The notes beneath the pieces were generated by a model. It did not search any database and was not told where the DNA came from. It saw nothing but the letters and a program-made list of their open reading frames with translations. Of a stretch of 64,000 bases of DNA, positions 1-64,000 are shown in pieces. How positions within the stretch are numbered: position 1 is the first letter of the stretch; every line of letters begins with the position of its first letter. The position numbers and the translations under genes were made by a program. This stretch comes from Elizabethkingia miricola (GTDB taxonomy: Bacteria > Bacteroidota > Bacteroidia > Flavobacteriales > Weeksellaceae): the NCBI RefSeq assembly GCF_001675285.1, contig NZ_LSGQ01000001.1, positions 434,001 through 498,000 on the forward strand. The letters run 5' to 3'.

Positions 1-1
1 T

Positions 2-745
2 ACTTTTGGAGCGGAACTTGTTGCTTTTCCACAACATGGTGTTTACTATACAGATTCTGCACCATGGATGAAGGAAGCCGCTCAAATGGATATAGATTAT
101 ATCGGAGGTGTTGATCCATACAATGTAGACGGACAGATTGAAAAAACTATGGACTTTACAGTCCAGCTGGCTTTAGATCACAACAAAGGAATTGACATCC
201 ATTTGCATGAAACAGGAGAATCGGGTCTGAAAACAGTGGAATATCTGATTAACAAGGTAAATGAAAATCCTGTATTGAAAGGCAAAACTTTTTTGAGTCA
301 TTGTTTTGTTCTGGCAAAACTGGACAAAGTTAAACAGGAAGAAATCGCTGAAAAACTGGCTAATGCAAAGATCGGTATTATGTCCACAATTCCTTTCGGA
401 GGACTGATTATGCCTATACCTACATTATATAAATACGGTGTAAACATTGGTACCGGAAACGACAGCATCATAGACCACTGGAATACATGGGGAAGCGGAA
501 GCGTTTTGCAAAAAGCAAACCTTATGGCCCAGCTTTATGGCTATTCAACAGAGTTTTTACTTTCCAGAAGTTTAAAACTGGCAACTTACAATATATTACC
601 TCTGGATGATAAAGGTACACAACAATGGCCTAAAGCTGGAGATACAGCGGATGTTGTACTTGTAGACGCCAGCTGCTCCGCAGAAGCTGTATCCAGAATA
701 TCACCGGTAAAATCTCTAATCCATCAGGGAAATGTTGTTTTTTAG
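2..745 (+). CDS. Cytosine-deaminase-like amidohydrolase, 5'-truncated by window edge
   Basis: The reading frame is open to the left edge, so only the C-terminal ~247 residues are present. It is a close paralogue of the complete gene at 2546-3766. Both keep the metal-site segments HLHETGESG, SHCF/SHAF and GND-x-x-x-DHW that correspond to the second His, third His and catalytic Asp of the CodA-type amidohydrolase barrel. The family hydrolytically deaminates or hydrolyses cyclic amidines and amides; the substrate cannot be told from sequence. There is no signal peptide evidence because the N-terminus is missing. It is followed after 20 bases by the ankyrin lipoprotein on the same strand. The family assignment is firm, the substrate unknown. 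Confidence 0.8.
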   Translation, partial: TFGAELVAFPQHGVYYTDSAPWMKEAAQMDIDYIGGVDPYNVDGQIEKTMDFTVQLALDHNKGIDIHLHETGESGLKTVEYLINKVNENPVLKGKTFLSHCFVLAKLDKVKQEEIAEKLANAKIGIMSTIPFGGLIMPIPTLYKYGVNIGTGNDSIIDHWNTWGSGSVLQKANLMAQLYGYSTEFLLSRSLKLATYNILPLDDKGTQQWPKAGDTADVVLVDASCSAEAVSRISPVKSLIHQGNVVF

Positions 746-765
746 TCATCAGTAAAATAAAATAT

Positions 766-1428
766 ATGAGAGTCATTCTTTTTTTGCTTTCTTTTGGCAT
801 TCTAAGTAACTGCCACTCTCAGGTAAGAGAAGATAAAGTGGAAAGCATATCAATACATATTACAGACGCTGTCAAAAATAATCAGCCAGAACTATTTGAA
901 AAAGCCTTAAAAGAAGGAATTAACGTTAATACAGTAGATCAAAACAAGCGCTCTTTGCTACTCATCGCCACTATTTCCGGAGCAACAGATACCGCTAAAT
1001 TACTGGTTCGGTATGGTGCGAATGTCAATCAGCAGGATGATAAGTTAGACAGCCCTTTTTTGTATGCCGGAGCTACCGGACAAACTGAGCTTGTAAAATT
1101 ATACCTCGTTCATGGTGCCCGTTTTGATATTTTTAACCGATACTACGGAACAGCACTTATTCCGGCCAGTGAACGCGGACATGTAGAAACAGTAAGAGTA
1201 TTGGCTAATACAAAAAACTTCCCTATAAATCATGTCAACAGATTAGGCTGGACAGCTTTAATGGAAGCTGTGATTTTGGGTAACGGTGGTATAAAACATC
1301 AGCAGACAGTACAGATATTAAAAGATGCCGGGGCCGATCTTACTATTCCGGATCATGACGGAAGAACTCCTTTGCAACACGCAAAATCTTTAGGTTTTAA
1401 AGAAATTGTTAAAATACTCGAATCTTAG
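766..1428 (+). CDS. Ankyrin-repeat lipoprotein
   Basis: 220 residues. The N-terminus is a short hydrophobic signal ending in a lipobox-like LSNC at about residues 13-16, so the mature protein is probably lipid-anchored in the periplasm or outer membrane. The rest is made of about five ankyrin repeats (NVNTVDQNKRSLLLIATISG, GANVNQQDD..SPFLYAG, HGARFD.., GWTALMEAV, GADLTIPDHDGRTPLQHA), a protein-protein interaction scaffold. It sits 20 bases after the upstream amidohydrolase and could be cotranscribed. Ankyrin lipoproteins next to enzymes often act as inhibitors or stabilisers of the neighbour; that link is only inference here. Confidence 0.8.
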   Translation: MRVILFLLSFGILSNCHSQVREDKVESISIHITDAVKNNQPELFEKALKEGINVNTVDQNKRSLLLIATISGATDTAKLLVRYGANVNQQDDKLDSPFLYAGATGQTELVKLYLVHGARFDIFNRYYGTALIPASERGHVETVRVLANTKNFPINHVNRLGWTALMEAVILGNGGIKHQQTVQILKDAGADLTIPDHDGRTPLQHAKSLGFKEIVKILES

Positions 1429-1613
1429 AATTCTCCTGAATGTGATATTCTAAAGTTTTTTTCATCCATGCAGAAATACTGAGACAGTTTAGATTGATAT
1501 TGTATAAATCATGTTTCTGCGTGGATTTTAAGATTCATACATATCACAATTCAACATAAAAATATCACTAAATACTATAAAAAATCACTATTTTTAAAAA
1601 TAAAATAGCGCAT

Positions 1614-2465
1614 ATGAATGATCAGTCCGATCATTTTCCTGTATTAGGTATTCAGGAGTTCAATCAGGGAATTCCTGCCGATTGTGATTTACTCTTCCAT
1701 GAATTGCATGGAGAGAGATCTATTGACTCTCCCCATAAACACGATTTTTTTATTATTCTGTTATTCAAAAATGGTGAAGGTGTTCACAATATAGATTTTA
1801 TCGACTATTCTTTATCAGATTATCAGGTTCATCTTTTATTTCCGGAGCAGGTACACCAATGGAAAATAAAACCAGAGACTATAGGTTATCAGCTTATGAT
1901 AGGCCGAACTTTATTTGAAGGAATGTCTCCTTCACTGCGTTTCCCACTGGCTTATTACCATAAACATCCTGTTATCAGTATTTCAGAAGAAGAATTCAGA
2001 ACACTGCTCTATGAATTCAGTGCTATCCGCAAAGAATTGGAAACAACACCTATTCTATGGGATGTTATCAGCACCCGTTGCAAACTTATTGCACTTATTC
2101 TTAGCCGGATTGCTGAGGGTATTTTTAATGATTTTAAAATATACAGTTCCTCCCCTCTGTTATCAAAATTTCTTGATCTAACGGATCAGTTTTTCAGACA
2201 GGAACGTTCTGTTAACTTTTATGCAGACAAGCTAAGTATCTCCCCTAATTACCTCAACATTATCTGCAAAAAGCACCTGAATACATCTGCATCATCGATC
2301 ATCCAGAACCGTACCTTATTAGAGGCCAAAAGACTCTTGATGTCTACTGATATATCTGTAAAAGAAATTGTATACGAGCTAGGTTTTTATGACCACGCCA
2401 GCTTTTCCAAGTTTTTCAAGATGCATACCGAAATGACTCCTTCACAGTTCAAGGAGAAGAAATAA
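1614..2465 (+). CDS. AraC-family transcriptional regulator
   Basis: 283 residues. An N-terminal cupin-like sensor half (His/Pro-rich start, HKHDFFIILLF) is followed by a C-terminal pair of HTH motifs at about 185-280. The second HTH carries the typical AraC signature (VKEIVYELGFYDHASFSKFF, then TPSQFK). It lies 80 bases upstream of the second amidohydrolase on the same strand and between two paralogous amidohydrolases, so local control of these genes by a small ligand is the likely role. The ligand is unknown. A 185-base AT-rich leader precedes the gene and holds no recognisable gene. Confidence 0.88.
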   Translation: MNDQSDHFPVLGIQEFNQGIPADCDLLFHELHGERSIDSPHKHDFFIILLFKNGEGVHNIDFIDYSLSDYQVHLLFPEQVHQWKIKPETIGYQLMIGRTLFEGMSPSLRFPLAYYHKHPVISISEEEFRTLLYEFSAIRKELETTPILWDVISTRCKLIALILSRIAEGIFNDFKIYSSSPLLSKFLDLTDQFFRQERSVNFYADKLSISPNYLNIICKKHLNTSASSIIQNRTLLEAKRLLMSTDISVKEIVYELGFYDHASFSKFFKMHTEMTPSQFKEKK

Positions 2466-2545
2466 ATTATACACCACAAAGCATAATCTGTACACCTTCC
2501 GCAAAAGCTGGGTGTAATAACTTTGTCATTGTTAATTACATTCCT

Positions 2546-3766
2546 ATGTCACAAACAAATAATTATACTTTAAAAAACGTTCTTTTAGAAACCGGCTTTG
2601 AATATGATCAGAAAGAGGTTATCAGAACTAAAACAGATCTTTTCTGCGTAGAAATTGAAAACAATATAATAAAGGCTGTTACCCCCAACAATCCTCATGC
2701 AAAAGCTATAGATGCCAAAAAGCGTCTGATGCTTCCTGCATTTAAGGATATGCATATTCATATCGACAAAACATTATTCGGACTACCATGGAAAGCCGTT
2801 TCGCAAACCAGAAGAACCGTAAAGGATATGATTGCCTATGAACAAAAAATTATCCCTGAATTACTAAAGACTTCTACAGAACGTGCAGAAAAACTGATAG
2901 CGTTTACACAATCTTATGGCACTCATTATGCCAGAACACATTTTAATGTAGACCCTACTTCCGGATTAAAATCTCTGGAACATCTGGAACTGGCATTAAA
3001 GAACAAAAAAGATTCTTTTCAGGCAGAATTAGTGGCCTTTCCTCAACATGGTATATACTATACCAATACAGCCTCTTTAATGAAAGATGTCGCTCAGCTA
3101 AAAAGTGTTGATTTTATTGGCGGCTTAGATCCTTTCAGCATAGACGGTAGCATTGAAAAGCAAATGGATTTTATTGTACAACTGGCTTTGGATAACCATA
3201 AAGGAATAGACATCCACCTTCATGAGACGGGAGAATCGGGAATAAAAACAATAGAATTTTTGATTAATAAAGCACTGGAAAATCCGGAACTGAGAGGCAA
3301 GACATTTGTGAGTCATGCCTTTGCATTAGGACATCTTTCTTCTGCTGAAACAGAGAAAATAGCGGAGCGACTGGCAGCAGCACAAGTGGGAATCGCCTCT
3401 TCTATACCATTCAAAAATACTATTATGCCTATTCCTACCCTAATGAAGCATGGTGTAAATCTATTAATCGGTAATGATAATGTACAGGATCATTGGGGAA
3501 CCTTTGGTTCAGGCAATATGCTTCAAAAAGCAAAACTGGCTGCCGAACTCTATGGTTACGGAACCGAATACAATCTTTCCAGAATGCTAAAACTGGCAAC
3601 CCAAAATATTACCCCTCTGGATGATAAAGGAAATATGCAGTGGCCAAAAGCCGGAGCAGCTGCCAATATTGTTTTGGTAGATGCCAGCTGTTCTGCTGAA
3701 GCGGTTTCCAGGATGGCTCCCGTTCATTCTCTAATCCATGAAGGGAATCTTATTTTTCAAAAATAA
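2546..3766 (+). CDS. Cytosine-deaminase-like amidohydrolase
   Basis: 406 residues, full length for the CodA/AtzC-like amidohydrolase group. Visible active-site segments are DMHIHIDKT (His70, His72), HLHETGESG (His224, His226, Glu227), SHAF (His257) and GNDNVQDHW (Asp311), the metal-binding and proton-transfer residues of the barrel. No signal peptide is seen, so a cytoplasmic enzyme is expected. It is a tandem paralogue of the partial gene at the window start, separated from it by the ankyrin and AraC genes, which indicates a local duplication with insertion between the copies. The substrate (cytosine, other cyclic amidine, or lactam) cannot be decided. Confidence 0.85.
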   Translation: MSQTNNYTLKNVLLETGFEYDQKEVIRTKTDLFCVEIENNIIKAVTPNNPHAKAIDAKKRLMLPAFKDMHIHIDKTLFGLPWKAVSQTRRTVKDMIAYEQKIIPELLKTSTERAEKLIAFTQSYGTHYARTHFNVDPTSGLKSLEHLELALKNKKDSFQAELVAFPQHGIYYTNTASLMKDVAQLKSVDFIGGLDPFSIDGSIEKQMDFIVQLALDNHKGIDIHLHETGESGIKTIEFLINKALENPELRGKTFVSHAFALGHLSSAETEKIAERLAAAQVGIASSIPFKNTIMPIPTLMKHGVNLLIGNDNVQDHWGTFGSGNMLQKAKLAAELYGYGTEYNLSRMLKLATQNITPLDDKGNMQWPKAGAAANIVLVDASCSAEAVSRMAPVHSLIHEGNLIFQK

Positions 3767-3803
3767 ATCAGTTTGTGAGTAACTCATAATGAGTAGTTAA
3801 AAT

Positions 3804-3863
3804 AAATTTCCGTATTTTTCCGCCCTAATGGAGCTAAAAGTTCTGGAAAAAATACGGAAATTT
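3804..3863. repeat. Long intergenic hairpin between amidohydrolase and topB
   Basis: A 16-base arm at 3804-3819 is the exact complement of 3848-3863, extended by CC/GG with one bulged A, around a loop of about 25 bases. AT-rich stems of this length with T/A runs can serve as bidirectional transcript ends. The position right after the amidohydrolase stop and 20 bases before topB fits a terminator, but a REP-like palindrome is equally possible. Confidence 0.6.
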
Positions 3864-3884
3864 GCATCCCCTTAATTGACTCTC

Positions 3885-5993
3885 ATGAAGTTGTGTATTG
3901 CCGAAAAACCAAGTGTAGCTAAAGATATCGCCAAAGTATTAGGTGCTAATACTCCTATGCAGGGTTATTTTGAAGGCAATGGCTACTGGGTAACCTGGAC
4001 CTTTGGTCATTTATGCACACTTAAAGAGCCTCATGATTACGGTCCCCAGTACAAATCCTGGAATTTAATTTTTCTTCCAATCATCCCGCAAAATTTTGGT
4101 ATAAAACTTATTTCCAATGGCGGTGTACAAAAACAATTTAAGGTTATTGAAAAATTAGTCGGCGACTGTGAAGAAGTAATAAACTGTGGTGATGCCGGCC
4201 AGGAAGGAGAATTGATACAAAGATGGGTATTACAAAAAGCAAAATGCAATAAACCGGTAAAAAGATTATGGATTTCTTCACTTACCGAAGATGCTATAAA
4301 AGAAGGCTTTGCAAGCCTTAAGCCAGCTGAAGACTATAAAAACCTATATCTTGCCGGCAATGCCCGTGCTATAGGAGACTGGCTGTTGGGCATAAATGCA
4401 ACCCGATTATTTACCAAGAAATTTGGTGGAAACAAGGCTGTTCTTTCTATCGGGAGGGTACAAACTCCAACACTGGCTATGCTGGTACAGCGACAAAAAG
4501 AAATAGATGCTTTCCAAACGGAGGAATACTGGGAACTGAAAACGACTTATCGGGAAGTATTATTTAATGCGGCTATCGATCGTTTAAAAACGCAGGAAAA
4601 AGCAGAAAAAGGGCTGGAATATCTGAAGCAGCATCCTTTTGAAATCGTTTCATTTGAAATTAAAGAGGGAAAAGAAAAGAACCCGCGTCTTTTTGACCTT
4701 ACCGGATTACAGGTGGAAGCCAATAGAAAATATGGCTTCTCCGCAGAAAGCACACTGAAGTATATCCAGAGTCTATACGAAAAAAAGCATACTACCTATC
4801 CACGTGTAGATACCACCTACTTATCTGAAAGTTTATATCCCAAAATTGGCGGTATTCTGCGCAGTATGCATTTTTACAGAGAATATACAGAATCTTTACT
4901 ATCACAGCCTATACCTATGTCCAAAACGGTATTCGATGATACCAAGGTAACGGATCACCACGCAATTATTCCGACAGAGGTACCACCTTCACAAAACCTG
5001 AGTAAGGAAGAGAAACTTATCTATGATCTGGTAGCCCGAAGATTTATTGCGGTATTCTACCCGGAATGTAAAATATCCAATACATTGGTAGAAGGAAAAG
5101 TTGGTACCATACCTTTCAAAGCAAACGGAAAGCAGATATTGGAACCCGGCTGGCGAATTGTTTATGCCAAGGATAAAAAGGAAAGCTCTGAAAAAAATAA
5201 AGAAGAAGAGCAAAATATTCCTGAGTTTAAAGTTGGCGAAAGTGGAGAGCATATTCCAATGATTCATCAGGGAAAAACATCACCTCCAAAACCCTATACC
5301 GAAGCTACATTGCTACGGGCTATGGAAACTGCAGGAAAGCAGGTTGAGGATGAAGAGTTACGCGAATTAATGAAAAACAATGGTATCGGGAGACCTTCTA
5401 CCCGTGCGAATATTATTGAAACGCTCTTCAAAAGAAAATATATTGACAAAAAGAAAAAGAACCTATACGCAACTACAACAGGTATAGAACTTATTGATAC
5501 TATTGAGGATGAACTTCTGAAAAGTCCCGAACTTACGGGGGAATGGGAATTTAAATTACGAAAAATAGAAAGCGGAACATATGAGGCCAACCATTTCAAG
5601 GAAGAACTGATTCAAATGGTTACAGATCTTACCCGGAAAGTTATTAATGAAAAAGCCAAGGTGATATCGCTACACCAGATCCCGGAAGTTAAAGAGAAAA
5701 AAGAAAGAGCTCCGAGAAAAAGTACAGTTATTGAATGGGAGCAGGAAAAGTGCCCTAAATGTAAAGATCAGCACTTGATGAAAGGCAAAACTGCTATTGG
5801 CTGTTCCGATTTTAAAAATTGTGGTTTCAAAGTTCCTTTCATTTTGTTTGGTAAGAAAATTACCGAAAAACAAATACAAGATTTAGTTTCAAAAGGAAAG
5901 ACGTCTAAACTAAAAGGTTTCTCAGAGCATCCTGCAGACCTGAAAGAAGGTACTCTGTCACTTGATGAAAACTTTAATATACAGTTAGCATAA
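3885..5993 (+). CDS. topB: DNA topoisomerase III (type IA)
   Basis: 702 residues. It relaxes and decatenates DNA by transient single-strand cleavage. The N-terminal TOPRIM fold shows LCIAEKPSVAKDIAKVLG and, further on, NCGDAGQEGEL (acidic metal site). The active-site segment TYPRVDTTYLS places the catalytic tyrosine near residue 305, and GRVQTPTLAML is the conserved binding segment before it. The C-terminus has a CPKC..C..C zinc ribbon (about 625-650) and a final basic repeat. The ATG at 3885 is chosen over an in-frame TTG nine bases upstream because MKLCIAEKPSVA is the usual N-terminus of the family. The gene is flanked by hairpins on both sides and appears monocistronic. Confidence 0.95.
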   Translation: MKLCIAEKPSVAKDIAKVLGANTPMQGYFEGNGYWVTWTFGHLCTLKEPHDYGPQYKSWNLIFLPIIPQNFGIKLISNGGVQKQFKVIEKLVGDCEEVINCGDAGQEGELIQRWVLQKAKCNKPVKRLWISSLTEDAIKEGFASLKPAEDYKNLYLAGNARAIGDWLLGINATRLFTKKFGGNKAVLSIGRVQTPTLAMLVQRQKEIDAFQTEEYWELKTTYREVLFNAAIDRLKTQEKAEKGLEYLKQHPFEIVSFEIKEGKEKNPRLFDLTGLQVEANRKYGFSAESTLKYIQSLYEKKHTTYPRVDTTYLSESLYPKIGGILRSMHFYREYTESLLSQPIPMSKTVFDDTKVTDHHAIIPTEVPPSQNLSKEEKLIYDLVARRFIAVFYPECKISNTLVEGKVGTIPFKANGKQILEPGWRIVYAKDKKESSEKNKEEEQNIPEFKVGESGEHIPMIHQGKTSPPKPYTEATLLRAMETAGKQVEDEELRELMKNNGIGRPSTRANIIETLFKRKYIDKKKKNLYATTTGIELIDTIEDELLKSPELTGEWEFKLRKIESGTYEANHFKEELIQMVTDLTRKVINEKAKVISLHQIPEVKEKKERAPRKSTVIEWEQEKCPKCKDQHLMKGKTAIGCSDFKNCGFKVPFILFGKKITEKQIQDLVSKGKTSKLKGFSEHPADLKEGTLSLDENFNIQLA

Positions 5994-5997
5994 ATGA

Positions 5998-6027
5998 AAT
6001 AGCCAGAATAAGTTCTGGCTATTTTAT
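5998..6027. terminator. Hairpin terminator after topB, shared with convergent peptide gene
   Basis: An 11-base stem (5998-6008 with 6013-6023), 4-base loop TAAG, followed by TTA-rich DNA on the plus strand. It lies between the topB stop and the end of the convergent small peptide gene at 6039, so it can stop both transcripts. Confidence 0.75.
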
Positions 6028-6038
6028 TAGTTAAAGAT

Positions 6039-6209
6039 TTAGTCAAGGATTGGTGGATCACAAAGATATGGTCTTGGCCCTGTATTAGGTCCTCGTCTGC
6101 AAGCCCCATTTGAACAACATTCTCCTGGTCCACAGCCATCCATGCAACTACGCAAACCTCCGGCAACAGATCTCAGATTTTCTCTGGAAAGTTTTTTTAA
6201 ATTTTTCAT
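6039..6209 (-). CDS. Double-glycine leader, cysteine-rich peptide (bacteriocin-like)
   Basis: A 56-residue open frame on the minus strand. It starts MKNLKKLSRENLRSVAGG, the double-glycine type leader found on many small Bacteroidota secreted peptides, followed by a 38-residue core with five cysteines (CMDGCGPGECC, GAC, LC), rich in Gly and Pro. Family knowledge: such leaders are cut after GG by C39-peptidase ABC exporters; no such exporter is visible nearby. The core could be a bacteriocin or a signalling peptide; its function is not known. The 236-base stretch upstream, up to the symporter gene, contains only AT-rich promoter DNA. The gene runs convergent to topB and shares its terminator. 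Confidence 0.7.
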   Translation of the reverse strand: MKNLKKLSRENLRSVAGGLRSCMDGCGPGECCSNGACRRGPNTGPRPYLCDPPILD

Positions 6210-6393
6210 AATATTTTATTTTAGATTGGTTGTTGAGTTAATTATTATAAATCCAAATATATAAGATCTACAATTTTAAAACTTTACTAAAATATATTTT
6301 TTTATATTAATATCATAAACATTTTTAAACTATTTCAATTTTAAGTGAATTAATGGTAACTCCAGAGCATTTATTTATTTCATTTTAAAGTTC

Positions 6394-6425
6394 TTCGTCT
6401 GTATATTCAAAAAAAACTACATTTG
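6394..6425 (+). promoter_or_regulatory. Bacteroidota-type promoter of the symporter gene
   Basis: The -7 element TACATTTG (6418-6425) matches TAnnTTTG, with a weak -33 TTCG at 6394-6397, spacing 20. The GTG that could serve as start lies inside the -7 element, so translation must begin downstream at the ATG 6446. Confidence 0.6.
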
Positions 6426-6445
6426 TGAAATTTAAAATTTCATTA

Positions 6446-7882
6446 ATGTCACCAGTTGTACTGTTATTAATTGTTTTCGCCTATTTCGCTATTTTACTCT
6501 ACGTTTCGTACAGAACCGGAAAGGGAAGTAATAATGAAAGTTTTTTTATCGGAAACCGTAACAGCAACTGGATGCTTGTTGCCTTCGGGATGATTGGTAC
6601 CTCTTTATCCGGTGTTACATTTGTGAGCGTACCAGGTGCCGTTGGTAAAGATAATTTTGGCTACTTACAGATTACACTGGGATATCTTATAGGCTATATT
6701 ATTATCGCTTATGTACTTCTTCCACTCTACTACCGTTTAAAACTCACCTCTATATACAGTTACCTGCAACAGCGAATGGGAAAATTATCCGAAAAAACCG
6801 GAGCTACAATTTTCATTATTTCCCGTTTAGTAGGTGCTACTGCGAGGCTTTATCTTGTTGTTAATATCCTGCAGATGACAATTCTGGATAAACTAGGTGT
6901 TCCTTTTATTGCTACAACTATTATTATCCTTGGAATGATTATCCTGTACACCTATGAAGGTGGTGTAAAAACTATTGTATGGACAGATACACTCCAAACT
7001 TCCTGCATGCTGGGCGGATTAATTATCTGCACAATTTATATGCTTTCTCATATGGGGCTAAGTGTAGGTGAAAGCTTTACAGCAATGCATGAAAAGGGTT
7101 ATACTCAAATATTCGGTACAGATCCTATGGAGAAGAATTTCTTTATTAAACAGATTATTGCCGGCGCTTTTATTACGATAACCATGACGGGTATAGACCA
7201 GGAAATGATGCAGAAAAGCCTTTCTGTGACCAACCTGAAAGACTCTCAGAAAAATATGGTAAGCCTTGGTTTTATTATGCTTGTGGTTATTGGACTTTTC
7301 CTTTATATGGGTGGATTATTACATCTGTATGGCGCCAGAGAAAATGTTGCAGCTGTTGGAGATGGCTTGTTTCCGGCTATAGCCCTGGAGCATATGTCTC
7401 CTGTAATTTCTGTTATCTTTATTATTGCCTTAATCTCCGCTTTATTTCCAAGTGCAGATGGTGCTATGACAGCCCTAACCTCCTCTTTCTGTATTGACAT
7501 TCTGAATATTAAAAACAAAGGCTGGGAAGAAAAAAAGCAGGAAAAAGTAAGAAAAAGAGTACACATTATTGTTGCCATATCTTTCCTTATTATGGTACTT
7601 GTCTTTAAATGGATTAATGACAGTTCCATGATCGGGATAATCTTGAAATTAGCAGGCTTTACATACGGACCACTATTAGGTTTATTCGTCTTCGGAATAT
7701 TCACAAAATACAAAGTCAAAGACCATTTGGTTCCTTATGTATGTATTGCAGCACCTGTGATCAGTTATTTTATAGACAAGTATCAGGAGCAGATTTTCGG
7801 AGATTTTAAAATAGGATTAGAACTATTGCTTATCAATGGATTGCTAACCTTTATAGGATTATTCCTCATCAGAAAGAAATAA
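6446..7882 (+). CDS. Sodium:solute symporter (SSS family)
   Basis: 478 residues with about 13 hydrophobic segments, the layout of the SSS/SLC5 family, which couples Na+ entry to uptake of a small solute across the inner membrane. Segments typical of the family are the N-terminal GKGSNNESFFIGNRNSNWM, GMIGTSLSGVTFVSVPG, GGVKTIVWTDTLQT and a central TMTGIDQEMMQ. The substrate cannot be read from sequence. The ATG at 6446 is preferred over the GTG at 6425 because the latter overlaps the promoter -7 box. The next gene is convergent, 7 bases beyond the stop. Confidence 0.9.
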   Translation: MSPVVLLLIVFAYFAILLYVSYRTGKGSNNESFFIGNRNSNWMLVAFGMIGTSLSGVTFVSVPGAVGKDNFGYLQITLGYLIGYIIIAYVLLPLYYRLKLTSIYSYLQQRMGKLSEKTGATIFIISRLVGATARLYLVVNILQMTILDKLGVPFIATTIIILGMIILYTYEGGVKTIVWTDTLQTSCMLGGLIICTIYMLSHMGLSVGESFTAMHEKGYTQIFGTDPMEKNFFIKQIIAGAFITITMTGIDQEMMQKSLSVTNLKDSQKNMVSLGFIMLVVIGLFLYMGGLLHLYGARENVAAVGDGLFPAIALEHMSPVISVIFIIALISALFPSADGAMTALTSSFCIDILNIKNKGWEEKKQEKVRKRVHIIVAISFLIMVLVFKWINDSSMIGIILKLAGFTYGPLLGLFVFGIFTKYKVKDHLVPYVCIAAPVISYFIDKYQEQIFGDFKIGLELLLINGLLTFIGLFLIRKK

Positions 7883-7889
7883 AATCTTA

Positions 7890-9119
7890 TTATTCGTACC
7901 TCAATGCATCTATAGGATCCAGGCGCGAAGCTTTTTGGGCAGGATAATAACCGAAGAAAACACCGGTAACCGCACATACAAAGAATGAAATAAGAATTGA
8001 AGATTCAGTAATATAAGTAGGCCATGCAAGAAATACAGTAACAATCTCTGAGACTGCAATTCCTAATATTACACCAATAATCCCACCTGTAAGGCTTATC
8101 AGCACAGCTTCTATAAGAAACTGCAGCAATATATCTTTACCTCTGGCTCCGATAGACATACGCAAACCTATTTCTTTTGTTCTCTCTGTAACGGAAACAT
8201 ACATAATGTTCATAATACCAATTCCGCCTACAATAAGAGAAATTCCTGCAATAGCAGATAACAATACAGTAAGCAACTGACTTGTAGACCCCATTGTAGA
8301 GATTAATTCGGCTTGTGTACGTATACTGAAGTCATCATTGGTGCCATCCGGATTTAGTTTATGCTGCTTTCTCAATATTTGTGATATTTCGTCACTGGCT
8401 TGTTGCGAAACATCTGCTGTAGCAGAAGAAGCATAAATGGTCTGCACATAGGTAATTCCTAAAAATCTTCTCTGAACAGTATTAAACGGTGCTATAATAA
8501 CATCATCCTGATCCTGCCCAAATGCGTTTGCTCCTTTAGCTTCTAGCACACCAATTACTTTCATCGGCACTTTATTAAAACGGATAATACTTCCTACAGG
8601 ACTTTCCCCATTAGGAAAAAGATTACCCACAACTGTTTGTCCCAAAAGACAAACTTTATTGGAAGATGTTACATCCTTAGGTGTAAATAACATTCCGTCT
8701 GATACATTCCAGTCTCTTATATTAAAATAATCTGCATTAACTCCCTGTAACTGTGTAGGCCAGTTATTAGCTCCGCTTATCGATTGTCCGTTGGTCTGTA
8801 CTGCAGGTGATACATAAGAAACATCAGAAGCTCCTTTTGCTATAGCATCAACATCTGCTGGTTTCAGGGACTGTAATCCGGTAGCACCAATCCTTGCTCC
8901 ACCAGAGACATTTACATTACTGGTTGGCCGTATTGTAATCATATTAGATCCCATGGAGGACAGCTGATCGCTGATACTTTTTTTAGAACCTTCCCCTATA
9001 GCCGTCATAGCTATAACCGAAGCTACACCGATAATAATACCCAGCATAGTAAGGAAAGCTCTTAGCTTATTTCTGAGAAGGGCCTTCCATGCAATTCTAA
9101 AAAGGTTTACAAGGTTCAT
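7890..9119 (-). CDS. MacB-type ABC transporter permease
   Basis: 409 residues. It has the fold order of MacB membrane subunits: N-terminal TM helix after FRIAWKALLRNKLRAFLTMLGIIIGVAS, a large periplasmic MacB_PCD domain (about 45-240), then three C-terminal TM helices of the FtsX domain (GGIGIMNIMYVSVTERTKEIGLRMSIGAR). It moves substrates or conformational force from the periplasmic side to an adaptor and TolC-type channel. It is the last gene of the minus-strand operon TolC-MacA-ATPase-permease, 11 bases after the ATPase. The substrate is unknown; macrolides, siderophores or lipids are possible. Confidence 0.9.
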   Translation of the reverse strand: MNLVNLFRIAWKALLRNKLRAFLTMLGIIIGVASVIAMTAIGEGSKKSISDQLSSMGSNMITIRPTSNVNVSGGARIGATGLQSLKPADVDAIAKGASDVSYVSPAVQTNGQSISGANNWPTQLQGVNADYFNIRDWNVSDGMLFTPKDVTSSNKVCLLGQTVVGNLFPNGESPVGSIIRFNKVPMKVIGVLEAKGANAFGQDQDDVIIAPFNTVQRRFLGITYVQTIYASSATADVSQQASDEISQILRKQHKLNPDGTNDDFSIRTQAELISTMGSTSQLLTVLLSAIAGISLIVGGIGIMNIMYVSVTERTKEIGLRMSIGARGKDILLQFLIEAVLISLTGGIIGVILGIAVSEIVTVFLAWPTYITESSILISFFVCAVTGVFFGYYPAQKASRLDPIDALRYE

Positions 9120-9130
9120 TTTACCGTTTG

Positions 9131-9877
9131 TTATTTATAATCGTCATTTACAGGAAGATTTTCGAGGGCTTCTTTAGCCGATCTCACCTCCGGATTTTTC
9201 GTGTCTTTAACTACCTTCCCGTCTCTTAGTGTTATTGTTCTGCTGCTAAAAGAAGCTATATCCGGTTCATGGGTTACAAAAACGATTGTCTTGCCATTTT
9301 TATTTAGTTCCTGCATCAGTGCCATAATCTCGTAAGATGTTCTGGTATCAAGATTCCCTGTAGCCTCATCTGCCAGAATCATAACAGGTTCATTTACCAG
9401 CGCCCTTGCAATAGCTACTCTTTGTTGCTGCCCCCCCGACATCTGATTAGGCAAATGCTCGATCCTGCTTTCCAGCTTTACAGCCGTAAGTGCCTCTATT
9501 GCTCGCTGGTTTCTTTCTTCTGCAGAAACTTCGGGATTGTATAACAGCGGAAGTTCTACATTTTCTTTGGCTGTTGTTCTGGGTAAAAGATTATAAGCCT
9601 GAAATACAAAGCCTATTTTTCTGTTTCTTAGCTTTGCCAGCTCATCCCTGCTTAGCTCCTTAATATTTACACCATCCAAAATATAGTCTCCTTCCGAAGG
9701 TTTATCAAGACATCCCAAAATATTCAGCATTGTAGATTTACCCGAACCACTACTTCCCATTATGGTTACAAACTCACCCTCATCTACAGAAAAGCTTACG
9801 CCCTTCAGTGCATGGACAGTTTCCTCACCCATTACAAAGTTCCGTTTCAAATCTATTATTTCTAAAATTTTTGACAT
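9131..9877 (-). CDS. MacB/LolD-type ABC transporter ATPase
   Basis: 248 residues. It supplies ATP hydrolysis for the permease encoded next to it. Walker [10 protein letters not shown] is at 41-49, the ABC signature LSGGQQQR-like segment [15 protein letters not shown] and Walker [14 protein letters not shown] are intact, and the switch His is in FVTHEPD. This subfamily (LolD/MacB/FtsE) is typical of mechanotransmission exporters. Gene spacing of 11-12 bases on both sides indicates a single operon with the adaptor and the permease. Confidence 0.92.
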
Positions 9878-9888
9878 GACGTATATTT

Positions 9889-11145
9889 TTATCTTGGGCC
9901 TCCACCACCGGCATTATTACCTCTGCCTCCTGATCTTTGTGGGAGAAATGGGCTCTTAGCAGCACTTTTAGATGATTTTTTTGTCAGTACTTTATAGCCT
10001 GTAATAATATTATCTCCTTTCTCCAGGCCAGATATTACCTGAATTTCGGTATCGTTATCTATTCCGGTTTTTATTTTTTTATGCACAATTGTATTATCCT
10101 TATTCAGTATCCAGACTCCGGCTTCATCTGCAGCTCCTTTTTTACTAAACCCTTGTTTTCCGGCTCCTTTGTGTTTTTTATTCTTGAATGCCGGAGCATT
10201 TATAACATAACCTTTGGCAACCAAACTATCCGGATGGAAGGCAATTGCCTGTGTAGGAATTTTCATCACTTTAGGAAGCTCTTTTGTCGTCACCGTGATA
10301 TTTGCAGTCATCCCCGGCTTTAGTTTCAGACTGGTATTATCTGCATTGATCATGGTAATATAGTTTACAACATTAGCAGAAACAGTAGGTTGTAATCTTA
10401 CCTCAGAAACAGTTCCGTTGAAATTTTCATTGGGGAATGCATCCACAGTAAAACTTACTTTCTGTCCGGCCTGTACATTGCCTATATCTGCTTCATCGAT
10501 TGTTGCACGAACCTGCATTTTCGACAAATCTTTAGCTATACTGAAAAGAGTTGGTGTACTAAAGCTTGCTGCAACTGTCTGCCCTTCGCTGATATTCCGG
10601 TTTAGGACAGTACCGTCTATAGGGGAATAAATACTGGTTAAAGACAAATTCTTATTGGCTGCAGCCAACTGTGCACTCACCGCTCCAACCTGAGCTACTG
10701 AAGCATTATAAGCATTGTGTGCATTATCATAATCCGCCTTACTTATTGCTCCGACTTTATACAGTTGAGATTGTCTGTTGAAATTAATCTGATTATATGC
10801 CTGATTACTTTTAGCACTCTGGAGATTAGCATTCATTTGTAACATTTGGTCTCTCAATAATTCCGGATCCAATACAGCAAGAAGCTGCCCTTTTTTTACC
10901 TTGGAATTGAAGTCTACATATATATTTTTAATAGTTCCGGATACCTGTGTACCCACAGCTACTGTATCTACAGGTTCTATTTTTCCTGTAGCAGTAATAG
11001 ACTGAGAAAGATCTCCTATTGCAGGGTAGGTTGTTTCCAACTGAATCTTGGGAGCAGTATCTCTTTTAATCCAATAGAAAAGTCCACCGGCTATCAGGAC
11101 TCCCAAAATAGTCCATACTAACCATTTTTTATTATTCTTTTTCAT
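9889..11145 (-). CDS. MacA/HlyD-type periplasmic adaptor
   Basis: 418 residues. An N-terminal TM anchor (WLVWTILGVLIAGGLFYWI) is followed by a lipoyl/biotinyl half-motif (GTVSGTIKNIYVDFNSKVKKGQLLAVLD type), an alpha-helical hairpin (about 95-165), the second lipoyl half and beta-barrel domains. The C-terminus is Gly/Arg-rich. It bridges the inner-membrane ABC pump and the outer-membrane TolC-like channel. The ATG at 11145 overlaps the stop of the upstream channel gene (TGATG), which points to translational coupling; an in-frame GTG one codon earlier is less likely. An unusual lysine-rich insert lies near residues 320-345. Confidence 0.9.
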   Translation of the reverse strand: MKKNNKKWLVWTILGVLIAGGLFYWIKRDTAPKIQLETTYPAIGDLSQSITATGKIEPVDTVAVGTQVSGTIKNIYVDFNSKVKKGQLLAVLDPELLRDQMLQMNANLQSAKSNQAYNQINFNRQSQLYKVGAISKADYDNAHNAYNASVAQVGAVSAQLAAANKNLSLTSIYSPIDGTVLNRNISEGQTVAASFSTPTLFSIAKDLSKMQVRATIDEADIGNVQAGQKVSFTVDAFPNENFNGTVSEVRLQPTVSANVVNYITMINADNTSLKLKPGMTANITVTTKELPKVMKIPTQAIAFHPDSLVAKGYVINAPAFKNKKHKGAGKQGFSKKGAADEAGVWILNKDNTIVHKKIKTGIDNDTEIQVISGLEKGDNIITGYKVLTKKSSKSAAKSPFLPQRSGGRGNNAGGGGPR

Positions 11146-12458
11146 CACTTAGTCAATGTTATCGGAGTTCCTGTATAAAAATCGTAAATCTGTTTATTGA
11201 GAACAGCACCATATTTGGCCTGTAAAAAACTTTGTAATGCCTGTATATAAAGCAATCTCTGTTGCTGAAGCTGTACATAATCTATAGCTCCCAGCTTTAA
11301 CTGAGCCTCTACAATATCCAAACTCTGTTTGCTGATGTCCATCTGTTTTTTGGCTGATGTAAACTGCGCCAGAGAATTCTGAAAACTTATATAAGACTGC
11401 TCCACCTGTTGATTCAGAATTGTTTTTGTATTCAATAAATCCAGGTTAGCCTGCTCAATCGCAATTTTAGATTTTTCAACACCAGTTTTATAAATTCGGT
11501 TATTATATATTGGAATAGCAAGGCTAAGCCCTATTGGTAAATAGAAATTATTCCCCAGTTGTGATGTATAGCTTCCGTTTCCGTTAGTATAGTTTGTAGA
11601 AGCACTGCTTATAACATTCAGCGTTGGCTTAGTAGATGCCTGAGTCATTTTAAGCTGCAGGTTCGCATTTTGTATATTCAGTTCCCCATATCTGATTTCC
11701 GGACGTTGGTTCTGAGCCATATTCTCGGCTTCCTGAAGTGCTCTTACTTCGTTGCTAACTCCTATACTATCTGGCGCCTGAATCTGGAAGTCATATGCTG
11801 AAGGTAACTGTAACAGCTGTTTCAGATTAACAATATCTGTACGCAGGTTATTTTGTGCCTGAGTAAGGTTATATTCATCCTGTGCTACCTGAGATTGCAG
11901 CTGTAGCAAATTAAGCTTAGAAATACTTCCGGCATCATATAGCTGCTGCCCCTGTTTCAATAATACCTGAGTCGTAGAGAGTACCTGTTGCAAAGAAACG
12001 ATGTTTTCTTTAGCCATCATGATATTCAAAAATGCCTGGGTAATACTCAGAGTGATATTATTTTCCGCTTCCTGTACAGACAAATCCGCCATTTGTACCA
12101 ACAGATTTTTGGAAGACTCATTATTTCGGATATAACCATTATGATAAATGGTCATTGATGAGTTTAAACCAATACTCTGAGAAGGAATTCCGGTAAATTG
12201 TAATCCATTACTATAACTTATACCTGCCAGCCCCTGTGAAACAGAACCATTCAGATTCGGATACTTAGCCTGTTGTGCTTGTAGTAAATCCTGGCGGGCA
12301 GAATTTCCGGAAAGCCGCAATGAACTAATTGATATATTATTACTTCTGGCATAATCGATACAATTTTCCAGTGTCCATTGTGCAGGATAACCTCCGGATT
12401 GTGAAAAGCCTTCGGTTATTATAAAAAAACAAATTAAGAGTATAATCTTTGCTTTCAT
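11145..12458 (-). CDS. TolC-family outer membrane efflux protein
   Basis: 437 residues with a signal peptide (MKAKIILLICFFIITEGFSQ) and two repeats of the OEP family rich in coiled-coil Gln/Asn segments. It forms the outer-membrane exit duct for the MacAB-type pump. The ATG at 12458 begins the signal peptide directly; a start ten codons upstream at 12488 would add a charged stretch before it and is judged less likely. It is the first gene of the four-gene export operon, preceded by about 200 bases of AT-rich DNA. Confidence 0.9.
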   Translation of the reverse strand: MKAKIILLICFFIITEGFSQSGGYPAQWTLENCIDYARSNNISISSLRLSGNSARQDLLQAQQAKYPNLNGSVSQGLAGISYSNGLQFTGIPSQSIGLNSSMTIYHNGYIRNNESSKNLLVQMADLSVQEAENNITLSITQAFLNIMMAKENIVSLQQVLSTTQVLLKQGQQLYDAGSISKLNLLQLQSQVAQDEYNLTQAQNNLRTDIVNLKQLLQLPSAYDFQIQAPDSIGVSNEVRALQEAENMAQNQRPEIRYGELNIQNANLQLKMTQASTKPTLNVISSASTNYTNGNGSYTSQLGNNFYLPIGLSLAIPIYNNRIYKTGVEKSKIAIEQANLDLLNTKTILNQQVEQSYISFQNSLAQFTSAKKQMDISKQSLDIVEAQLKLGAIDYVQLQQQRLLYIQALQSFLQAKYGAVLNKQIYDFYTGTPITLTK

Positions 12459-12660
12459 CACACTTGATTTTGGTGATACTTTGTTCAAGAAAAAATTAAT
12501 CCACTCCTACATCCGCCAATACATTTAACGCAAATTTAACTTAATTATACAATAATCAAAATAAAAAAGCCATTTTTTAAAAGAAAATATAAATCAGATT
12601 AAAATAACCTTAATATTTCTATGCACAACTACAATATGATTCAGATATTCATAATAAAAA

Positions 12661-12685
12661 ATCCCCGAAGATAATCTTCGGGGAT
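12661..12685. terminator. Bidirectional rho-independent terminator
   Basis: A perfect 11-base GC-rich stem (12661-12671 with 12675-12685) and 3-base loop TAA, with a T-run on the plus side and an A-run on the left that becomes a T-run on the minus strand. It lies just past the cysteine synthase stop on the minus strand and serves as its terminator. Confidence 0.88.
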
Positions 12686-12694
12686 TTTTTTATT

Positions 12695-13675
12695 TTATAA
12701 CCAGCCTTGTGCTTTCATCCATTCATCATTGTATATTTTACCGACATAGCGGCTGCCATGATCGTGCAATAATACAACAACAACATCGTCTTTTGTAAAG
12801 CGGTCTTTCATTTGTACCATAGCTGCGATAGCACTGCCCGCAGAATACCCACAGAAGATACCTTCCTCCAGAGCCAGCTTTCTGGCATAGATTGCGCCGT
12901 CTTTATCAGTCACTTTCTCGAAATGATCGATAACACTCATATCATAATTCTCCGGGATAATATCCTCTCCAATACCTTCTGTAATATAAGTATGAATTAA
13001 AGACTTATCAATTTCTCCGGTTTCATGGAAATGCTTCAGAATAGAACCATAAGTATCTATACCGATTACCTGAATATCCGGATTTTGTTCTTTGAAGAAT
13101 CTTCCGCAACCTGTAATAGTACCACCGGTACCTGCCCCTACAACAAAATGAGTAAGTTTTCCTTCAGTCTGCTTCCAGATCTCAGGTGCTGTACTTTCAT
13201 AGTGAGCTTGTCTGTTGGACGGATTATCGTATTGATTTACATACCAACCATTAGGGGTTTCCTGAGCCAGTCTTTTAGAAACTGAGTAATAAGATCTTTT
13301 ACTTTCTGGTGGTACGTCAGTTGGACATACAATAACCTCAGCACCTACAGCCCGCAAAATATCACATTTCTCTTTAGACTGTTTATCATTCGTCACAAAA
13401 ATACATTTGTATCCTTTGATAATTGCAGCTAAAGCCAGCCCCATTCCTGTATTTCCGGATGTTCCTTCAATAATGGTTCCTCCTGGTTTCAGTCTTCCGT
13501 CCTTTTCTGCATCTTCTATCATCTTCAGTGCCATACGGTCTTTCACCGAATTGCCCGGATTAAAGGTTTCTACTTTGGCTAAAACCAAAGCAGGGAAATC
13601 TTCACCCAACACTCTGTTTAGCTTTACTAATGGTGTATTTCCAATAGTCTCCAGAATATTATTTGCGTATTCCAT
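12695..13675 (-). CDS. PLP-dependent cysteine synthase family protein
   Basis: 326 residues, fold type II PLP enzyme that joins a beta-activated serine with sulfide (cysteine synthase) or homocysteine (cystathionine beta-synthase). The Schiff-base lysine is Lys45 in NPGNSVKDRM; EGTSGNTG binds the substrate carboxylate and GTGGTITG the phosphate. There is no CBS regulatory domain. The C-terminal HDHGSRYVGKIYNDEWM is typical of the CBS-like branch, so the exact acceptor is open. Downstream on the same strand is the terminator; upstream is a TSUP transporter of sulfur-compound type, consistent with sulfur metabolism. Confidence 0.88.
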   Translation of the reverse strand: MEYANNILETIGNTPLVKLNRVLGEDFPALVLAKVETFNPGNSVKDRMALKMIEDAEKDGRLKPGGTIIEGTSGNTGMGLALAAIIKGYKCIFVTNDKQSKEKCDILRAVGAEVIVCPTDVPPESKRSYYSVSKRLAQETPNGWYVNQYDNPSNRQAHYESTAPEIWKQTEGKLTHFVVGAGTGGTITGCGRFFKEQNPDIQVIGIDTYGSILKHFHETGEIDKSLIHTYITEGIGEDIIPENYDMSVIDHFEKVTDKDGAIYARKLALEEGIFCGYSAGSAIAAMVQMKDRFTKDDVVVVLLHDHGSRYVGKIYNDEWMKAQGWL

Positions 13676-13732
13676 TTATAATTTAATTTATTATTAGGGT
13701 AATTTTTAATTTAAAAGAAATATATCACTTTT

Positions 13733-14764
13733 TTAGAAATCGAGTTTCTTAATCAGTTTTCCGTTTTCATCCAGGAAATATACTTCATAGCTTGTTCCTT
13801 TAAAGCTTTTAACAACCTCAAAAACTCTGTGTTTGTACTGAACAGGAAGACTATCTACAAAACGTTTCTTGTCTTCAGGTAATTGGTCGTAAGTAATGAC
13901 TTTCTCAAATTCAAAACCTTCGGACCACTTAAATTCAATAGTATAGTTATCTTCAGACCATGTTAAATGGCTCCTGAATCCTTTTCTTTCCCACGTTGTA
14001 TACAAACTGGCATTCTCATCCTTCTGGGCTTTTGTGAAAAAACCTACCAGCATAATAATTCCTGATATTACCATTGCCGAGAAACCGATCTGATGAAACC
14101 ACTTCATACTGATCTTTGGTAAGACTTTCTTCATAACATAGGAAGAAAGTACGGCCGCTGCCGCTACAACCAATCCTACCTTTAGCACCATTAATGTAAA
14201 TAGTCCGAAATAGATATACATAATAAGCTTCACAATGTGCAATACTACTTCGTTTGCTGCTCTGGTTGCTACAATCTGCTGATTGGACATCCCAAATCTC
14301 AGGTAAAACCTATTGAACAATAGTCCTACTGCACCGGTAATTCCGGATATAAATCCTGCAAAAAAACCAATGATAAGCAAAGACCATGACTTCAGTCCTT
14401 TTTCGGCTTCATAATCTTTCTTTTTATTCTTAAAAACCTGTGGAAGATTACTGATAAGAAAGATTGCCATTAATAACTCTATCCAAATCGGATTAATATA
14501 GCTTAGCATCCAGCTTCCCAGCCATGCAGCCGGCAAAGCTGTTGGTAAAAAGTAACGAACAACTTTCCAATTAATGTCTTTGTAAAAAATAGCAATCCGG
14601 GATACAGAACTACTGGCAGTACCAATTGATAATGCTGCAGGAACCTGAACTACTGGTAAAAAACGGTTAAGAACAGGAATAAGCATTAGTCCTGCACCTC
14701 CTCCGCATATTGCACTTATGCCAAATGCCAGAAAGCTGCATACAAAAACGATCAGATAAAACAT
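13733..14764 (-). CDS. TSUP (TauE/SafE) family transporter with soluble C-terminus
   Basis: 343 residues. The first ~250 contain about eight TM helices with the family's glycine-rich repeats (SAICGGGAGLMLIPVL near the start, GFFAGFISGITGAVG in the second half). TSUP proteins move sulfite, sulfonates or related anions across the inner membrane. The last ~90 residues form a charged soluble tail (TWERKGFRSHLTWSEDN.. to KLIKKLDF) that is not part of the core TSUP fold and may be regulatory. It abuts the FtsX-like gene (start at 14764, neighbour ends 14765), so the two are probably cotranscribed. It precedes the cysteine synthase on the same strand. Confidence 0.85.
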   Translation of the reverse strand: MFYLIVFVCSFLAFGISAICGGGAGLMLIPVLNRFLPVVQVPAALSIGTASSSVSRIAIFYKDINWKVVRYFLPTALPAAWLGSWMLSYINPIWIELLMAIFLISNLPQVFKNKKKDYEAEKGLKSWSLLIIGFFAGFISGITGAVGLLFNRFYLRFGMSNQQIVATRAANEVVLHIVKLIMYIYFGLFTLMVLKVGLVVAAAAVLSSYVMKKVLPKISMKWFHQIGFSAMVISGIIMLVGFFTKAQKDENASLYTTWERKGFRSHLTWSEDNYTIEFKWSEGFEFEKVITYDQLPEDKKRFVDSLPVQYKHRVFEVVKSFKGTSYEVYFLDENGKLIKKLDF

Positions 14765-16015
14765 TTAGTTGTATTTTATGGACTTTACAGGCGATATCTT
14801 ACTAATAAGGTAACTCGGTACAATCATTGCTAAAGCAGCAATCAGAAGGATTCCTATAGAAATCCCAAGAATATAGAGAATATTAAGATCTACCGGAACT
14901 ACACTAATAAAGTAATTATCCGGATTCAGTTTTATGATCCCAAAGTATTTTTGTATGAATAGCAAACCTAACCCGATTAAATTTCCAACTACCAGCCCCG
15001 GAATCATAATAAGCAATGTGTTATTAATAAATACCGAACGAATCTGGAAATTGGTTGCACCCAATGTTTTCAATACACCAATGGAGTTTGTTCTTTCTAT
15101 TATAAGGATTAGCAACACCATGATAATATTGATCACAACTACGATAAGCATAATTGCGATAATCAATCCGATATTGGTATCAAATATATTCACCCAGTCA
15201 TTAATCTGCGGATACATTTCTGTTGCTTTTTCTGCATAGTTTTTATAGCCTATCAGCTCCTCTATTTTAGGATATTCCTTGTCTATATTATCAATGTCTT
15301 TCAGATAAATATCCAGTCCGCCAATGTCGGACTTTTCCATTCCCTGAATCTTACGAACCTGATTAATATCCCCTATTACAAAAAGATCATCGATCAGTTT
15401 GATATCTGTTTTATAAATTCCGGCTACTTCAAATTTTCGGTAAACAGGTTTTTGATCTTCTTTAGAAAATATGGCTACTATAGAGTCTTTTACCTTCAAG
15501 CCAAGATCTGTAGCAATTTTACCGGATACAATAACCTCATTGTTATATCCATTTTCATCATATTTCGGAATACTTCCGGAAATCATAAATTTTTCAAAGC
15601 GCTCTCTGTCAAAATCTTTCCCTACTCCTTTATATACAACTCCGTCAAAACTTTTTTCATTCCTCATAATACCGCTTACCATAGCATAGGACTGAACTGA
15701 AGCTACAGAAGGAGTCTTTTGAATTTTATTATAATCCAGTCCGGCTTTATTAAGTACAGAAGAAGTATAAGAATTATCTGATTGTGCTGACTTTACAGAA
15801 ATATGCCCGGAAAAATCTGCCATTCTTTCCTTAATCGCTTTCTTCGCTCCCAATCCGGTACAAACTGTAATAAGAGATACTATAATCCCCAATGCTACAG
15901 AAAGCCTCCCGATGAATATGATAATTCGGGAAAGGTTGTTTTTGTTATCCTTGGAAAATGCTATCTTGCGTGAATAATATAAAGGAAATTTCAAGCGTAT
16001 GAATTTTAGCCTCAA
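14765..16015 (-). CDS. LolE/FtsX-like ABC transporter permease
   Basis: 416 residues. A long N-terminal amphipathic segment and TM helix (IGRLSVALGIIVSLITV) are followed by a MacB-like periplasmic domain and three C-terminal TM helices (FtsX domain, RTNSIGVLKTLGATNFQIRSVF). The family includes the LolCE lipoprotein-release permeases. No ATPase gene lies adjacent. The 5' end overlaps the divergent DUF1343 gene by 17 bases if the ATG at 16015 is used. An in-frame TTG at 15994 (giving MKFPLYYSRKIAF) would remove the overlap and matches the usual N-terminus, so the true start may be there. Confidence 0.8.
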   Translation of the reverse strand: MRLKFIRLKFPLYYSRKIAFSKDNKNNLSRIIIFIGRLSVALGIIVSLITVCTGLGAKKAIKERMADFSGHISVKSAQSDNSYTSSVLNKAGLDYNKIQKTPSVASVQSYAMVSGIMRNEKSFDGVVYKGVGKDFDRERFEKFMISGSIPKYDENGYNNEVIVSGKIATDLGLKVKDSIVAIFSKEDQKPVYRKFEVAGIYKTDIKLIDDLFVIGDINQVRKIQGMEKSDIGGLDIYLKDIDNIDKEYPKIEELIGYKNYAEKATEMYPQINDWVNIFDTNIGLIIAIMLIVVVINIIMVLLILIIERTNSIGVLKTLGATNFQIRSVFINNTLLIMIPGLVVGNLIGLGLLFIQKYFGIIKLNPDNYFISVVPVDLNILYILGISIGILLIAALAMIVPSYLISKISPVKSIKYN

Positions 16016-17201
16016 AATTAAAAATTTAGTTCTGATCTGCCTAATCTATTTTGGTTTTCAGTCATTTTTTAATGCCCAGAGCACCATGACATTTAAAACC
16101 GGAGCCGATCAGCCGGAGGTATACCTGCCTTTACTTAAAAATAAAAAAGTAATTGTACTAACCAATCAGACAGGTGTACTTAGTGATAGCAAACATACTC
16201 ACCTTGTAGATTTTCTTATTTCTAAAAAAGTAAATATTACCAAAATATTCACACCAGAACATGGCTTCCGGGGAAATGCAGATGCCGGAGAGCATGTTAA
16301 AAGCGATACAGACAAACAAACAGGCTTGCCTATTGTTTCCTTATATGGAAACAATAAAAAGCCAAAGCCTGAACAGATTAGTGATTCCGACATTATCCTA
16401 TTCGATTTACAGGATGTAGGTGTCAGGTTTTACACTTATATATCCACACTAACCTATGTAATGGAAGCTGCTGCTGAAGCAGGTAAAGAAGTTATTGTAT
16501 TGGACAGACCAAATCCACACGATGGTTACACAGATGGCCCTGTACTAAATAAGAAATGGACCTCTTTTGTAGGAATGCACGAAATTCCGGTTATATATGG
16601 TTTAACCATTGGAGAATATGGCAATATGGTAAATGGTGAAGGCTGGCTTAAAAATAATATCAAAGCTAAATATACTGTTGTCAAAATGGCAAATTACCAC
16701 AAGAAACAACGTTATGGTATATTAGAAAAACCATCACCTAATCTGCCAAATGATAAAGCAATTAATCTTTATCCTAGTCTTTGTTTTTTTGAAGGTGCTA
16801 ATATCTCTTTAGGCCGTGGAACAGAATTTCCTTTTCAGGCTTACGGGTCTCCTTATACAAAAGATTTCAGTTTTAAGTTTACACCAAAACCTTCTTATGG
16901 ATCTAAAAACCCGCCGCTTAACGGTCAAGAATGTTTCGGTGAAGACCTGAGAAATTACCCGGAATCATTAACCGGAATTAATCTGGAATGGTTAATTAAA
17001 GCTTATAAAGATTATAAAAGCCCTGCAGGCAAAGGTGATTTCTTTCTGAAAAATTTATTCTTCGATACACTTGCCGGATCCGATCAATTAAGAAAGCAGA
17101 TTATAAACGGACAATCACAGGAACAGATTAAAGCTTCATGGAAAAAAGGACTTGAAGACTTTGAAAAAACAAGACAGAAATATGTTGTTTATCCAAACTA
17201 A
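15999..17201 (+). CDS. DUF1343 (NamZ-like) exo-beta-N-acetylmuramidase family protein
   Basis: 400 residues with an N-terminal signal peptide (LVLICLIYFGFQSFFNAQS). The body carries the hallmark segments of DUF1343: VLTNQTGVLSD, FTPEHGFRGNADAGE, DLQDVGVRFYTYISTL, LDRPNPHDG and the late NLYPSLCFFEGANISLGRGTEFPF (quoted in parts). Members related to NamZ release terminal MurNAc from peptidoglycan fragments. Export to the periplasm fits a role in wall recycling. It is divergent from the FtsX-like gene and followed by a bidirectional terminator. Confidence 0.85.
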   Translation: MNFSLKIKNLVLICLIYFGFQSFFNAQSTMTFKTGADQPEVYLPLLKNKKVIVLTNQTGVLSDSKHTHLVDFLISKKVNITKIFTPEHGFRGNADAGEHVKSDTDKQTGLPIVSLYGNNKKPKPEQISDSDIILFDLQDVGVRFYTYISTLTYVMEAAAEAGKEVIVLDRPNPHDGYTDGPVLNKKWTSFVGMHEIPVIYGLTIGEYGNMVNGEGWLKNNIKAKYTVVKMANYHKKQRYGILEKPSPNLPNDKAINLYPSLCFFEGANISLGRGTEFPFQAYGSPYTKDFSFKFTPKPSYGSKNPPLNGQECFGEDLRNYPESLTGINLEWLIKAYKDYKSPAGKGDFFLKNLFFDTLAGSDQLRKQIINGQSQEQIKASWKKGLEDFEKTRQKYVVYPN

Positions 17202-17359
17202 TTACGAAGTTAGAAGTTAGAAGTTAATTGCATTATATCTATTGCTAAATCTTGTATACAAAACATTCGTAATAAAATTACAAATAAACAGTTTTGAGAT
17301 TTTACAGTTTACATAACACTACCAGAAGCATAAAATATTCTAGAATATAAGAATATTAA

Positions 17360-17387
17360 AAAAGGCTCCGGAATTCCGGAGCCTTTT
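17360..17387. terminator. Bidirectional terminator between convergent genes
   Basis: A 28-base perfect palindrome centred between 17373 and 17374 (AAAAGGCTCCGGAA plus its complement), ending in a T-run. It separates the DUF1343 gene (plus) from the small membrane protein gene (minus). Confidence 0.88.
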
Positions 17388-17392
17388 ATTTT

Positions 17393-17608
17393 TTAGTCTA
17401 TATCGTCATGTTTATTATCGCCGCCTTTCCCACGCTGATAAATAATAAGCCCAATCGCAATTCCTACTGCTCCGGCACCTCCATTCATTAATGCGGTGGA
17501 TAATTTATCCGGCGCATTATTTCCTATATAATTCATCAGGAAAACAATAACGAAGGTCAATACGATAATAACGTAGTATTTAGAATTATTAAATAAGTCT
17601 TTCATCAT
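17393..17608 (-). CDS. Small two-helix membrane protein, unknown function
   Basis: 71 residues with two TM segments (YVIIVLTFVIVFLMNYIG and GGAGAVGIAIGLIIYQRG) and a charged C-terminal tail. No recognised domain. The start overlaps the stop of the upstream outer-membrane protein gene (TAATG), so they are translationally coupled. The start could be either of two adjacent ATG codons (17608 or 17605). Confidence 0.7.
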   Translation of the reverse strand: MMKDLFNNSKYYVIIVLTFVIVFLMNYIGNNAPDKLSTALMNGGAGAVGIAIGLIIYQRGKGGDNKHDDID

Positions 17609-18174
17609 TAAAATTTATAAGAAATCATTGCTCCGCCACGGAACGGAATAAATTCACCGCTCTTATTCCAGGCCTGTGCAGAATCATATCGTTGTCTCGG
17701 ATTTTTGTCTTTATACCATCCATGATAGAAACTCTGAGAAGTACCACCTCCAACATAGAAATCTATATTCCAGTGATCGCTAAGCTTCAATTGGTAACCA
17801 ACAGTAGCACCCAACATAAAATTAAAACCTTTCTGGTACATATTTGAATTCCAATAATTCCATTTCTGCATATTGTAGACTCCCATACCTGCATTAGCAC
17901 CCACATACCACTTTTCCATAGCTTTTATAAAATAATAACGAGCCTCAAGATGCCCCATATAAATCTGCAGATGCCTTCCTGCAAAAGATTTCCACGGAGA
18001 AATGAAAACATCAGCCTGACCTGTCCAGTGCTGATTAAAAGCGTGTTCATATCCTACATTTAAAATCCCAAGAGGTGCAAAAAGCATATTCCCTTTTATC
18101 TGATTTTTATACTCCTGTGCCTGCATTCCGCTTAAGGAAAGCATCAGAATAAAAACCGCCAATATTTTTTTCAT
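17608..18174 (-). CDS. DUF3575-type outer membrane beta-barrel protein
   Basis: 188 residues. A signal peptide (MKKILAVFILMLSLSGMQAQ) is followed by alternating amphipathic strands with aromatic residues (YEHAFNQHWTGQADVFISPW, HLEARYYF, VGYQLKLSDHWNIDFYVGGG) and a final Phe, the pattern of small outer-membrane barrels. DUF3575 proteins are common in Bacteroidota and often lie near surface-structure genes; the role is not known. Coupled to the 71-residue membrane protein downstream. Confidence 0.8.
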   Translation of the reverse strand: MKKILAVFILMLSLSGMQAQEYKNQIKGNMLFAPLGILNVGYEHAFNQHWTGQADVFISPWKSFAGRHLQIYMGHLEARYYFIKAMEKWYVGANAGMGVYNMQKWNYWNSNMYQKGFNFMLGATVGYQLKLSDHWNIDFYVGGGTSQSFYHGWYKDKNPRQRYDSAQAWNKSGEFIPFRGGAMISYKF

Positions 18175-18219
18175 ATTTAAATTTTCGCTACGAAATTATC
18201 GATTTTAGATTTCGCCCAC

Positions 18220-18249
18220 AAAAAAAGCTGCCTAAAAGCAGCTTTTTTA
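18220..18249. terminator. Terminator hairpin downstream of thioredoxin-like gene
   Basis: Stem AAAAGCTGC (18223-18231) with GCAGCTTTT (18238-18246), loop of six bases, T-run on both strands. It sits downstream of the minus-strand thioredoxin-like gene and upstream of the DUF3575 gene. Confidence 0.82.
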
Positions 18250-18272
18250 ATATATTTTAATACTTCAGAAGC

Positions 18273-19448
18273 TTATTTTTTTAGGCTATCCAATAATTTC
18301 TGAGTTTCAGCAGCATCTTCACCGGATTTTTTTGCCAGCTCAACCGACTTTTCAGCCCACAGCCTAGCATTCTTTTTGTCTCCAACTTTATTATATAGAT
18401 TAGCTAAAGTATCAGTATTGGCATAGCTTTCATCTTTCTTCACAGATTCCTGTGCCCAAAGAATTGCTGTCTGTAAAGACTTTTTATCCTTAACATTCTC
18501 GAAGAAGTTCCATGCAGCAGAATTAAGTTCATTTGAATTGGCTTTAGAAAAATCTTTGTATTGCTCTAGTGTTAGTTTCTCATAAGTAGCAAAATCTTTA
18601 TTTTTCAATGCATAGCTAGTCTTAACTCTTACCAGCATTTTTTCTGCCTGCTCTTTTCCAAAGACCTTTTCTGTTTCTGTAAGGAAATACTCAGTATTCA
18701 AAGTTTTAGTATCCGGATTGTAAGCCTTTTTAACAATAGTATTCATTTTGATATTCTTATCTAATGCTTCATATTGCGCAGCCGGCACTATTTTTACAAT
18801 CTCTTCTTTTTTGTTTTTGAAGATTTCATATCTCGGATCTTCAGTATTCATTAATCCGGTTAAAAGCAACTGGACATCTTCTTGTGAAAAAGCTTTATCA
18901 GACTTTACTTCAAAGTATTTCTTTGTTACTTTACCCGAAAAATTAGCATCTTCATAGATAGTTAACATTGCCAGATTCTTAAGGAATTCAGGATCTGCAT
19001 CTCCTTTTTCAAATCTCGCTTTTAGTGCACCAATATTTCTTTTTGGATCTTCAGCATCTTTAGCAAACTGAATAAATGGTTTTTCTTCAACATATCCCAG
19101 TACACGATGAACAATTTCTCCGTCTCCGTTTATAAATAAATAAGTAGGATAAGCTCTTACATTATATTTCTTAGCCAATTCAACGCCTTCACCTTTCTCC
19201 ATATCCATCTTAGCATTCACAAAATGACCGTTGTAATAGTCACCAACAGACTGTAACGTGAAAATATTTTTTGCCATCAGTTTACATGGACCACACCAGC
19301 TGGCATAAGCATCCAGAAAAATAAGCTTATTTTCTTTTTTAGCCTTCGCTAACAGACTGGAAAAATTTCCTTCGTCAAATTTTATTCCGGCCTGAGAAAA
19401 AGCCAGTATCCCTAAAAACAGGAATAATGTAGAGATTAGTTTTTTCAT
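18273..19448 (-). CDS. Exported thioredoxin-like protein with helical-repeat C-terminus
   Basis: 391 residues. A signal peptide (MKKLISTLFLFLGILAFSQA) precedes a thioredoxin fold with active-site Cys52-Gly-Pro-Cys55 in YASWCGPCKLM and the cis-Pro region VRAYPTYLFINGDGE. The remaining ~240 residues are helical, with a TPR-like ending (TDTLANLYNKVGDKKNARLW). It probably works as a periplasmic disulfide oxidoreductase or a thiol-linked chaperone; partners are not visible. The gene stands alone between terminators. Confidence 0.85.
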   Translation of the reverse strand: MKKLISTLFLFLGILAFSQAGIKFDEGNFSSLLAKAKKENKLIFLDAYASWCGPCKLMAKNIFTLQSVGDYYNGHFVNAKMDMEKGEGVELAKKYNVRAYPTYLFINGDGEIVHRVLGYVEEKPFIQFAKDAEDPKRNIGALKARFEKGDADPEFLKNLAMLTIYEDANFSGKVTKKYFEVKSDKAFSQEDVQLLLTGLMNTEDPRYEIFKNKKEEIVKIVPAAQYEALDKNIKMNTIVKKAYNPDTKTLNTEYFLTETEKVFGKEQAEKMLVRVKTSYALKNKDFATYEKLTLEQYKDFSKANSNELNSAAWNFFENVKDKKSLQTAILWAQESVKKDESYANTDTLANLYNKVGDKKNARLWAEKSVELAKKSGEDAAETQKLLDSLKK

Positions 19449-19522
19449 TTTTCAATATTTCTTTTAAACATTAACAAATGTAACATACATCTCCGACATT
19501 ATCCCTATCTGAAACTTAAAAA

Positions 19523-21841
19523 TTAAACTATTGCAGCAAATTCCTTTTGCATTTCTTTCGCTGCATTAACCATTTCAATCAACGCTTTTTCAGTTTCATC
19601 CCAACCTCTGGTTTTTAAACCACAATCCGGATTAACCCAAAGCTGACTGGAAGGAATAACTTTAGCTGCCTTTTCCAGAAGTTTTACCATTTCTTCTTTC
19701 GATGGCACACGTGGTGCATGAATATCGTAAACACCAGGTCCTATATCATTCGGATATTTAAAATCCGCAAAGGCATCCAGTAATTCCATCTGAGAACGTG
19801 AACATTCTATCGTAATTACATCTGCATCCATATCCGCAATATGATTGATAATATCGTTGAATTCAGAATAACACATGTGGGTATGAATTTGTGTATCATC
19901 TTTTACAGAAGAAGCCGAAATACGGAATGCCAGAACAGCCCATTTCAGATATTCTGCAGCATCTTTCTTTCTTAATGGTAATCCTTCTCTTATTGCAGGC
20001 TCGTCAATCTGAATAATTCTGATTCCTGCTTTTTCCAGATCCAGCACCTCATCACGGATAGCCAATGCAATCTGATTCGCGGTATCTTTACGTGATTGGT
20101 CATTTCTAACAAAACTCCATTGTAATATAGTTACCGGACCTGTAAGCATTCCTTTTACCCATTTGGAGGTTAAAGATTGTGCATATTGTGACCAGAATAC
20201 CGTTAAAGGCTCCGGACGCGAAACATCACCATAAATTACCGGTGGTTTTACACAACGGCTTCCATAGCTCTGTACCCATCCGTTTTCAGTAAAAGCAAAA
20301 CCTTTCAGCTGCTCTCCGAAATACTCCACCATGTCATTTCTTTCAAACTCTCCGTGTACCAATACATCGATACCGATTTTCTCCTGACGCTGGATGGTAT
20401 TTTTTGTTTCTTCTTTCAGCAAATCTGTATAACGTTCTGCTGATATTTCACCTTTCTTAAACTGTGCTCTCCAACTTCTCACTTCTTTTGTCTGTGGGAA
20501 AGAACCAATAGTTGTAGTTGGGAATAAAGGCAGTTTTAATATTTCCTGCTGTTGTACTTTACGTTGTGCAAAGACAGATTCACGAGATACCGGTACAGCA
20601 TCCAGTGCATTCATCTGCTGTTGTACTTTTGCATCATGAATCAGTGTCGAAATTCTTTTATTTTCTATAGCTTTTTTATTCTCTCCGAAAGCAACCAGAC
20701 TTTCAGCAGAAGGATTTTCTGAAGACAGATCTCTTAATAGCGCAACTTCTTTTATTTTCTGCTTGGCATAAGCCATCCATTGTTTTATTTCTGCCGGTAA
20801 GCTTTCTTCTTTTGTTTCCAGATCCAAATCATATGGCACATGCAACAATGAACTGGACGGTGCAATCAGTATACGTTCCTCCCCTAGTTGCTCTTTTGCT
20901 TTTCTGATTAGTTGAAGTGAACTTTCAAAATCATTCTTCCAGATATTTCTTCCGTCCACAACCCCCAGGGAAAGTTTCAGATTCTCCGGTATAGCCGCTA
21001 ATATATTTTCTAACTGCTCAGGCTTTCTCACCAAATCCACATGCAGTGTATCTACAGGTAAGGACAATGCTAAAGGCAGATTGTCTTCCAGGCCTTCAAA
21101 ATAAGTAGCCAGGATAATTTTCAGGTTCGGAAGTTCTTTCTGAATTTTAGCATATACAGCAGTATAGGCTTCTTTTGCTTTATCTGTAAGATCCAGCGCT
21201 AAGAAAGGTTCATCGATTTGTATATATTCTGCTCCATGAGACTGTAAAGATTTCAGTATTTCAAGATATACCGGCAACAGATTATCAATGAGGTCCAATT
21301 TTTCAAAACCTTCTTCTTTTTCTTTCCCTAATAATAAATAAGAAACCGGTCCTAATATTACAGGCTTAGCATTTATTCCTATCTGCTTGGCACCTATAAA
21401 CTCATTGATAATCTTGTTGGAGAATAATTTAAAACTCTGTCCTTTGCTGAACTCCGGCACAATATAATGATAGTTGGTATCAAACCATTTTGTCATCTCC
21501 ATAGCTGTGATATCCAGACCATCTTTCTGGTAACCACGTGCCATTGCAAAATAAAGATCCAGCTCGTTGTTTGCCTTATTCAGGATTACATCGTGGTAAC
21601 GCTGCGGAATAGCTCCCAAGGTAAGCGTCATATCCAATACATGATCGTAAAACGAAAAATCGTTAACCGGAATAAGGTCTATACCTGCTTCCTGTTGTAA
21701 TTTCAGGTTTTCATTGATAATTCTGCGGCTTACATCCAGTAATTCTTTCTGAATAATCTTTCCGGACCAATACTGTTCACAGGCTTTTTTCAGCTCTCGC
21801 TTTTTCCCGATACGCGGGTAACCCAGGTTGTGTGTTTGCAT
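19523..21841 (-). CDS. metE: Cobalamin-independent methionine synthase
   Basis: 772 residues, the full length of MetE. It transfers the methyl group of 5-methyltetrahydrofolate (polyglutamate) to homocysteine. The N-terminal half begins TLGYPRIGKKRELKKA-like (NLGYPRIGKKRELKKACEQYW in parts). The C-terminal catalytic half has the zinc ligands in HTHMCYSEF, ECSRS and NPDCGLKTRGW, and the homocysteine segment TTIGSFPQT. The 5' leader contains a cobalamin riboswitch, so expression should fall when B12 is plentiful and a B12-dependent MetH can be used. Confidence 0.96.
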   Translation of the reverse strand: MQTHNLGYPRIGKKRELKKACEQYWSGKIIQKELLDVSRRIINENLKLQQEAGIDLIPVNDFSFYDHVLDMTLTLGAIPQRYHDVILNKANNELDLYFAMARGYQKDGLDITAMEMTKWFDTNYHYIVPEFSKGQSFKLFSNKIINEFIGAKQIGINAKPVILGPVSYLLLGKEKEEGFEKLDLIDNLLPVYLEILKSLQSHGAEYIQIDEPFLALDLTDKAKEAYTAVYAKIQKELPNLKIILATYFEGLEDNLPLALSLPVDTLHVDLVRKPEQLENILAAIPENLKLSLGVVDGRNIWKNDFESSLQLIRKAKEQLGEERILIAPSSSLLHVPYDLDLETKEESLPAEIKQWMAYAKQKIKEVALLRDLSSENPSAESLVAFGENKKAIENKRISTLIHDAKVQQQMNALDAVPVSRESVFAQRKVQQQEILKLPLFPTTTIGSFPQTKEVRSWRAQFKKGEISAERYTDLLKEETKNTIQRQEKIGIDVLVHGEFERNDMVEYFGEQLKGFAFTENGWVQSYGSRCVKPPVIYGDVSRPEPLTVFWSQYAQSLTSKWVKGMLTGPVTILQWSFVRNDQSRKDTANQIALAIRDEVLDLEKAGIRIIQIDEPAIREGLPLRKKDAAEYLKWAVLAFRISASSVKDDTQIHTHMCYSEFNDIINHIADMDADVITIECSRSQMELLDAFADFKYPNDIGPGVYDIHAPRVPSKEEMVKLLEKAAKVIPSSQLWVNPDCGLKTRGWDETEKALIEMVNAAKEMQKEFAAIV

Positions 21842-21974
21842 TTTATTATATTTTATTAGTTATCTCCTGTATTTACAGCCAGACAACTCTCACACGCCCA
21901 TAGGCCGTAAGCAGCAGTATAAGTCCATTGCCTGCGGATAATCCACAAACTAAAGTACTGTAAGACCACAACTC

Positions 21975-22160
21975 CAAATCGCGAGAGTAGTTGCCTGTTC
22001 AGAAATTGGCAGGTCTCCTGACTTATACCATTTTATCCTCCTTCCCGTATACACAGTGGATCGTGGATAAAACTTTGTAAGGTATTCACAGTTGCGCGAC
22101 AGCTCATGATTTTCACATGATTCCCTTTTCATTTACTATTAAGTAAAACCAGTTTATACA
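21975..22160 (-). promoter_or_regulatory. Cobalamin (B12) riboswitch upstream of metE
   Basis: On the minus strand the leader contains, in order, a TTAATAG..GGGAA segment (about 22155-22130), a GTGAAAATCAT.. arm, the core AGCTGTCGCGCAACTGT (consensus GCYGyCCCGCAACTGT) and the B12 box GTCAGGAGACCTGCC (22022-22008). These are the conserved blocks of the cobalamin riboswitch. The remaining leader down to metE (about 130 bases) has alternative pairings such as ACTCTC with GAGAGT, a possible expression platform. Confidence 0.92.
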
Positions 22161-22310
22161 GATCTATTTTTATTTTCCACAAAGTTAGTTTAGCCAATTT
22201 ATATTCCATAACAACAGGTTAAATTCAGTATAATAAATTACAAATATAATTTATACAGAATATTATTCTTTCAATAGTAAAATATTGTACCTTTAACCAA
22301 AAATTATTCT

Positions 22311-22790
22311 ATGCTTCAACTGGATGATATTGATTTACGTCTGCTGAAAATCCTTCATAATGACTCGAAACTTACCGTAAAAGAACTGGCAGCACAGGTG
22401 AACCTGTCACCTTCTCCGGTTTTTGAAAGAATCAGACGAATGGAAAAAGAAGGATATATCAAGAAGTATATTGCTATTCTGGATGCCGAAAAACTGAATC
22501 AGGGACTGATTGTTTTTTGTAATATCCGCCTGAAGCAGCACGACCGTAACATTGGTCATACTTTTGTCGATGATATTCACAATATTGACGAAGTGGTGGA
22601 ATGTTATAATGTTTCCGGTGATTATGATTTTCTGCTAAAAGTTCATGCCCGGGATATGAAGCATTATCAAGATTTTGTTTTCAACAAACTGGGATCACTT
22701 ACCAGTATCGGAAACACACATAGTACTTTTGTGATGGCTGAAGTAAAGAATACGTATGGCGTACAGCCTTTTGAAGGTAGAGGGTTATAA
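22311..22790 (+). CDS. Lrp/AsnC-family transcriptional regulator
   Basis: 159 residues. The N-terminal winged HTH (LDDIDLRLLKILHNDSKLTV.. then SPSPVFERIRRMEKEGYIKKY) and the C-terminal RAM/ACT ligand-binding domain (GDYDFLLKVHARDMKHYQDFV) are both complete. The family senses amino acids and controls their metabolism. It is divergent from metE, so control of metE or another amino-acid gene is plausible but unproven. The C-terminus is followed by a long repeat-rich region without genes. Confidence 0.92.
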   Translation: MLQLDDIDLRLLKILHNDSKLTVKELAAQVNLSPSPVFERIRRMEKEGYIKKYIAILDAEKLNQGLIVFCNIRLKQHDRNIGHTFVDDIHNIDEVVECYNVSGDYDFLLKVHARDMKHYQDFVFNKLGSLTSIGNTHSTFVMAEVKNTYGVQPFEGRGL

Positions 22791-22798
22791 GTTTATTT

Positions 22799-23740
22799 AA
22801 CCACAAAAGGCACAAAAGTAATGTCGATATGCCACTATTTATAGGACACAAAAATTTCATCTGAAGGTAAAATTATTTTCATCATTCAGATATTAAGGCA
22901 GTTAAGTTTTTAGTGGTCATTGCTAAGCGTTAGCAGCTTTGCGCTCCTCTAAAACAGTATAACAAGAAATAAAACCTTGCGTTTAGAAAAGTTTATAAAC
23001 ACAAAGGCACAAAAGTGATGTCGATATAACACTACTTTTAAGGCACAGGAAAATCAAAGATTTTCAAATATTCAAAATAGATACTCTGAGTCGTAACCGA
23101 AAATCTCACTAACCTGATAAAATATTGCGAAGCAATTCGTGTCTTAAAAATATAACATGCATAAACCTGTTTTGCGCCTTAGTGTTAAAAATAAATTCCT
23201 TGGCGAATTTGCGATTAATGCTAAACTATCTTAATTTCTTAATGTTTAAAAAGAGTTCTCGATACAAAATTATTCTCCACTTCACTACAAACAATTTCAC
23301 TCGAACTGACGGCCTATATTTCAAAGAGAGATACGTCACTTCGAGTGCGGAATGAAGTGACGTGTATCGAGAAGTTGGGATAAACTACAAAAGTTCATTT
23401 AATAGATTACCGTTTTTAGGTCTCAAAGATTTCACCTGAAGGTAAAATTATTTCTACCATTTAGACATTAAAGCAGTTAATTTCATTGCTAAGCGTTAGC
23501 GGCTTCGCGCTCCTTAAATAGCAGAACAACGGGTAAAACACCTTTGCGCTCTTTGCGATTTATACTAAAGCTTTATATTCTCAACCTTAACCACAAAAGA
23601 CACAAAAGTATTGTTGATATATCATTGCTTTTAGGGCACAAAGATTTCACCTGAGGGTAAAATTATTTTCACCATTTAGATATTAAGACAGTTAAGTTTT
23701 TAGTGGTCATTGCTAACACTAACAGCTAGCTAAAACACAA
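22799..23740. repeat. Cluster of dispersed intergenic repeats (first cluster)
   Basis: No gene is visible from 22791 to 24042. Unit A (CACAAAGATTTCACCTGAAG..GGTAAAATTATTTTCA, then TTGCTAAGCGTTAGC..TTTGCGCTC) occurs at about 22799-22980, 23415-23570 and 23585-23740. Unit B (GGCACAGGAAAATCAAAGAT to the TCGATACA/ACTCGAACTGACG part) covers about 23000-23308. A related inverted palindromic segment CACTTCGAGTGCGGAATGA lies at 23337-23355. The same units recur at 27.9-28.6 kb. These look like non-coding REP/BIME-like elements that spread in intergenic DNA. Confidence 0.75.
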
Positions 23741-23784
23741 GGGCACAAATCATTATACCAATAATCAGGATTTTAAAAGACCAA

Positions 23785-23815
23785 GCCTTGTCAAGGTTTA
23801 AAACCTTGACAAGGC
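23785..23815. repeat. 31-base near-perfect palindrome
   Basis: GCCTTGTCAAGGTTT at 23785-23799 is the exact complement of 23801-23815, with a single central A. It sits in the gene-free repeat zone. It could be a terminator-like or REP-like element; there is no adjacent T-run. Confidence 0.7.
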
Positions 23816-23991
23816 CATAAAGAATAAACTATTGCAAAGCAATTTCATTCCTTCAATAACGAGTAAAAAATAAAAACCACTTGTGCCTTAATGTTAAATA
23901 TAATTCCCAAACCGATTAAACACATTTACGCTTTTGCGACTAACAGTTATAACTTCATAACATATATAACCTCTATAACCTACTTATTAAA

Positions 23992-24021
23992 ACAAAAAAA
24001 GCCCCGGACATCCGAGGCTTT
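23992..24021 (-). terminator. Terminator downstream of P5C dehydrogenase
   Basis: On the minus strand a GC-rich hairpin (AGCCTCGGA..TCCGGGGCT, one mismatch) is followed by a T-run (the A7 at 23994-24000). It lies 22 bases beyond the stop of the dehydrogenase gene. Confidence 0.78.
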
Positions 24022-24042
24022 CATTATATATCTGGTTGAATA

Positions 24043-25668
24043 TTAACCTAAATAAGGATACTTGTAGTCTTTTGCCGGAACAAAAGTTTCTTTAATACTT
24101 CTTGCAGACACCCAACGAAGAAGGTTCATTTTAGATCCTGCTTTATCGTTAGTACCAGATGCACGGCTACCACCGAAAGGCTGCTGACCTACTACAGCAC
24201 CTGTTGGTTTATCGTTGATATAGAAGTTACCTGCTGCATTCTCCAATACTTTGTAAGCTTCATTAATAGCATAACGATCCTGAGAGAAGATAGAACCTGT
24301 TAATGCATATGGAGAAGTGCTGTCTACTAATTCAAGTGTTTCAGCCCATTTTTTATCTTCGTATACATAAATTGTTAAGATTGGTCCGAAGATCTCCTGC
24401 TCGATACTTTCATAGTGAGGGTTTGTAGTTTCGATAACAGTTGGGTGTACAAAGTAACCTTTCTTATCATCGCACTTACCACCGATAACTACCTCAGCAT
24501 CTTTAGCTTTCTCAGCTCTGTCGATGTAACCTTTACATTTATCGAAAGAATTTCTGTCGATTACTGCATTTACAAAGTTAGATGGATCTTCAGTTGTACC
24601 TACTTTAATAGTCTTCATTTGTTTTTCCATTACCTTCTTCACATCTTTCCAGATAGATTTAGGAACGTAAGCTCTTGAAGCTGCAGAACATTTCTGTCCC
24701 TGGTATTCGTAAGCACCACGTACCAATGCTGTAGCCAAAGCATCAACATCAGCAGAAGGGTGAGCCATTACAAAATCTTTACCACCAGTTTCACCAACAA
24801 TTCTTGGGTAAGATTTATAGTTGTGGATATTGTCACCAATCATTTTCCACATTCCCTGGAATACTTTTGTAGAACCTGTGAAGTGAAGACCAGCAAAATC
24901 AGGGTGAGCCAATACTCTCTCCGCTGTTTCTTTACCATCAGTGAAGATCATGTTGATTACACCGTCCGGTACCCCCGCTTCTTTGAATACTTCCATAATA
25001 ACGTGTGCAGAGTAAGCCTGCTTATCAGATGGCTTCCATACCACAACGTTACCCATTAATGCCATACAAGATGGTAAGTTAGCAGAAATAGCTGTAAAGT
25101 TGAATGGTGTTACTGCAAAACAGAAACCTTCTAATGGTCTGTATTCAGCTCTGTTCCAGATTCCTGCATCAGATACCGGCTGCTCAGCATAAAGCTCAGT
25201 CATGAACTCTACATTGAAACGTAAAAAGTCAATTAATTCACAAGCTGCATCAATCTCAGCCTGATGAACATTCTTAGACTGTCCGATCATAGTTGCTGCA
25301 TTGATTCTATCTCTGTAAGGTCCAGCAATAAGGTCTGCTGCCTTCAAAAAGATCGCTGCTCTTTGCTCCCATCCAAGGTCATTCCATTGTTTTTTAGCTG
25401 CCAATGCTGCTTTAATAGCCTCATCAACATGCTTCATAGTTCCCTGGTGATAAAAGCCTACAGTATGTTTGTGGTCATGTGGCGGATGGATAGTTACTTT
25501 CTCTTTTGTCGTAACGTTCTTTCCACCGATAACCATTGGTATTTCCAGTTCTTCAGCATACATTTTCTTGTATGTAGCGATCAGGCTTTTTACTTCTTCA
25601 GAGCCTGGAGCGTAAGTTTTTACCGGTTCGTTTTGTGCAAAAGGCACTTGCGAAATTGCTTTTGACAT
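24043..25668 (-). CDS. pruA: Delta-1-pyrroline-5-carboxylate dehydrogenase
   Basis: 541 residues, the length of stand-alone P5C dehydrogenases (EC 1.2.1.88). It oxidises glutamate-gamma-semialdehyde to glutamate with NAD+, the second step of proline breakdown. The catalytic Cys is near residue 327 in YQGQKCSAASRAYVP and the general base Glu near 293 in VGETGGKDF; HFTGSTKVF is the NAD-binding loop and the C-terminal QQPFGGSRASGTNDKAG is typical. No proline dehydrogenase gene is adjacent. The 377 bases upstream (to 26045) hold no gene. Confidence 0.95.
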   Translation of the reverse strand: MSKAISQVPFAQNEPVKTYAPGSEEVKSLIATYKKMYAEELEIPMVIGGKNVTTKEKVTIHPPHDHKHTVGFYHQGTMKHVDEAIKAALAAKKQWNDLGWEQRAAIFLKAADLIAGPYRDRINAATMIGQSKNVHQAEIDAACELIDFLRFNVEFMTELYAEQPVSDAGIWNRAEYRPLEGFCFAVTPFNFTAISANLPSCMALMGNVVVWKPSDKQAYSAHVIMEVFKEAGVPDGVINMIFTDGKETAERVLAHPDFAGLHFTGSTKVFQGMWKMIGDNIHNYKSYPRIVGETGGKDFVMAHPSADVDALATALVRGAYEYQGQKCSAASRAYVPKSIWKDVKKVMEKQMKTIKVGTTEDPSNFVNAVIDRNSFDKCKGYIDRAEKAKDAEVVIGGKCDDKKGYFVHPTVIETTNPHYESIEQEIFGPILTIYVYEDKKWAETLELVDSTSPYALTGSIFSQDRYAINEAYKVLENAAGNFYINDKPTGAVVGQQPFGGSRASGTNDKAGSKMNLLRWVSARSIKETFVPAKDYKYPYLG

Positions 25669-26045
25669 AATTTTTTAGATTTATTCTCACAAATTTACGA
25701 CATAAAAGCCACTTTTTAAAATATCTCAGATAAAATATCTATTCCGCCCTGCAGACTAAAAACGACAAAAATTATACTCCGAGAGCCATTAAAATATTAC
25801 AAAATTCGGTGATAATACATATCTACAATCTAAATTATAAACATAAACTACCCAGAGTATTATTTTTTAAACACTTTAGACACATGAGATTTATACCTTC
25901 AGTTATATAAAGCTAAAATCCGTCTTTACTGAACATGGTGATTTGGGTTACTTAAAAAATAATTATTGTTAAATTTTATCCCTTTCTATTCACTGTTATA
26001 CTTTCGTAATTTCGTAACTTCACCCCGCAAAATTCAATCTTAGTT
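25669..26045. other. Gene-free divergent promoter region
   Basis: 377 AT-rich bases between the divergent P5C dehydrogenase and aminopeptidase genes. No open frame of note, RNA or strong hairpin is seen. It presumably holds both promoters; TATACTTTCG at about 25998-26007 is a possible but imperfect -7 region for the aminopeptidase. Confidence 0.5.
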
Positions 26046-27815
26046 ATGACTTCAAAAGAAAAAATTGCAGCATTGCGTAGTGCCATGCATAACAATAATA
26101 TAGATGCTTTCATTGTCTATTCAGCAGACCCGCATATGAGTGAATATTTACCTCAGGAATGGCAGGAAAGATCATGGCTTTCAGGATTTACTGGTTCCGC
26201 AGGATTTGTGGTTATCACTAAAGATAAAGCCGGATTATGGACAGACGGAAGATACTTTACGCAGGCTCCTATTGAGTTGGAAGGTTCGGGTATCGATTTA
26301 TTCAAAGATGGTATCGAAGGAACACCAAACTATATCGACTGGATTATTTCTGAAATTCCTGCAGGTGGTAAAGTAGCAGTAAATGCACTGGCTACTTCTC
26401 ACAGCAACTGGGAAGCTTTGGATTCAAAATTCAGCGCTAAAAATATCAGTCTTACAGATTTGCCTTTACTAAAAGAAATCTGGACAGATCGTGGTACTGC
26501 AGCCAAAAACCCTATCTATGTACATCCGGTAGAAAGAGCCGGACAGTCAGTTCAAGATAAGATTGCGGCTATCCGCCAGAAGATGGAAGATCAGCATGCC
26601 GATGTACATATTATTTCCAGTCTGGATGATGTAGCATGGACACTGAACCTCAGAGGAAGCGACGTACAGTCTAATCCTGTATTCTTAGGTTATATTGTAT
26701 TGTCTAAAAACGATGCTATCCTTTTCACTGATCTTGAAAAACTGGATACCGACGCGCGCAAACAAATGGATGAGGCTGGTGTGAAGATGATGCCTTACGA
26801 TGAATTTTTCAATCACCTGAAACAAATTAAACAACAAAATATTCTTGTTTCCCCAAACAGCAATCAGTCAGTTTTCGATACACTGAAAGATGCTAACACT
26901 TTTATTAAAGCTGCTGTTCCTGGGAACCTGATGAAAGCTCAGAAAAATGAAGCTGAATTAAATGGTTTCCGTACCGTAATGGAAAGAGACGGTGTTGCTA
27001 TGGTAAAATTCCTGTACTGGCTAACACATCAGGCAGGCAAAGAACCTATGAATGAATACAGCATTGGTGAAAAACTAAGAAGCTTCCGCGCTGAGGGTGC
27101 AAACTTCGTAGGTGAAAGCTTCAGCAGCATTATCGGTTATAAAGGTAATGGTGCTATTATCCACTACTCAGCAAAAGCTGAAGGCAGCAAGGAAGTAACC
27201 AATGACAGTAGTATTCTTGTAGACTCTGGCGGTCAGTATCTTGAGGGAACAACTGATATTACCCGTACTTTGGCATTAGGAACTGTGACCGATGAATTCA
27301 AGAAAGACTCTACATTGGTATTGCAGGGGATGATCAGACTCTCTATGGTTAAGTTTCCGAAAGGAACCAGGGGTGTACAGCTGGATGCTTTTGCAAGATT
27401 ACCGTTATGGATGGCAGGTAAAGATTACAATCACGGAACCGGACATGGTGTCGGAAGTTTCATGAATGTTCATGAAGGTCCACAAAGTATCCGTAAAGAC
27501 CTTAATCCTCAGGAATTGCTTCCGGGAATGGTGCTATCTAACGAACCTGGGTATTATGTGGTGGATCAGTATGGTATTCGTCATGAGAATCTTATTGCAG
27601 TAAGAGAAGCTGAAACAACAGAGTGGAATACTTTCTATGAATTTGAGACGTTAACTTTATGTCCGTTCTTTAAAGATACTATTGTAAAGGATATTCTTTC
27701 TGCAGATGAAATTCAGTGGCTGAACAGCTACCATAAAACTTGTGAAGAAAAATTGGCTCCTCATCTTGAAGGAGATGTTAAAAACTGGTTCCTGGAATTA
27801 GTAAGTCCATTATAG
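26046..27815 (+). CDS. Xaa-Pro aminopeptidase (M24 family)
   Basis: 589 residues with the three-domain form of eukaryote-like aminopeptidase P: two creatinase-like N-terminal domains (about 1-300) and a C-terminal pita-bread metallopeptidase domain. Metal ligands are visible in VDSGGQYLEGTTDITRT (two Asp), HGTGHGVGSFMNVHEGP (His), NEPGYY (Glu) and RHENL (Glu). It removes N-terminal residues that precede proline. No signal peptide, so cytoplasmic. Released proline peptides could feed the P5C dehydrogenase encoded divergently; that link is inference. Confidence 0.93.
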   Translation: MTSKEKIAALRSAMHNNNIDAFIVYSADPHMSEYLPQEWQERSWLSGFTGSAGFVVITKDKAGLWTDGRYFTQAPIELEGSGIDLFKDGIEGTPNYIDWIISEIPAGGKVAVNALATSHSNWEALDSKFSAKNISLTDLPLLKEIWTDRGTAAKNPIYVHPVERAGQSVQDKIAAIRQKMEDQHADVHIISSLDDVAWTLNLRGSDVQSNPVFLGYIVLSKNDAILFTDLEKLDTDARKQMDEAGVKMMPYDEFFNHLKQIKQQNILVSPNSNQSVFDTLKDANTFIKAAVPGNLMKAQKNEAELNGFRTVMERDGVAMVKFLYWLTHQAGKEPMNEYSIGEKLRSFRAEGANFVGESFSSIIGYKGNGAIIHYSAKAEGSKEVTNDSSILVDSGGQYLEGTTDITRTLALGTVTDEFKKDSTLVLQGMIRLSMVKFPKGTRGVQLDAFARLPLWMAGKDYNHGTGHGVGSFMNVHEGPQSIRKDLNPQELLPGMVLSNEPGYYVVDQYGIRHENLIAVREAETTEWNTFYEFETLTLCPFFKDTIVKDILSADEIQWLNSYHKTCEEKLAPHLEGDVKNWFLELVSPL

Positions 27816-27889
27816 TCAATAGGACTTTTCAACAATATCAAAATCTCGTAGCCTGGCTATGAGATTTTTTGTTTTGTCAATACCATAAA

Positions 27890-28640
27890 AAGGAACGATA
27901 TCCGTCACTTCGAGTGAAATTCTGAAAGAATTTTGTATTGAGAAGTTGCTTAACCACAAAAGCAACATTGACATAGAAATCCTTTTAGGGCACAAAGATT
28001 TCACCTAAAGGTAAAATTATTTTCATCATTTAGATATTAAGGCTGTTAAGTTCATTGCTAAGCGTTAGCGGCTTCGCGCTCCTTAAATAGCAGTACAATG
28101 GGTAAAACATCTTTGCGCTCTTCGCGATCCATATTTTAACGAAAATAATTCCACAATTCTTAACGTCTACATTCCCTTGGCCATAAGTTTTTGTAGTGCA
28201 ACTTTAGTAATCTATGTAACTCTTCACTGTATAAAAACCTATGTATCTATGTGGTTTATATATTCCATCACTTCGAGTACGAAACGAAGTAGAACGTATC
28301 GAGAAGACAGGTCTAACCACAAAGGCACAAAAGTATTGTTGATATGTCATTGCTTTTAAGGCACAGGAAAATCAAAGATTTTCAGAGATTTAAAATAGAT
28401 ACCCTGAGCCCTAACAGAAAACCTCACTAACCTATAAAATATTGCGAAGCAATTCGTGCCTTAAAAATATAACAAGCATAAACCTGTTTTGTGCCTTCGT
28501 GTTAAAAATAAATTCCTTAATGTTTAAAAGGAGTTCTCGATACAGAATTATTCTCCGCTTCACTAATAATAATTCCACTCGAACTGACGATATGTATTTC
28601 CAAAGTAAGCCATTTACAATACCAATGAAAAAAGCCGTAA
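27890..28640. repeat. Cluster of dispersed intergenic repeats (second cluster)
   Basis: The 835 bases between the aminopeptidase and mnmE contain no gene. Unit A returns at about 27950-28135, unit B at about 28320-28588, and the palindromic CACTTCGAGT.. segment at 27905-27945 and 28265-28302. Unit B here and at 23.0-23.3 kb are direct repeats about 5.3 kb apart, so they flank the P5C dehydrogenase/aminopeptidase pair. The last 60 bases before mnmE are ordinary leader. Confidence 0.75.
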
Positions 28641-28650
28641 ATTTGCACCT

Positions 28651-30036
28651 ATGAATAAAGAGACTATCTGTGCTTTAGCTACTGCCAACGGAATGGGTGC
28701 TATCGGGGTGATCCGGGTTTCCGGAGACGATTCTTTTCTTATTGTTAATAAAGTATTTGAAGGTAAAAACCTGGAAAAGGCAACTTCCCATACCGTACAT
28801 TATGGCTTTATAAAAGATGCAGATGAAGTAATCGACGAGGTAATGGTTGCGGTATTTCATGCTCCAAAAACTTTTACCACCGAAAACTCTGTGGAAATCT
28901 CTTTTCATGGTTCGCCACATATCGCCAAAAGAATACTGGAAGTGCTGATTAAAAACGGTGCCCGTATGGCAAAAGCCGGAGAATTTACGCTTCGTGCTTT
29001 TATGAATGGCAGAATCGACCTTTCGCAGGCGGAATCTATTGCCGATCTTATCGCTTCGGAAAATGAAGCTTCAAGAAAGGTAGCTTTGAACCAGCTGAAA
29101 GGTGGTATTTCTCAGGAAATCTCTTTATTGCGTACAGACTTACTGAACTTCACATCACTTATTGAACTGGAACTTGATTTTGCCGAGGAAGATGTGGAAT
29201 TTGCGGACAGAACTGCACTAAGCGGACTGCTGAATAAAATAGAATATAAACTCAGTTCTCTTATCGAGAGTTTCCAATATGGTAATGCCATTAAAAACGG
29301 TACTGCCGTAGCTATTATCGGTAAACCCAATGCCGGAAAATCGACATTACTGAATGCTTTACTAAAAGAAGAGCGCGCTATTGTCAGCAATATTGCCGGA
29401 ACTACGCGTGATACGATTGAGGAGGTTTTACATATCAAAGGTCATGCTTTCCGACTAATTGATACCGCTGGCCTACGTGAAACCGTGGATGAAATTGAGG
29501 CGATTGGTGTACAAAAAGCTAAGGAAAAAGTAGCACAAGCTGAAGTACTGGTTTACCTTGCTGATGCAGTGACAACCGATTTCTCTGAAGATTTCGAGAT
29601 GCTGAGATCTCTTCTACGTGACAAACTGGAACTGATAATCTGCCTTACTAAAATAGATGAAGTTGTCCCTACACAGTTTGAGGCCATTGAAAATCTCTTC
29701 CGCAAGGAGATTAATCATCCTTTTGATTTTATAAAAATATCCGCGCTAGAAAACCGCAATATTCAGGAGCTTAAAAATGAATTATCCTCTTTTGTAGAGC
29801 AAATGAAATCCGAAGAAGGCAATGTAGTGATTACCAATCAGCGTCACTTCGAAGCCCTACAAAGATCTCTGGATGCTGTTAATCGGGTAAAAGAAGCGGT
29901 TTCTTCTCAGATTACCACCGAACTCCTCGCCTACGAACTCCGAAATGCTATAGAATACCTTGGTGAAATCTCCGGGGAATTTACAAACGACGAGGTACTG
30001 GGGAATATCTTTAGTAAGTTTTGTATCGGCAAATAA
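28651..30036 (+). CDS. mnmE: tRNA uridine-5-carboxymethylaminomethyl modification GTPase MnmE
   Basis: 461 residues. With MnmG it modifies U34 of tRNAs. The N-terminal formyl-THF-binding domain (ICALATANGMGAIGVIRVSG), a helical domain, the inserted G domain (Walker A GKPNAGKST from about residue 224, DTAG in LIDTAGLRET, NKXD-like TKID) and the C-terminal FCIGK are all present. The 3' end is intact and is where the accessory island begins, so the island's attachment site probably lies within or right after the last codons. Confidence 0.96.
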   Translation: MNKETICALATANGMGAIGVIRVSGDDSFLIVNKVFEGKNLEKATSHTVHYGFIKDADEVIDEVMVAVFHAPKTFTTENSVEISFHGSPHIAKRILEVLIKNGARMAKAGEFTLRAFMNGRIDLSQAESIADLIASENEASRKVALNQLKGGISQEISLLRTDLLNFTSLIELELDFAEEDVEFADRTALSGLLNKIEYKLSSLIESFQYGNAIKNGTAVAIIGKPNAGKSTLLNALLKEERAIVSNIAGTTRDTIEEVLHIKGHAFRLIDTAGLRETVDEIEAIGVQKAKEKVAQAEVLVYLADAVTTDFSEDFEMLRSLLRDKLELIICLTKIDEVVPTQFEAIENLFRKEINHPFDFIKISALENRNIQELKNELSSFVEQMKSEEGNVVITNQRHFEALQRSLDAVNRVKEAVSSQITTELLAYELRNAIEYLGEISGEFTNDEVLGNIFSKFCIGK

Positions 30037-30196
30037 TATTGGTTTTCTTTAAATTACCTTTCTTTCTCTTTATTGATTTACAGCAATTTATGTAAATTTT
30101 ATTTTCTCTTGTAAGTGTTTATTTGTACATTAGTCACACCATTTGTACACCTTCATATTAAAAAGATGTACAAGTGTACACCTTAATTACAACAAT
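30010..30196. other. Probable attL region of the mnmE-associated island
   Basis: The mnmE 3' end (TTTTGTATCGGCAAATAA) is followed by a short AT-rich stretch and then the integrase. Between 30120 and 30182 there are four short related motifs (TTTGTACAT, TTTGTACACC, GATGTACAAG, GTGTACACC) in direct and inverted order, typical of integrase arm-binding sites. No matching second copy of the mnmE end was seen by eye further right, so the right junction is not defined. Confidence 0.5.
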
Positions 30197-31336
30197 ATGA
30201 AAATTACCCTAAAGAGGAAAAACCTTAAAGATGGACAAATCAGCCTTTACATTGAATATTATAAAGGCTCAACCATAGATCTTAATGGAAAAAGAATACA
30301 CTTACGTGAGTTTGAATATTTGAAATTATACTTAAATGCTGAGCCTAAAAATGCTAAAGAAAAGAAGGACAACAAAGAAACTCTTGAATTGGCAGAAAAT
30401 ATTCTTGCCATTAGAAAAACAAACTACATTCAGGGAAAATTTGATATTAAAAGCACAACAAAGTCAAAAAGAACTTTTTTAAACTACTTTGCCGAAATAA
30501 TGGAAGAAAAACAAAAACAAGATTCTTCTAACAATTATGGTAATTGGTTTTCAACTTTTCAGCATTTAAAAAAAATTATTTCTCCAAATATGACCTTTGA
30601 GGAAGTAGATGAAACTTTTATTAAAAAGGTTCGTAATTATATTGACTACGATGCTAGAAGTAAAAGTGACTTACCCTTATCTCAAAATTCTAAATATTCC
30701 TATTTCAATAAGTTTAAAGCTGCATTAAGAAGCGCATTTGACGATGGCTATTTGTCTATTAATTATGCTACAAAAATCAAATCATTTGATCAGGCTGAAA
30801 GTCAAAGAGAATATTTAACATTTGAAGAGCTTCAATCTCTATCAAAATCTCCTTGTAAGTATGAAATATTAAAACGTGCTTTTATATTTTCATGTTTAAC
30901 CGGAATTCGTTGGTCTGACATTAATGCTATGACATGGTCTGAGGTTAGAGATGAAGGAGAAAATAGCAGGATAAATTTTCGTCAAGAGAAAACTGACGGA
31001 GTTGAGTATCTATATATATCAAAACAAGCCAGAGATCTTCTCTCTGAAAGACAGTCTCCAGAAGAAAGAGTTTTTAAGGGATTAAAATACAGTATGACAT
31101 ATAATACTGAAATCGTTAGATGGTGCAATCGCGCTGGAATTTTTAAGCATATTACATTTCATAGTGCCAGACACACTAATGCAGTACTTCTACTCGAAGG
31201 CGGTGTAGACATTTACACAGTTTCCAAAAGATTAGGACACCGGGAAATAAGAACTACAGCAATTTATGCAAAAATTGTCGATAAAAAAATGAAAGAAGCA
31301 GCAGAAATGATCCCAGAATTAAACATTGAATTATGA
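30197..31336 (+). CDS. Tyrosine recombinase (integrase) of the island
   Basis: 379 residues from the ATG at 30197; an in-frame ATG 18 codons upstream lies in the arm-site region and gives an atypical N-terminus, so it is not chosen. MKITLKRKNLKDGQISLYIE is the usual Bacteroidota integrase start. A SAM-like core-binding domain (about 90-190) precedes the catalytic domain with Arg238 (TGIRWSD), His322-x-x-Arg325 (HSARHT), a GH pair in LGHRE, and nucleophile Tyr357 (AIYAKI). It would integrate and, with the HTH factor at 41256, excise the island at mnmE. The stop overlaps the next gene's start (ATGA). Confidence 0.93.
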   Translation: MKITLKRKNLKDGQISLYIEYYKGSTIDLNGKRIHLREFEYLKLYLNAEPKNAKEKKDNKETLELAENILAIRKTNYIQGKFDIKSTTKSKRTFLNYFAEIMEEKQKQDSSNNYGNWFSTFQHLKKIISPNMTFEEVDETFIKKVRNYIDYDARSKSDLPLSQNSKYSYFNKFKAALRSAFDDGYLSINYATKIKSFDQAESQREYLTFEELQSLSKSPCKYEILKRAFIFSCLTGIRWSDINAMTWSEVRDEGENSRINFRQEKTDGVEYLYISKQARDLLSERQSPEERVFKGLKYSMTYNTEIVRWCNRAGIFKHITFHSARHTNAVLLLEGGVDIYTVSKRLGHREIRTTAIYAKIVDKKMKEAAEMIPELNIEL

Positions 31337-32112
31337 CAAATAATATTTACATCTATGTATGTCTGTTTCTAATTAATGTGCTTACATATACTTTATTAAA
31401 CTATAATTTTGGCGTTACTCAGAAAACATCAATTTTTCTCGGGTATATTTCACTCGGAATCTTTGGAATATTAATTCTAAAAAAATATTTAACATGGTTT
31501 GTTCTGTTCATGTTTAACGTCAAATTAAATGATTACAACAAATACATTGAAAAGCCCAGACTACTTATTTACTTGATATTTCTACCTTTACTATTTTTAA
31601 TTATTAGTCAGCTGAAAACAATAAATGCTAGTGATTCTTTTCTTACTCAGTTAATACAATTTCTTATATATAATTCTTCGATCTTTATTTGTTGCTTATT
31701 TCTTGGATTTACCTGGACAGAAAAGTTCATCTCCAAATTTATTCCTGATGTAGAAGAAAGTTTACAAAAAGTATCTGAGAAGAAATCTTTAGCGGAGGAA
31801 AAGAAACATAAAATTTTTGAAAAATTCAGACAATTTGAAATTATTGATGATGATATTGAACGGGATAATTTTTGTAGTACATTTTTAAGCTTCCCATTAA
31901 AAGTAAATCTCAATTATTCACAATTGTACTATTTCCATTATTTATATAAAGCTAGAATTGATGATAAAATGGATCTGAGAAAATTTACAGAGTACTTCTT
32001 ACAAAAAAATGCTAAACCATTCGACTATAATACAATAAAAAAAGAAGGTAGTAGACAGAAAAATCCCAAAAACCAAGAATTTCTGGATGAATTATTTAAT
32101 GAAGTAAAGTAG
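31333..32112 (+). CDS. Hypothetical membrane protein coupled to integrase
   Basis: 259 residues, not recognised. Four hydrophobic segments fill the first ~135 residues (for example NIYIYVCLFLINVLTYTLL and LLIYLIFLPLLFLIISQL). The C-terminal ~120 residues are charged and partly coiled-coil (VEESLQKVSEKKSLAEEKKH) and presumably cytoplasmic. Its ATG overlaps the integrase stop by four bases, so it is translationally coupled. Genes coupled to integrases in mobile islands are often exclusion or defence factors; no evidence for either is visible. Confidence 0.7.
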   Translation: MTNNIYIYVCLFLINVLTYTLLNYNFGVTQKTSIFLGYISLGIFGILILKKYLTWFVLFMFNVKLNDYNKYIEKPRLLIYLIFLPLLFLIISQLKTINASDSFLTQLIQFLIYNSSIFICCLFLGFTWTEKFISKFIPDVEESLQKVSEKKSLAEEKKHKIFEKFRQFEIIDDDIERDNFCSTFLSFPLKVNLNYSQLYYFHYLYKARIDDKMDLRKFTEYFLQKNAKPFDYNTIKKEGSRQKNPKNQEFLDELFNEVK

Positions 32113-32154
32113 CACGAACTAGCCGTGCCACTATAAATTTTAACAAAAACTATC

Positions 32155-32595
32155 TTAGAGATAAGCATTTTTTGTCTCAGGATCTATCTTTTTCCTTTTC
32201 ATTATATTTGTAATAATACCTTTCAAACTCATAATTTTCTGAAAAGATTTATTTTTATAATTATCCTCAGAAGAATCATATACAAAATGTTGTTTTCTAC
32301 TCGACTTGTAATAAATCCAAAATTCCGCTAGTCTAACATCTTTATCATTTTTAACAAACTTCAAAGAATCTTCGAGCTCATATATTTTTAGCTCAATAAT
32401 ATTTTTTTTAATTGTATTTATTTCTGACGAGGTTAACATTAAATTATGGACTCCAGGTTCTTTATACATTTCGTTGAGAGTATATGTATTATCTATTATA
32501 TCCGTTGTACATCCGACATCTATATATAGTATTTTAACAATATCCTGTTCATTTATACTACTTTCTTTATGTTTATTACAACTACTAATGAACAT
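32155..32595 (-). CDS. Probable lipoprotein, N-terminus possibly frameshifted
   Basis: 146 residues from the first ATG; the sequence begins MFISSCNKHKE, a lipobox with almost no signal peptide in front. Translating further upstream in the same frame gives a good signal (KKWIIRILISLIFF) but no ATG. An ATG with MQFRKLLIL exists at about 32670 in another frame and would join this frame if the A6 run near 32635 were one base longer. So a one-base deletion has probably hit the signal peptide, or a non-ATG start is used. The rest has no recognised domain. It is convergent to the membrane protein gene. Confidence 0.55.
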   Translation of the reverse strand: MFISSCNKHKESSINEQDIVKILYIDVGCTTDIIDNTYTLNEMYKEPGVHNLMLTSSEINTIKKNIIELKIYELEDSLKFVKNDKDVRLAEFWIYYKSSRKQHFVYDSSEDNYKNKSFQKIMSLKGIITNIMKRKKIDPETKNAYL

Positions 32596-32899
32596 AAAAA
32601 ATATAAGACTAATTAATATTCTAATAATCCATTTTTTAAAATTAACAATTTTCTGAATTGCATAAACCTAATTAAAACTACAAGGAAAATAACCTCCATA
32701 CCTATTAAAACCATTTAAAAATCCTATATAATCCTCTCCCCAAAAATTTAGTACATTAATTGTATAATGATATGCAGAAGTTTTTCAAATATTTATATTT
32801 CAATATAATGGATTTTAGAAGAAATTCTTTTTAATAAAAAACAGCACAGACTAATCTGTGCTGGAATGTTTTGTAAAGTATTGGAATTATTTATAATCA
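32596..32899. other. Gene-free AT-rich spacer
   Basis: About 300 bases between two lipoprotein-like genes. It contains the terminator at 32835-32863 and the probable remnant signal-peptide codons of the neighbouring gene near 32600-32670; nothing else is recognised. Confidence 0.5.
32835..32863 (-). terminator. Terminator of the RHS toxin/lipoprotein operon
   Basis: Nine-base stem (CAGCACAGA 32842-32850 with TCTGTGCTG 32855-32863), loop CTAA; on the minus strand it is followed by a T-run. It lies 37 bases past the stop of the 32900-33511 gene. Confidence 0.85.
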
Positions 32900-33511
32900 T
32901 CACTTTTTTACAACGATGCTATCTTCTATCTGAAAATCATCAATATATACTTTGATCTTTTTATTATCTCGCATTTCAATCATTTTGTTTAAAATTTTCA
33001 AATAAGAAGGCTGATCATTTAGAAGGTCTCGCATCTTTATCATACCAACTTTAAAAGTCCCTTCAGATTGAGGAGCCCTTTTTAATTGGTATTTTAGTTC
33101 TATATTTCCTCCTGATTTAATTTCAAATGCAGTTGGCAAATTTTCAATCTCATTATATTCTTCAGGGCTAATATGATACATTGTCATACATACCTTTCTA
33201 ATATCATCAGTTGATTTATACTTTAGCGGTGTTACTAAAAAAGCATAGAGAGCATTTTTATTGCTATATCTATCGTTGATTGATTCATTAATCATATTAG
33301 TTTCAGAATCTTTATTTTTTTTATTAGACTCCAAATATAACATGCGAGGAAAAAGAACTATATATGCTTGTTTAGTATTATTATAGAAATTCAATCGAAG
33401 CATGCTGTCATTATTTTCATATTTGGAATTTAAAATAACAGCATCTGCATCTTTATATTTTTGACACGAAAACACGAAAAAAAACATTATAACTATAAAT
33501 ACTTTACCCAT
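32900..33511 (-). CDS. Lipoprotein, candidate immunity partner of the RHS toxin
   Basis: 203 residues. MGKVFIVIMFFFVFSCQKYKD is a lipoprotein signal with lipobox FSC, so the mature chain is lipid-anchored. The rest is beta-rich in appearance with no recognised domain. It begins five bases after the stop of the 2308-residue SpvB/RHS gene and ends at a terminator, so the two form one operon. Small genes directly after polymorphic RHS toxins usually encode the matching immunity protein; a periplasm-facing lipoprotein would protect against a toxin acting outside the cytoplasm. The role is inference from position. Confidence 0.6.
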   Translation of the reverse strand: MGKVFIVIMFFFVFSCQKYKDADAVILNSKYENNDSMLRLNFYNNTKQAYIVLFPRMLYLESNKKNKDSETNMINESINDRYSNKNALYAFLVTPLKYKSTDDIRKVCMTMYHISPEEYNEIENLPTAFEIKSGGNIELKYQLKRAPQSEGTFKVGMIKMRDLLNDQPSYLKILNKMIEMRDNKKIKVYIDDFQIEDSIVVKK

Positions 33512-33516
33512 AAACT

Positions 33517-36500
33517 TTATTTTAAAAATCGATTAATTACATTATTTACTCTCTCTATATATTTATTTATAAATTGATTTTGCGGTTGTTGTAGTATATC
33601 ATTTAGGTTATACAATGGAGTTGGAGCTACAATATTCCATCCTTTTAAATGTATATATGACCTTTCCCACGGTGCTATAAATAAATGATGTAAATCCGTG
33701 TCTGGGGTATTTGAAAGCCCCCCACTAGGAACAACAACATTTGATGCAGGGATACCATAATAGAAAAGGTTTGCATGAATAAGCTCATGGCCAGTTGCTA
33801 AAGTTAGTGTTTCAGTCGACCGAAATGCATAAGGTGCAAAAACGTATCTAAAATATTTATTATTATAAAAATTCCCTGTGGTAGCAGCCACTTTTTCACC
33901 AGCTCCATTTGTCAATACTTTCCCATCAAATTTGTAACCAGCCTTTGCCATATAATCTGGTAAATCACTCGGTTTATGTAAAACTCTTATACTTCCTTTA
34001 CCTGGAACTTTTCCTTTAAACTCTGTATTCATTATATCTCGAACGCTTTTCGAACTTTGTTCTACAGATGTTCCATTATTTGCAGAAGGTAATTCACTTT
34101 CCTTAACTTCACTTATAATTTGATTTCCATTAGGGTTGCTAAATAATCTATTAATTCCCCAAGTAATTCCTCCAATAACTCCTCCTACAACAGCACCTGT
34201 AATCAGACCCTGAAGGAAGTTGGTACCATTTATAATCGAACTAATTCCTCCGCTAAGCCCTCCTGCTATTGCACCATTTCCAACTGCTGCCCAAAAGCCT
34301 GAAGTACTAAAAACATTCCCAAGACCTGCTGTGGCTACAGTTGTAACAGCTCCTACTAATATTGACATTCCAAATGCTCCCCAGCTCCAATTTCCAGAAA
34401 TTGCTGCTTGTATAGAATACATTGCTGCTCCAATGGCCGCTCCTACAATTATTGCTGATAATACACCTGCAAAAAACTGCCCTAATCCAATACCAATAAG
34501 GAATGGGAGAAAGAAAAATTCACCACTAGGATCATTATACATTAGAGGATTATTCAGTACATACCCATATTTATTATAATTTTGAGTATTGTTGGGATCC
34601 TGAATATTTTCATCTGCATTTAAGAATCTTCTGAGTAATGGATCGTATAGACGTCCATTCATATGAATAATACCTATATCCTCAAAATGTTCATGGCCCG
34701 TATAACCTCTATCAAGATAGTTAATGTCTCCACCTGTTTGCCGATTTCCCCATGCATCAAAATAAGCTTCCTGCACTTTATATCCGTCTTTATCACTAAC
34801 TGCCAAAATGCTACCTAAATAGTCTTTGTGCAAAAACATAAAAGATCCACTGCTCTGTGTGTAATCTTTCAAATATACTACATTACTCTCATATGCTGTA
34901 CCACCAATATATAAAATATGCTTTTCTTCTCCGGTCCAGTTATTACGGGTTATTTCAAAGCTACCATCTTCACTGTAATATTTCGTAAAGATACCTTCCC
35001 AAGTGGAATTAACAAGGTCAGTAATATTTCCAATTGCAGAATCTCCTCCATAAGTAGCCATTTGACGCATATTAGTTAATCCATACTCAAAGCGTACATC
35101 TCCAATTTTACCCTGGATATATAAAGGATCATTATTCTCATTATATATAATTCTTTGAGTCTGGGCATTAAGATAATTTTGTTTTCCGTCTGCATTCAAT
35201 TTTACACTCGTAGATTGATATACCTTGGAGGTATTTCCAAACTGTATAGCTCCTATTTGATCATTTTCAATGATTCGCCCTTGCAAGTCGTACTTATTGG
35301 ATGAAAGCCTTCCTAATCTAGGATTTGTCCACTGAACTAATCGATTGTTATCATCATAGATAAAAACCTCATTACCGTCAAATTCACCTTGTCTGGTTCT
35401 TTCTTTCAGTTCATTCTTAATTGCATCAAAAACATACTGACATTCAAGTATTACACTATCCTTAGAAGAATGTTTAGTTTCACTCAAAAAGTTATTCGCA
35501 TCGTAAGTATTGGCAATATTTACTTCTCCCAGACGGGATTTTAAAACTAGTCCCTTAGCATTAACTTCCTGAAGATTCCATAAGACTTTACCAGAAGCTT
35601 TATCTTTCATCTGAAATAATGTTCCACTCCAGGTATCATATAAATTCTCTATCGATGCTTTTGTTACTATTCCATTAGAGACCAACTCTTTCTCATAAGA
35701 AGAAATACGGGATTTGTCATCATAAACAATATTTTTTTGAGAAAACACCTTACCATTACTTTGCTCTATATTCTCTTTTACCCGACCAAAAGCATCATAA
35801 GAAATAGTGGTGGAATAACTCTTACCATTCGAAGTACCCGTTTTACTCCCCAGCTGTCCTTTTGAATTATAGGTAAAAGCAATACTTTTATCTGTAAGTC
35901 CAACAGTATTGGATTTTTCAACCTCATTTACCAATTGACCTTTATCATTATAGAAGTACTCTTTATAACCCCCGGGGCTAATCTCTTTTTTTATTTGCCC
36001 AAAGCCATTATACTCATATTTATAAAGACCATTGGAAGGATCAAAAAACTCTGACTTTCTTCCCCAAACATCATATTTAGTGGTAACAACATTATCACCA
36101 TATTGGGCTTTGATTTGCTCTCCAGCCGCATTATACGAGAAGTTGATAACTCCTCCTCTGTCTTCAGAAGAAATCACATTACCCAGAGCATCAGTGGTCT
36201 TTTTAGTAATTCTCTTATTACCATTAAGCTCCTCAACAGTTGTAACATTACCTAAAACAGAGGTCTTCATTTGTTTACCATTGAATGCTGTTGCTGTTGT
36301 AATAGCTGGGAATACACTATCATCATAACTGATACTGTTCCACTGAGTAGGAAGGTTCCCACTTAAAACAGGTTCACTTTCTCTTGTTTTTCTCCCCAAT
36401 GCGTCATATCCACTACTTGATACGGTATAAAGCTCTTGCTCTCCAAAAACCTTTGTTCTTGTCGCTAGTTCCTGTCCTAGTTTATTGGTTAAAGTTTCTT

Positions 36501-39500
36501 TAATATTTCCATCCGGAGTATATTCTTTAACTGTGGTATCACTTAGAGAAGATTTTTCATAAGTATAGGTTGTTGCACCTGACAAGTTGGTTTTGGAGAT
36601 TAATAACTTACCCCAGCCATCATAAGTATTCATCAAGCTATTACCCAAAGGATCTGTTTGTACTTTCACCTGTCCCCAGTCATTGTATTCAATTATGGTT
36701 TCAAGTCCCAGATTATCGGTTTTCTTTATGACAAATCTCCCTTTTGAGTCATATTGAGATTTTTCATTTTGAATTATAGAATCAACGCTATTCGAAACAG
36801 TCTTCTCTACAATATTCCCAAAACCATCATAATTATAACTCTCGTGTATCCATCCTGTATTATCTCTGTTGTAATTCTTCAGAGTCTTTAAAAGATTGTT
36901 TTCATAAGTATATTCATTTTTAACAGATTTAACATCTCCGTAGGCTTGTACTGTCTCAGTTTTAGATTCAGGACGACCAATGAAATAATTAGAAGCTAAG
37001 CCTGTTGGATTATGAACATAGTTCATTACCATAGTGGATACTGAATAATCTCCATTAACTTTAGTTGTCGTTTCCCTTGGGAGATAATAATCACCATAAA
37101 CGATACTACTTTCTGTAGTAATATCTTTTAAAAAGTCCTTAGTAATTGTCTTTTTAGGAACAATAGCTTTAATACCTTCCGCAGAAGTTGTTACATCATA
37201 ATCCGTAGATTTAAATGACAATAGCTGAGTATTACTTAATGAAATATCATTTGGAAAAATCAGATTATTATCATCAACCGTTCTCACCGACCATTCCTTT
37301 ATTGGAAGTCCTTCATTTAATGGATCAATCTCCGCTCCGCTCCAGATTTTGGTATTTTCATATCCGTCGGCATACCATGAGGATCTTGCCGTTCTACGAA
37401 AACCAATCATTCCTTTACCCTGAAGATGGGCCGTAAAGCCACGGTATTTGAAATCCTGCTTTCTTCCCTCCTGGCGGAGTTGGGAAACCGCATAAGAGCC
37501 TGAAATCTTATCCATTTCTACATATGGATATGAATAGTGTTCATCCTCTTTTACTTTTTCATAGAAGCCCTTATTAATATTCGGATCAAGTTCCTTGTAA
37601 TCAATTTTTGTAGTAAGCCCTCCCTGAGTAATTGAAACAATTCTGGCTTCATCCGATACTTTATAATGGGAGTACTTGATTAATCTGCCTTTCTGGAATA
37701 GCAGAATATTTTCATTGGAATTATTAATTCTGAAATCTCCAACCACTGGTGAGAAGTGCGCAGCAGTATTGGTAAGGGCATAACTTCGATTGATTTCAGT
37801 CTGTACATTACCATATTCATCAGGGTACCAATCCCATTTATAGGATTCCCTTGGTGTTTTCCAGCTTCCATCAATATTTTTTTCCTCAAAAATTACATTT
37901 CCATTAGCATCTACCCCTCTATTCTCATGGTAAATAACAAAGAATCTACTTTCATCAAAATCACCTGTATGAACATGGGAGTAGCACTCGATAAAATCCG
38001 CTTTTCCGTCTTTATTGAGATCTTGGGCGAAAAACTTTCGATTCATATACCTATTGTGCGTTTGCCCTTGAAAGCTGTTACTTCTTTTAAACAAAGAAAA
38101 GTTATATAAGGTTTGCACCACAAAACCATTACCTGTTGAAATATAAAGTCTCCAACTCCAGTCATCAACTCCATACGGAACCAAAAGATCTGTTTTGCCG
38201 TCTCCTGTGAAATCGCCTAATACAGCATCATCCCTAAGACCTTCAATAATTATATCTGAAAAAGAAGTATTACTTGTAGAAAAAGTTCCTGAACTATTCT
38301 TTGCAAACGTCGTTAAATAAGGTCTACCTCCGGAGTCGAAATACAGAAAATCTACTATACCATCTCCATTGAAATCCCCTCTCTTGGCTTTTTCAAAAAA
38401 GTTTCGATCATAAAAAGGACCTAATGAAACAGTACTTGCTAATTTTTCAATATCTGTTTCTCCGGGCTGCACGATAAGATAGCGGTAACGTGTTTCAGAA
38501 ACTACTTCAGGTATTTGCAGCTCGCCATTAGGACCTGTATTATTAATTTCTCTATAACTGGTATCCCTGAGGCTAAAAACCAAATCCGAAAGTCCATCAC
38601 CATCCAAATCCATCTCTCTCACATCTTCGATATAGGTTTCTGCCCAATACTGACTTTCACTGGGGTCTGTATTAAAATCTCTCGACACAGATTCATCGTA
38701 CCTGTCTCCCGGAATTACTTTTGTAAACTCCTCTTTGAGCTTTTTTGATATAGGATCAATAGAGTAAGCTTTGATCTCCAAGTCCTGTTTGTCTCCCAGT
38801 CCTCCAGGATAAAGAGTTTTATAGATGACAAAACCCTGCCTTGGTACTATTTCTCCGTCCAGTCTTTTCAAATTAAATGGAATAGCTTTCCGAAGATCCT
38901 CTTTAGTAATTCCCGTACTTTCAGTGAAAACAGGCTTTGGGCTATTATCATCGAAAACACTACTAAACAGATAAAGTCCAGCAGGTCTTCCAACCGATTC
39001 TGTCTCGCATACCGGAGTAAAATGCCCTGGCATAAATTCATCACCTTCAACCCAAACTTGTTTTAATCCTCCTACACAGTCCGTAAAAGCATCAAGGTAC
39101 TTTAAAATATCCAATTTCCCATCTCCATCAAAATCTCCGTATAGCCCTTCAGTATTACTATCCTGGGTAGGCCATGAAATTCTCCAGCCTCCGGAATCTG
39201 ATTTTTGATACTCAAATACAACAGGGGTAGCATCTTCTCCCTTTGAATTACTTTCGGTAATTGTTTTTACAAATTGATATTTGTTCCCTTTATCATCTTT
39301 TTTGTATTCTATCCTATACTTTTTAAAAAGACTTCCATTAGTATTAACCGTAATACTAGACAATATATTGGCTTGGATAAACTTTTTACCATTAACATAA
39401 GAGATTTCTATATCTTCTCTTGTAGTATAGTTAAAAGTAATATTATTAAAATGAGAAGTACCAGCAGTCTCATTCCCTCCCCACGCTATGTTAGAGATGA

Positions 39501-40443
39501 CAGCGACATTACTATTCTGAATATACTCGTAGGAAATATAATTCCCCTGAGCATCTTTCCATTTAACAATATTATACTCCAAAGGTGTTCTCGCTGAGCT
39601 AGCCTGTCCATACCATGCCTGAGAACCGTCTTCAAAAGTTACCTCAAAGTATTCTGGGCCATTCTGTTCAGAATTTTTGCCTACAGACTTGATTTTAATG
39701 TTAGAGTATTTCTCTGTCACATATTCTGCACCATCTTTTCCATAGTCTCCAGACTTTAAGATTAACCTTTGTCCGTTAAATTGATAGAAATCAGAGTAAT
39801 CCAGTTTTATTCCTTTAATTTCACCATCTTTCTCAATGGTCTTTCCCATTCTGGAAATACTCGTAATACCAGAAAGGTTCCATCCAAAGCCTGCAATTCC
39901 ATTTCCGCTGCCACTGGTATAAATTAAATTGATTTGTGGAGCTACACTTTTTATGCCCGGAGGTAATGCAATTGGTAAAGTATACTGTAATTGACCACCA
40001 CCGTTTACATCAATTTTCCCTTGAGTGTCATGAAATGGAATGTTTCCTATAGTTCCTACCGGAGTTGTGATTTCAGGGTTTGTAAATGCACCTGTAGCAC
40101 AACGAACGGAATTATAGCCCTCTAATACCAATTGCTTGGAAACACTTTCAATTGTTGCCTCCCATACAAATTTAGTAGCCTGACTAAGCTCTTGCTCTGT
40201 AAGCTCATTATCGAACATTGATGATAATCCTATTTCTCCGTTTACACGACTGTAGTCATGATAACTAGACTCTCTGATAATTGTATCACCATTCATTAAT
40301 CGGTATTTTCCTGTCAGTATATCTACAGTATCCGGTACTTTTATGGTAGCGTACATTTTGATGATACCTGATCCTGCACCATAGTATTCTGTGCAGACTG
40401 TTGCTTCTATATTAGCACTTTCTTGTGCTGTCATTGTTGTCAT
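33517..40443 (-). CDS. SpvB/RHS-repeat polymorphic toxin with HELIH C-terminal domain
   Basis: 2308 residues. An SpvB-type N-terminal part (about 130-420; SAPQINLIYTSGSGNGIAG-like segment) is followed by FG-GAP/VCBS calcium motifs (GDFDGDGKLDIL, DLDGDGLSD, GDFNGDGIVD, GDFTGDGKTD, DLNKDGKAD) to about 870. TcdB-like and RHS/YD repeats (about 1150-1900) follow, then the RHS core end (GRLYDPLLRRFLNADENIQD, about 1925-1945) that marks the cleavage site. A Gly/Ala-rich hydrophobic stretch (1975-2110) precedes the variable C-terminus, which holds HELIH at 2219-2223, a zincin-like metal site. No signal peptide is seen. The gene is preceded by a 44-residue peptide and followed by a lipoprotein. Confidence 0.9.
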   Translation of the reverse strand: MTTMTAQESANIEATVCTEYYGAGSGIIKMYATIKVPDTVDILTGKYRLMNGDTIIRESSYHDYSRVNGEIGLSSMFDNELTEQELSQATKFVWEATIESVSKQLVLEGYNSVRCATGAFTNPEITTPVGTIGNIPFHDTQGKIDVNGGGQLQYTLPIALPPGIKSVAPQINLIYTSGSGNGIAGFGWNLSGITSISRMGKTIEKDGEIKGIKLDYSDFYQFNGQRLILKSGDYGKDGAEYVTEKYSNIKIKSVGKNSEQNGPEYFEVTFEDGSQAWYGQASSARTPLEYNIVKWKDAQGNYISYEYIQNSNVAVISNIAWGGNETAGTSHFNNITFNYTTREDIEISYVNGKKFIQANILSSITVNTNGSLFKKYRIEYKKDDKGNKYQFVKTITESNSKGEDATPVVFEYQKSDSGGWRISWPTQDSNTEGLYGDFDGDGKLDILKYLDAFTDCVGGLKQVWVEGDEFMPGHFTPVCETESVGRPAGLYLFSSVFDDNSPKPVFTESTGITKEDLRKAIPFNLKRLDGEIVPRQGFVIYKTLYPGGLGDKQDLEIKAYSIDPISKKLKEEFTKVIPGDRYDESVSRDFNTDPSESQYWAETYIEDVREMDLDGDGLSDLVFSLRDTSYREINNTGPNGELQIPEVVSETRYRYLIVQPGETDIEKLASTVSLGPFYDRNFFEKAKRGDFNGDGIVDFLYFDSGGRPYLTTFAKNSSGTFSTSNTSFSDIIIEGLRDDAVLGDFTGDGKTDLLVPYGVDDWSWRLYISTGNGFVVQTLYNFSLFKRSNSFQGQTHNRYMNRKFFAQDLNKDGKADFIECYSHVHTGDFDESRFFVIYHENRGVDANGNVIFEEKNIDGSWKTPRESYKWDWYPDEYGNVQTEINRSYALTNTAAHFSPVVGDFRINNSNENILLFQKGRLIKYSHYKVSDEARIVSITQGGLTTKIDYKELDPNINKGFYEKVKEDEHYSYPYVEMDKISGSYAVSQLRQEGRKQDFKYRGFTAHLQGKGMIGFRRTARSSWYADGYENTKIWSGAEIDPLNEGLPIKEWSVRTVDDNNLIFPNDISLSNTQLLSFKSTDYDVTTSAEGIKAIVPKKTITKDFLKDITTESSIVYGDYYLPRETTTKVNGDYSVSTMVMNYVHNPTGLASNYFIGRPESKTETVQAYGDVKSVKNEYTYENNLLKTLKNYNRDNTGWIHESYNYDGFGNIVEKTVSNSVDSIIQNEKSQYDSKGRFVIKKTDNLGLETIIEYNDWGQVKVQTDPLGNSLMNTYDGWGKLLISKTNLSGATTYTYEKSSLSDTTVKEYTPDGNIKETLTNKLGQELATRTKVFGEQELYTVSSSGYDALGRKTRESEPVLSGNLPTQWNSISYDDSVFPAITTATAFNGKQMKTSVLGNVTTVEELNGNKRITKKTTDALGNVISSEDRGGVINFSYNAAGEQIKAQYGDNVVTTKYDVWGRKSEFFDPSNGLYKYEYNGFGQIKKEISPGGYKEYFYNDKGQLVNEVEKSNTVGLTDKSIAFTYNSKGQLGSKTGTSNGKSYSTTISYDAFGRVKENIEQSNGKVFSQKNIVYDDKSRISSYEKELVSNGIVTKASIENLYDTWSGTLFQMKDKASGKVLWNLQEVNAKGLVLKSRLGEVNIANTYDANNFLSETKHSSKDSVILECQYVFDAIKNELKERTRQGEFDGNEVFIYDDNNRLVQWTNPRLGRLSSNKYDLQGRIIENDQIGAIQFGNTSKVYQSTSVKLNADGKQNYLNAQTQRIIYNENNDPLYIQGKIGDVRFEYGLTNMRQMATYGGDSAIGNITDLVNSTWEGIFTKYYSEDGSFEITRNNWTGEEKHILYIGGTAYESNVVYLKDYTQSSGSFMFLHKDYLGSILAVSDKDGYKVQEAYFDAWGNRQTGGDINYLDRGYTGHEHFEDIGIIHMNGRLYDPLLRRFLNADENIQDPNNTQNYNKYGYVLNNPLMYNDPSGEFFFLPFLIGIGLGQFFAGVLSAIIVGAAIGAAMYSIQAAISGNWSWGAFGMSILVGAVTTVATAGLGNVFSTSGFWAAVGNGAIAGGLSGGISSIINGTNFLQGLITGAVVGGVIGGITWGINRLFSNPNGNQIISEVKESELPSANNGTSVEQSSKSVRDIMNTEFKGKVPGKGSIRVLHKPSDLPDYMAKAGYKFDGKVLTNGAGEKVAATTGNFYNNKYFRYVFAPYAFRSTETLTLATGHELIHANLFYYGIPASNVVVPSGGLSNTPDTDLHHLFIAPWERSYIHLKGWNIVAPTPLYNLNDILQQPQNQFINKYIERVNNVINRFLK

Positions 40444-40551
40444 AATTTGATTTTTAATTAATTTTTATTATTCGTTACTTTTTATTTAGAATCTGGAGTG
40501 TTATTATTGTTTTTATTCTCAGTCCATGATTCTATTTTTTTTGTTCTTCTA

Positions 40552-40686
40552 CTATTGTACCTGCACTTCACGAAGAATTTGATTTCCGGCGTCATCGTAT
40601 TGAACGATCATAATAGACTCGTCTTCTGTCGCTGAAGATTGTACTTCTGATAATTGCGCTATCAGAACTGATGAATTATTTTTCAT
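40552..40686 (-). CDS. 44-residue peptide upstream of the RHS toxin
   Basis: A short open frame that starts MKNNSSVLIAQLSEVQSSAT and ends LREVQVQ, 108 bases upstream of the RHS gene on the same strand. It is preceded by an AT-rich leader and has balanced codons, so translation is plausible. The acidic middle part (EDESIMIVQYDDAG) has no recognised motif and no signal peptide. Possible roles are a leader peptide or a small chaperone for the giant toxin; neither is supported directly. Confidence 0.45.
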   Translation of the reverse strand: MKNNSSVLIAQLSEVQSSATEDESIMIVQYDDAGNQILREVQVQ

Positions 40687-40911
40687 AATTTTTTAAATTT
40701 TAGGCATAGCATTCCCTGTTGAGCTTTCTAAGGTCAATTAAGTGGAATACTATAAAGGTTAATATTGATTAATGGCAGAAATGCCGTGTTAGATTTTTTT
40801 AGGTTATTAAATTTCCAATGCTTTTTTCATAATTTCTGTTTTTAAAGGTTAAACTTGTTTTTCTATATTCTGATGATCATCTTTTATATTTTGTGCTAAG
40901 TGTTTTACTTT

Positions 40912-41084
40912 CTGAAACAAAGATCATCCGCCGTGGCGACAAAACTCGTCGTATTATATTTTAGTTTTATTTTTTTTGATTTTTTGTTTACGGACTAATT
41001 TTTATATCTCTGAAGCAAATGTAAACGGGCATAGCGACAAAACTTGACGCATTATATTTTAGTTTGATTTTTATATTATTATTT
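40912..41084. repeat. Imperfect ~65-bp direct repeat, period 106 bp
   Basis: The segment from TCTGAAACAAA (40912) through GCGACAAAACTCGTCG.. to about 40976 recurs at 41018-41084 (TCTGAAGCAAA.., GCGACAAAACTTGACGC.., ATTATATTTTAGTTTGATTT). The cores ATTATATTTTAGTTT are identical. The repeat lies in the 570-base gene-free stretch between the small peptide gene and the HTH gene. It may carry duplicated promoters, since each copy has a similar AT-rich -10-like region, or protein-binding sites. Confidence 0.65.
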
Positions 41085-41154
41085 TTCGAACTCTCCCAAT
41101 ACTTATAAAAGATCAGAAATACTTAGACGATTTATTTAATAAATAAAAAACTTT

Positions 41155-41199
41155 GGTAACCTTTACATAAATTATGGTAACAAGGTTACTTAAGTAACC
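41155..41199. promoter_or_regulatory. GGTAAC operator cluster before excisionase-like gene
   Basis: GGTAAC occurs at 41155-41160 and 41176-41181 and its complement in the 16-bp perfect palindrome GGTTACTTAAGTAACC (41184-41199). GTAAC-AAG-GTTAC gives a second inverted pair at 41177-41189. Such half-site clusters just before an HTH gene fit autoregulation or recombination-directionality-factor binding. Confidence 0.6.
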
Positions 41200-41255
41200 A
41201 TTTGGAGCTTTCCTATGCTAGAGTTTTGCTTTCGAAAATTAAAAATCGTAAAGCA

Positions 41256-41543
41256 ATGGAAAACGAAATTATCTTACACAAGCTTGACCGAATTGAAAAA
41301 CATATTTGCGGTCTTAAATCAATTTTAAATGTAGAAGAACTTGCAGAGTATACCGGATTTAAAAAGTCCTATATCTACAAGTTGGTTCACGAAAAAATCA
41401 TCCCCTATTCAAAACCTAATGGTAAAGTCCTCTTTTTTGAAAGAAAAGTAATTGATGAATGGCTCTTAAATAATCCTTCAAAATCAAAAGAAGAAATACA
41501 AAGAGAAGCCATTGAATTTGCTTTTAAATCTAAAAAAGTATAA
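41256..41543 (+). CDS. Excisionase-like HTH protein
   Basis: 95 residues from the ATG at 41256; an earlier in-frame ATG at 41202 is possible but adds a segment that is not typical. A MerR/excisionase-type HTH_17 is clear: LNVEELAEYTGFKKSYIYKL..KIIPYSKPNGKVLFFERKVIDEWL (in parts). In Bacteroidota mobilizable elements this position (between integrase and VirE-like gene) is held by the excision factor or a regulator of the replication/mobilisation genes. GGTAAC half-sites lie just upstream. Confidence 0.82.
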   Translation: MENEIILHKLDRIEKHICGLKSILNVEELAEYTGFKKSYIYKLVHEKIIPYSKPNGKVLFFERKVIDEWLLNNPSKSKEEIQREAIEFAFKSKKV

Positions 41544-41618
41544 TCCTTTTACTATCCTATAAATTCTCTGTTTCATCAGGAAATAAGCATTCACTGTATT
41601 TCCACAAAATCTCGTTTT

Positions 41619-42776
41619 ATGCAGGAACATTCTGGTTTGTACCAATCCGGTACAGAAAGTAAAACCATATTTGACAGAACCCTTAGTTACATGGAAACTA
41701 AGTATGACTTAAGATTCAATGTTATTTCTCTGGAGTACCAGATCAGATTAGCCAAATCTAGCGAAGAATGGAGTGATCTAAATATCAACTCTCTATATAT
41801 TGAGCTCATCCAGTCCGGAATAGATATTAGTATGAATAAACTTGAAATACTGATCAAAAGCCATCTGATTCAGTGGTATAACCCTATAGAAGAATATTTC
41901 TCCACTCTTGATACCTGGGATGGTCAAGACTATATAGGAAAACTTTGTAGTTACGTAAAGACAGCTGATAATATCTCGTTTAACTACCACTTTGAAAAGT
42001 GGTTTACAAGAGCTGTATTATGTGCTTTAGAAAATGGATATGTTAATAAACAATGTATGGTATTGGCCAGCTCAGAGCAAAACACAGGAAAGACAAGTTT
42101 CCTAAGGTTTCTTATTCCTCCTGTTCTTCGCAGTTATTATACAGAAAACATTTCTGTTGATAAGGACGGAATTATTGCCATCTGTAAAAATCTGATTTGT
42201 AATGCTGATGAGCTGGCAGTTTTGTCAAAAACAGATGTAAATATGCTTAAGGCGTATATATCTAAAAGCAATATAAATGTACGCCTACCCTATGGCAGGA
42301 AAGCCGAATATATGGAAAGGATCTGTTCGTTTGTAGGTTCTACAAACCGAACAGATTTCTTAACTGATGAATCCGGAAGTGTTCGATGGCTTGTTTTTGA
42401 GATTCAAAGCATAGACTTTAAATACAGAGAAGAGATCGATATGGATAAGGTATGGTCTCAGGCCTATTACTACGCTTATAAAAAAGAAAACTATAATCCG
42501 GAGCTTAGCTTTCAGGATATTCTGGAAAATGAAAAACGAAACGAGAAGTTTACTCAGATTTCTACGGAACAGGAAGTTTTACTTAAGTATTTTGAAAAAT
42601 CGGATAACACTGATGATTTTCTAACGGCCACAGATATTATGCTGGCCATGAATGAAGCGCTTAGCCTTCGCCTTAATAACATAAGAATAGGCAAAGCCCT
42701 CACCTATTTAAAGTATCAAAGAATTAAACATCCAAAACTTCAGATATACGGGTATTTGATTAAAAGAAAAGTTTAA
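41619..42776 (+). CDS. VirE-like (virulence-associated E) P-loop ATPase
   Basis: 385 residues. It matches the VirE/VapE family of SF3-like helicase-ATPases found with primases on mobilizable islands. Seen: a lead domain (WDGQDYIGKL), Walker A in SSEQNTGKTSF (151-161), acidic Walker B region (LICNADELAVL), a sensor segment (CSFVGSTNRTDFLTDESGSVRW) and a helical C-terminus. It likely unwinds or loads at the circular form's origin with the TOPRIM primase encoded next. The 228-base gap to that gene holds a TTACC repeat array. Confidence 0.85.
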   Translation: MQEHSGLYQSGTESKTIFDRTLSYMETKYDLRFNVISLEYQIRLAKSSEEWSDLNINSLYIELIQSGIDISMNKLEILIKSHLIQWYNPIEEYFSTLDTWDGQDYIGKLCSYVKTADNISFNYHFEKWFTRAVLCALENGYVNKQCMVLASSEQNTGKTSFLRFLIPPVLRSYYTENISVDKDGIIAICKNLICNADELAVLSKTDVNMLKAYISKSNINVRLPYGRKAEYMERICSFVGSTNRTDFLTDESGSVRWLVFEIQSIDFKYREEIDMDKVWSQAYYYAYKKENYNPELSFQDILENEKRNEKFTQISTEQEVLLKYFEKSDNTDDFLTATDIMLAMNEALSLRLNNIRIGKALTYLKYQRIKHPKLQIYGYLIKRKV

Positions 42777-42783
42777 AAATCCT

Positions 42784-42979
42784 CTTACCTATCTTACCTA
42801 CTTACCATTAAGTATAGCTGATATGGCTATTCTACAAAAGTTCTTTACAGGTAAGAAAACAAAAAACTTTCTTACCCTACTCTACCTAAAGAGTTTTTAT
42901 AAGGTAAGAAAGGTAACTACAGGCAGGAAGTATTTTTTGGCTTACTGCTCCAAAACCCTAAAAAAGGTAAGTAGGTAAG
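42784..42979. repeat. TTACC/GGTAA iteron-like array (possible replication origin)
   Basis: Nine copies of CTTACC or its complement GGTAAG/GGTAAC lie in 196 bases: 42784, 42793, 42801, 42850 (c), 42871, 42903 (c), 42912 (c), 42966 (c) and 42974 (c). CTTACCTACTTACC at 42793-42806 is the exact complement of 42966-42979, so the array is bounded by a 14-bp inverted repeat. Its place between a VirE-like ATPase and a primase fits a replication or regulatory site. Confidence 0.65.
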
Positions 42980-43004
42980 AACAATTAAAAAAAACATCCA
43001 AATT

Positions 43005-43904
43005 ATGAATTGTAAACAGTTTAACACAGTAGCTCTGGATGAAATCCTTAACTTATTAGGACATCATCCCTCAAAAGAAAACGAGAAAGAAGCCTGGTAT
43101 ATAAATCCATTTTCAGGTGAAAAGACAGCTTCTTTTAAGCTTGATAGATTTAAAAACAAGTGGTATCTATTCTCAGAAGCAGTAGGCGGAAACAATACCG
43201 ACTTTATTCAGAAATATTTTAATTATAGTTTAACAGAGGTTTTACAGTGGGCTGAAAAACAGAATTTTTCTTCTTTTCATGAGCAAACACTTTTTAAAAA
43301 GTCCGAGCCTAATTATAGAATTGCTAAGGTTTCTGGGCTTCAAAATCTAAATCTTAAGAAGTATCTTAAGGAAAGAGGGCTCTCTCCTTATATCTACAAA
43401 TACTTAAAAGAGGTTCATTTTACCATCGGAAATAAAAATCTCTATGCAATAGGTTTTCAGAACCTTTCAGAAGGTTTTGAGCTCAGAAATTCTTTTTATA
43501 AAGGTGCTGTCTTAAAAAAAGATATTTCAGTTATTGGTATTGGTAACAACTTACCTACGAAAATTCCCAAAAGTAAAAATATTGCAGTTTTTGAAGGATT
43601 CATGGATGCTCTTTCATTTATAGAACTGCATAAATTTTACTCAGGAAATATACTCGTTATGAACTCTATTGCACTCTTAAAGAAAACAATAGACTACCTA
43701 AAAGACTACTTAGAAATAGATCTCTATTTGGATAATGATAAATCAGGAATAAAATGTGCCGCTGAAATTATTAAATCTTATCCAAAGGCAAAAGATCATT
43801 CTAAAGAATATAGAGAGTTTAAAGATTATAATGAGTTTTTATTTCACCAGATTAAAACCAGTAAATCGCTAGACCACAAGGGTAAAAGTACACTTAAGCG
43901 CTAA
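43005..43904 (+). CDS. TOPRIM-domain primase-like protein
   Basis: 299 residues. The N-terminal ~85 residues resemble the zinc-binding domain of DnaG-type primases (YINPFSGEKTASFKLDRFKNKW, quoted in parts) but lack the Cys/His ligands. The middle and end form a TOPRIM domain: AVFEGFMDALSF (catalytic Glu) and IDLYLDNDKSGIKCA (Asp-x-Asp). Proteins of this type in Bacteroidota elements prime replication of the excised circle or act with the relaxase. It follows the VirE-like ATPase and precedes a mobilisation region. Confidence 0.82.
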   Translation: MNCKQFNTVALDEILNLLGHHPSKENEKEAWYINPFSGEKTASFKLDRFKNKWYLFSEAVGGNNTDFIQKYFNYSLTEVLQWAEKQNFSSFHEQTLFKKSEPNYRIAKVSGLQNLNLKKYLKERGLSPYIYKYLKEVHFTIGNKNLYAIGFQNLSEGFELRNSFYKGAVLKKDISVIGIGNNLPTKIPKSKNIAVFEGFMDALSFIELHKFYSGNILVMNSIALLKKTIDYLKDYLEIDLYLDNDKSGIKCAAEIIKSYPKAKDHSKEYREFKDYNEFLFHQIKTSKSLDHKGKSTLKR

Positions 43905-43950
43905 GATTATTATTTGATGAGCAGGCTAGTTTTTTGACAAGCTTCATGGA

Positions 43951-44160
43951 GAAGTTAGGAGCTCATTCGCAACTTTGAAAGTCGTTCCTCCTAACAAAGT
44001 TGCTGCTTCGTCCTGCCGGAGGCTTTAAAATAAATTAAATACGACTTAATTCAGCCTAAAAACATACATAACTGAATATAAACCAACTAGTGTAATTACG
44101 TAGTTACGTAACTATGTAAGTACATCCATATGTAGTTACGCAATTACATACAAAGAAGAA
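43951..44160. repeat. Left copy of long inverted repeat, possible oriT region
   Basis: The first 79 bases (43951-44029) are an exact inverted copy of 59950-60028; weaker similarity runs on to about 44140, including TACGTA-rich palindromes (GTAATTACGTAGTTACG at 44092). Inside the 79 bases, GTTAGGAG (43954) pairs with CTCCTAAC (43988) and GCAACTTT (43969) with AAAGTTGC (43996), an interleaved, pseudoknot-like arrangement. It lies directly upstream of the relaxase gene, where an oriT would be expected. Confidence 0.7.
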
Positions 44161-44233
44161 TCTGTATACCGCTATATACAAATCTGCTACATCAAATACA
44201 AACACACTGACATCAGTAAATACATAAGTCATT

Positions 44234-45403
44234 ATGAAAACCTCTATTAATTTTAAAGCAGCTAAACCAGATTCTGAAGTCCATAATTTCAGGAAAAAGA
44301 CTTTTGACTATATCCGAAAGGATCTCTCTTCAAAAAATGAATACTGGCAGGAAGAGAAAATAGCAGTTAGACTTATAAAAATAGAAAATTACTGTAAAGA
44401 AAAATCCGGAAGGAAACTTCAAAAAAATGCCATGCCTATTCGTGAAGCTGTAGTGGTCATAAAAGAAGATACCACAATGCTGGATCTTCAAAACTTAGCG
44501 AGTAAATTACAAGAAGAATTAAGAATTAGAATTTTTCAGATTGCTATTCATAAAGATGAAGGGCATTATGACAAAGAAACAAATGAATGGAAACCTAACT
44601 ATCATGCTCATCTGGTGGCGGATTGGCAGGACTTAGAAACCGGAAAAACACTAAAGCATCAGTCATTTCATTATTCTAAGATGCAGGATATTGCAGCGGA
44701 ATGTTTAGAAATGGAAAGAGGAGTATCCGGCTCAGTTGGAAGATTAGAAGCTATAGCCTTTAAGATACAGAAGAAAGAAGAAGAATATAAAGAATTGGTA
44801 GAAAAAATTGATGAAATGAAATCTACTCTTAAGTCTCAGAAATCTGAAAGTTTAATTGTTGAGAAGACGGATTTTTTAGGTAATAAGAAAATTCTTACTG
44901 ATCAAACAATTGAGAACTATACAAAAGCCCTAAAAATATATGATACTGAGCTTTTGAAAAATGGAAAAGAAAAGGAAGCTCTTATAAAAAATATAGCTGC
45001 ACTAGAAAATAAAAATAAAGGTCTAAATGCTGAGATTATAGCTCTTAAAAAGAAGAATATTGCCTTAATCACTACTGCTGAGGTTCATGTGGCTGAAAAG
45101 GAAAAGTATTATAGTTCCATTAAAAATCTGCTTGAAAAAAGCATCTTATCAGAAAGATCTAAAAATCCTAATAAAGACAGATCTGATAAGGCTGAGGTAT
45201 TAAATGAAATGAGAGATATATGCTTTCGCTTATCTACTGCTAATAACATTCCTGTCAATGTATTTAATGAAATTTTCAGTAGTTCAGAAACGAATGGACA
45301 ATTCTTCACTTTATTAAGATCAGGAAGCTACGATGGAAACGATTACTCTGAAACTAATAATATGGAAATGAAGAAGAAAAGGAAGAAAGGGAGAAGAATC
45401 TGA
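44234..45403 (+). CDS. MobV/Pre-type relaxase
   Basis: 389 residues. The N-terminal ~190 residues match the MobV (Pre/Mob) relaxase family: REAVVVIKEDTT, then IAIHKDEGHYD (106-112) and PNYHAHLVADW (121-131), the HxDE..PHxH metal-binding motif of the family. The C-terminal half is a long coiled coil (about 180-320) with a basic end (KKKRKKGRR). It would nick oriT, likely in the repeat-rich DNA just upstream, to allow mobilisation by a helper conjugative system. No coupling protein or type IV secretion genes are in view, so the island is mobilizable rather than self-transmissible. Confidence 0.85.
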   Translation: MKTSINFKAAKPDSEVHNFRKKTFDYIRKDLSSKNEYWQEEKIAVRLIKIENYCKEKSGRKLQKNAMPIREAVVVIKEDTTMLDLQNLASKLQEELRIRIFQIAIHKDEGHYDKETNEWKPNYHAHLVADWQDLETGKTLKHQSFHYSKMQDIAAECLEMERGVSGSVGRLEAIAFKIQKKEEEYKELVEKIDEMKSTLKSQKSESLIVEKTDFLGNKKILTDQTIENYTKALKIYDTELLKNGKEKEALIKNIAALENKNKGLNAEIIALKKKNIALITTAEVHVAEKEKYYSSIKNLLEKSILSERSKNPNKDRSDKAEVLNEMRDICFRLSTANNIPVNVFNEIFSSSETNGQFFTLLRSGSYDGNDYSETNNMEMKKKRKKGRRI

Positions 45404-45489
45404 ACCCTTTCCTCTTTCTTTTAGCGTTAGATTTTACCTGTCGATTATTAGAAAATATATGACAAACATTAAATAAATACAAACGAATA

Positions 45490-46076
45490 CCCGTGGTGCA
45501 TTTAGGAAAAAAATAGAAGCTGCCCATTATTAGCTAAATACCTAAATTTAATTGTCTAACAAACGATTAAATATGAACAGCTTCACTGCAAATTATGAAA
45601 GAATATTAGAGACTCTGATAAAAATAGAAAGTAAAATGAATTTTTTGAATTAAATCCGTAAGCCCAAATTGTCAAATCTAGAGTTAATTTGCATAGACTT
45701 AACTTCAGAATTTATGGGTATTGATTTAGAGCGGGATTTATTCATAAAGTTACCTTATCATTTATCATCAAGGATAGATCGTAGTGTTTATAATCGTAGA
45801 AAGCGAAACTTGTTTGCTTATCGTAAAGATAAAACTATATCAGAAATACTGAATAGTATGCAGGGCTGGGATTATAACCTTAATGGTAAAATAACGATCA
45901 ATAAACTTTGTGAGGCGACAGGTAAGAACAAGAAAACAATCCAAACTTATTATAAGGATTTAAGAGCTGAGATTTCTGTCAAAAAATATAATAATTTAGA
46001 GGTTTTAAAGAAAATCATAGAAAGAAACCCTTTATTGAGAGATTTGGATGATTTGTTTAGATATGATCTTCGCTAA
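45490..46076 (+). pseudogene. IS982-family transposase remnant fused to an HTH tail
   Basis: ACCCGTGGTGCATTTAGG at 45490 resembles an IS982 end. From the ATG at 45573 the frame reads MNSFTANYERILETL.. to an in-frame TAA at 45651-45653, then continues in the same frame as IRKPKLSNLELICIDLTSEF, MGIDLERDLFIKLP and RIDRSVYNRRKRNLFAYR, which is the N-terminal part of IS982 transposases. After about 45848 the similarity stops, and a different tail with an HTH (ITINKLCEATGKNKKTIQTY) ends at 46076. The DDE catalytic domain is absent. The downstream open frame (45669-46076 from a TTG) might still be translated, but no function can be assigned. Confidence 0.65.
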
Positions 46077-46133
46077 TTTAAATATTTATTGAATATTTAA
46101 ATTCTAAAGTTAAAAAAAAATAATATTTTTTAA

Positions 46134-46163
46134 TTGTGAGTTAAAAAATAAGTTTTATATTTG
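46134..46163 (+). promoter_or_regulatory. Promoter of the retron-like ncRNA
   Basis: TTG at 46134-46136 and TATATTTG at 46156-46163, spacing 19, an excellent match to the Bacteroidota consensus. Transcription would start near 46170, about 20 bases before the a1 repeat. Confidence 0.7.
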
Positions 46164-46169
46164 CAATAG

Positions 46170-46615
46170 AAGTTCTTTGAATTACACGAGGTATATTAGC
46201 AAATGTATGAATTGAAGTGAATTAAGTTTCACAGCCGAAAGGTATTTTTAAGCGACACATATTGTTCATGCAACATTACTCCCCGAGAGGCACCCCTCTG
46301 GGACTTACATGCTGCTTTTAAGTTTTTTCCAATGACAATTTCAATGGATGATTACTTTTTCCAGCTAGCAGTTCTTTCAAGTGATTAGGAATCAATAGAT
46401 CAATTTATGGTTGGTATTTTGGGATTTGAAATTTTACAATAGAAGCAGTTACGAGATTAACAATAGATGTTTTTACATGCTTTCCATTTTTAATTTTTAG
46501 ATGAGTTCATTTTTAATTAGAAAATCAATCGAAGATTAATTTTTATTTATGGAAGCAGGAATCTGATAGAGATGACAGCAACTTACGAGTATGCATTTGC
46601 TAATATACATTGATT
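46170..46615 (+). ncRNA. Retron-like msr-msd ncRNA with a1/a2 repeats
   Basis: GTATATTAGCAAATGTAT (46191-46208, a1) is complementary over all 18 positions (one G-U pair) to 46591-46608 (a2), enclosing about 380 bases. The a1 arm contains TTAGC, where retrons carry the branching guanosine. Inside is a clear msr-like hairpin, CCCGAGAGG-CACC-CCTCTGGG (about 46283-46303). The remaining ~280 bases would be the msd template; its fold is not obvious by eye and the reverse-transcribed boundaries cannot be given. It lies 60 bases before a small gene, an XRE regulator and a retron-type reverse transcriptase. Confidence 0.72.
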
Positions 46616-46675
46616 GAAGCAGGCGATGTAAAGCTAAGCATTGCATTAAAATTTTAATAACAATAAAAAAAAGTT

Positions 46676-46912
46676 ATGGAAAAAACATTTTTCAGTCGTA
46701 CAACTCGTGTAGAAGCTGTTATCAATAGTCTTGAAACAGTCCTTGAAAAGAGCCGTGAATTGCTCATGGATGATGATATTCGTTTAATCGAAGAAAGTCT
46801 GGTAGAATTAAGGAAACTTGATAAAACCATAATTGACAAAAACGATACAATAGCAATAATTAGAGTAATAATTGATTTGCTCCATTTATTTGGTATTGAG
46901 AATTTACTCTAA
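46676..46912 (+). CDS. Small helical protein of the retron-like cassette
   Basis: 78 residues, all predicted helical from the heptad-like pattern (VEAVINSLETVLEKSRELL.. then LVELRKLDKTIIDKND). No recognised domain. It follows the ncRNA and precedes the XRE gene by 36 bases on the same strand, so it belongs to the same transcript. It could be a structural or antitoxin partner; nothing more can be said. Confidence 0.65.
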   Translation: MEKTFFSRTTRVEAVINSLETVLEKSRELLMDDDIRLIEESLVELRKLDKTIIDKNDTIAIIRVIIDLLHLFGIENLL

Positions 46913-46948
46913 ATCCAACATCTCTATCTTAATTTTCAAATTATACTT

Positions 46949-47251
46949 ATGAATATAGGTCAAGTAATAAAAGATTTCCGAAAACAGAAAGGTATAAAAC
47001 AGGGAGAATTTGCAGAATTATGCCAAGTTTCACAAACATACCTTTCTCTTATCGAAAATAATCAGAAAGAACCTAATTTATCTTTGCTTAAAACAATTGC
47101 CGAGCAATTGGAAATTCCTTTGCCTATATTGTTTTTTTTAAGTTTGGATGAAGATGATGTTCCAGAACAAAAGAAAGATATATTTAAAATATTAGAGCCC
47201 TCCTTAAAAGGTCTTATAGCACAAATATATATAGATGATCCAAAGTCTTAA
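46949..47251 (+). CDS. XRE-family HTH regulator in the retron-like cassette
   Basis: 100 residues with a complete XRE HTH at 5-60 (IGQVIKDFRKQKGIKQGEFA, ELCQVSQTYLSLIENNQKEP) and a short acidic tail. Its end overlaps the start of the reverse transcriptase gene by 17 bases. XRE proteins accompany several retron types, where they may be regulators or part of the effector complex; this arrangement suggests one of these. Confidence 0.85.
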   Translation: MNIGQVIKDFRKQKGIKQGEFAELCQVSQTYLSLIENNQKEPNLSLLKTIAEQLEIPLPILFFLSLDEDDVPEQKKDIFKILEPSLKGLIAQIYIDDPKS

Positions 47252-48053
47252 ACAATTATCAGAATATTATTTAAAAATGTCAGAAAAGGATTTGAAGGCT
47301 TTAGCCCAAAATCCACAACAATACTATAACGTTTTTATCAAAAAACAAAAGAAGCCTGATGGAAGAATTAAACGGAGAGAAATTACAGAGGCTGTTGGGC
47401 TGCTCAAAAAAGTTCACAAACTTATTTTGACAAATATTTTGACAAAAATTGAATTTCCTTCTCCTCCTTTTATTGGTGGACTGAAAAGTAAAGATAATAT
47501 CTTGAATGCTTATTTTCATAAAGGCAAACCATACAAGTTTTGTACAGACTTAAAAAATTTTTATCCTCATATTAATAATAAAATGGTTTACAATGCATTT
47601 GTAAATTATGGATTTTCAGCTGATGTTGCTAGTGTATTAACGAAACTGACAACCTATAAGGGAGGACTGATACAAGGCGGAGCTAACAGTACCCATATTG
47701 CTTATTTAGCATTATGGAATACCATAAAAGAAATTATGCCTATATGTGATAAAAAAGAAATAACTTTTACTGTTTATGTAGATGATATGACATTTTCATC
47801 ATCAACTGATTTTAAAGAGTTATCAATTGAACTAAGAGATATTATTATTAAAAATGGTTTTTTTGTAAATCACAGTAAAACTTTTTTTACGAAAGGAAAA
47901 GCTGATATTACAGGAGTAAGAGTAGGACAGAATACACTGAACGTTAAAGACGACTTTCGAGAAAAATTAAATAATCTTGAGGGGTTATCTGAATTACAAA
48001 AACAAGGATTAGAAAGATATTATCAAAGGGTTATTACTTATGGAAAGGGTTAG
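47235..48053 (+). CDS. Retron-type reverse transcriptase
   Basis: 272 residues, compact as in retrons. Catalytic YVDD is at 181-184 with the first Asp of the triad in CTDLKNFYPHI (Asp105). The retron-specific elements are present: NAYFH (91-95, matching NAxxH) and ITG (225-227, matching VTG). Region 4 reads LIQGGANST. There is no maturase or HNH domain, so it is not a group II intron RT. It would make msDNA from the upstream ncRNA. Flanking genes give the candidate effectors: a 2-TM protein and an HExxH protein downstream. Confidence 0.88.
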   Translation: MIQSLKQLSEYYLKMSEKDLKALAQNPQQYYNVFIKKQKKPDGRIKRREITEAVGLLKKVHKLILTNILTKIEFPSPPFIGGLKSKDNILNAYFHKGKPYKFCTDLKNFYPHINNKMVYNAFVNYGFSADVASVLTKLTTYKGGLIQGGANSTHIAYLALWNTIKEIMPICDKKEITFTVYVDDMTFSSSTDFKELSIELRDIIIKNGFFVNHSKTFFTKGKADITGVRVGQNTLNVKDDFREKLNNLEGLSELQKQGLERYYQRVITYGKG

Positions 48054-48081
48054 ATAATTGGGTCTATTAAAAAAATATTAA

Positions 48082-49479
48082 ATGAAAACACTTTATGATG
48101 ATGGGTTTCGAGGAGTTCTGTCTTTAGCTGCTATAGAGAAGCTTGAAACCGTTAAAATTTTTGATACCCATATACATTTAGATACTGCTATACATATCGA
48201 TATGGGGAATCAATCTTTCTATTTTGAAAATTGCACATTTACAGGTCAAAGAATTGATTTTTCAATTTCAAAACAAAAAGCCTCTGATTATCAGTCATTA
48301 CAATTTATAAATTGTGCAATTTCAAATGATTTATTTATAAAAGATTGCAAACTTTATAGAGTTGAATTTCTAAATGTTCATGTTGTTTCTAATAGTTTTC
48401 ATATAACAACAGCTGAAATCAAATATATAAGCATTATAGGAAGTCCTGAGCAACATAGTGAAATTAAATCATTAATGTTGAACTCCTTAAATTCTGAAAC
48501 TGAAATAACGGATTTGGATTTTAGGTTAAATGATATAGAAACATTTGCTATTCATAATTGTGCCTTTAATACCATTATGATAAATGCAAACAAGATAAAC
48601 CGACTATCTTTTGATAAATTAAATTGCAATAATTATTTTCAGTTTTGGAAAAATATTTTAACTGAGTTTTCAACAATTAAAAAATCCGTAATAAATGAAT
48701 TTATAGGAAAAGGAACTATTTATGGAACTGAACTTGAATTTGAACAAGTAGTATTTAAAGATGTCTGTAGATTAGAACGTGTACCTAAGAATAGTAAAAG
48801 CTCATTAACTTTTAAAGAGTGTACGTTTGATAAAAGTGTTTATTTTGATGAAAGTCATTTCCATGAACTATCTATAATAGCGGCTTTTTTCAAAGATATA
48901 GTGTCTTTTAATTCAACAACAGTAAGCATTATAAAATTTAGAAGTGTTCATTTTGATAAGGTGGCATTTTTTAATGATTTTATAATATTGCTAAAAAACT
49001 TAGTTGATATAGGAACAATTAGAATAATTAAAAACCAACTTTATAAAACTGAAAATAAAATTGATTATATTGATTATAACGTTATTGAACAAAACCTTTT
49101 ATTAAATGATAAAAATCTTAATTTGAATGATAAAATTTTACTTCAACTTAATAAAAGATCAAATAATTTTGGAAGTAGCTGGTTAAAAGCTGTTTGGTTT
49201 ACTTTGAAAGTAAGCTTGTTTGGTTTTTTTGTCTTATTATTTGTCAATACATTTTTGATTGATAGTGGTTATAAATATGAAATTAACCTAAATTCAAAAT
49301 GGGCATCACTTCAAGAAATATTGAAAGAGTGGTTGAGGTTTACTTTTTCTTTTGATTTAAGAAGTTATCAAAATTATGAGTCAAACGGGTTTCTCTTATT
49401 TGTCTTTTTCTTTTTTAAAATTTTCATAGGTTATGGAGTATACCAAACTATAGCTGCCTTTAGAAAACATAGTAAATAA
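48082..49479 (+). CDS. Pentapeptide-like repeat protein with two C-terminal TM helices
   Basis: 465 residues. The first ~330 have a loose solenoid pattern with many short strands (FENCTFTGQRIDFSISK, FKECTFDKSVYFDESHFHEL, FRSVHFDKVAFFNDF) like degenerate pentapeptide or beta-helix repeats. Two TM segments follow (about 370-390 and 436-460) flanking a short extracytoplasmic loop, resembling ion-channel-type effectors. It starts 28 bases after the reverse transcriptase, so it is a good candidate for the retron's toxic effector, inferred from position and TM layout. Confidence 0.65.
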   Translation: MKTLYDDGFRGVLSLAAIEKLETVKIFDTHIHLDTAIHIDMGNQSFYFENCTFTGQRIDFSISKQKASDYQSLQFINCAISNDLFIKDCKLYRVEFLNVHVVSNSFHITTAEIKYISIIGSPEQHSEIKSLMLNSLNSETEITDLDFRLNDIETFAIHNCAFNTIMINANKINRLSFDKLNCNNYFQFWKNILTEFSTIKKSVINEFIGKGTIYGTELEFEQVVFKDVCRLERVPKNSKSSLTFKECTFDKSVYFDESHFHELSIIAAFFKDIVSFNSTTVSIIKFRSVHFDKVAFFNDFIILLKNLVDIGTIRIIKNQLYKTENKIDYIDYNVIEQNLLLNDKNLNLNDKILLQLNKRSNNFGSSWLKAVWFTLKVSLFGFFVLLFVNTFLIDSGYKYEINLNSKWASLQEILKEWLRFTFSFDLRSYQNYESNGFLLFVFFFFKIFIGYGVYQTIAAFRKHSK

Positions 49480-49498
49480 ATCAAACAAAACACAATAT

Positions 49499-50470
49499 AT
49501 GTTTAGTGACAAAATAAAAAAAATAATTGAGCATAATATAATTAATGCTGCAGATGTGTTTGATTATGAATATTCCCCATATAGCGAAAGATTTGATAAA
49601 ACTCAAAACTTTCTTTGGTCGATTCTTATCCATGAATCGAGGAATTATAACTTAAAAGAAAGTTATTTTTTTTTCGCAAATAATTCTTCTATAAATGCAA
49701 AAGCATGTAGACATAATAATTATAATCTGATTTCAGTTAATAGTGGCTTAGTTATTTGGTTAATTAAAAATGTTGTAGAAAATCAGAAGTTAAAAGAGTA
49801 TTATGAAAAACATTATGATGTATTTCAAAGAATTCAGTTTTATTCTTTTGAAGAACTATCATTTCAAATAAATCTATTATTTACATTTTATCATGAGTTT
49901 GCTCATTTGCTTCAAAAATCTGATTATTTAGAATTGGGACTTGAAGAAAATTCAAAATCTGATTTTTCACTATATCGCCATGCATTAGAGATTGACGCAG
50001 ATACTTTCAGTGGTATTTTTATAGCACGTCATCTAATACAGTATTACGAAAAGGATTTTTCTGAATTCGGAATTGAATTTTTAGAAATTATAGCAACGGT
50101 TCTGTGTTCAAATTTGTTCTTTTATTTATCTTCTTTTGGTGCAGCAAATAAAAAATTATATTTTAAAGAAAATTCACATCCTCATCCATTTATTAGAGTT
50201 ATTAGGCTTCTATTTACCATAGGAAAGTATTTTCAAGATGATTACAAAATCAAAATAGATAAAATTGGAATTGTTACCAAAATTGTTGATGAAATATTTT
50301 TGTTACAAGATACTTACGAAGTTAATAATTTGTCGAGTTTTCGAAATGAAATGATAAATTCAACAATAGATATACACGAATATCTACAGGAGCTTTCAGA
50401 CCACGATAAATTAAAAGTCAATTCAGCCATAAGAATATATAACCAAAGACAAGAAACGGATGGAAAATAA
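49499..50470 (+). CDS. HExxH metalloprotease-like protein of the retron-like cassette
   Basis: 323 residues, no signal peptide. HEFAH at 132-136 plus ALEIDADTFSG (Glu164) form a zinc site of the gluzincin type. The rest has no recognised domain; a hydrophobic stretch near 200-215 may be buried. It follows the 2-TM gene by 19 bases and so probably shares its transcript. It could be an effector protease or an accessory factor; the substrate is unknown. Confidence 0.65.
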   Translation: MFSDKIKKIIEHNIINAADVFDYEYSPYSERFDKTQNFLWSILIHESRNYNLKESYFFFANNSSINAKACRHNNYNLISVNSGLVIWLIKNVVENQKLKEYYEKHYDVFQRIQFYSFEELSFQINLLFTFYHEFAHLLQKSDYLELGLEENSKSDFSLYRHALEIDADTFSGIFIARHLIQYYEKDFSEFGIEFLEIIATVLCSNLFFYLSSFGAANKKLYFKENSHPHPFIRVIRLLFTIGKYFQDDYKIKIDKIGIVTKIVDEIFLLQDTYEVNNLSSFRNEMINSTIDIHEYLQELSDHDKLKVNSAIRIYNQRQETDGK

Positions 50471-50532
50471 TGATAAGATTAATTTTTGGGTTGATTTGTG
50501 GAATAATATTATTTGAATTAGTTAACACTTAA
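50470..50532 (+). CDS. 20-residue hydrophobic peptide (doubtful)
   Basis: An ATG overlapping the stop of the HExxH gene (TAATG) opens a frame MIRLIFGLICGIILFELVNT. It would be a single TM helix. The coupling-type overlap is the only support; it may be chance. Confidence 0.25.
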   Translation: MIRLIFGLICGIILFELVNT

Positions 50533-50616
50533 TCTGACAGTTATAATCCAATTAAATAACTTTAAAGCAGATTAAGTATTATCCAAAGAGCAGTAAATTA
50601 ATAAAAATGATTAATC

Positions 50617-50829
50617 ATGATAGGAGCAATCATATTCTTTCTTTTAGGAGTTTTATTATTTTATTTAAGAATTAAGAATAAATTTCCATATAATCTTATC
50701 TACGATAAAAATGATGAGAACGATATATATGATCTCGTCACGTATAAAATTCCAGGATGGACATTGATAATAATAATGATCTTAGGGGGACTTTATGGAA
50801 TTATTGTCAATCTTTTAAAGATTATATAA
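50617..50829 (+). CDS. Small membrane protein, unknown
   Basis: 70 residues with two TM segments (GAIIFFLLGVLLFYLRI and WTLIIIMILGGLYGIIVNLL) separated by an acidic loop (YDKNDENDIYDL). No recognised family. It lies 147 bases after the HExxH gene and 41 bases before a terminator, so it ends the retron-like gene cluster. It might be an immunity or inner-membrane partner; that is only a guess from position. Confidence 0.6.
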   Translation: MIGAIIFFLLGVLLFYLRIKNKFPYNLIYDKNDENDIYDLVTYKIPGWTLIIIMILGGLYGIIVNLLKII

Positions 50830-50869
50830 TTATTAGTTTAAATATCTTTTATTTTCCTATACAAAATAT

Positions 50870-50897
50870 AAAGGGAGCTACTTTGCTCCCTTTTATT
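50870..50897. terminator. Bidirectional terminator between retron cluster and helicase gene
   Basis: AAAGGGAGC (50870-50878) pairs with GCTCCCTTT (50885-50893) around a 6-base loop, T-run to the right. It separates the plus-strand retron cluster from the minus-strand helicase gene. Confidence 0.8.
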
Positions 50898-51014
50898 ATT
50901 TCCAGAAGTAAGTTTTAAGGCAATATCAATCCCATAAAATGTAAATATTATTACTTCAACTTCTAGTTTATATAAAAAACTACTATAAATATAAATGACA
51001 ACCTGTTTAAACTT

Positions 51015-54000
51015 CTATACTTCTTTTATTTTTAGAAATGCATTATCCTGAACCAGTATTCCTTTCTCAATTGATTCCTGGACACTAATTAATAGAGATT
51101 TTTTAAGATCTTCAGTGAGCCTTGAGAATCCTAAAAGTTTTACTAATAAAGCAACAGCATTTTCTGGTTGAATAGCAATAGCATCTTTTACAATTTTCTC
51201 CAAACCTGAATAAATTTCTTCAGGGGCTATATAATTAATCTTTCTGGAATTACCCGGAAGATTACTACGGTTTCTAACAACTACCTCTTTTTTTTCATTA
51301 TGCCATAGGAATTCTCCTCTTTTCTCAATAAGACCTATTTGCTGTGCATAATCTGTTGCTTGCTCAAGAGATGCTCTGACCCTACTTCCTACTTTTGAAA
51401 TTCCATTAGCCTCTGCCATTCTTCTTGCCATTTCATCAAAATGAACAGGACCTTCCACAAAAACAATATCAGAAATCCATTTTCCTAAATTCCCCTGTGA
51501 ATGTAAATGCATTTCCATTTTTGCAATATCTGTTGGTAATTCTGCAATTTGATACAGAGGTGCCTTTTCATAAATAACCTCTTCTTTCTTAGCCTCTCGA
51601 ACTAATTCTTCAAGCTCCTGATTCATTTCTTCTTCTATAATATCGTCTTGCTGTAACTGTGCTTTAGAATGTTCAATAGCACTGATAATAAGATCTAATT
51701 CTTTTTGTGGATTTCTAAACCAGTCAATACTCCATACATTATGGAGTTTCCACCCCATAGCCTCTAAAACTTCTTTACGCAGTCTATCCCTATCTCTTGC
51801 TGATTTTGCTGAAGCATAAGATTTTCCATCACAATTGATCCCCAAAATATATCTTCCCGGATGATCTGGGTCTACTACTGCTAAATCAATATAGTAACCA
51901 GCACTTCCTACTTTTTGTCTAACAATATATCCCTTAGCCTCAAGGCTTTTACTCACAAGCTCCTCAAAAGGTCTATGTACCGTTTCTATCCTTTGATGAT
52001 CCATTTCGAATTTACCATACTGGGCATAGTATAAAAAGCTCTTAAGAGCTCTTATGCCGAACTTAGCATTTGGACCGGGATTAATCTCTTCTGAGGTAAT
52101 ATTAGTGAAGACCTCACAGCGACTCTTAGCTCTTGTTATAAGAACATTTAATCTACGTTCTCCACCTTCATTATTTAATGGACCAAAATTCATGGTAAGA
52201 TTACCTTCCAATGTTCTGCCATAACCAATACTAATAAAAATGACATCCCTCTCATCTCCCTGAACATTTTCTAAGTTCTTCACAAAGAAAGGTTCGCTAG
52301 AATGATTTCTAAAGAAATCTTCAATATCAGGATTCAAACGTCGTCTTATCTCCATTGCTGTATTAATAGCTTGCATTTGCGAAGTACTAAAAGCAACTAC
52401 ACCTAAACTTTGTTTTGGATATTTTCTGGCATGTTCAACAACAGCGTCTGCAACATATTCAGCTTCTTTGATATTTGCTCTTGTTTTTCCTTTATCATAA
52501 TAGGTATCTGGTAAGTGATGGAAGAATAAGCCCATGCGGTGCTTAGAACCTGGACTTGGGAAAATAACTAATTTATTCTCATAAAATTCCTGATTAGACA
52601 GACTAATTAAAGATTCATGACGGCTTCTGTAATGCCATTGTAACATCGTTTGACAGGCTCCCTGAGCATCACACATCCCTAAAATGCTTAGCATATCAGC
52701 AGTTACATTATCCTCCTCCTCAAGATCTGTATTGAGTTTATCAAAGAAGCTTGTAGGTGGCATTTGTTTAGTATCACCAACCACGACAATTTGCTTTCCT
52801 CTCAAGATAGCCCCCAAAGCATCTACAGGTCTTACCTGACTTGCTTCATCAAATATGACCAAATCAAAATTAATACTATCTGGTGGTAAGAAATTGGCAA
52901 TAGACATCGGACTCATCATAATAACTGGCTTAATAGCTTGAATAGCAAGTCCAGCTTCAGTCATTAATTTACGAATTGGCATATGTCTGGCCTTACGATT
53001 AAACTCTCCACGAAGCACATTTATCTGTCCTCCCCCATCTATTTTAGGTAAGTTTTCAAAATGCTTTAAGGCTATTAAGGCTCTGTTGTAGTGCTGATTT
53101 AGAACATCCAGATGCCCAAACTTTGCGATAATTTCTTCATGACTAGACCTTTCAAACTTTCTGAGCTCACTACTATTAATAAGTATATTTTCTAAAAGCT
53201 GATCATACCATGATTTTTGAAGTGCAATTTTAAGGTAAGCGTTAGCATCAGACCAGTTAACAGAAGCCTCTATTAAGTATCCGGCATTCTGAGCTTCCAT
53301 ATTTTCTTTTAATACGTTCCACTGAATAACTTTATGCAGTTCCGGAAGTCTGTTTCTCCACTCTTGTAGCTTTAAGGATTGATCTCCATAGTTTAAAGTA
53401 TCAAATTCTCCTTTAAACTTAATCCTCTCAAGCAATGACTCATTGTTCTCCTTTCTATCTTTATAAAGTTTTATAAGCTTCTCTTGAAAATCCTTAGCTA
53501 TATCTGTAGAACTATTTGTTTTAAGGTAGCTAATAAATCCATTTGGTACTGTGTTAGTTTGAAGTCCTTTATGAACAGTGGAAAGATAATTTGCTACAGT
53601 TTCAATCTCCTGCCAATTAGTTGAGTTTCCTTTCCAATGACTACCTAAAAGTCTACTCAGTAAATCTTTAGAAGAATCCAAGTCATTGGAAAGCCTTTTG
53701 GCTTCCATAATTGCATTTACATATTCCAGCTTTTTCTCCAGGTTTCCAGGCATTGGAGAAGTCAGGAGCCCAGCTAATTGATTAACACTTCTTTTATAAT
53801 CTCCTATTAAAAACTTATACCATTTTGACCCGTGGGCTATTAAATTCTGCCTGATAGGTAAAACATCATAATTCCAAGCTTCAGCAATAAAATGGTCCTG
53901 ATAGTTATCATAGATTTCACTAAGTCTTTTTCCAACTTTACAGGCATCTGTAATCTTTTCCTTATCATCTACCCATGCATCATCCTCAACAGAAAAACCT

Positions 54001-55667
54001 GAAAGACCTGGATTCCTCTTAGCTAAATCTAAAAGATCTATAGATTTTTGCAATTCAACATCATTGTTTGGGATATCGGTGAAAACGTGCTCGCTGATTT
54101 CCTTACTAAGCAATTGGAATTCCTCATCTAATTGTCCAATTTCTTCCAACTTGCTTTTTAAAACCTCTTCTTCACTAGGAATAAGCAGATTGAGTTCTGT
54201 TCCATAGAAAAGTAATTTTTCCGGCTCTCCAATGGAAGAAAGCCGAGCTTGTACCTGTTCAGCTAAAATTTCAGCTTCTTTTATTTTGCTTGGACTCCAT
54301 GAAAGAAAGCCTTCAGGCTGAATCTTAGGAAATTTATAATCCTTATAATCATTAGCAATCTTTAGTAAATTACCAATAATCTCCTGAGGGGAATGCCCAC
54401 TATTTTGAATCTCTGTATTAATTACTTCGCAATAATTATTAAGCTCTTCTATAAGTGGAGTAAGCATCCCAATCTCATTTTCCAGATGCTGTAAAGTAGG
54501 CTTTCCAAGATCCAATACTTTCTTTAATTCCTCATGCACAGATTTCTTATTGGCCTTATGGCTATGAAGTTCCAGGCAGGCAATGCCTAAGTGGATATTA
54601 TCCAACCTTCTCTTTACAACTTCCAAGGCCGCCATTTTTTCCGCTACAAAAAGTATCTTTTTACCCTTACCTATTGCATCTGCAATAATATTGGCGATTG
54701 TTTGAGATTTTCCAGTGCCAGGAGGCCCCTGAATAACCATATGCCGTCCCTCATTAACCCCCAGCATAGCTATAGCCTGCGAACTATCGGCATCCACAAC
54801 CATCGAAAGGTTCGATATTTTAGGTTCTTTATCTAAGGATTGGCTCTCTATTCTAAGAGGTTCTTGATCGAAGCCTTTGGTAAATAAAGCTTTAATAACT
54901 TCATGATCATAAGGTTTTCGATCTCCAGGCCATTTCGAAGCATCTAAGTCATGATAAATCATAAACTTTCCGAATGAGAAAAAACCGAGCTCAATGATAT
55001 CCTCCTCTACTTCCCAATTAGATTGATGACTAACACGCTGCTTAATATCATGAAAATATCCATCAACATCAATTTCATTATGCTCTTCAAGATTAGGAAT
55101 TGTGATATTAAACTCTGCAAGCATTTTAGCTTGTAGAGAAAGGTTTGTTCCAATATCAGCTCCTGAATATCGTAAGCTAAAGCGTTCACTGGCGCTGGAT
55201 CTTTCAAGAGAGACAGGAATAAGAATTAATGGTGCATACCTTGGCTCTTCAGTATTCCCTTTTTCATACCATTTTAGCATTCCTAAAGCCAAATACAGAA
55301 TATTAACCCCCTGCTCCTCAAGACTTGTTCTTGCAAAGTAATAAGTATTAAGAATTTTAGTCTGAAGCTTTTGTTCTTTTTCATTGGTTTGAAGCTTTGT
55401 ATCATTATAAGCATCTTGTAATTCTGGCTCCGATAATTCTGGAAGTTCATAAATGGTATCTTCATCATCATCTTTACCCGGACGCCCTAAAAAAGTCATT
55501 GCTTTATTACCTCGTACGAGTATATCAAAAATATTAGTTGATTTTTCCTGTACAATATGAAGTCCTCTGGCTGAGGATATTTTATAATTAAGCAAAGTAT
55601 TACGCATTCCCAAGTCAAGTAATTCTTTCCTTGATGCTTCTAGTTTTGATATTATTTCTTCTTGCAT
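51015..55667 (-). CDS. Giant DUF4011-type SF1 helicase with Vsr-like nuclease domain
   Basis: 1550 residues. Order: DUF4011-type N-terminal region (SRKELLDLGMRNTLLNYK..), SF1 helicase half with Walker A QGPPGTGKSQT (about 312-322), a long helical insertion (about 420-880), Walker B/motif II FDEASQVRP (about 940), C-terminal RecA-like half with LNVLITRAKSRCEVF (about 1172), a Vsr/PD-D/ExK-like nuclease (about 1236-1325; YYIDLAVVDPD, GINCDGKSY), and a DUF3320-like winged helix near the end. The family is abundant in defence islands and is thought to act on invading nucleic acid. Upstream on the same strand, 41 bases away, is an AbiJ-like gene, so the two may form one defence unit. Confidence 0.85.
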   Translation of the reverse strand: MQEEIISKLEASRKELLDLGMRNTLLNYKISSARGLHIVQEKSTNIFDILVRGNKAMTFLGRPGKDDDEDTIYELPELSEPELQDAYNDTKLQTNEKEQKLQTKILNTYYFARTSLEEQGVNILYLALGMLKWYEKGNTEEPRYAPLILIPVSLERSSASERFSLRYSGADIGTNLSLQAKMLAEFNITIPNLEEHNEIDVDGYFHDIKQRVSHQSNWEVEEDIIELGFFSFGKFMIYHDLDASKWPGDRKPYDHEVIKALFTKGFDQEPLRIESQSLDKEPKISNLSMVVDADSSQAIAMLGVNEGRHMVIQGPPGTGKSQTIANIIADAIGKGKKILFVAEKMAALEVVKRRLDNIHLGIACLELHSHKANKKSVHEELKKVLDLGKPTLQHLENEIGMLTPLIEELNNYCEVINTEIQNSGHSPQEIIGNLLKIANDYKDYKFPKIQPEGFLSWSPSKIKEAEILAEQVQARLSSIGEPEKLLFYGTELNLLIPSEEEVLKSKLEEIGQLDEEFQLLSKEISEHVFTDIPNNDVELQKSIDLLDLAKRNPGLSGFSVEDDAWVDDKEKITDACKVGKRLSEIYDNYQDHFIAEAWNYDVLPIRQNLIAHGSKWYKFLIGDYKRSVNQLAGLLTSPMPGNLEKKLEYVNAIMEAKRLSNDLDSSKDLLSRLLGSHWKGNSTNWQEIETVANYLSTVHKGLQTNTVPNGFISYLKTNSSTDIAKDFQEKLIKLYKDRKENNESLLERIKFKGEFDTLNYGDQSLKLQEWRNRLPELHKVIQWNVLKENMEAQNAGYLIEASVNWSDANAYLKIALQKSWYDQLLENILINSSELRKFERSSHEEIIAKFGHLDVLNQHYNRALIALKHFENLPKIDGGGQINVLRGEFNRKARHMPIRKLMTEAGLAIQAIKPVIMMSPMSIANFLPPDSINFDLVIFDEASQVRPVDALGAILRGKQIVVVGDTKQMPPTSFFDKLNTDLEEEDNVTADMLSILGMCDAQGACQTMLQWHYRSRHESLISLSNQEFYENKLVIFPSPGSKHRMGLFFHHLPDTYYDKGKTRANIKEAEYVADAVVEHARKYPKQSLGVVAFSTSQMQAINTAMEIRRRLNPDIEDFFRNHSSEPFFVKNLENVQGDERDVIFISIGYGRTLEGNLTMNFGPLNNEGGERRLNVLITRAKSRCEVFTNITSEEINPGPNAKFGIRALKSFLYYAQYGKFEMDHQRIETVHRPFEELVSKSLEAKGYIVRQKVGSAGYYIDLAVVDPDHPGRYILGINCDGKSYASAKSARDRDRLRKEVLEAMGWKLHNVWSIDWFRNPQKELDLIISAIEHSKAQLQQDDIIEEEMNQELEELVREAKKEEVIYEKAPLYQIAELPTDIAKMEMHLHSQGNLGKWISDIVFVEGPVHFDEMARRMAEANGISKVGSRVRASLEQATDYAQQIGLIEKRGEFLWHNEKKEVVVRNRSNLPGNSRKINYIAPEEIYSGLEKIVKDAIAIQPENAVALLVKLLGFSRLTEDLKKSLLISVQESIEKGILVQDNAFLKIKEV

Positions 55668-55708
55668 ATCTAATTATTAGTTTTTATACACTGCTACTAA
55701 CAGTATAA

Positions 55709-56413
55709 CTATTTAATTCTTGAAATAAACTTCATGAATGAACTGGTCATTTCAAAAATAATTTCAATTTCATTCTCTACAACTGCGTCATTATGTTTTA
55801 CGTAGGTATTTTGGTACTGACAATAATAATCAACAAGTTTTATAAACATATTAATAAGTTCTTTAGAAACCTGTTTTTCTTTAATATATGCACTAATTAA
55901 AGGAATTTGATTTTCAAGAGATTTTTTATTATTTAAAATTCCTTTCAGAAGTAACTCTAAAGAAAGTCGTAAATCATCCAGAATATTTCTTTCAAAAATC
56001 TGGTTATCAAACTTTTTAAGCGCCTCAGTATATACTTTTAAACTCTCAGGATAATCCGATAGCCAATGTCTTACTTCATGGATAAGGATTTCATTAATTT
56101 CCTGTCCCAAATTTCCATAACGGGATAGTAACTTAATCTTCAAATCCCTCACATCAGAATTAGATTTAAAATGCTCCAATTCACATAAGTCTTTAAGAAT
56201 AATAAACTGTTGATCTGGGGAAAAAGCCTTTAAGTTTTCTTTTAGAGCCGTTCTTTTATTAGGACTGTCAAACGGATATTCGCCAAAGGGTATATTAACA
56301 TTATACTGCACGGCATATTCTGAGAAAAGTTCCGCTATTTTAGGTCCGGTTAATCCAGTGTTTGTATCACCTAGAAGATCACCGGCATGGCTAATAAATG
56401 TAATTGGTATCAC
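55709..56413 (-). CDS. AbiJ/HEPN-like abortive-infection protein
   Basis: 234 residues. The N-terminal third (KRTALKENLKAFSPDQQFII, ILKDLCELEHF) resembles the AbiJ N-terminal domains. The C-terminal half is all-helical (LRLSLELLLKGILNNKKSLENQ) as in HEPN or toxin-type domains, but the RxxxxH RNase motif is not evident. It lies directly upstream of the giant helicase on the same strand. It may sense or restrict phage together with it; the assignment is from weak similarity and position. Confidence 0.5.
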   Translation of the reverse strand: MIPITFISHAGDLLGDTNTGLTGPKIAELFSEYAVQYNVNIPFGEYPFDSPNKRTALKENLKAFSPDQQFIILKDLCELEHFKSNSDVRDLKIKLLSRYGNLGQEINEILIHEVRHWLSDYPESLKVYTEALKKFDNQIFERNILDDLRLSLELLLKGILNNKKSLENQIPLISAYIKEKQVSKELINMFIKLVDYYCQYQNTYVKHNDAVVENEIEIIFEMTSSFMKFISRIK

Positions 56414-56564
56414 AATCTTATAATTTATAAATTGAATACATAAATACTATTTTTTAGAAAAAAATATATTATTAATTACATCAAATATAAAAAATTGAAG
56501 AAAATAAAAAAAAAGGAAAACCGTAAAATCTATTTGTTTATAGTATCCATAATTATATAAAGTG

Positions 56565-56592
56565 AAATTACGAGATAGTATCTCGTAATTTT
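56565..56592. terminator. Hairpin downstream of the XRE gene
   Basis: AAATTACGAGA (56565-56575) pairs exactly with TCTCGTAATTT (56581-56591), loop TAGTA. The 309-base stretch 56414-56722 contains only this AT-rich hairpin. It could end the minus-strand XRE transcript, though the T-run is short. Confidence 0.6.
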
Positions 56593-56722
56593 ATTCTTCG
56601 CTAGAAATCACAGGTCGTGTTTAGGAGTTTAAAATTACCTATTAATAAAATTCTTGATTGTCTTTTAAAACAAATAAGACAAGTTTAAAAATAGTTTCAT
56701 CTCAAAATTACTTCAGAAACTT

Positions 56723-56980
56723 TTATTCATCTAGTTCGGAATAATATTCTTCAAAATCAAATATGATTTCAAACAACTCTTTTGGATGTATTCTAAGCCC
56801 TGTGGCAATTTCAATAAAAGTACTGAGTTGACAATCAATTTTATTATTAGCTACATCACTAATTCTAGCCGCAGTAGTATTACATTTTTCTGCGATCTTT
56901 GAATATGGAGTCTGTCCTTTTATTTCTTTAATTCTTTCTGCTACCATTCTTTTGATTTCAGCTGTCTTAAATTCATTCAT
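56723..56980 (-). CDS. XRE-family HTH regulator
   Basis: 85 residues with an XRE HTH spanning about 18-60 (TPYSKIAEKCNTTAARISDV.. then DCQLSTFIEIATGLRIHPKE) and an acidic C-terminus. It is divergent from the sigma/dCas12f locus. A perfect 18-bp palindrome sits 46 bases upstream, over a plus-strand promoter, and is its likely operator. It may therefore control the RNA and the sigma-dCas12f genes to the right. Confidence 0.85.
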   Translation of the reverse strand: MNEFKTAEIKRMVAERIKEIKGQTPYSKIAEKCNTTAARISDVANNKIDCQLSTFIEIATGLRIHPKELFEIIFDFEEYYSELDE

Positions 56981-57025
56981 AATCGCACTGTTTAGTGCAA
57001 ATTGGGACTAATGAAAGAAATATTC

Positions 57026-57066
57026 ATTACCGAATTCGGTAATATAAAGTATTTTACTTATATTTG
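57026..57066 (+). promoter_or_regulatory. Promoter overlapped by an 18-bp palindromic operator
   Basis: ATTACCGAATTCGGTAAT (57026-57043) is a perfect palindrome. It covers the weak -33 (TTCG, 57035) of a plus-strand promoter whose -7 is TATATTTG (57059-57066). A repressor bound here, most likely the adjacent XRE protein, would block transcription that starts near 57072 towards the structured RNA and the sigma gene. Confidence 0.7.
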
Positions 57067-57137
57067 CTATATAAGTTACAATAGCAGTAACTTTGCGATA
57101 CTTCAACGATAATATAGAAGCTATTGCTTAGAATCTT

Positions 57138-57250
57138 GTATTAGAAAACTGCCAATTTTCAAAAGGAAACGAGATGATAAGTAAGAGGCTCATGACCTAG
57201 GCATGAGTCCACTTATCTTGTTTCCAGGTATGGCAGTACCTCTAATACAG
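57138..57250 (+). ncRNA. 113-base highly structured RNA, unknown
   Basis: Nested pairings form one long hairpin: TGTATTAGA (57138) with TCTAATACA (57242), ACTGCCA (57149) with TGGCAGT (57232), GGAAACGAGATGATAAGT (57166) with ACTTATCTTGTTTCC (57212), and apical CTCATG (57190) with CATGAG (57203). It lies about 65 bases after a good promoter and 400 before the sigma gene. The remaining stretch to 57647 has smaller hairpins: ATTGTATC/GATACAAT at about 57321-57347, and CAGTATTT/AAATACTG plus TTCTAAA/TTTAGAA at 57546-57597. It may be a leader element or an independent RNA; it does not resemble a CRISPR repeat or the downstream guide-like RNA. Confidence 0.6.
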
Positions 57251-57647
57251 ATAATGTTGGATCTCATGCCATTTTATTTTCGGTATTCTCCACATTTAAG
57301 CAAATTTTCAAAATTAATATTGTATCGCTTCGTATGACAGATACAATGGGTTGTACAACCATTGCGGGAGCAATCCTTTCACGTGAAATCCTTATCATCT
57401 TATTAACCAGTTTTTTTGCACTTAACAAGGAAAAATATAACTATAATACCTTTTCCTTCCAGAGCAAAAATGACAAACAATGCTTATAAATCTAACCTCA
57501 AATTAAAAACAAGCTTATTATTCTGGATTTACTGAATATATGGTGCAGTATTTACCTAAAAGGATCTTCTAAAATGGAAGAGCTTTAGAAAATACTGAAG
57601 ATAAAATTAAGACCCTTCTAGCAATAATCTAGCTAAATACACTGCTT

Positions 57648-58463
57648 ATGAAAAGAACAAACTCTTTGCCCCGGAAACTGACTGATCATCAACTATATGA
57701 ACTACTGAAGATAGGCAATCCGACCTCTTTAGAACATATTCATTTACGCTACAAAAGACTACTTTTCTGGCTCGCAAGACGAATGATTGAAGATGATTTT
57801 GTAGTGGAAACGCTTGTACAGGATACATTTCTTAAACTATGGTTACACCGTGATTCCATTGAAACTCCAAATCATATTCTTGGCTTTTTACGCTTTGTTT
57901 TGAAGAGAGATTGCATATCCTATTTTAATTCTCCAAAAAGTAAATTCACTCGGTTAATTAATTCCCTTGAACGCTATGAAAATTACGAGGATTATCTTGT
58001 TAGTTGCGATCCCTTGAAAGATGAAGAGTATCTTCTCAGTCAGGAATCTGATCAAAGAAATTTTGATGAAGTTCAAAAAGGTTTAGATGTAATAAGCCCC
58101 AAAAGAAAACATCTCATTAAGCTCTGTCTTGAATATGGCTTTCAATATAAACCCATTGCAGAGGCAATGGGAAGCAGTGTAACAGCCATAAGCAATGAGA
58201 TAAGCAGAGCCATAGATGATCTTCGGAAAATAATTAAAGGAAGTTCCTTTGAAAAGGCAAAGGAAAAAGCTTCTGATCATAAGGAGAAAGTAGAAGAACT
58301 CAGTAGCCAGCAGCTCGAGATTTTAAAAAAAAGGATGGAAGAAAAATCTTCTTTCAAGATTATTGCTCAGGAGCTCAAACTTTCTGAAAAGCAGGTCCAC
58401 CTGGAATTTCTACAGGCTTATAGTTACATTGAAAATCAAAAGATCTCTGTAATACCTCTTTGA
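57648..58463 (+). CDS. ECF-type RNA polymerase sigma factor with C-terminal extension, partner of dCas12f
   Basis: 271 residues. Region 2 covers about 31-96 (LLFWLARRMIEDDFVVETLV, QDTFLKLWLHRDSIETPNHI, the -10-binding and core-binding part). Region 4 covers about 146-196 (KRKHLIKLCLEYGFQYKPIA, EAMGSSVTAISNEISRAIDD). Ordinary ECF factors end there; this one adds ~75 residues with a lysine-rich linker and a second HTH-like segment (FKIIAQELKLSEKQVHLEFL). The stop (TGA at 58461-58463) is one base before the ATG of the Cas12f homologue, so the two are translationally coupled. No anti-sigma gene is adjacent. The extension may dock dCas12f; that is inference. Confidence 0.88.
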   Translation: MKRTNSLPRKLTDHQLYELLKIGNPTSLEHIHLRYKRLLFWLARRMIEDDFVVETLVQDTFLKLWLHRDSIETPNHILGFLRFVLKRDCISYFNSPKSKFTRLINSLERYENYEDYLVSCDPLKDEEYLLSQESDQRNFDEVQKGLDVISPKRKHLIKLCLEYGFQYKPIAEAMGSSVTAISNEISRAIDDLRKIIKGSSFEKAKEKASDHKEKVEELSSQQLEILKKRMEEKSSFKIIAQELKLSEKQVHLEFLQAYSYIENQKISVIPL

Positions 58464-58464
58464 C

Positions 58465-59559
58465 ATGGAAAAATCTACGATTACTCTTACCCGAAGAATT
58501 CAGTTACTTATTGATCTTCCTTCAAATGAAAAAAACGAGATATGGGAAAAACTCTACTGTTATCAGAACCGATGTTTCCGAGCTGCTAATCTAATTGCTT
58601 CTCATCTGTATGTTCAGGAAATGATTAAGGATTTCTTCTATCTGACAGAAGAAATCCAGTATAAGCTGGCTGATGTAAACAAAGACCCAATGGGAATATT
58701 TAACCGTTCGAAAACAAACACAACGGCGCGCATGGTCTTCGACCGGTTCAAAGGAGAAATTCCTACTGATATTCTGGGATGTCTGAACAATACTATTCAA
58801 GCTGTATTTTCTAAGGAAAAAGCAGACTACTGGCAGGGTTTAAAATCCTTGAAGAATTTTAAGAAAGATATTCCTATTCCACTTCCAGTTAAATGCATCA
58901 ACAAAATGAGGTATGATCCTGAAAAGAAAGCATTTTGTTTCAACATGTTTGCTATTCCTGTTAAAACCTATTTAGGGAGGGATTACACTGATAAGCGCCT
59001 GATAATGGAGCGTCTTTTAAGAGGAGAAATAAAGCTTTGCACATCCCAGATCCAGCTTAAAGATAGGAAAATATACTGGCTTGCTGCATTTGAATTTGAA
59101 AAAGACGAGCATGTTTTAAAACCTGAAATCATTGCAGAAGCTTCTCTATCTCTGGAACATCCTATCGTAGCAAAAACGGGTAATATTCGAATCAATATTG
59201 GTTCGAAAGAAGAGTTTTTATACCGTAGGCTCGCAATCCAGGCAAGTCAAAGAAGGATTCAGGATGGCATCAGCTATGCACGCTCAGGAAAAGGAGCCAA
59301 ACGCAAACAAAAGGTACTTTATAGAACAGAAAATTTGGAGAGCCGGTACGTAAGTCACAGGCTTCATGTATACAGTAAGAAGCTTATTGATTTCTGCATT
59401 CAACAACAGGCAGGTACACTTATTCTTAAAAACCAGGAAGATAAGATTGGTATTGCAAAAGAACAGGAATTTGTACTTCGTAACTGGAGTTATTATGAAT
59501 TGCAGACCAAAATACAATACAAGGCAGAAAAAGCAGGTATCGAATTAATCATTGGATAG
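58465..59559 (+). CDS. Nuclease-dead Cas12f homologue (dCas12f), sigma-associated
   Basis: 364 residues. The C-terminal third reads like Cas12f/TnpB RuvC: NIGSKEEFLYRRLAIQASQ (244-262), a KGAKRKQK basic loop (276-283), SHRLHVYSKKLIDF (297-310), TLILKNQED (318-326) and LRNWSYYELQTKIQYKAEKA (338-357). The RuvC-I DLG motif expected before residue 244 is replaced by HPIVAKTGNIRI. The RuvC-II Glu position reads Lys322, and the chain stops at IELIIG, before the RuvC-III Asp and CxxC zinc finger. So RNA-guided DNA binding may remain but cleavage should not. It is cotranscribed with the sigma factor; a guide-like RNA segment follows directly. Confidence 0.87.
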   Translation: MEKSTITLTRRIQLLIDLPSNEKNEIWEKLYCYQNRCFRAANLIASHLYVQEMIKDFFYLTEEIQYKLADVNKDPMGIFNRSKTNTTARMVFDRFKGEIPTDILGCLNNTIQAVFSKEKADYWQGLKSLKNFKKDIPIPLPVKCINKMRYDPEKKAFCFNMFAIPVKTYLGRDYTDKRLIMERLLRGEIKLCTSQIQLKDRKIYWLAAFEFEKDEHVLKPEIIAEASLSLEHPIVAKTGNIRINIGSKEEFLYRRLAIQASQRRIQDGISYARSGKGAKRKQKVLYRTENLESRYVSHRLHVYSKKLIDFCIQQQAGTLILKNQEDKIGIAKEQEFVLRNWSYYELQTKIQYKAEKAGIELIIG

Positions 59560-59569
59560 CTAAAAAAAA

Positions 59570-59660
59570 ATAACGAGGGTGCTTGTACACCCATAGGGTG
59601 AGGTCATGAACACTCACTAAATACTTTAGGAGTATATACAACGGCGTGGGCTTCTTTTTT
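59570..59660 (+). ncRNA. Candidate guide RNA of dCas12f
   Basis: Right after the dCas12f stop come three hairpins: GGGTG/CACCC (59577-59581 with 59588-59592), GTGAG/CTCAC (59598-59602 with 59613-59617) and ATACT/AGTAT (59621-59625 with 59631-59635). The scaffold ends in ATACAAC (59636-59642), like the CAAC end of Cas12f repeats and TnpB omega RNAs. Then comes GGCGTGGGCTTC (59643-59654), much more GC-rich than its surroundings, and a T6 run (59655-59660). The order scaffold-guide-T-run fits a single-guide RNA with a 12-18 nt guide. The 5' end is not known and may overlap the gene. No target match was found by eye in this window. Confidence 0.65.
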
Positions 59661-59834
59661 ATTTAAAAATTAATTGTAAATATTGCTGTATATGTCAACA
59701 GCCAAAGTTATGTAAGGACTACTTAATATACCTATAAAGGTCTTTGAGTACAAGTAAAACTAATTACTAATGTATTTACTGATATTAATATTTTTGTATT
59801 TAAAGGGGTAGATCTGTATATTAATAAATGAATA

Positions 59835-60028
59835 ATTTTTATTGTATGTTATTGTATCATTACGTAAGTACGTACTTACGTAATTACGCTAGTTATCTCA
59901 TATTCAGATGTTTATATTTTTAGACTGAGTTAAGTCGTATTTTAATCTATTTAAAGCCTCCGGCAGGACGAAGCAGCAACTTTGTTAGGAGGAACGACTT
60001 TCAAAGTTGCGAATGAGCTCCTAACTTC
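59835..60028. repeat. Right copy of long inverted repeat with 26-bp TACGTA palindrome
   Basis: 59950-60028 is the exact inverted copy of 43951-44029 (79 bases). The similarity continues outward to about 59835, where a 26-bp perfect palindrome (59859-59884, TACGTAAGTACG and its complement) matches the TACGTA-rich DNA at 44092-44140 of the left copy. The same interleaved stems (GTTAGGAG, GCAACTTT and complements) are present. Between 59660 and 59835 no gene or RNA is seen. Confidence 0.75.
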
Positions 60029-60056
60029 TTCGAGTAGTTGAAAAAATCACACATAT

Positions 60057-60443
60057 TTAAACAAGCAATAAAAATATTATTGTGACAAAATTTAAGGCAA
60101 AATTAATTTTGATAAAATACGTTTTATGTTGATCAATAGCATAGAAAGTGTAAAACGAAATCATAAACATTTTGTACGTAAGATTTATCTGAGCAAAGTC
60201 TACTGTTTTGTGCCCTTTTCCCTTAAAGAATAATACTCCAGCATCATCAAGTGAAGGAATTATTGTTTGTTGTATTAATATCGAATTGTCATCAGGTGAC
60301 AATCTGCTTAATTTTTCTTTAAATAAAAGCAAGGTTCCTGCAAATATGTTCCGCAGTGCCGAAGAAGCGCGTCGAGGATCTGTACTTTTGAAATCTTCAA
60401 GTCCAATCTGTATTGCTTCTATAGCATTGTTAAGCAAAGTCAT
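60057..60443 (-). pseudogene. Truncated HEPN-like gene at the repeat boundary
   Basis: 128 codons remain. The first ~88 (MTLLNNAIEAIQIGLEDF.., RRASSALRNIFAGTLLLFKEKLSRL in parts, GKGHKTVDFAQI) look like the start of a larger all-helical HEPN-like family found in defence islands. After about codon 88 (near 60180) the reading turns into unrelated hydrophobic sequence (FMISFYTFYAI.. NFVTIIFLLLV) up to a stop close to the right inverted repeat. The gene is therefore probably cut by an element end or deletion there. It is on the same strand as, and just after, the UvrD-like gene. Confidence 0.6.
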
Positions 60444-60543
60444 TGTGAGAGGTTTTTAGATTTACTAGAAAGTTATGAATTATTATATATAAAATTGCTG
60501 TGTTTACTACTAACTATAATAGATCTGAACAAATATTAAAATT

Positions 60544-62457
60544 TTATGATGATGAAGGTGTTAGATCAGTTTCTGTTCGTACTTCGCTACCATCAAAAAT
60601 ACTTACCTTTTTAATCTTTTCTACCGCTGTATTGACATCTGAAACAAACAATACTACAGCTAAATCTTTTAAAGAACGAGAACAGCATACATAAAATAAT
60701 CTCCTTGTCCTGGCTGGCGTACTGTCATTTCCTGCCTCTATATTTTCCTTGTCCCTATCTGAAAGCGGTACGATTCCGAGCAATTTTTCGTAAGAATAAC
60801 TATTCGAGTTACCCTCTTCATCGTCTAGGATTACAAGTACGCGCTCAAATTCAGCACCTTTAATACTGTGCTGTGTAGAATAAGGGGATTCATCATTTAT
60901 GTAAATCTGGTAGCCAAAAAATTGCTTCGCAGGCACATCAAAGAAACGAGATATTACTGCATTAGTAATTCCTGTAGCCTCATCAACCTCCGTCAATAAT
61001 TCGACTTCATTTCCAGCTAGCCTTTTAGATATCCGTTCATCCAATTCCATTAACTTGTGGTCTGTAAGATATTGAAATACTTGTTTTACAGTTGCAGTGT
61101 CTGACGACATTAGACCAACAAGACTCTCGACATGATTTTTTAACCCGGAAAGCAGTTCACTTGGCTCAATTGTTAAGTGCTTTAAATTATCTTTTTCCAA
61201 CTGAGGACAAAATATCCGTAATAACTCGATAACCTCAAAATGTTTGTTGTTCCCATGCGCTATAGCAACTGGAATGATAAATTTGATAAAGGGCTGTACA
61301 GCCCACAAAGTACCTTCTTTAAAACCTGCGCTTATGTTTTCGGTAGATCCGTCGTTAAAGGCTGCAAATAGGTCTCCAAATCTTAATCTCTTAGCAGCCA
61401 TTCTATGCTCCATGACGAGAATTTTTACATCGGCTTCTTTTTCTTCCGAAGTCCAGAGCTGATCATTATTTGTAATAGCAAGATACTGCCTTACCATTCG
61501 TATTTTCTCTTCACGATGATCATCTGATTCAAGCACAAATAATAAGCTTGACCCCGTCACAGCCTTCCATTCATCGTCTATTTTCTCTTGCCTGCCTCCA
61601 GTTTGTTGTAAATCATCACCTCCAATTCTTATCTTATTTATGATATTCAATACATCTGTTGAACATCTAAAATTTTCCGGCTTGGAAATCTGCATCCATC
61701 CGTCTTCCAACGTGATAGGACCAGCACCAGTCATGTAAATTTTTTGCATTGGATCACCAAAAAAACCGAGGCAGAATTTCTTAATATTTTTATCTACAGC
61801 TTTCATTGCACCAATGAAGTTTGGAACAGTGTCTTGACTCTCGTCAATAAAGAAATAAGGGTATTTTTCAGCTAGAACTGTTTGTAATAAGGAAGACGAA
61901 CTTATAAGTTCTGGTACCATTGCAATGATGTCATTGTGTCCTAAGATCCCTTCAAGATAGTTACTTCCTGTTTCGTAATTAAAGCCATCTACGTTTTGTA
62001 TTAATCCAGCCATTTCTTTGTACCTCTGAGTATCAGCTTGGTTCCTGTCTCTCGTTCTCTGTTGAACACGCGGCCCGAAAGCCTCAGCTGCATCTTCAAG
62101 CTCATTAATTTTAGATTGGATTTTATTAATAACCCACTTTTTAATATTTATCTGAAATGGTCTTATAAGTTCCCACAGGAAACTATGAATTGTCGATATG
62201 TGATATAAATAATCATGCCCAACGTCATCCAAAATTTCTTTTTCAGCTGTTGTTGTGTAGGTGATACATGCAATACGTTTGCCCTGTTGTCTAAGCATTT
62301 TACCTTCGTTTTCATCGATATATTTCAGTGCCTTTATTAATGAGGTAGTTTTTCCCGAGCCGGCTCCCGCTACTACAACGAAGCTTGTTTTATCCTTGAG
62401 ACACTTTTGTAACTCGATGTCGGCAGCGGTATTCGGTTTATTTATTCTCCTGCTCAT
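60544..62457 (-). CDS. UvrD-like helicase of an OLD/UvrD (Gabija-like) pair
   Basis: 637 residues. SF1A helicase motifs: Walker A GAGSGKTTS (31-39), TYTTTAEKEI (Ia), YFFIDESQDTVP (II, about 215-226), FGDPMQKIY (III), HSIKGAEFERVLVI (V) and RRLFYVCCSRS (VI). It follows an OLD-family nuclease with a 20-base overlap. This tandem is the class 2 OLD arrangement used by the Gabija anti-phage system (GajA nuclease/ATPase, GajB helicase). At 637 residues it is longer than typical GajB, so a relative of Gabija rather than the canonical system is possible. Confidence 0.8.
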   Translation of the reverse strand: MSRRINKPNTAADIELQKCLKDKTSFVVVAGAGSGKTTSLIKALKYIDENEGKMLRQQGKRIACITYTTTAEKEILDDVGHDYLYHISTIHSFLWELIRPFQINIKKWVINKIQSKINELEDAAEAFGPRVQQRTRDRNQADTQRYKEMAGLIQNVDGFNYETGSNYLEGILGHNDIIAMVPELISSSSLLQTVLAEKYPYFFIDESQDTVPNFIGAMKAVDKNIKKFCLGFFGDPMQKIYMTGAGPITLEDGWMQISKPENFRCSTDVLNIINKIRIGGDDLQQTGGRQEKIDDEWKAVTGSSLLFVLESDDHREEKIRMVRQYLAITNNDQLWTSEEKEADVKILVMEHRMAAKRLRFGDLFAAFNDGSTENISAGFKEGTLWAVQPFIKFIIPVAIAHGNNKHFEVIELLRIFCPQLEKDNLKHLTIEPSELLSGLKNHVESLVGLMSSDTATVKQVFQYLTDHKLMELDERISKRLAGNEVELLTEVDEATGITNAVISRFFDVPAKQFFGYQIYINDESPYSTQHSIKGAEFERVLVILDDEEGNSNSYSYEKLLGIVPLSDRDKENIEAGNDSTPARTRRLFYVCCSRSLKDLAVVLFVSDVNTAVEKIKKVSIFDGSEVRTETDLTPSSS

Positions 62458-64000
62458 CTGCTATTTCACTCTTTGGTTCTACTTCGGATTTACTCTCTGC
62501 AATTTCAAGTTCTTCTACAGGATCTAGCTCATCATCAACAAATGCGATTTTTTCCTTAAGCCATTCTAAACCTTTTTCAATATAATTTGGCACGTTCCAA
62601 CTTTCTGGATCTTTTAACATTAAACCCAGTGCAAAATCAGTTTTATTGAAAGATCCTCCATTAACTCTTTTGTATAACCTGATTCGGACTTCTTCCAATG
62701 TCCTTTTATTTTTAAGTGTTATAACTCGTAGTCCCAAATGTCTTTGTGCTATATCTTGCGTCCATTCCAGATTTGTCAATGCAAAACTTTCTTCTAAGGT
62801 TCGGCCTGCATAAGCACCTGACTCGCCATTCCATGATACTTCTGTTCTTGTTTGATAGGTAATCAATACATCAGCATTATTATCTGCACTTTTATTTTGA
62901 ATTTTACTTTCATTTGGTGCATCTAGCAATTCTCGTATGCCTCTGATTTTTGGAAGCCATTTTATAAGTGTTTGATTAGAAGTGACGGCACCTTCAAAAT
63001 CTGAAATGCATGATTTACCAGGTTTACTTAATATATCTTCATCATCTTCATCAATAATTTCTTGTTCATCCAAATTTGAATCGATTGTTGCTGCCACGGT
63101 CAAATCAGCTTCTACAAGGAGTTCGGTTGAACTAGTTGCATCCTTATCAGCACCTTCTAGTTTAGCAGAAACCGGCTCTATACTGTCTAGATCGGTAATG
63201 ATTAATGTTGTAAGACCTAAAAATTCAATCAATTGCTTAAAAATATGACCGTATGCACCACCAACCTCTATAATACTGAGGTAGCATGAATTCAACTCTT
63301 CAGCACATTTGTTGATCATAGGAGGAAGTAAAAGTCTTTCGACATTACCCTCAACCAGAATAGCACCGTCTGCGAAAAAGAGGTCACAATGCGTCAGCTT
63401 CATATAGCGCTGTAAAAATTCTCTACTTTCTTCATGTGATTTATTGTAGAATGTTGTGAGATTAAGAACATTTGTTGTTTGAACGCCTGTGTCTGCAATG
63501 TGTCGCTGGAAATATCGGATCGGTTGAAAACCGCTTTCATAAATAATGTGTGGTGAATGTGTAGTAACAATCATTTGATTCTTGAAGGTGTCCTCTGCCT
63601 CAGTTGGATTTATGATTTCCCAAACTTTTTTTATAAAAACCTGCTGTAACTGGGCATGAAGATGGGCTTCGGGCTCTTCGATGATAATTAAGTGAAGTGG
63701 TGCCCTAGCATCTTCCTCTTCCGACCAGCGGGCATGAAAATCCAGTATTTCAAGGATCATATAAATAAGGTTCTTAAAACCAAGTCCATTGTACCGGTCG
63801 GGTAGGGACAAGAAATCGTTACCGCCTCCAAGCGAGTAATGGAGTTTTGTCTGTCCAATTATACTTTCGTGATTGAGTGTTGCCCTAACTTCAAGTTTTG
63901 GATTACTAAATCCAGGATAACCTAATTTATTTAGACTTTGAAGAGTAGGATTAAATACTGTTTTTAAATGTTTCGTCAATTCGCTCTCTGATGTTGCAAG
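62438..64000 (-). CDS. OLD-family ATP-dependent nuclease (GajA-like), truncated by window edge
   Basis: About 520 residues are visible; the frame is open to the right edge, so the N-terminal P-loop is missing. Seen: ABC-type Walker B IIIEEPEAHLHAQLQ with signature-like region before it, D-loop/switch His in VTTHSPHIIYESG, then a TOPRIM domain (FADGAILVEGNVERLLLPPM, IIEVGGAYGH, LIITDLDSIEP). An acidic insert (DEQEIIDEDDEDIL) splits the TOPRIM region. OLD nucleases of this class cleave DNA when nucleotide levels fall during phage infection. The 3' end overlaps the UvrD-like gene, so they work as a pair. Confidence 0.82.
   Translation of the reverse strand, partial: LATSESELTKHLKTVFNPTLQSLNKLGYPGFSNPKLEVRATLNHESIIGQTKLHYSLGGGNDFLSLPDRYNGLGFKNLIYMILEILDFHARWSEEEDARAPLHLIIIEEPEAHLHAQLQQVFIKKVWEIINPTEAEDTFKNQMIVTTHSPHIIYESGFQPIRYFQRHIADTGVQTTNVLNLTTFYNKSHEESREFLQRYMKLTHCDLFFADGAILVEGNVERLLLPPMINKCAEELNSCYLSIIEVGGAYGHIFKQLIEFLGLTTLIITDLDSIEPVSAKLEGADKDATSSTELLVEADLTVAATIDSNLDEQEIIDEDDEDILSKPGKSCISDFEGAVTSNQTLIKWLPKIRGIRELLDAPNESKIQNKSADNNADVLITYQTRTEVSWNGESGAYAGRTLEESFALTNLEWTQDIAQRHLGLRVITLKNKRTLEEVRIRLYKRVNGGSFNKTDFALGLMLKDPESWNVPNYIEKGLEWLKEKIAFVDDELDPVEELEIAESKSEVEPKSEIADEQENK

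Follow-up and report, generated by a model that had tools for sequence, protein, structure and literature searches.

A nuclease-dead Cas12f (dCas12f) and an ECF-type sigma factor, encoded side by side with a guide RNA of their own, were identified in a stretch of Elizabethkingia miricola DNA of 64,000 nucleotides (hereinafter, the window), and it is likely that together they form an RNA-guided transcription activator. In relatives, the DNA addressed by the guide appears to lie in a switch-like leader upstream of operons for uptake receptors. Homology and the guide-to-leader matches found in relatives point to such RNA-guided recruitment. A more extended reading is put forward tentatively, as a possibility somewhat short of an even chance: in a family of dCas12f–sigma systems of Flavobacteriia, the near-fixed guide would be directed to the strand that acts as the switch in an attenuator leader not yet catalogued, and the complex would serve as a master activator of SusC-type operons gated by helix-turn-helix (HTH) proteins, initiating RNA past the 5' half of the terminator and so bypassing both the HTH protein and the attenuator, its own leader being spared by the base at position −1, by a mutated seed or by loss of the leader. 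The features of the window that are relevant here are as follows (coordinates, strand):

56723-56980 (−): divergent small ORF, 85 aa, putative Cro/C1-type HTH regulator (PF01381, E-value = 0.11, below cut-off)
57028-57041: palindrome TACCGAATTCGGTA, putative operator, its sequence differing between cassettes
57059-57066 (+): TATATTTG, putative Bacteroidetes-type −7 promoter element (TAnnTTTG motif)
57118-57280 (+): structured leader RNA core with a consensus structure (model R1, E-value = 2.9e-25, self-inclusive)
57200-57210 (+): leader strand equivalent to the guide address, diverged (GGCATGAGTCC in place of GGCGTGGGCTC)
57259-57280 (+): leader 3' element GGATCTCATGCC and T-rich tract, forming the distal half of a terminator-like helix (the alternative helix)
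57648-58463 (+): ECF-type sigma factor, 271 aa (Pfam, superfamily/TIGR and PDB matches), residues 217-251 forming a further HTH-like stretch
58465-59559 (+): nuclease-dead Cas12f, 364 aa (PDB alignment, PADLOC; Ser227, Lys322)
59575-59642 (+): guide RNA scaffold with three small hairpins and the 3' end ATATACAAC, conserved in relatives
59643-59660 (+): guide GGCGTGGGCTTC, then a T-run, near-constant in relatives

Identification of the protein pair and of related loci

The original prediction had placed a Cas12f-like ORF one base after an ECF sigma factor ORF; both were found in this arrangement, and the peptide motifs it had named are present in the translation of the Cas12f-like ORF. The ECF identity of the sigma factor was corroborated by a profile match to the sigma70-ECF superfamily (E-value = 2.9e-18) and by similarity to the PDB chain 9n9q_C, "RpoE" (2.2e-76, residues 17-262 of 271); the matches to TIGR02985 (1.2e-26) and, for residues 217-251, to GerE (Pfam, 0.0057) were below the cut-offs of the respective models. 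The product of 58465-59559 was identified as Cas12f by PADLOC (2.1e-49) and matched the PDB chain 9n9c_A, "Nuclease-deactivated Cas12f", over residues 1-364 of 364 (1.1e-158), with matches below cut-off to NCBIfam guided_TnpB (3.6e-16) and, weakly, to Pfam (0.043 and 0.058). In the alignment with the Cas12f effector 9nzo, Ser227 of dCas12f stands at the first RuvC Asp and Lys322 at the Glu, and the C-terminus lies about 90 residues short of the end of the aligned 9nzo chain. The RuvC catalytic residues are thus lost, and, given the early C-terminus, dCas12f is predicted to be without the third RuvC motif, at what we take to be the place of this motif in Cas12f. The dCas12f gene is present as a single copy in the window's own genome. 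A structure prediction from an alignment of 15 of the homologues (A3) reached a pLDDT of 53 and was set aside as unusable.

A scan of genome contigs yielded 62 related dCas12f loci, nearly all from Weeksellaceae by title; some genomes contained several loci (four in Chryseobacterium sp. ISL-6, namely, L002, L006, L013 and L042), and L055 is the locus of E. argenteiflava, with the leader in its genome at C569:17591-17748. The neighbourhood survey of homologues that the original prediction had proposed was run, and a related sigma factor gene lay directly upstream of dCas12f in the same orientation in 58 of the 63 loci (62 relatives and the window), so the pairing is not due to chance. The sigma–dCas12f pair, the loss of the nuclease and the Weeksellaceae setting hold in the light of PDB matches, the loci of relatives and the family genomes.

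This tight coupling, as well as the PDB entry 9n9q, which contains the dCas12f sequence plus an RpoE chain, argues against an RNA-guided repressor, in which the complex on the leader would block transcription and the sigma factor would be merely a binding or expression partner. Such an action would resemble that of TldR, a nuclease-dead TnpB repressor with a guide RNA (PMC13418256), and the site addressed follows closely on the leader promoter, so that RNA polymerase could be blocked by a complex bound there; repression is nevertheless considered improbable.

As had been claimed from the first reading, no CRISPR array was detected nearby (no array-like direct repeats of at least 20 nt in 54000-64000, where the sole repeat family of at least 20 nt consisted of two copies of 21 nt), and none of the six (Pfam) or seven (PADLOC) neighbouring ORFs scanned encoded Cas1, Cas2 or TnpA. 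The flanks vary between loci and include relaxase-, primase- and metal-efflux-like ORFs (by eye); in the scan of 80 representatives of the 117 nearest neighbours (PADLOC, Pfam), GajA-like proteins were found three times and resolvases twice, along with many single families. Since the flanking genes differ between loci, the cassette is found in varied, partly mobile surroundings; that of the window looks like an island passenger, and its targets may possibly be on other elements. A constant defence cargo was considered and rejected, the commonest PADLOC family and the commonest Pfam family each accounting for 5 of the 80 representatives. It should be noted that a Gabija-type pair adjoins the cassette in the window (60544-63979, − strand; GajB helicase, 1.1e-223, and GajA, 5.9e-187; PADLOC).

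Structure and distribution of the leader RNA

A leader was found by nhmmer between the divergent small ORF and the sigma gene in the window and in 49 of the 62 loci, and was not found in 13 of the 62, of which L061 and L062 are cut and therefore uninformative. The consensus of 18 leader sequences contained 37 pairs, 10 of them with compensatory change; the window's leader is one of these 18, and its E-value of 2.9e-25 in the R1 covariance model is therefore self-inclusive. The model gave 120 matches, of which only part was retrieved as sequence, and these were present in all 37 of 37 dCas12f genomes; in the window's own genome, the sole R1 copy is the cassette's own leader. Among 148 genomes of the family, R1 (E-value ≤ 1e-5) was found in 82 and dCas12f (E-value ≤ 1e-60) in 31; R1 was present in 29 of the 31 dCas12f-positive genomes and in 53 of the 117 dCas12f-negative ones. 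Since the leader is common in genomes without dCas12f, it has a function of its own, which counts against the activator reading. Rfam gave no meaningful match for the leader in the stretches searched, the single weak match of each search being off its strand or place. With the support of covariation, the leader is a predicted RNA family of its own.

The strand GGCGTGGGCTC forms part of the apical hairpin or, alternatively, pairs with GAGTTCCACGCC just before the T-rich tract. In the alignment of 18 sequences (A1), the alternative helix had 99.0% standard pairs and four pairs changed on both sides; neither the pairing figure nor the double-change figure was reached in any of 500 shuffles, and when the helix was slid by 1-3 columns, pairing fell to 39-64%. 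Compensatory changes were also present in the leader of the window, GGCATGAG with CTCATGCC. The two mutually exclusive helices, together with the T-rich tract, are read as a putative antiterminator and terminator.

The leader of the window has an extra 3' domain (57340-57391) that is common to SusC-type leaders and absent from the other aligned sigma leaders, which suggests leader exchange. A divergent leader subfamily (L205, L206, L217, L220-L222, L197, L202) is mostly without the HTH ORF and has varied genes downstream; most of its members keep GGCGTGGGCT and GTTCCACGCT.

Structure and composition of the guide RNA

The involvement of a guide RNA, proposed in the original prediction, is supported by a conserved scaffold and guide directly 3' of dCas12f, the RNA being predicted from sequence. 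The 3' flanks contained the scaffold pattern GAGGGTGCTTGTACACCC...GGTGAGGT...ACACTCACTAAAT...ATATACAAC, which started shortly after the dCas12f stop codon (about 230 bases past it in L057), and 19 scaffolds folded into three hairpins of 16 pairs, three of them with compensatory change. Guides were parsed in 62 of the 63 loci (that of L057 was read by eye; the scaffold of L015 was incomplete and yielded none), and in 58 of these 62 the guide started with GGCGTGGG, followed mostly by a T-run. Tandem guide RNAs were present in L022 and L038 (both from 7110), the last guide being GGCGTGGGCTCA and the others different; tandem guide RNAs with different guides after one dCas12f were also detected in L233, L234 and L237. 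In L022, a stretch resembling a decayed dCas12f end lies between the tandem guide RNAs (by eye), which suggests duplication and decay. The guide of L053 (Leeuwenhoekiella, from 7200), CCTTCCCTT, had no match in any leader of its genome; a second TATACAAC-GGACGTGGG stretch is located some tens of bases beyond the first.

Correspondence between guides and leaders

The guide copies the leader strand that is common to both exclusive helices. With the leader site taken as the place within a fixed stretch that best resembles GGCGTGGGCTC, a definition that favours finding a site, GGCGTGGG was present in 36 of 41 SusC leaders and in 35 of 48 sigma leaders (in 31 of the 35 after C), about 170 bp before the sigma gene in Weeksellaceae loci.

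Stronger evidence is that some guides that deviate from GGCGTGGG match the same site. The Mesonia guide (L057; GCGTGGGTTCTCTTATCT, 18 nt), from a locus whose sigma gene had no identifiable leader, matched only one place in 3.3 Mb with at most two mismatches besides the guide RNA itself, namely, the SusC leader L211 (one mismatch, 5' base G); one further place was found at three mismatches, and the reversed guide gave two places at up to three mismatches. In the genus g22, the loci L233, L234 and L237 have two tandem guide RNAs each, with the guides GCGTGGGTTCACTT and [AG]GCT[CT]ACTTATCGT, which correspond to one leader site but in two registers, each preceded by G and 5 bases apart in L260; 11 or 12 of the 14 bases match the leader, and of 300 shuffled guides only 0 to 8 scored as well. 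A G at the 5' side of the target is reportedly characteristic of the studied dCas12f–sigmaE system; this motif is present in Mesonia and in the three g22 loci; the window's clade has mostly A before GGCGTGGG, which counts against the activator reading unless the register is displaced by one base.

These deviating guides bear on two other explanations. The common guide GGCGTGGGCTC copies the 5' strand of the terminator and is complementary to its 3' element, as would be expected of an RNA-level antiterminator pairing in trans with the 3' terminator strand of the leader, with no DNA targeting; however, the Mesonia guide extends into CTCTTATCT and a g22 guide starts with AGCTCACTTATC, both matching the DNA site but for the most part unable to pair with the 3' element, and this explanation is regarded as highly improbable. 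There is hardly any likelihood that the conserved 3' end is part of the scaffold or a terminator rather than a guide, with its resemblance to the leader arising by chance or common descent: its near-constant sequence followed by a T-run and nine guides without a leader match agree with this, but the occurrence, in Mesonia and g22, of guides that match this leader site in shifted registers and of other sequences in the tandem guide RNAs of L022 and L038 does not. The nine guides in question (L053, L235, L236, L239-L243 and L249) had no match to any leader of their own genome. The g22 guides GCAAGGGCC, ATTTTTATTCC and GGGGGATTTTT (L235, L236, L239, L241-L244) were without a leader match, the genome of L244 being without a leader, and may address something else. 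The guides of L238 and L250 were GCGTGGGCTCACTT and GCGTGAGCTCACTT, and no R1 copy was found in either genome.

No intact leader target was found in the window's genome, in which the own leader is mutated and no other R1 copy is present; the best match of the guide in the own leader comprised 7 of 12 bases, a value reached by 124 of 200 shuffles. Three GGCGTGGGCT sites occur in this genome, one being the guide RNA itself. The other two 10-mer sites (one in the terminal part of an ndh-like gene, 75 bp upstream of a trmD-like gene, the other within a desaturase-like gene; gene names assigned by eye) were rejected as probably due to chance, since both are in coding sequence. A fixed chromosomal target with G followed by GGCGTGGGCT was likewise rejected: this sequence was not enriched in 36 genomes (11 matches versus 14 for the reversed control), and 6 of the 11 sites lie in leader copies. 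The bare 8-mer GGCGTGGG was found 216 times versus 182 for the control in ten genomes.

Proposed action and the base at position −1

In dCas12f–sigmaE systems, the dCas12f–guide RNA complex is said to open its target, and the sigma factor to bring RNA polymerase, with transcription starting at a set distance downstream. By analogy, the complex discussed here would bind leader DNA and deliver the sigma factor and RNA polymerase to the guide-matched site, and transcription would start between the halves of the leader's terminator, whose start positions in the window, 57200 and 57259, are separated by about 60 bases; the transcripts would pass the attenuator because the 5' half of the terminator would be missing from them. 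It is probable that the divergent HTH regulator gates the promoter of the leader itself by way of a palindrome private to each cassette.

Within the GGCGTGGG clade, most non-sigma leaders had A immediately before the site, whereas most sigma leaders had C. A purine at −1 combined with intact GGCGTGGG was found in 69 of 89 non-sigma leaders and in none of the 45 sigma leaders of the clade (48 minus L213, L216 and L256), a contrast that a one-base shift of register (TAM = first G) would abolish. Where this combination was absent, position −1 was a pyrimidine or the seed was mutated; the leader of the window, with A followed by GGCATGAG, is an example of the latter. Five g22 copies (L239, L241, L242, L243 and L245, all with A before GGCGTGGG), in which the sigma gene is 1.8-2.7 kb downstream, were counted as non-sigma, and without them the figure is 64 of 84; L239, L242 and L243 were labelled sigma in the tree count. 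These five copies combine A with an intact seed, but the guides do not match. In leaders from genomes without dCas12f, A was found in three of the four looked at (L264-L266), and T in L267. The sigma/non-sigma label changed eight times on the leader tree, compared with a mean of 38.9 and a minimum of 31 in 200 shuffles. Sparing of the own leader by the TAM would fit the purine contrast, on an assumed TAM rule, but the small number of origins of sigma leaders, the A in leaders of genomes without dCas12f, the five g22 copies and the possible shift of register all weigh against it. In view of the few origins, self-avoidance is put forward merely as a suggestion.

The same figures bear on autoregulation, in which the main target would be the cassette's own leader and a positive feedback switch would be opposed by the HTH protein. 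The retention of GGCGTGGG in 35 of 48 sigma leaders, at a short distance from the sigma gene, speaks for it; however, no leader was found in 13 of the 62 loci, and the lack, in the GGCGTGGG-guide clade, of any own leader with both a purine at −1 and an intact seed (0 of 45), compared with 69 of 89 non-sigma leaders, looks more like avoidance, with the reservation that sigma leaders arose only a few times and that the TAM rule is an assumption. Autoregulation as the main role is rated unlikely, and activation of other leaders by the complex is preferred.

Comparison with known systems

RNA-guided transcription activation by dCas12f–sigmaE pairs of Bacteroidetes has reportedly been described by the Sternberg laboratory (2025 preprint). 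The locus resembles the dCas12f–sigmaE system (PDB 9n9c, 9n9m, 9n9o, 9n9q) in that both proteins are homologous over most of their length, the RuvC is dead, the guide RNA is adjacent and the host belongs to Bacteroidota; the sigma–dCas12f pair thus belongs to a kind that is known, though only recently. The locus seems to differ from that system in its guide, near-constant over most of a family, in the divergent HTH ORF and structured leader before sigma, and in apparently targeting a class of leaders. The scaffold of CRISPR-Cas12f type V-F ends in a CAAC motif. The locus shares with type V-F the protein family and the 3' end of the scaffold, but differs in having no array in 54000-64000, no adaptation genes among the scanned neighbours, a dead nuclease and a near-constant guide; unlike IS200/IS605 TnpB, it has a dead RuvC. 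Both TldR (PMC13418256) and the dCas12f of the window are nuclease-dead TnpB/Cas12 relatives with a guide RNA acting on transcription, but TldR represses. TldR proteins are not known to have a sigma partner, another difference and a point against the repressor explanation. The leader resembles terminator/antiterminator leaders and riboswitches in its exclusive helices sharing one strand, its T-rich tract and its location upstream of operons; it differs from them in having no meaningful Rfam match in the stretches searched and in that the shared strand would at the same time direct an RNA-guided complex to its site.

As far as our searches reach, neither the leader family nor its putative address role was found described in the literature (bioRxiv preprints being outside the scope of the search) or in Rfam, and the leader regulon may be new. 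Natural RNA-guided sigma factors would thereby gain a concrete regulon and address. The findings suggest a way in which many operons could be governed by one near-fixed guide and in which an activator of this type might escape self-activation. Also brought to light is a structured RNA family that is supported by covariation and to which no Rfam model gave a meaningful match in the stretches searched.

Genes downstream of the leaders and divergent HTH ORFs

After removal of seven identical copies from 144, the leader set comprised 137 unique copies, and by blastx against a few references the downstream gene was sigma in 48, SusC in 41, TlpA-like in 9, response-regulator-like in 5 and unclassified in 34; L210 with L038, L214 with L036 and L274 with L016 are sigma copies counted twice (unequal slice length). 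Leader matches of fewer than 200 model positions were left out of the site, cassette and tree counts. The TlpA-like gene behind nine leaders corresponds in type to the gene located before SusC in L157, which brings the SusC-type total, TlpA-SusC included, to 50 of the 137 copies. Among the proteins behind leaders L154-L157, Pfam identified TonB-dependent receptors in four of four scanned and SusD in two of two scanned. Leaders before a response-regulator-like gene were noted in L158 (2140-2302, − strand), L191, L259, L261, L263 and L268; the same-strand ORFs of L158 resemble conjugation genes (by eye).

Among copies with at least 380 bases upstream, a complete divergent ORF of 60-190 aa was found in 49/49 sigma, 19/20 SusC, 7/7 TlpA-SusC, 9/16 other and 0/6 regulator copies (84 found), and eight of eight such ORFs picked from other loci gave an HTH Pfam match above a cut-off. 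A palindrome beating 95 of 100 shuffles was present in 32/49 sigma, 6/20 SusC, 1/7 TlpA-SusC, 3/16 other and 0/6 regulator copies; the operator idea is best supported for the sigma cassettes because the excess of palindromes is highest there. The motif TAnnTTTG, to which TATATTTG conforms and which we take to be the Bacteroidetes-type −7 element, was detected in 49/49 sigma and 17/20 SusC cassettes. In the window, the divergent HTH ORF is followed on the same strand by PDC-S37 and PDC-S32 (PADLOC candidate defence genes; 51015-56413, − strand), and for this reason it may head a defence operon.
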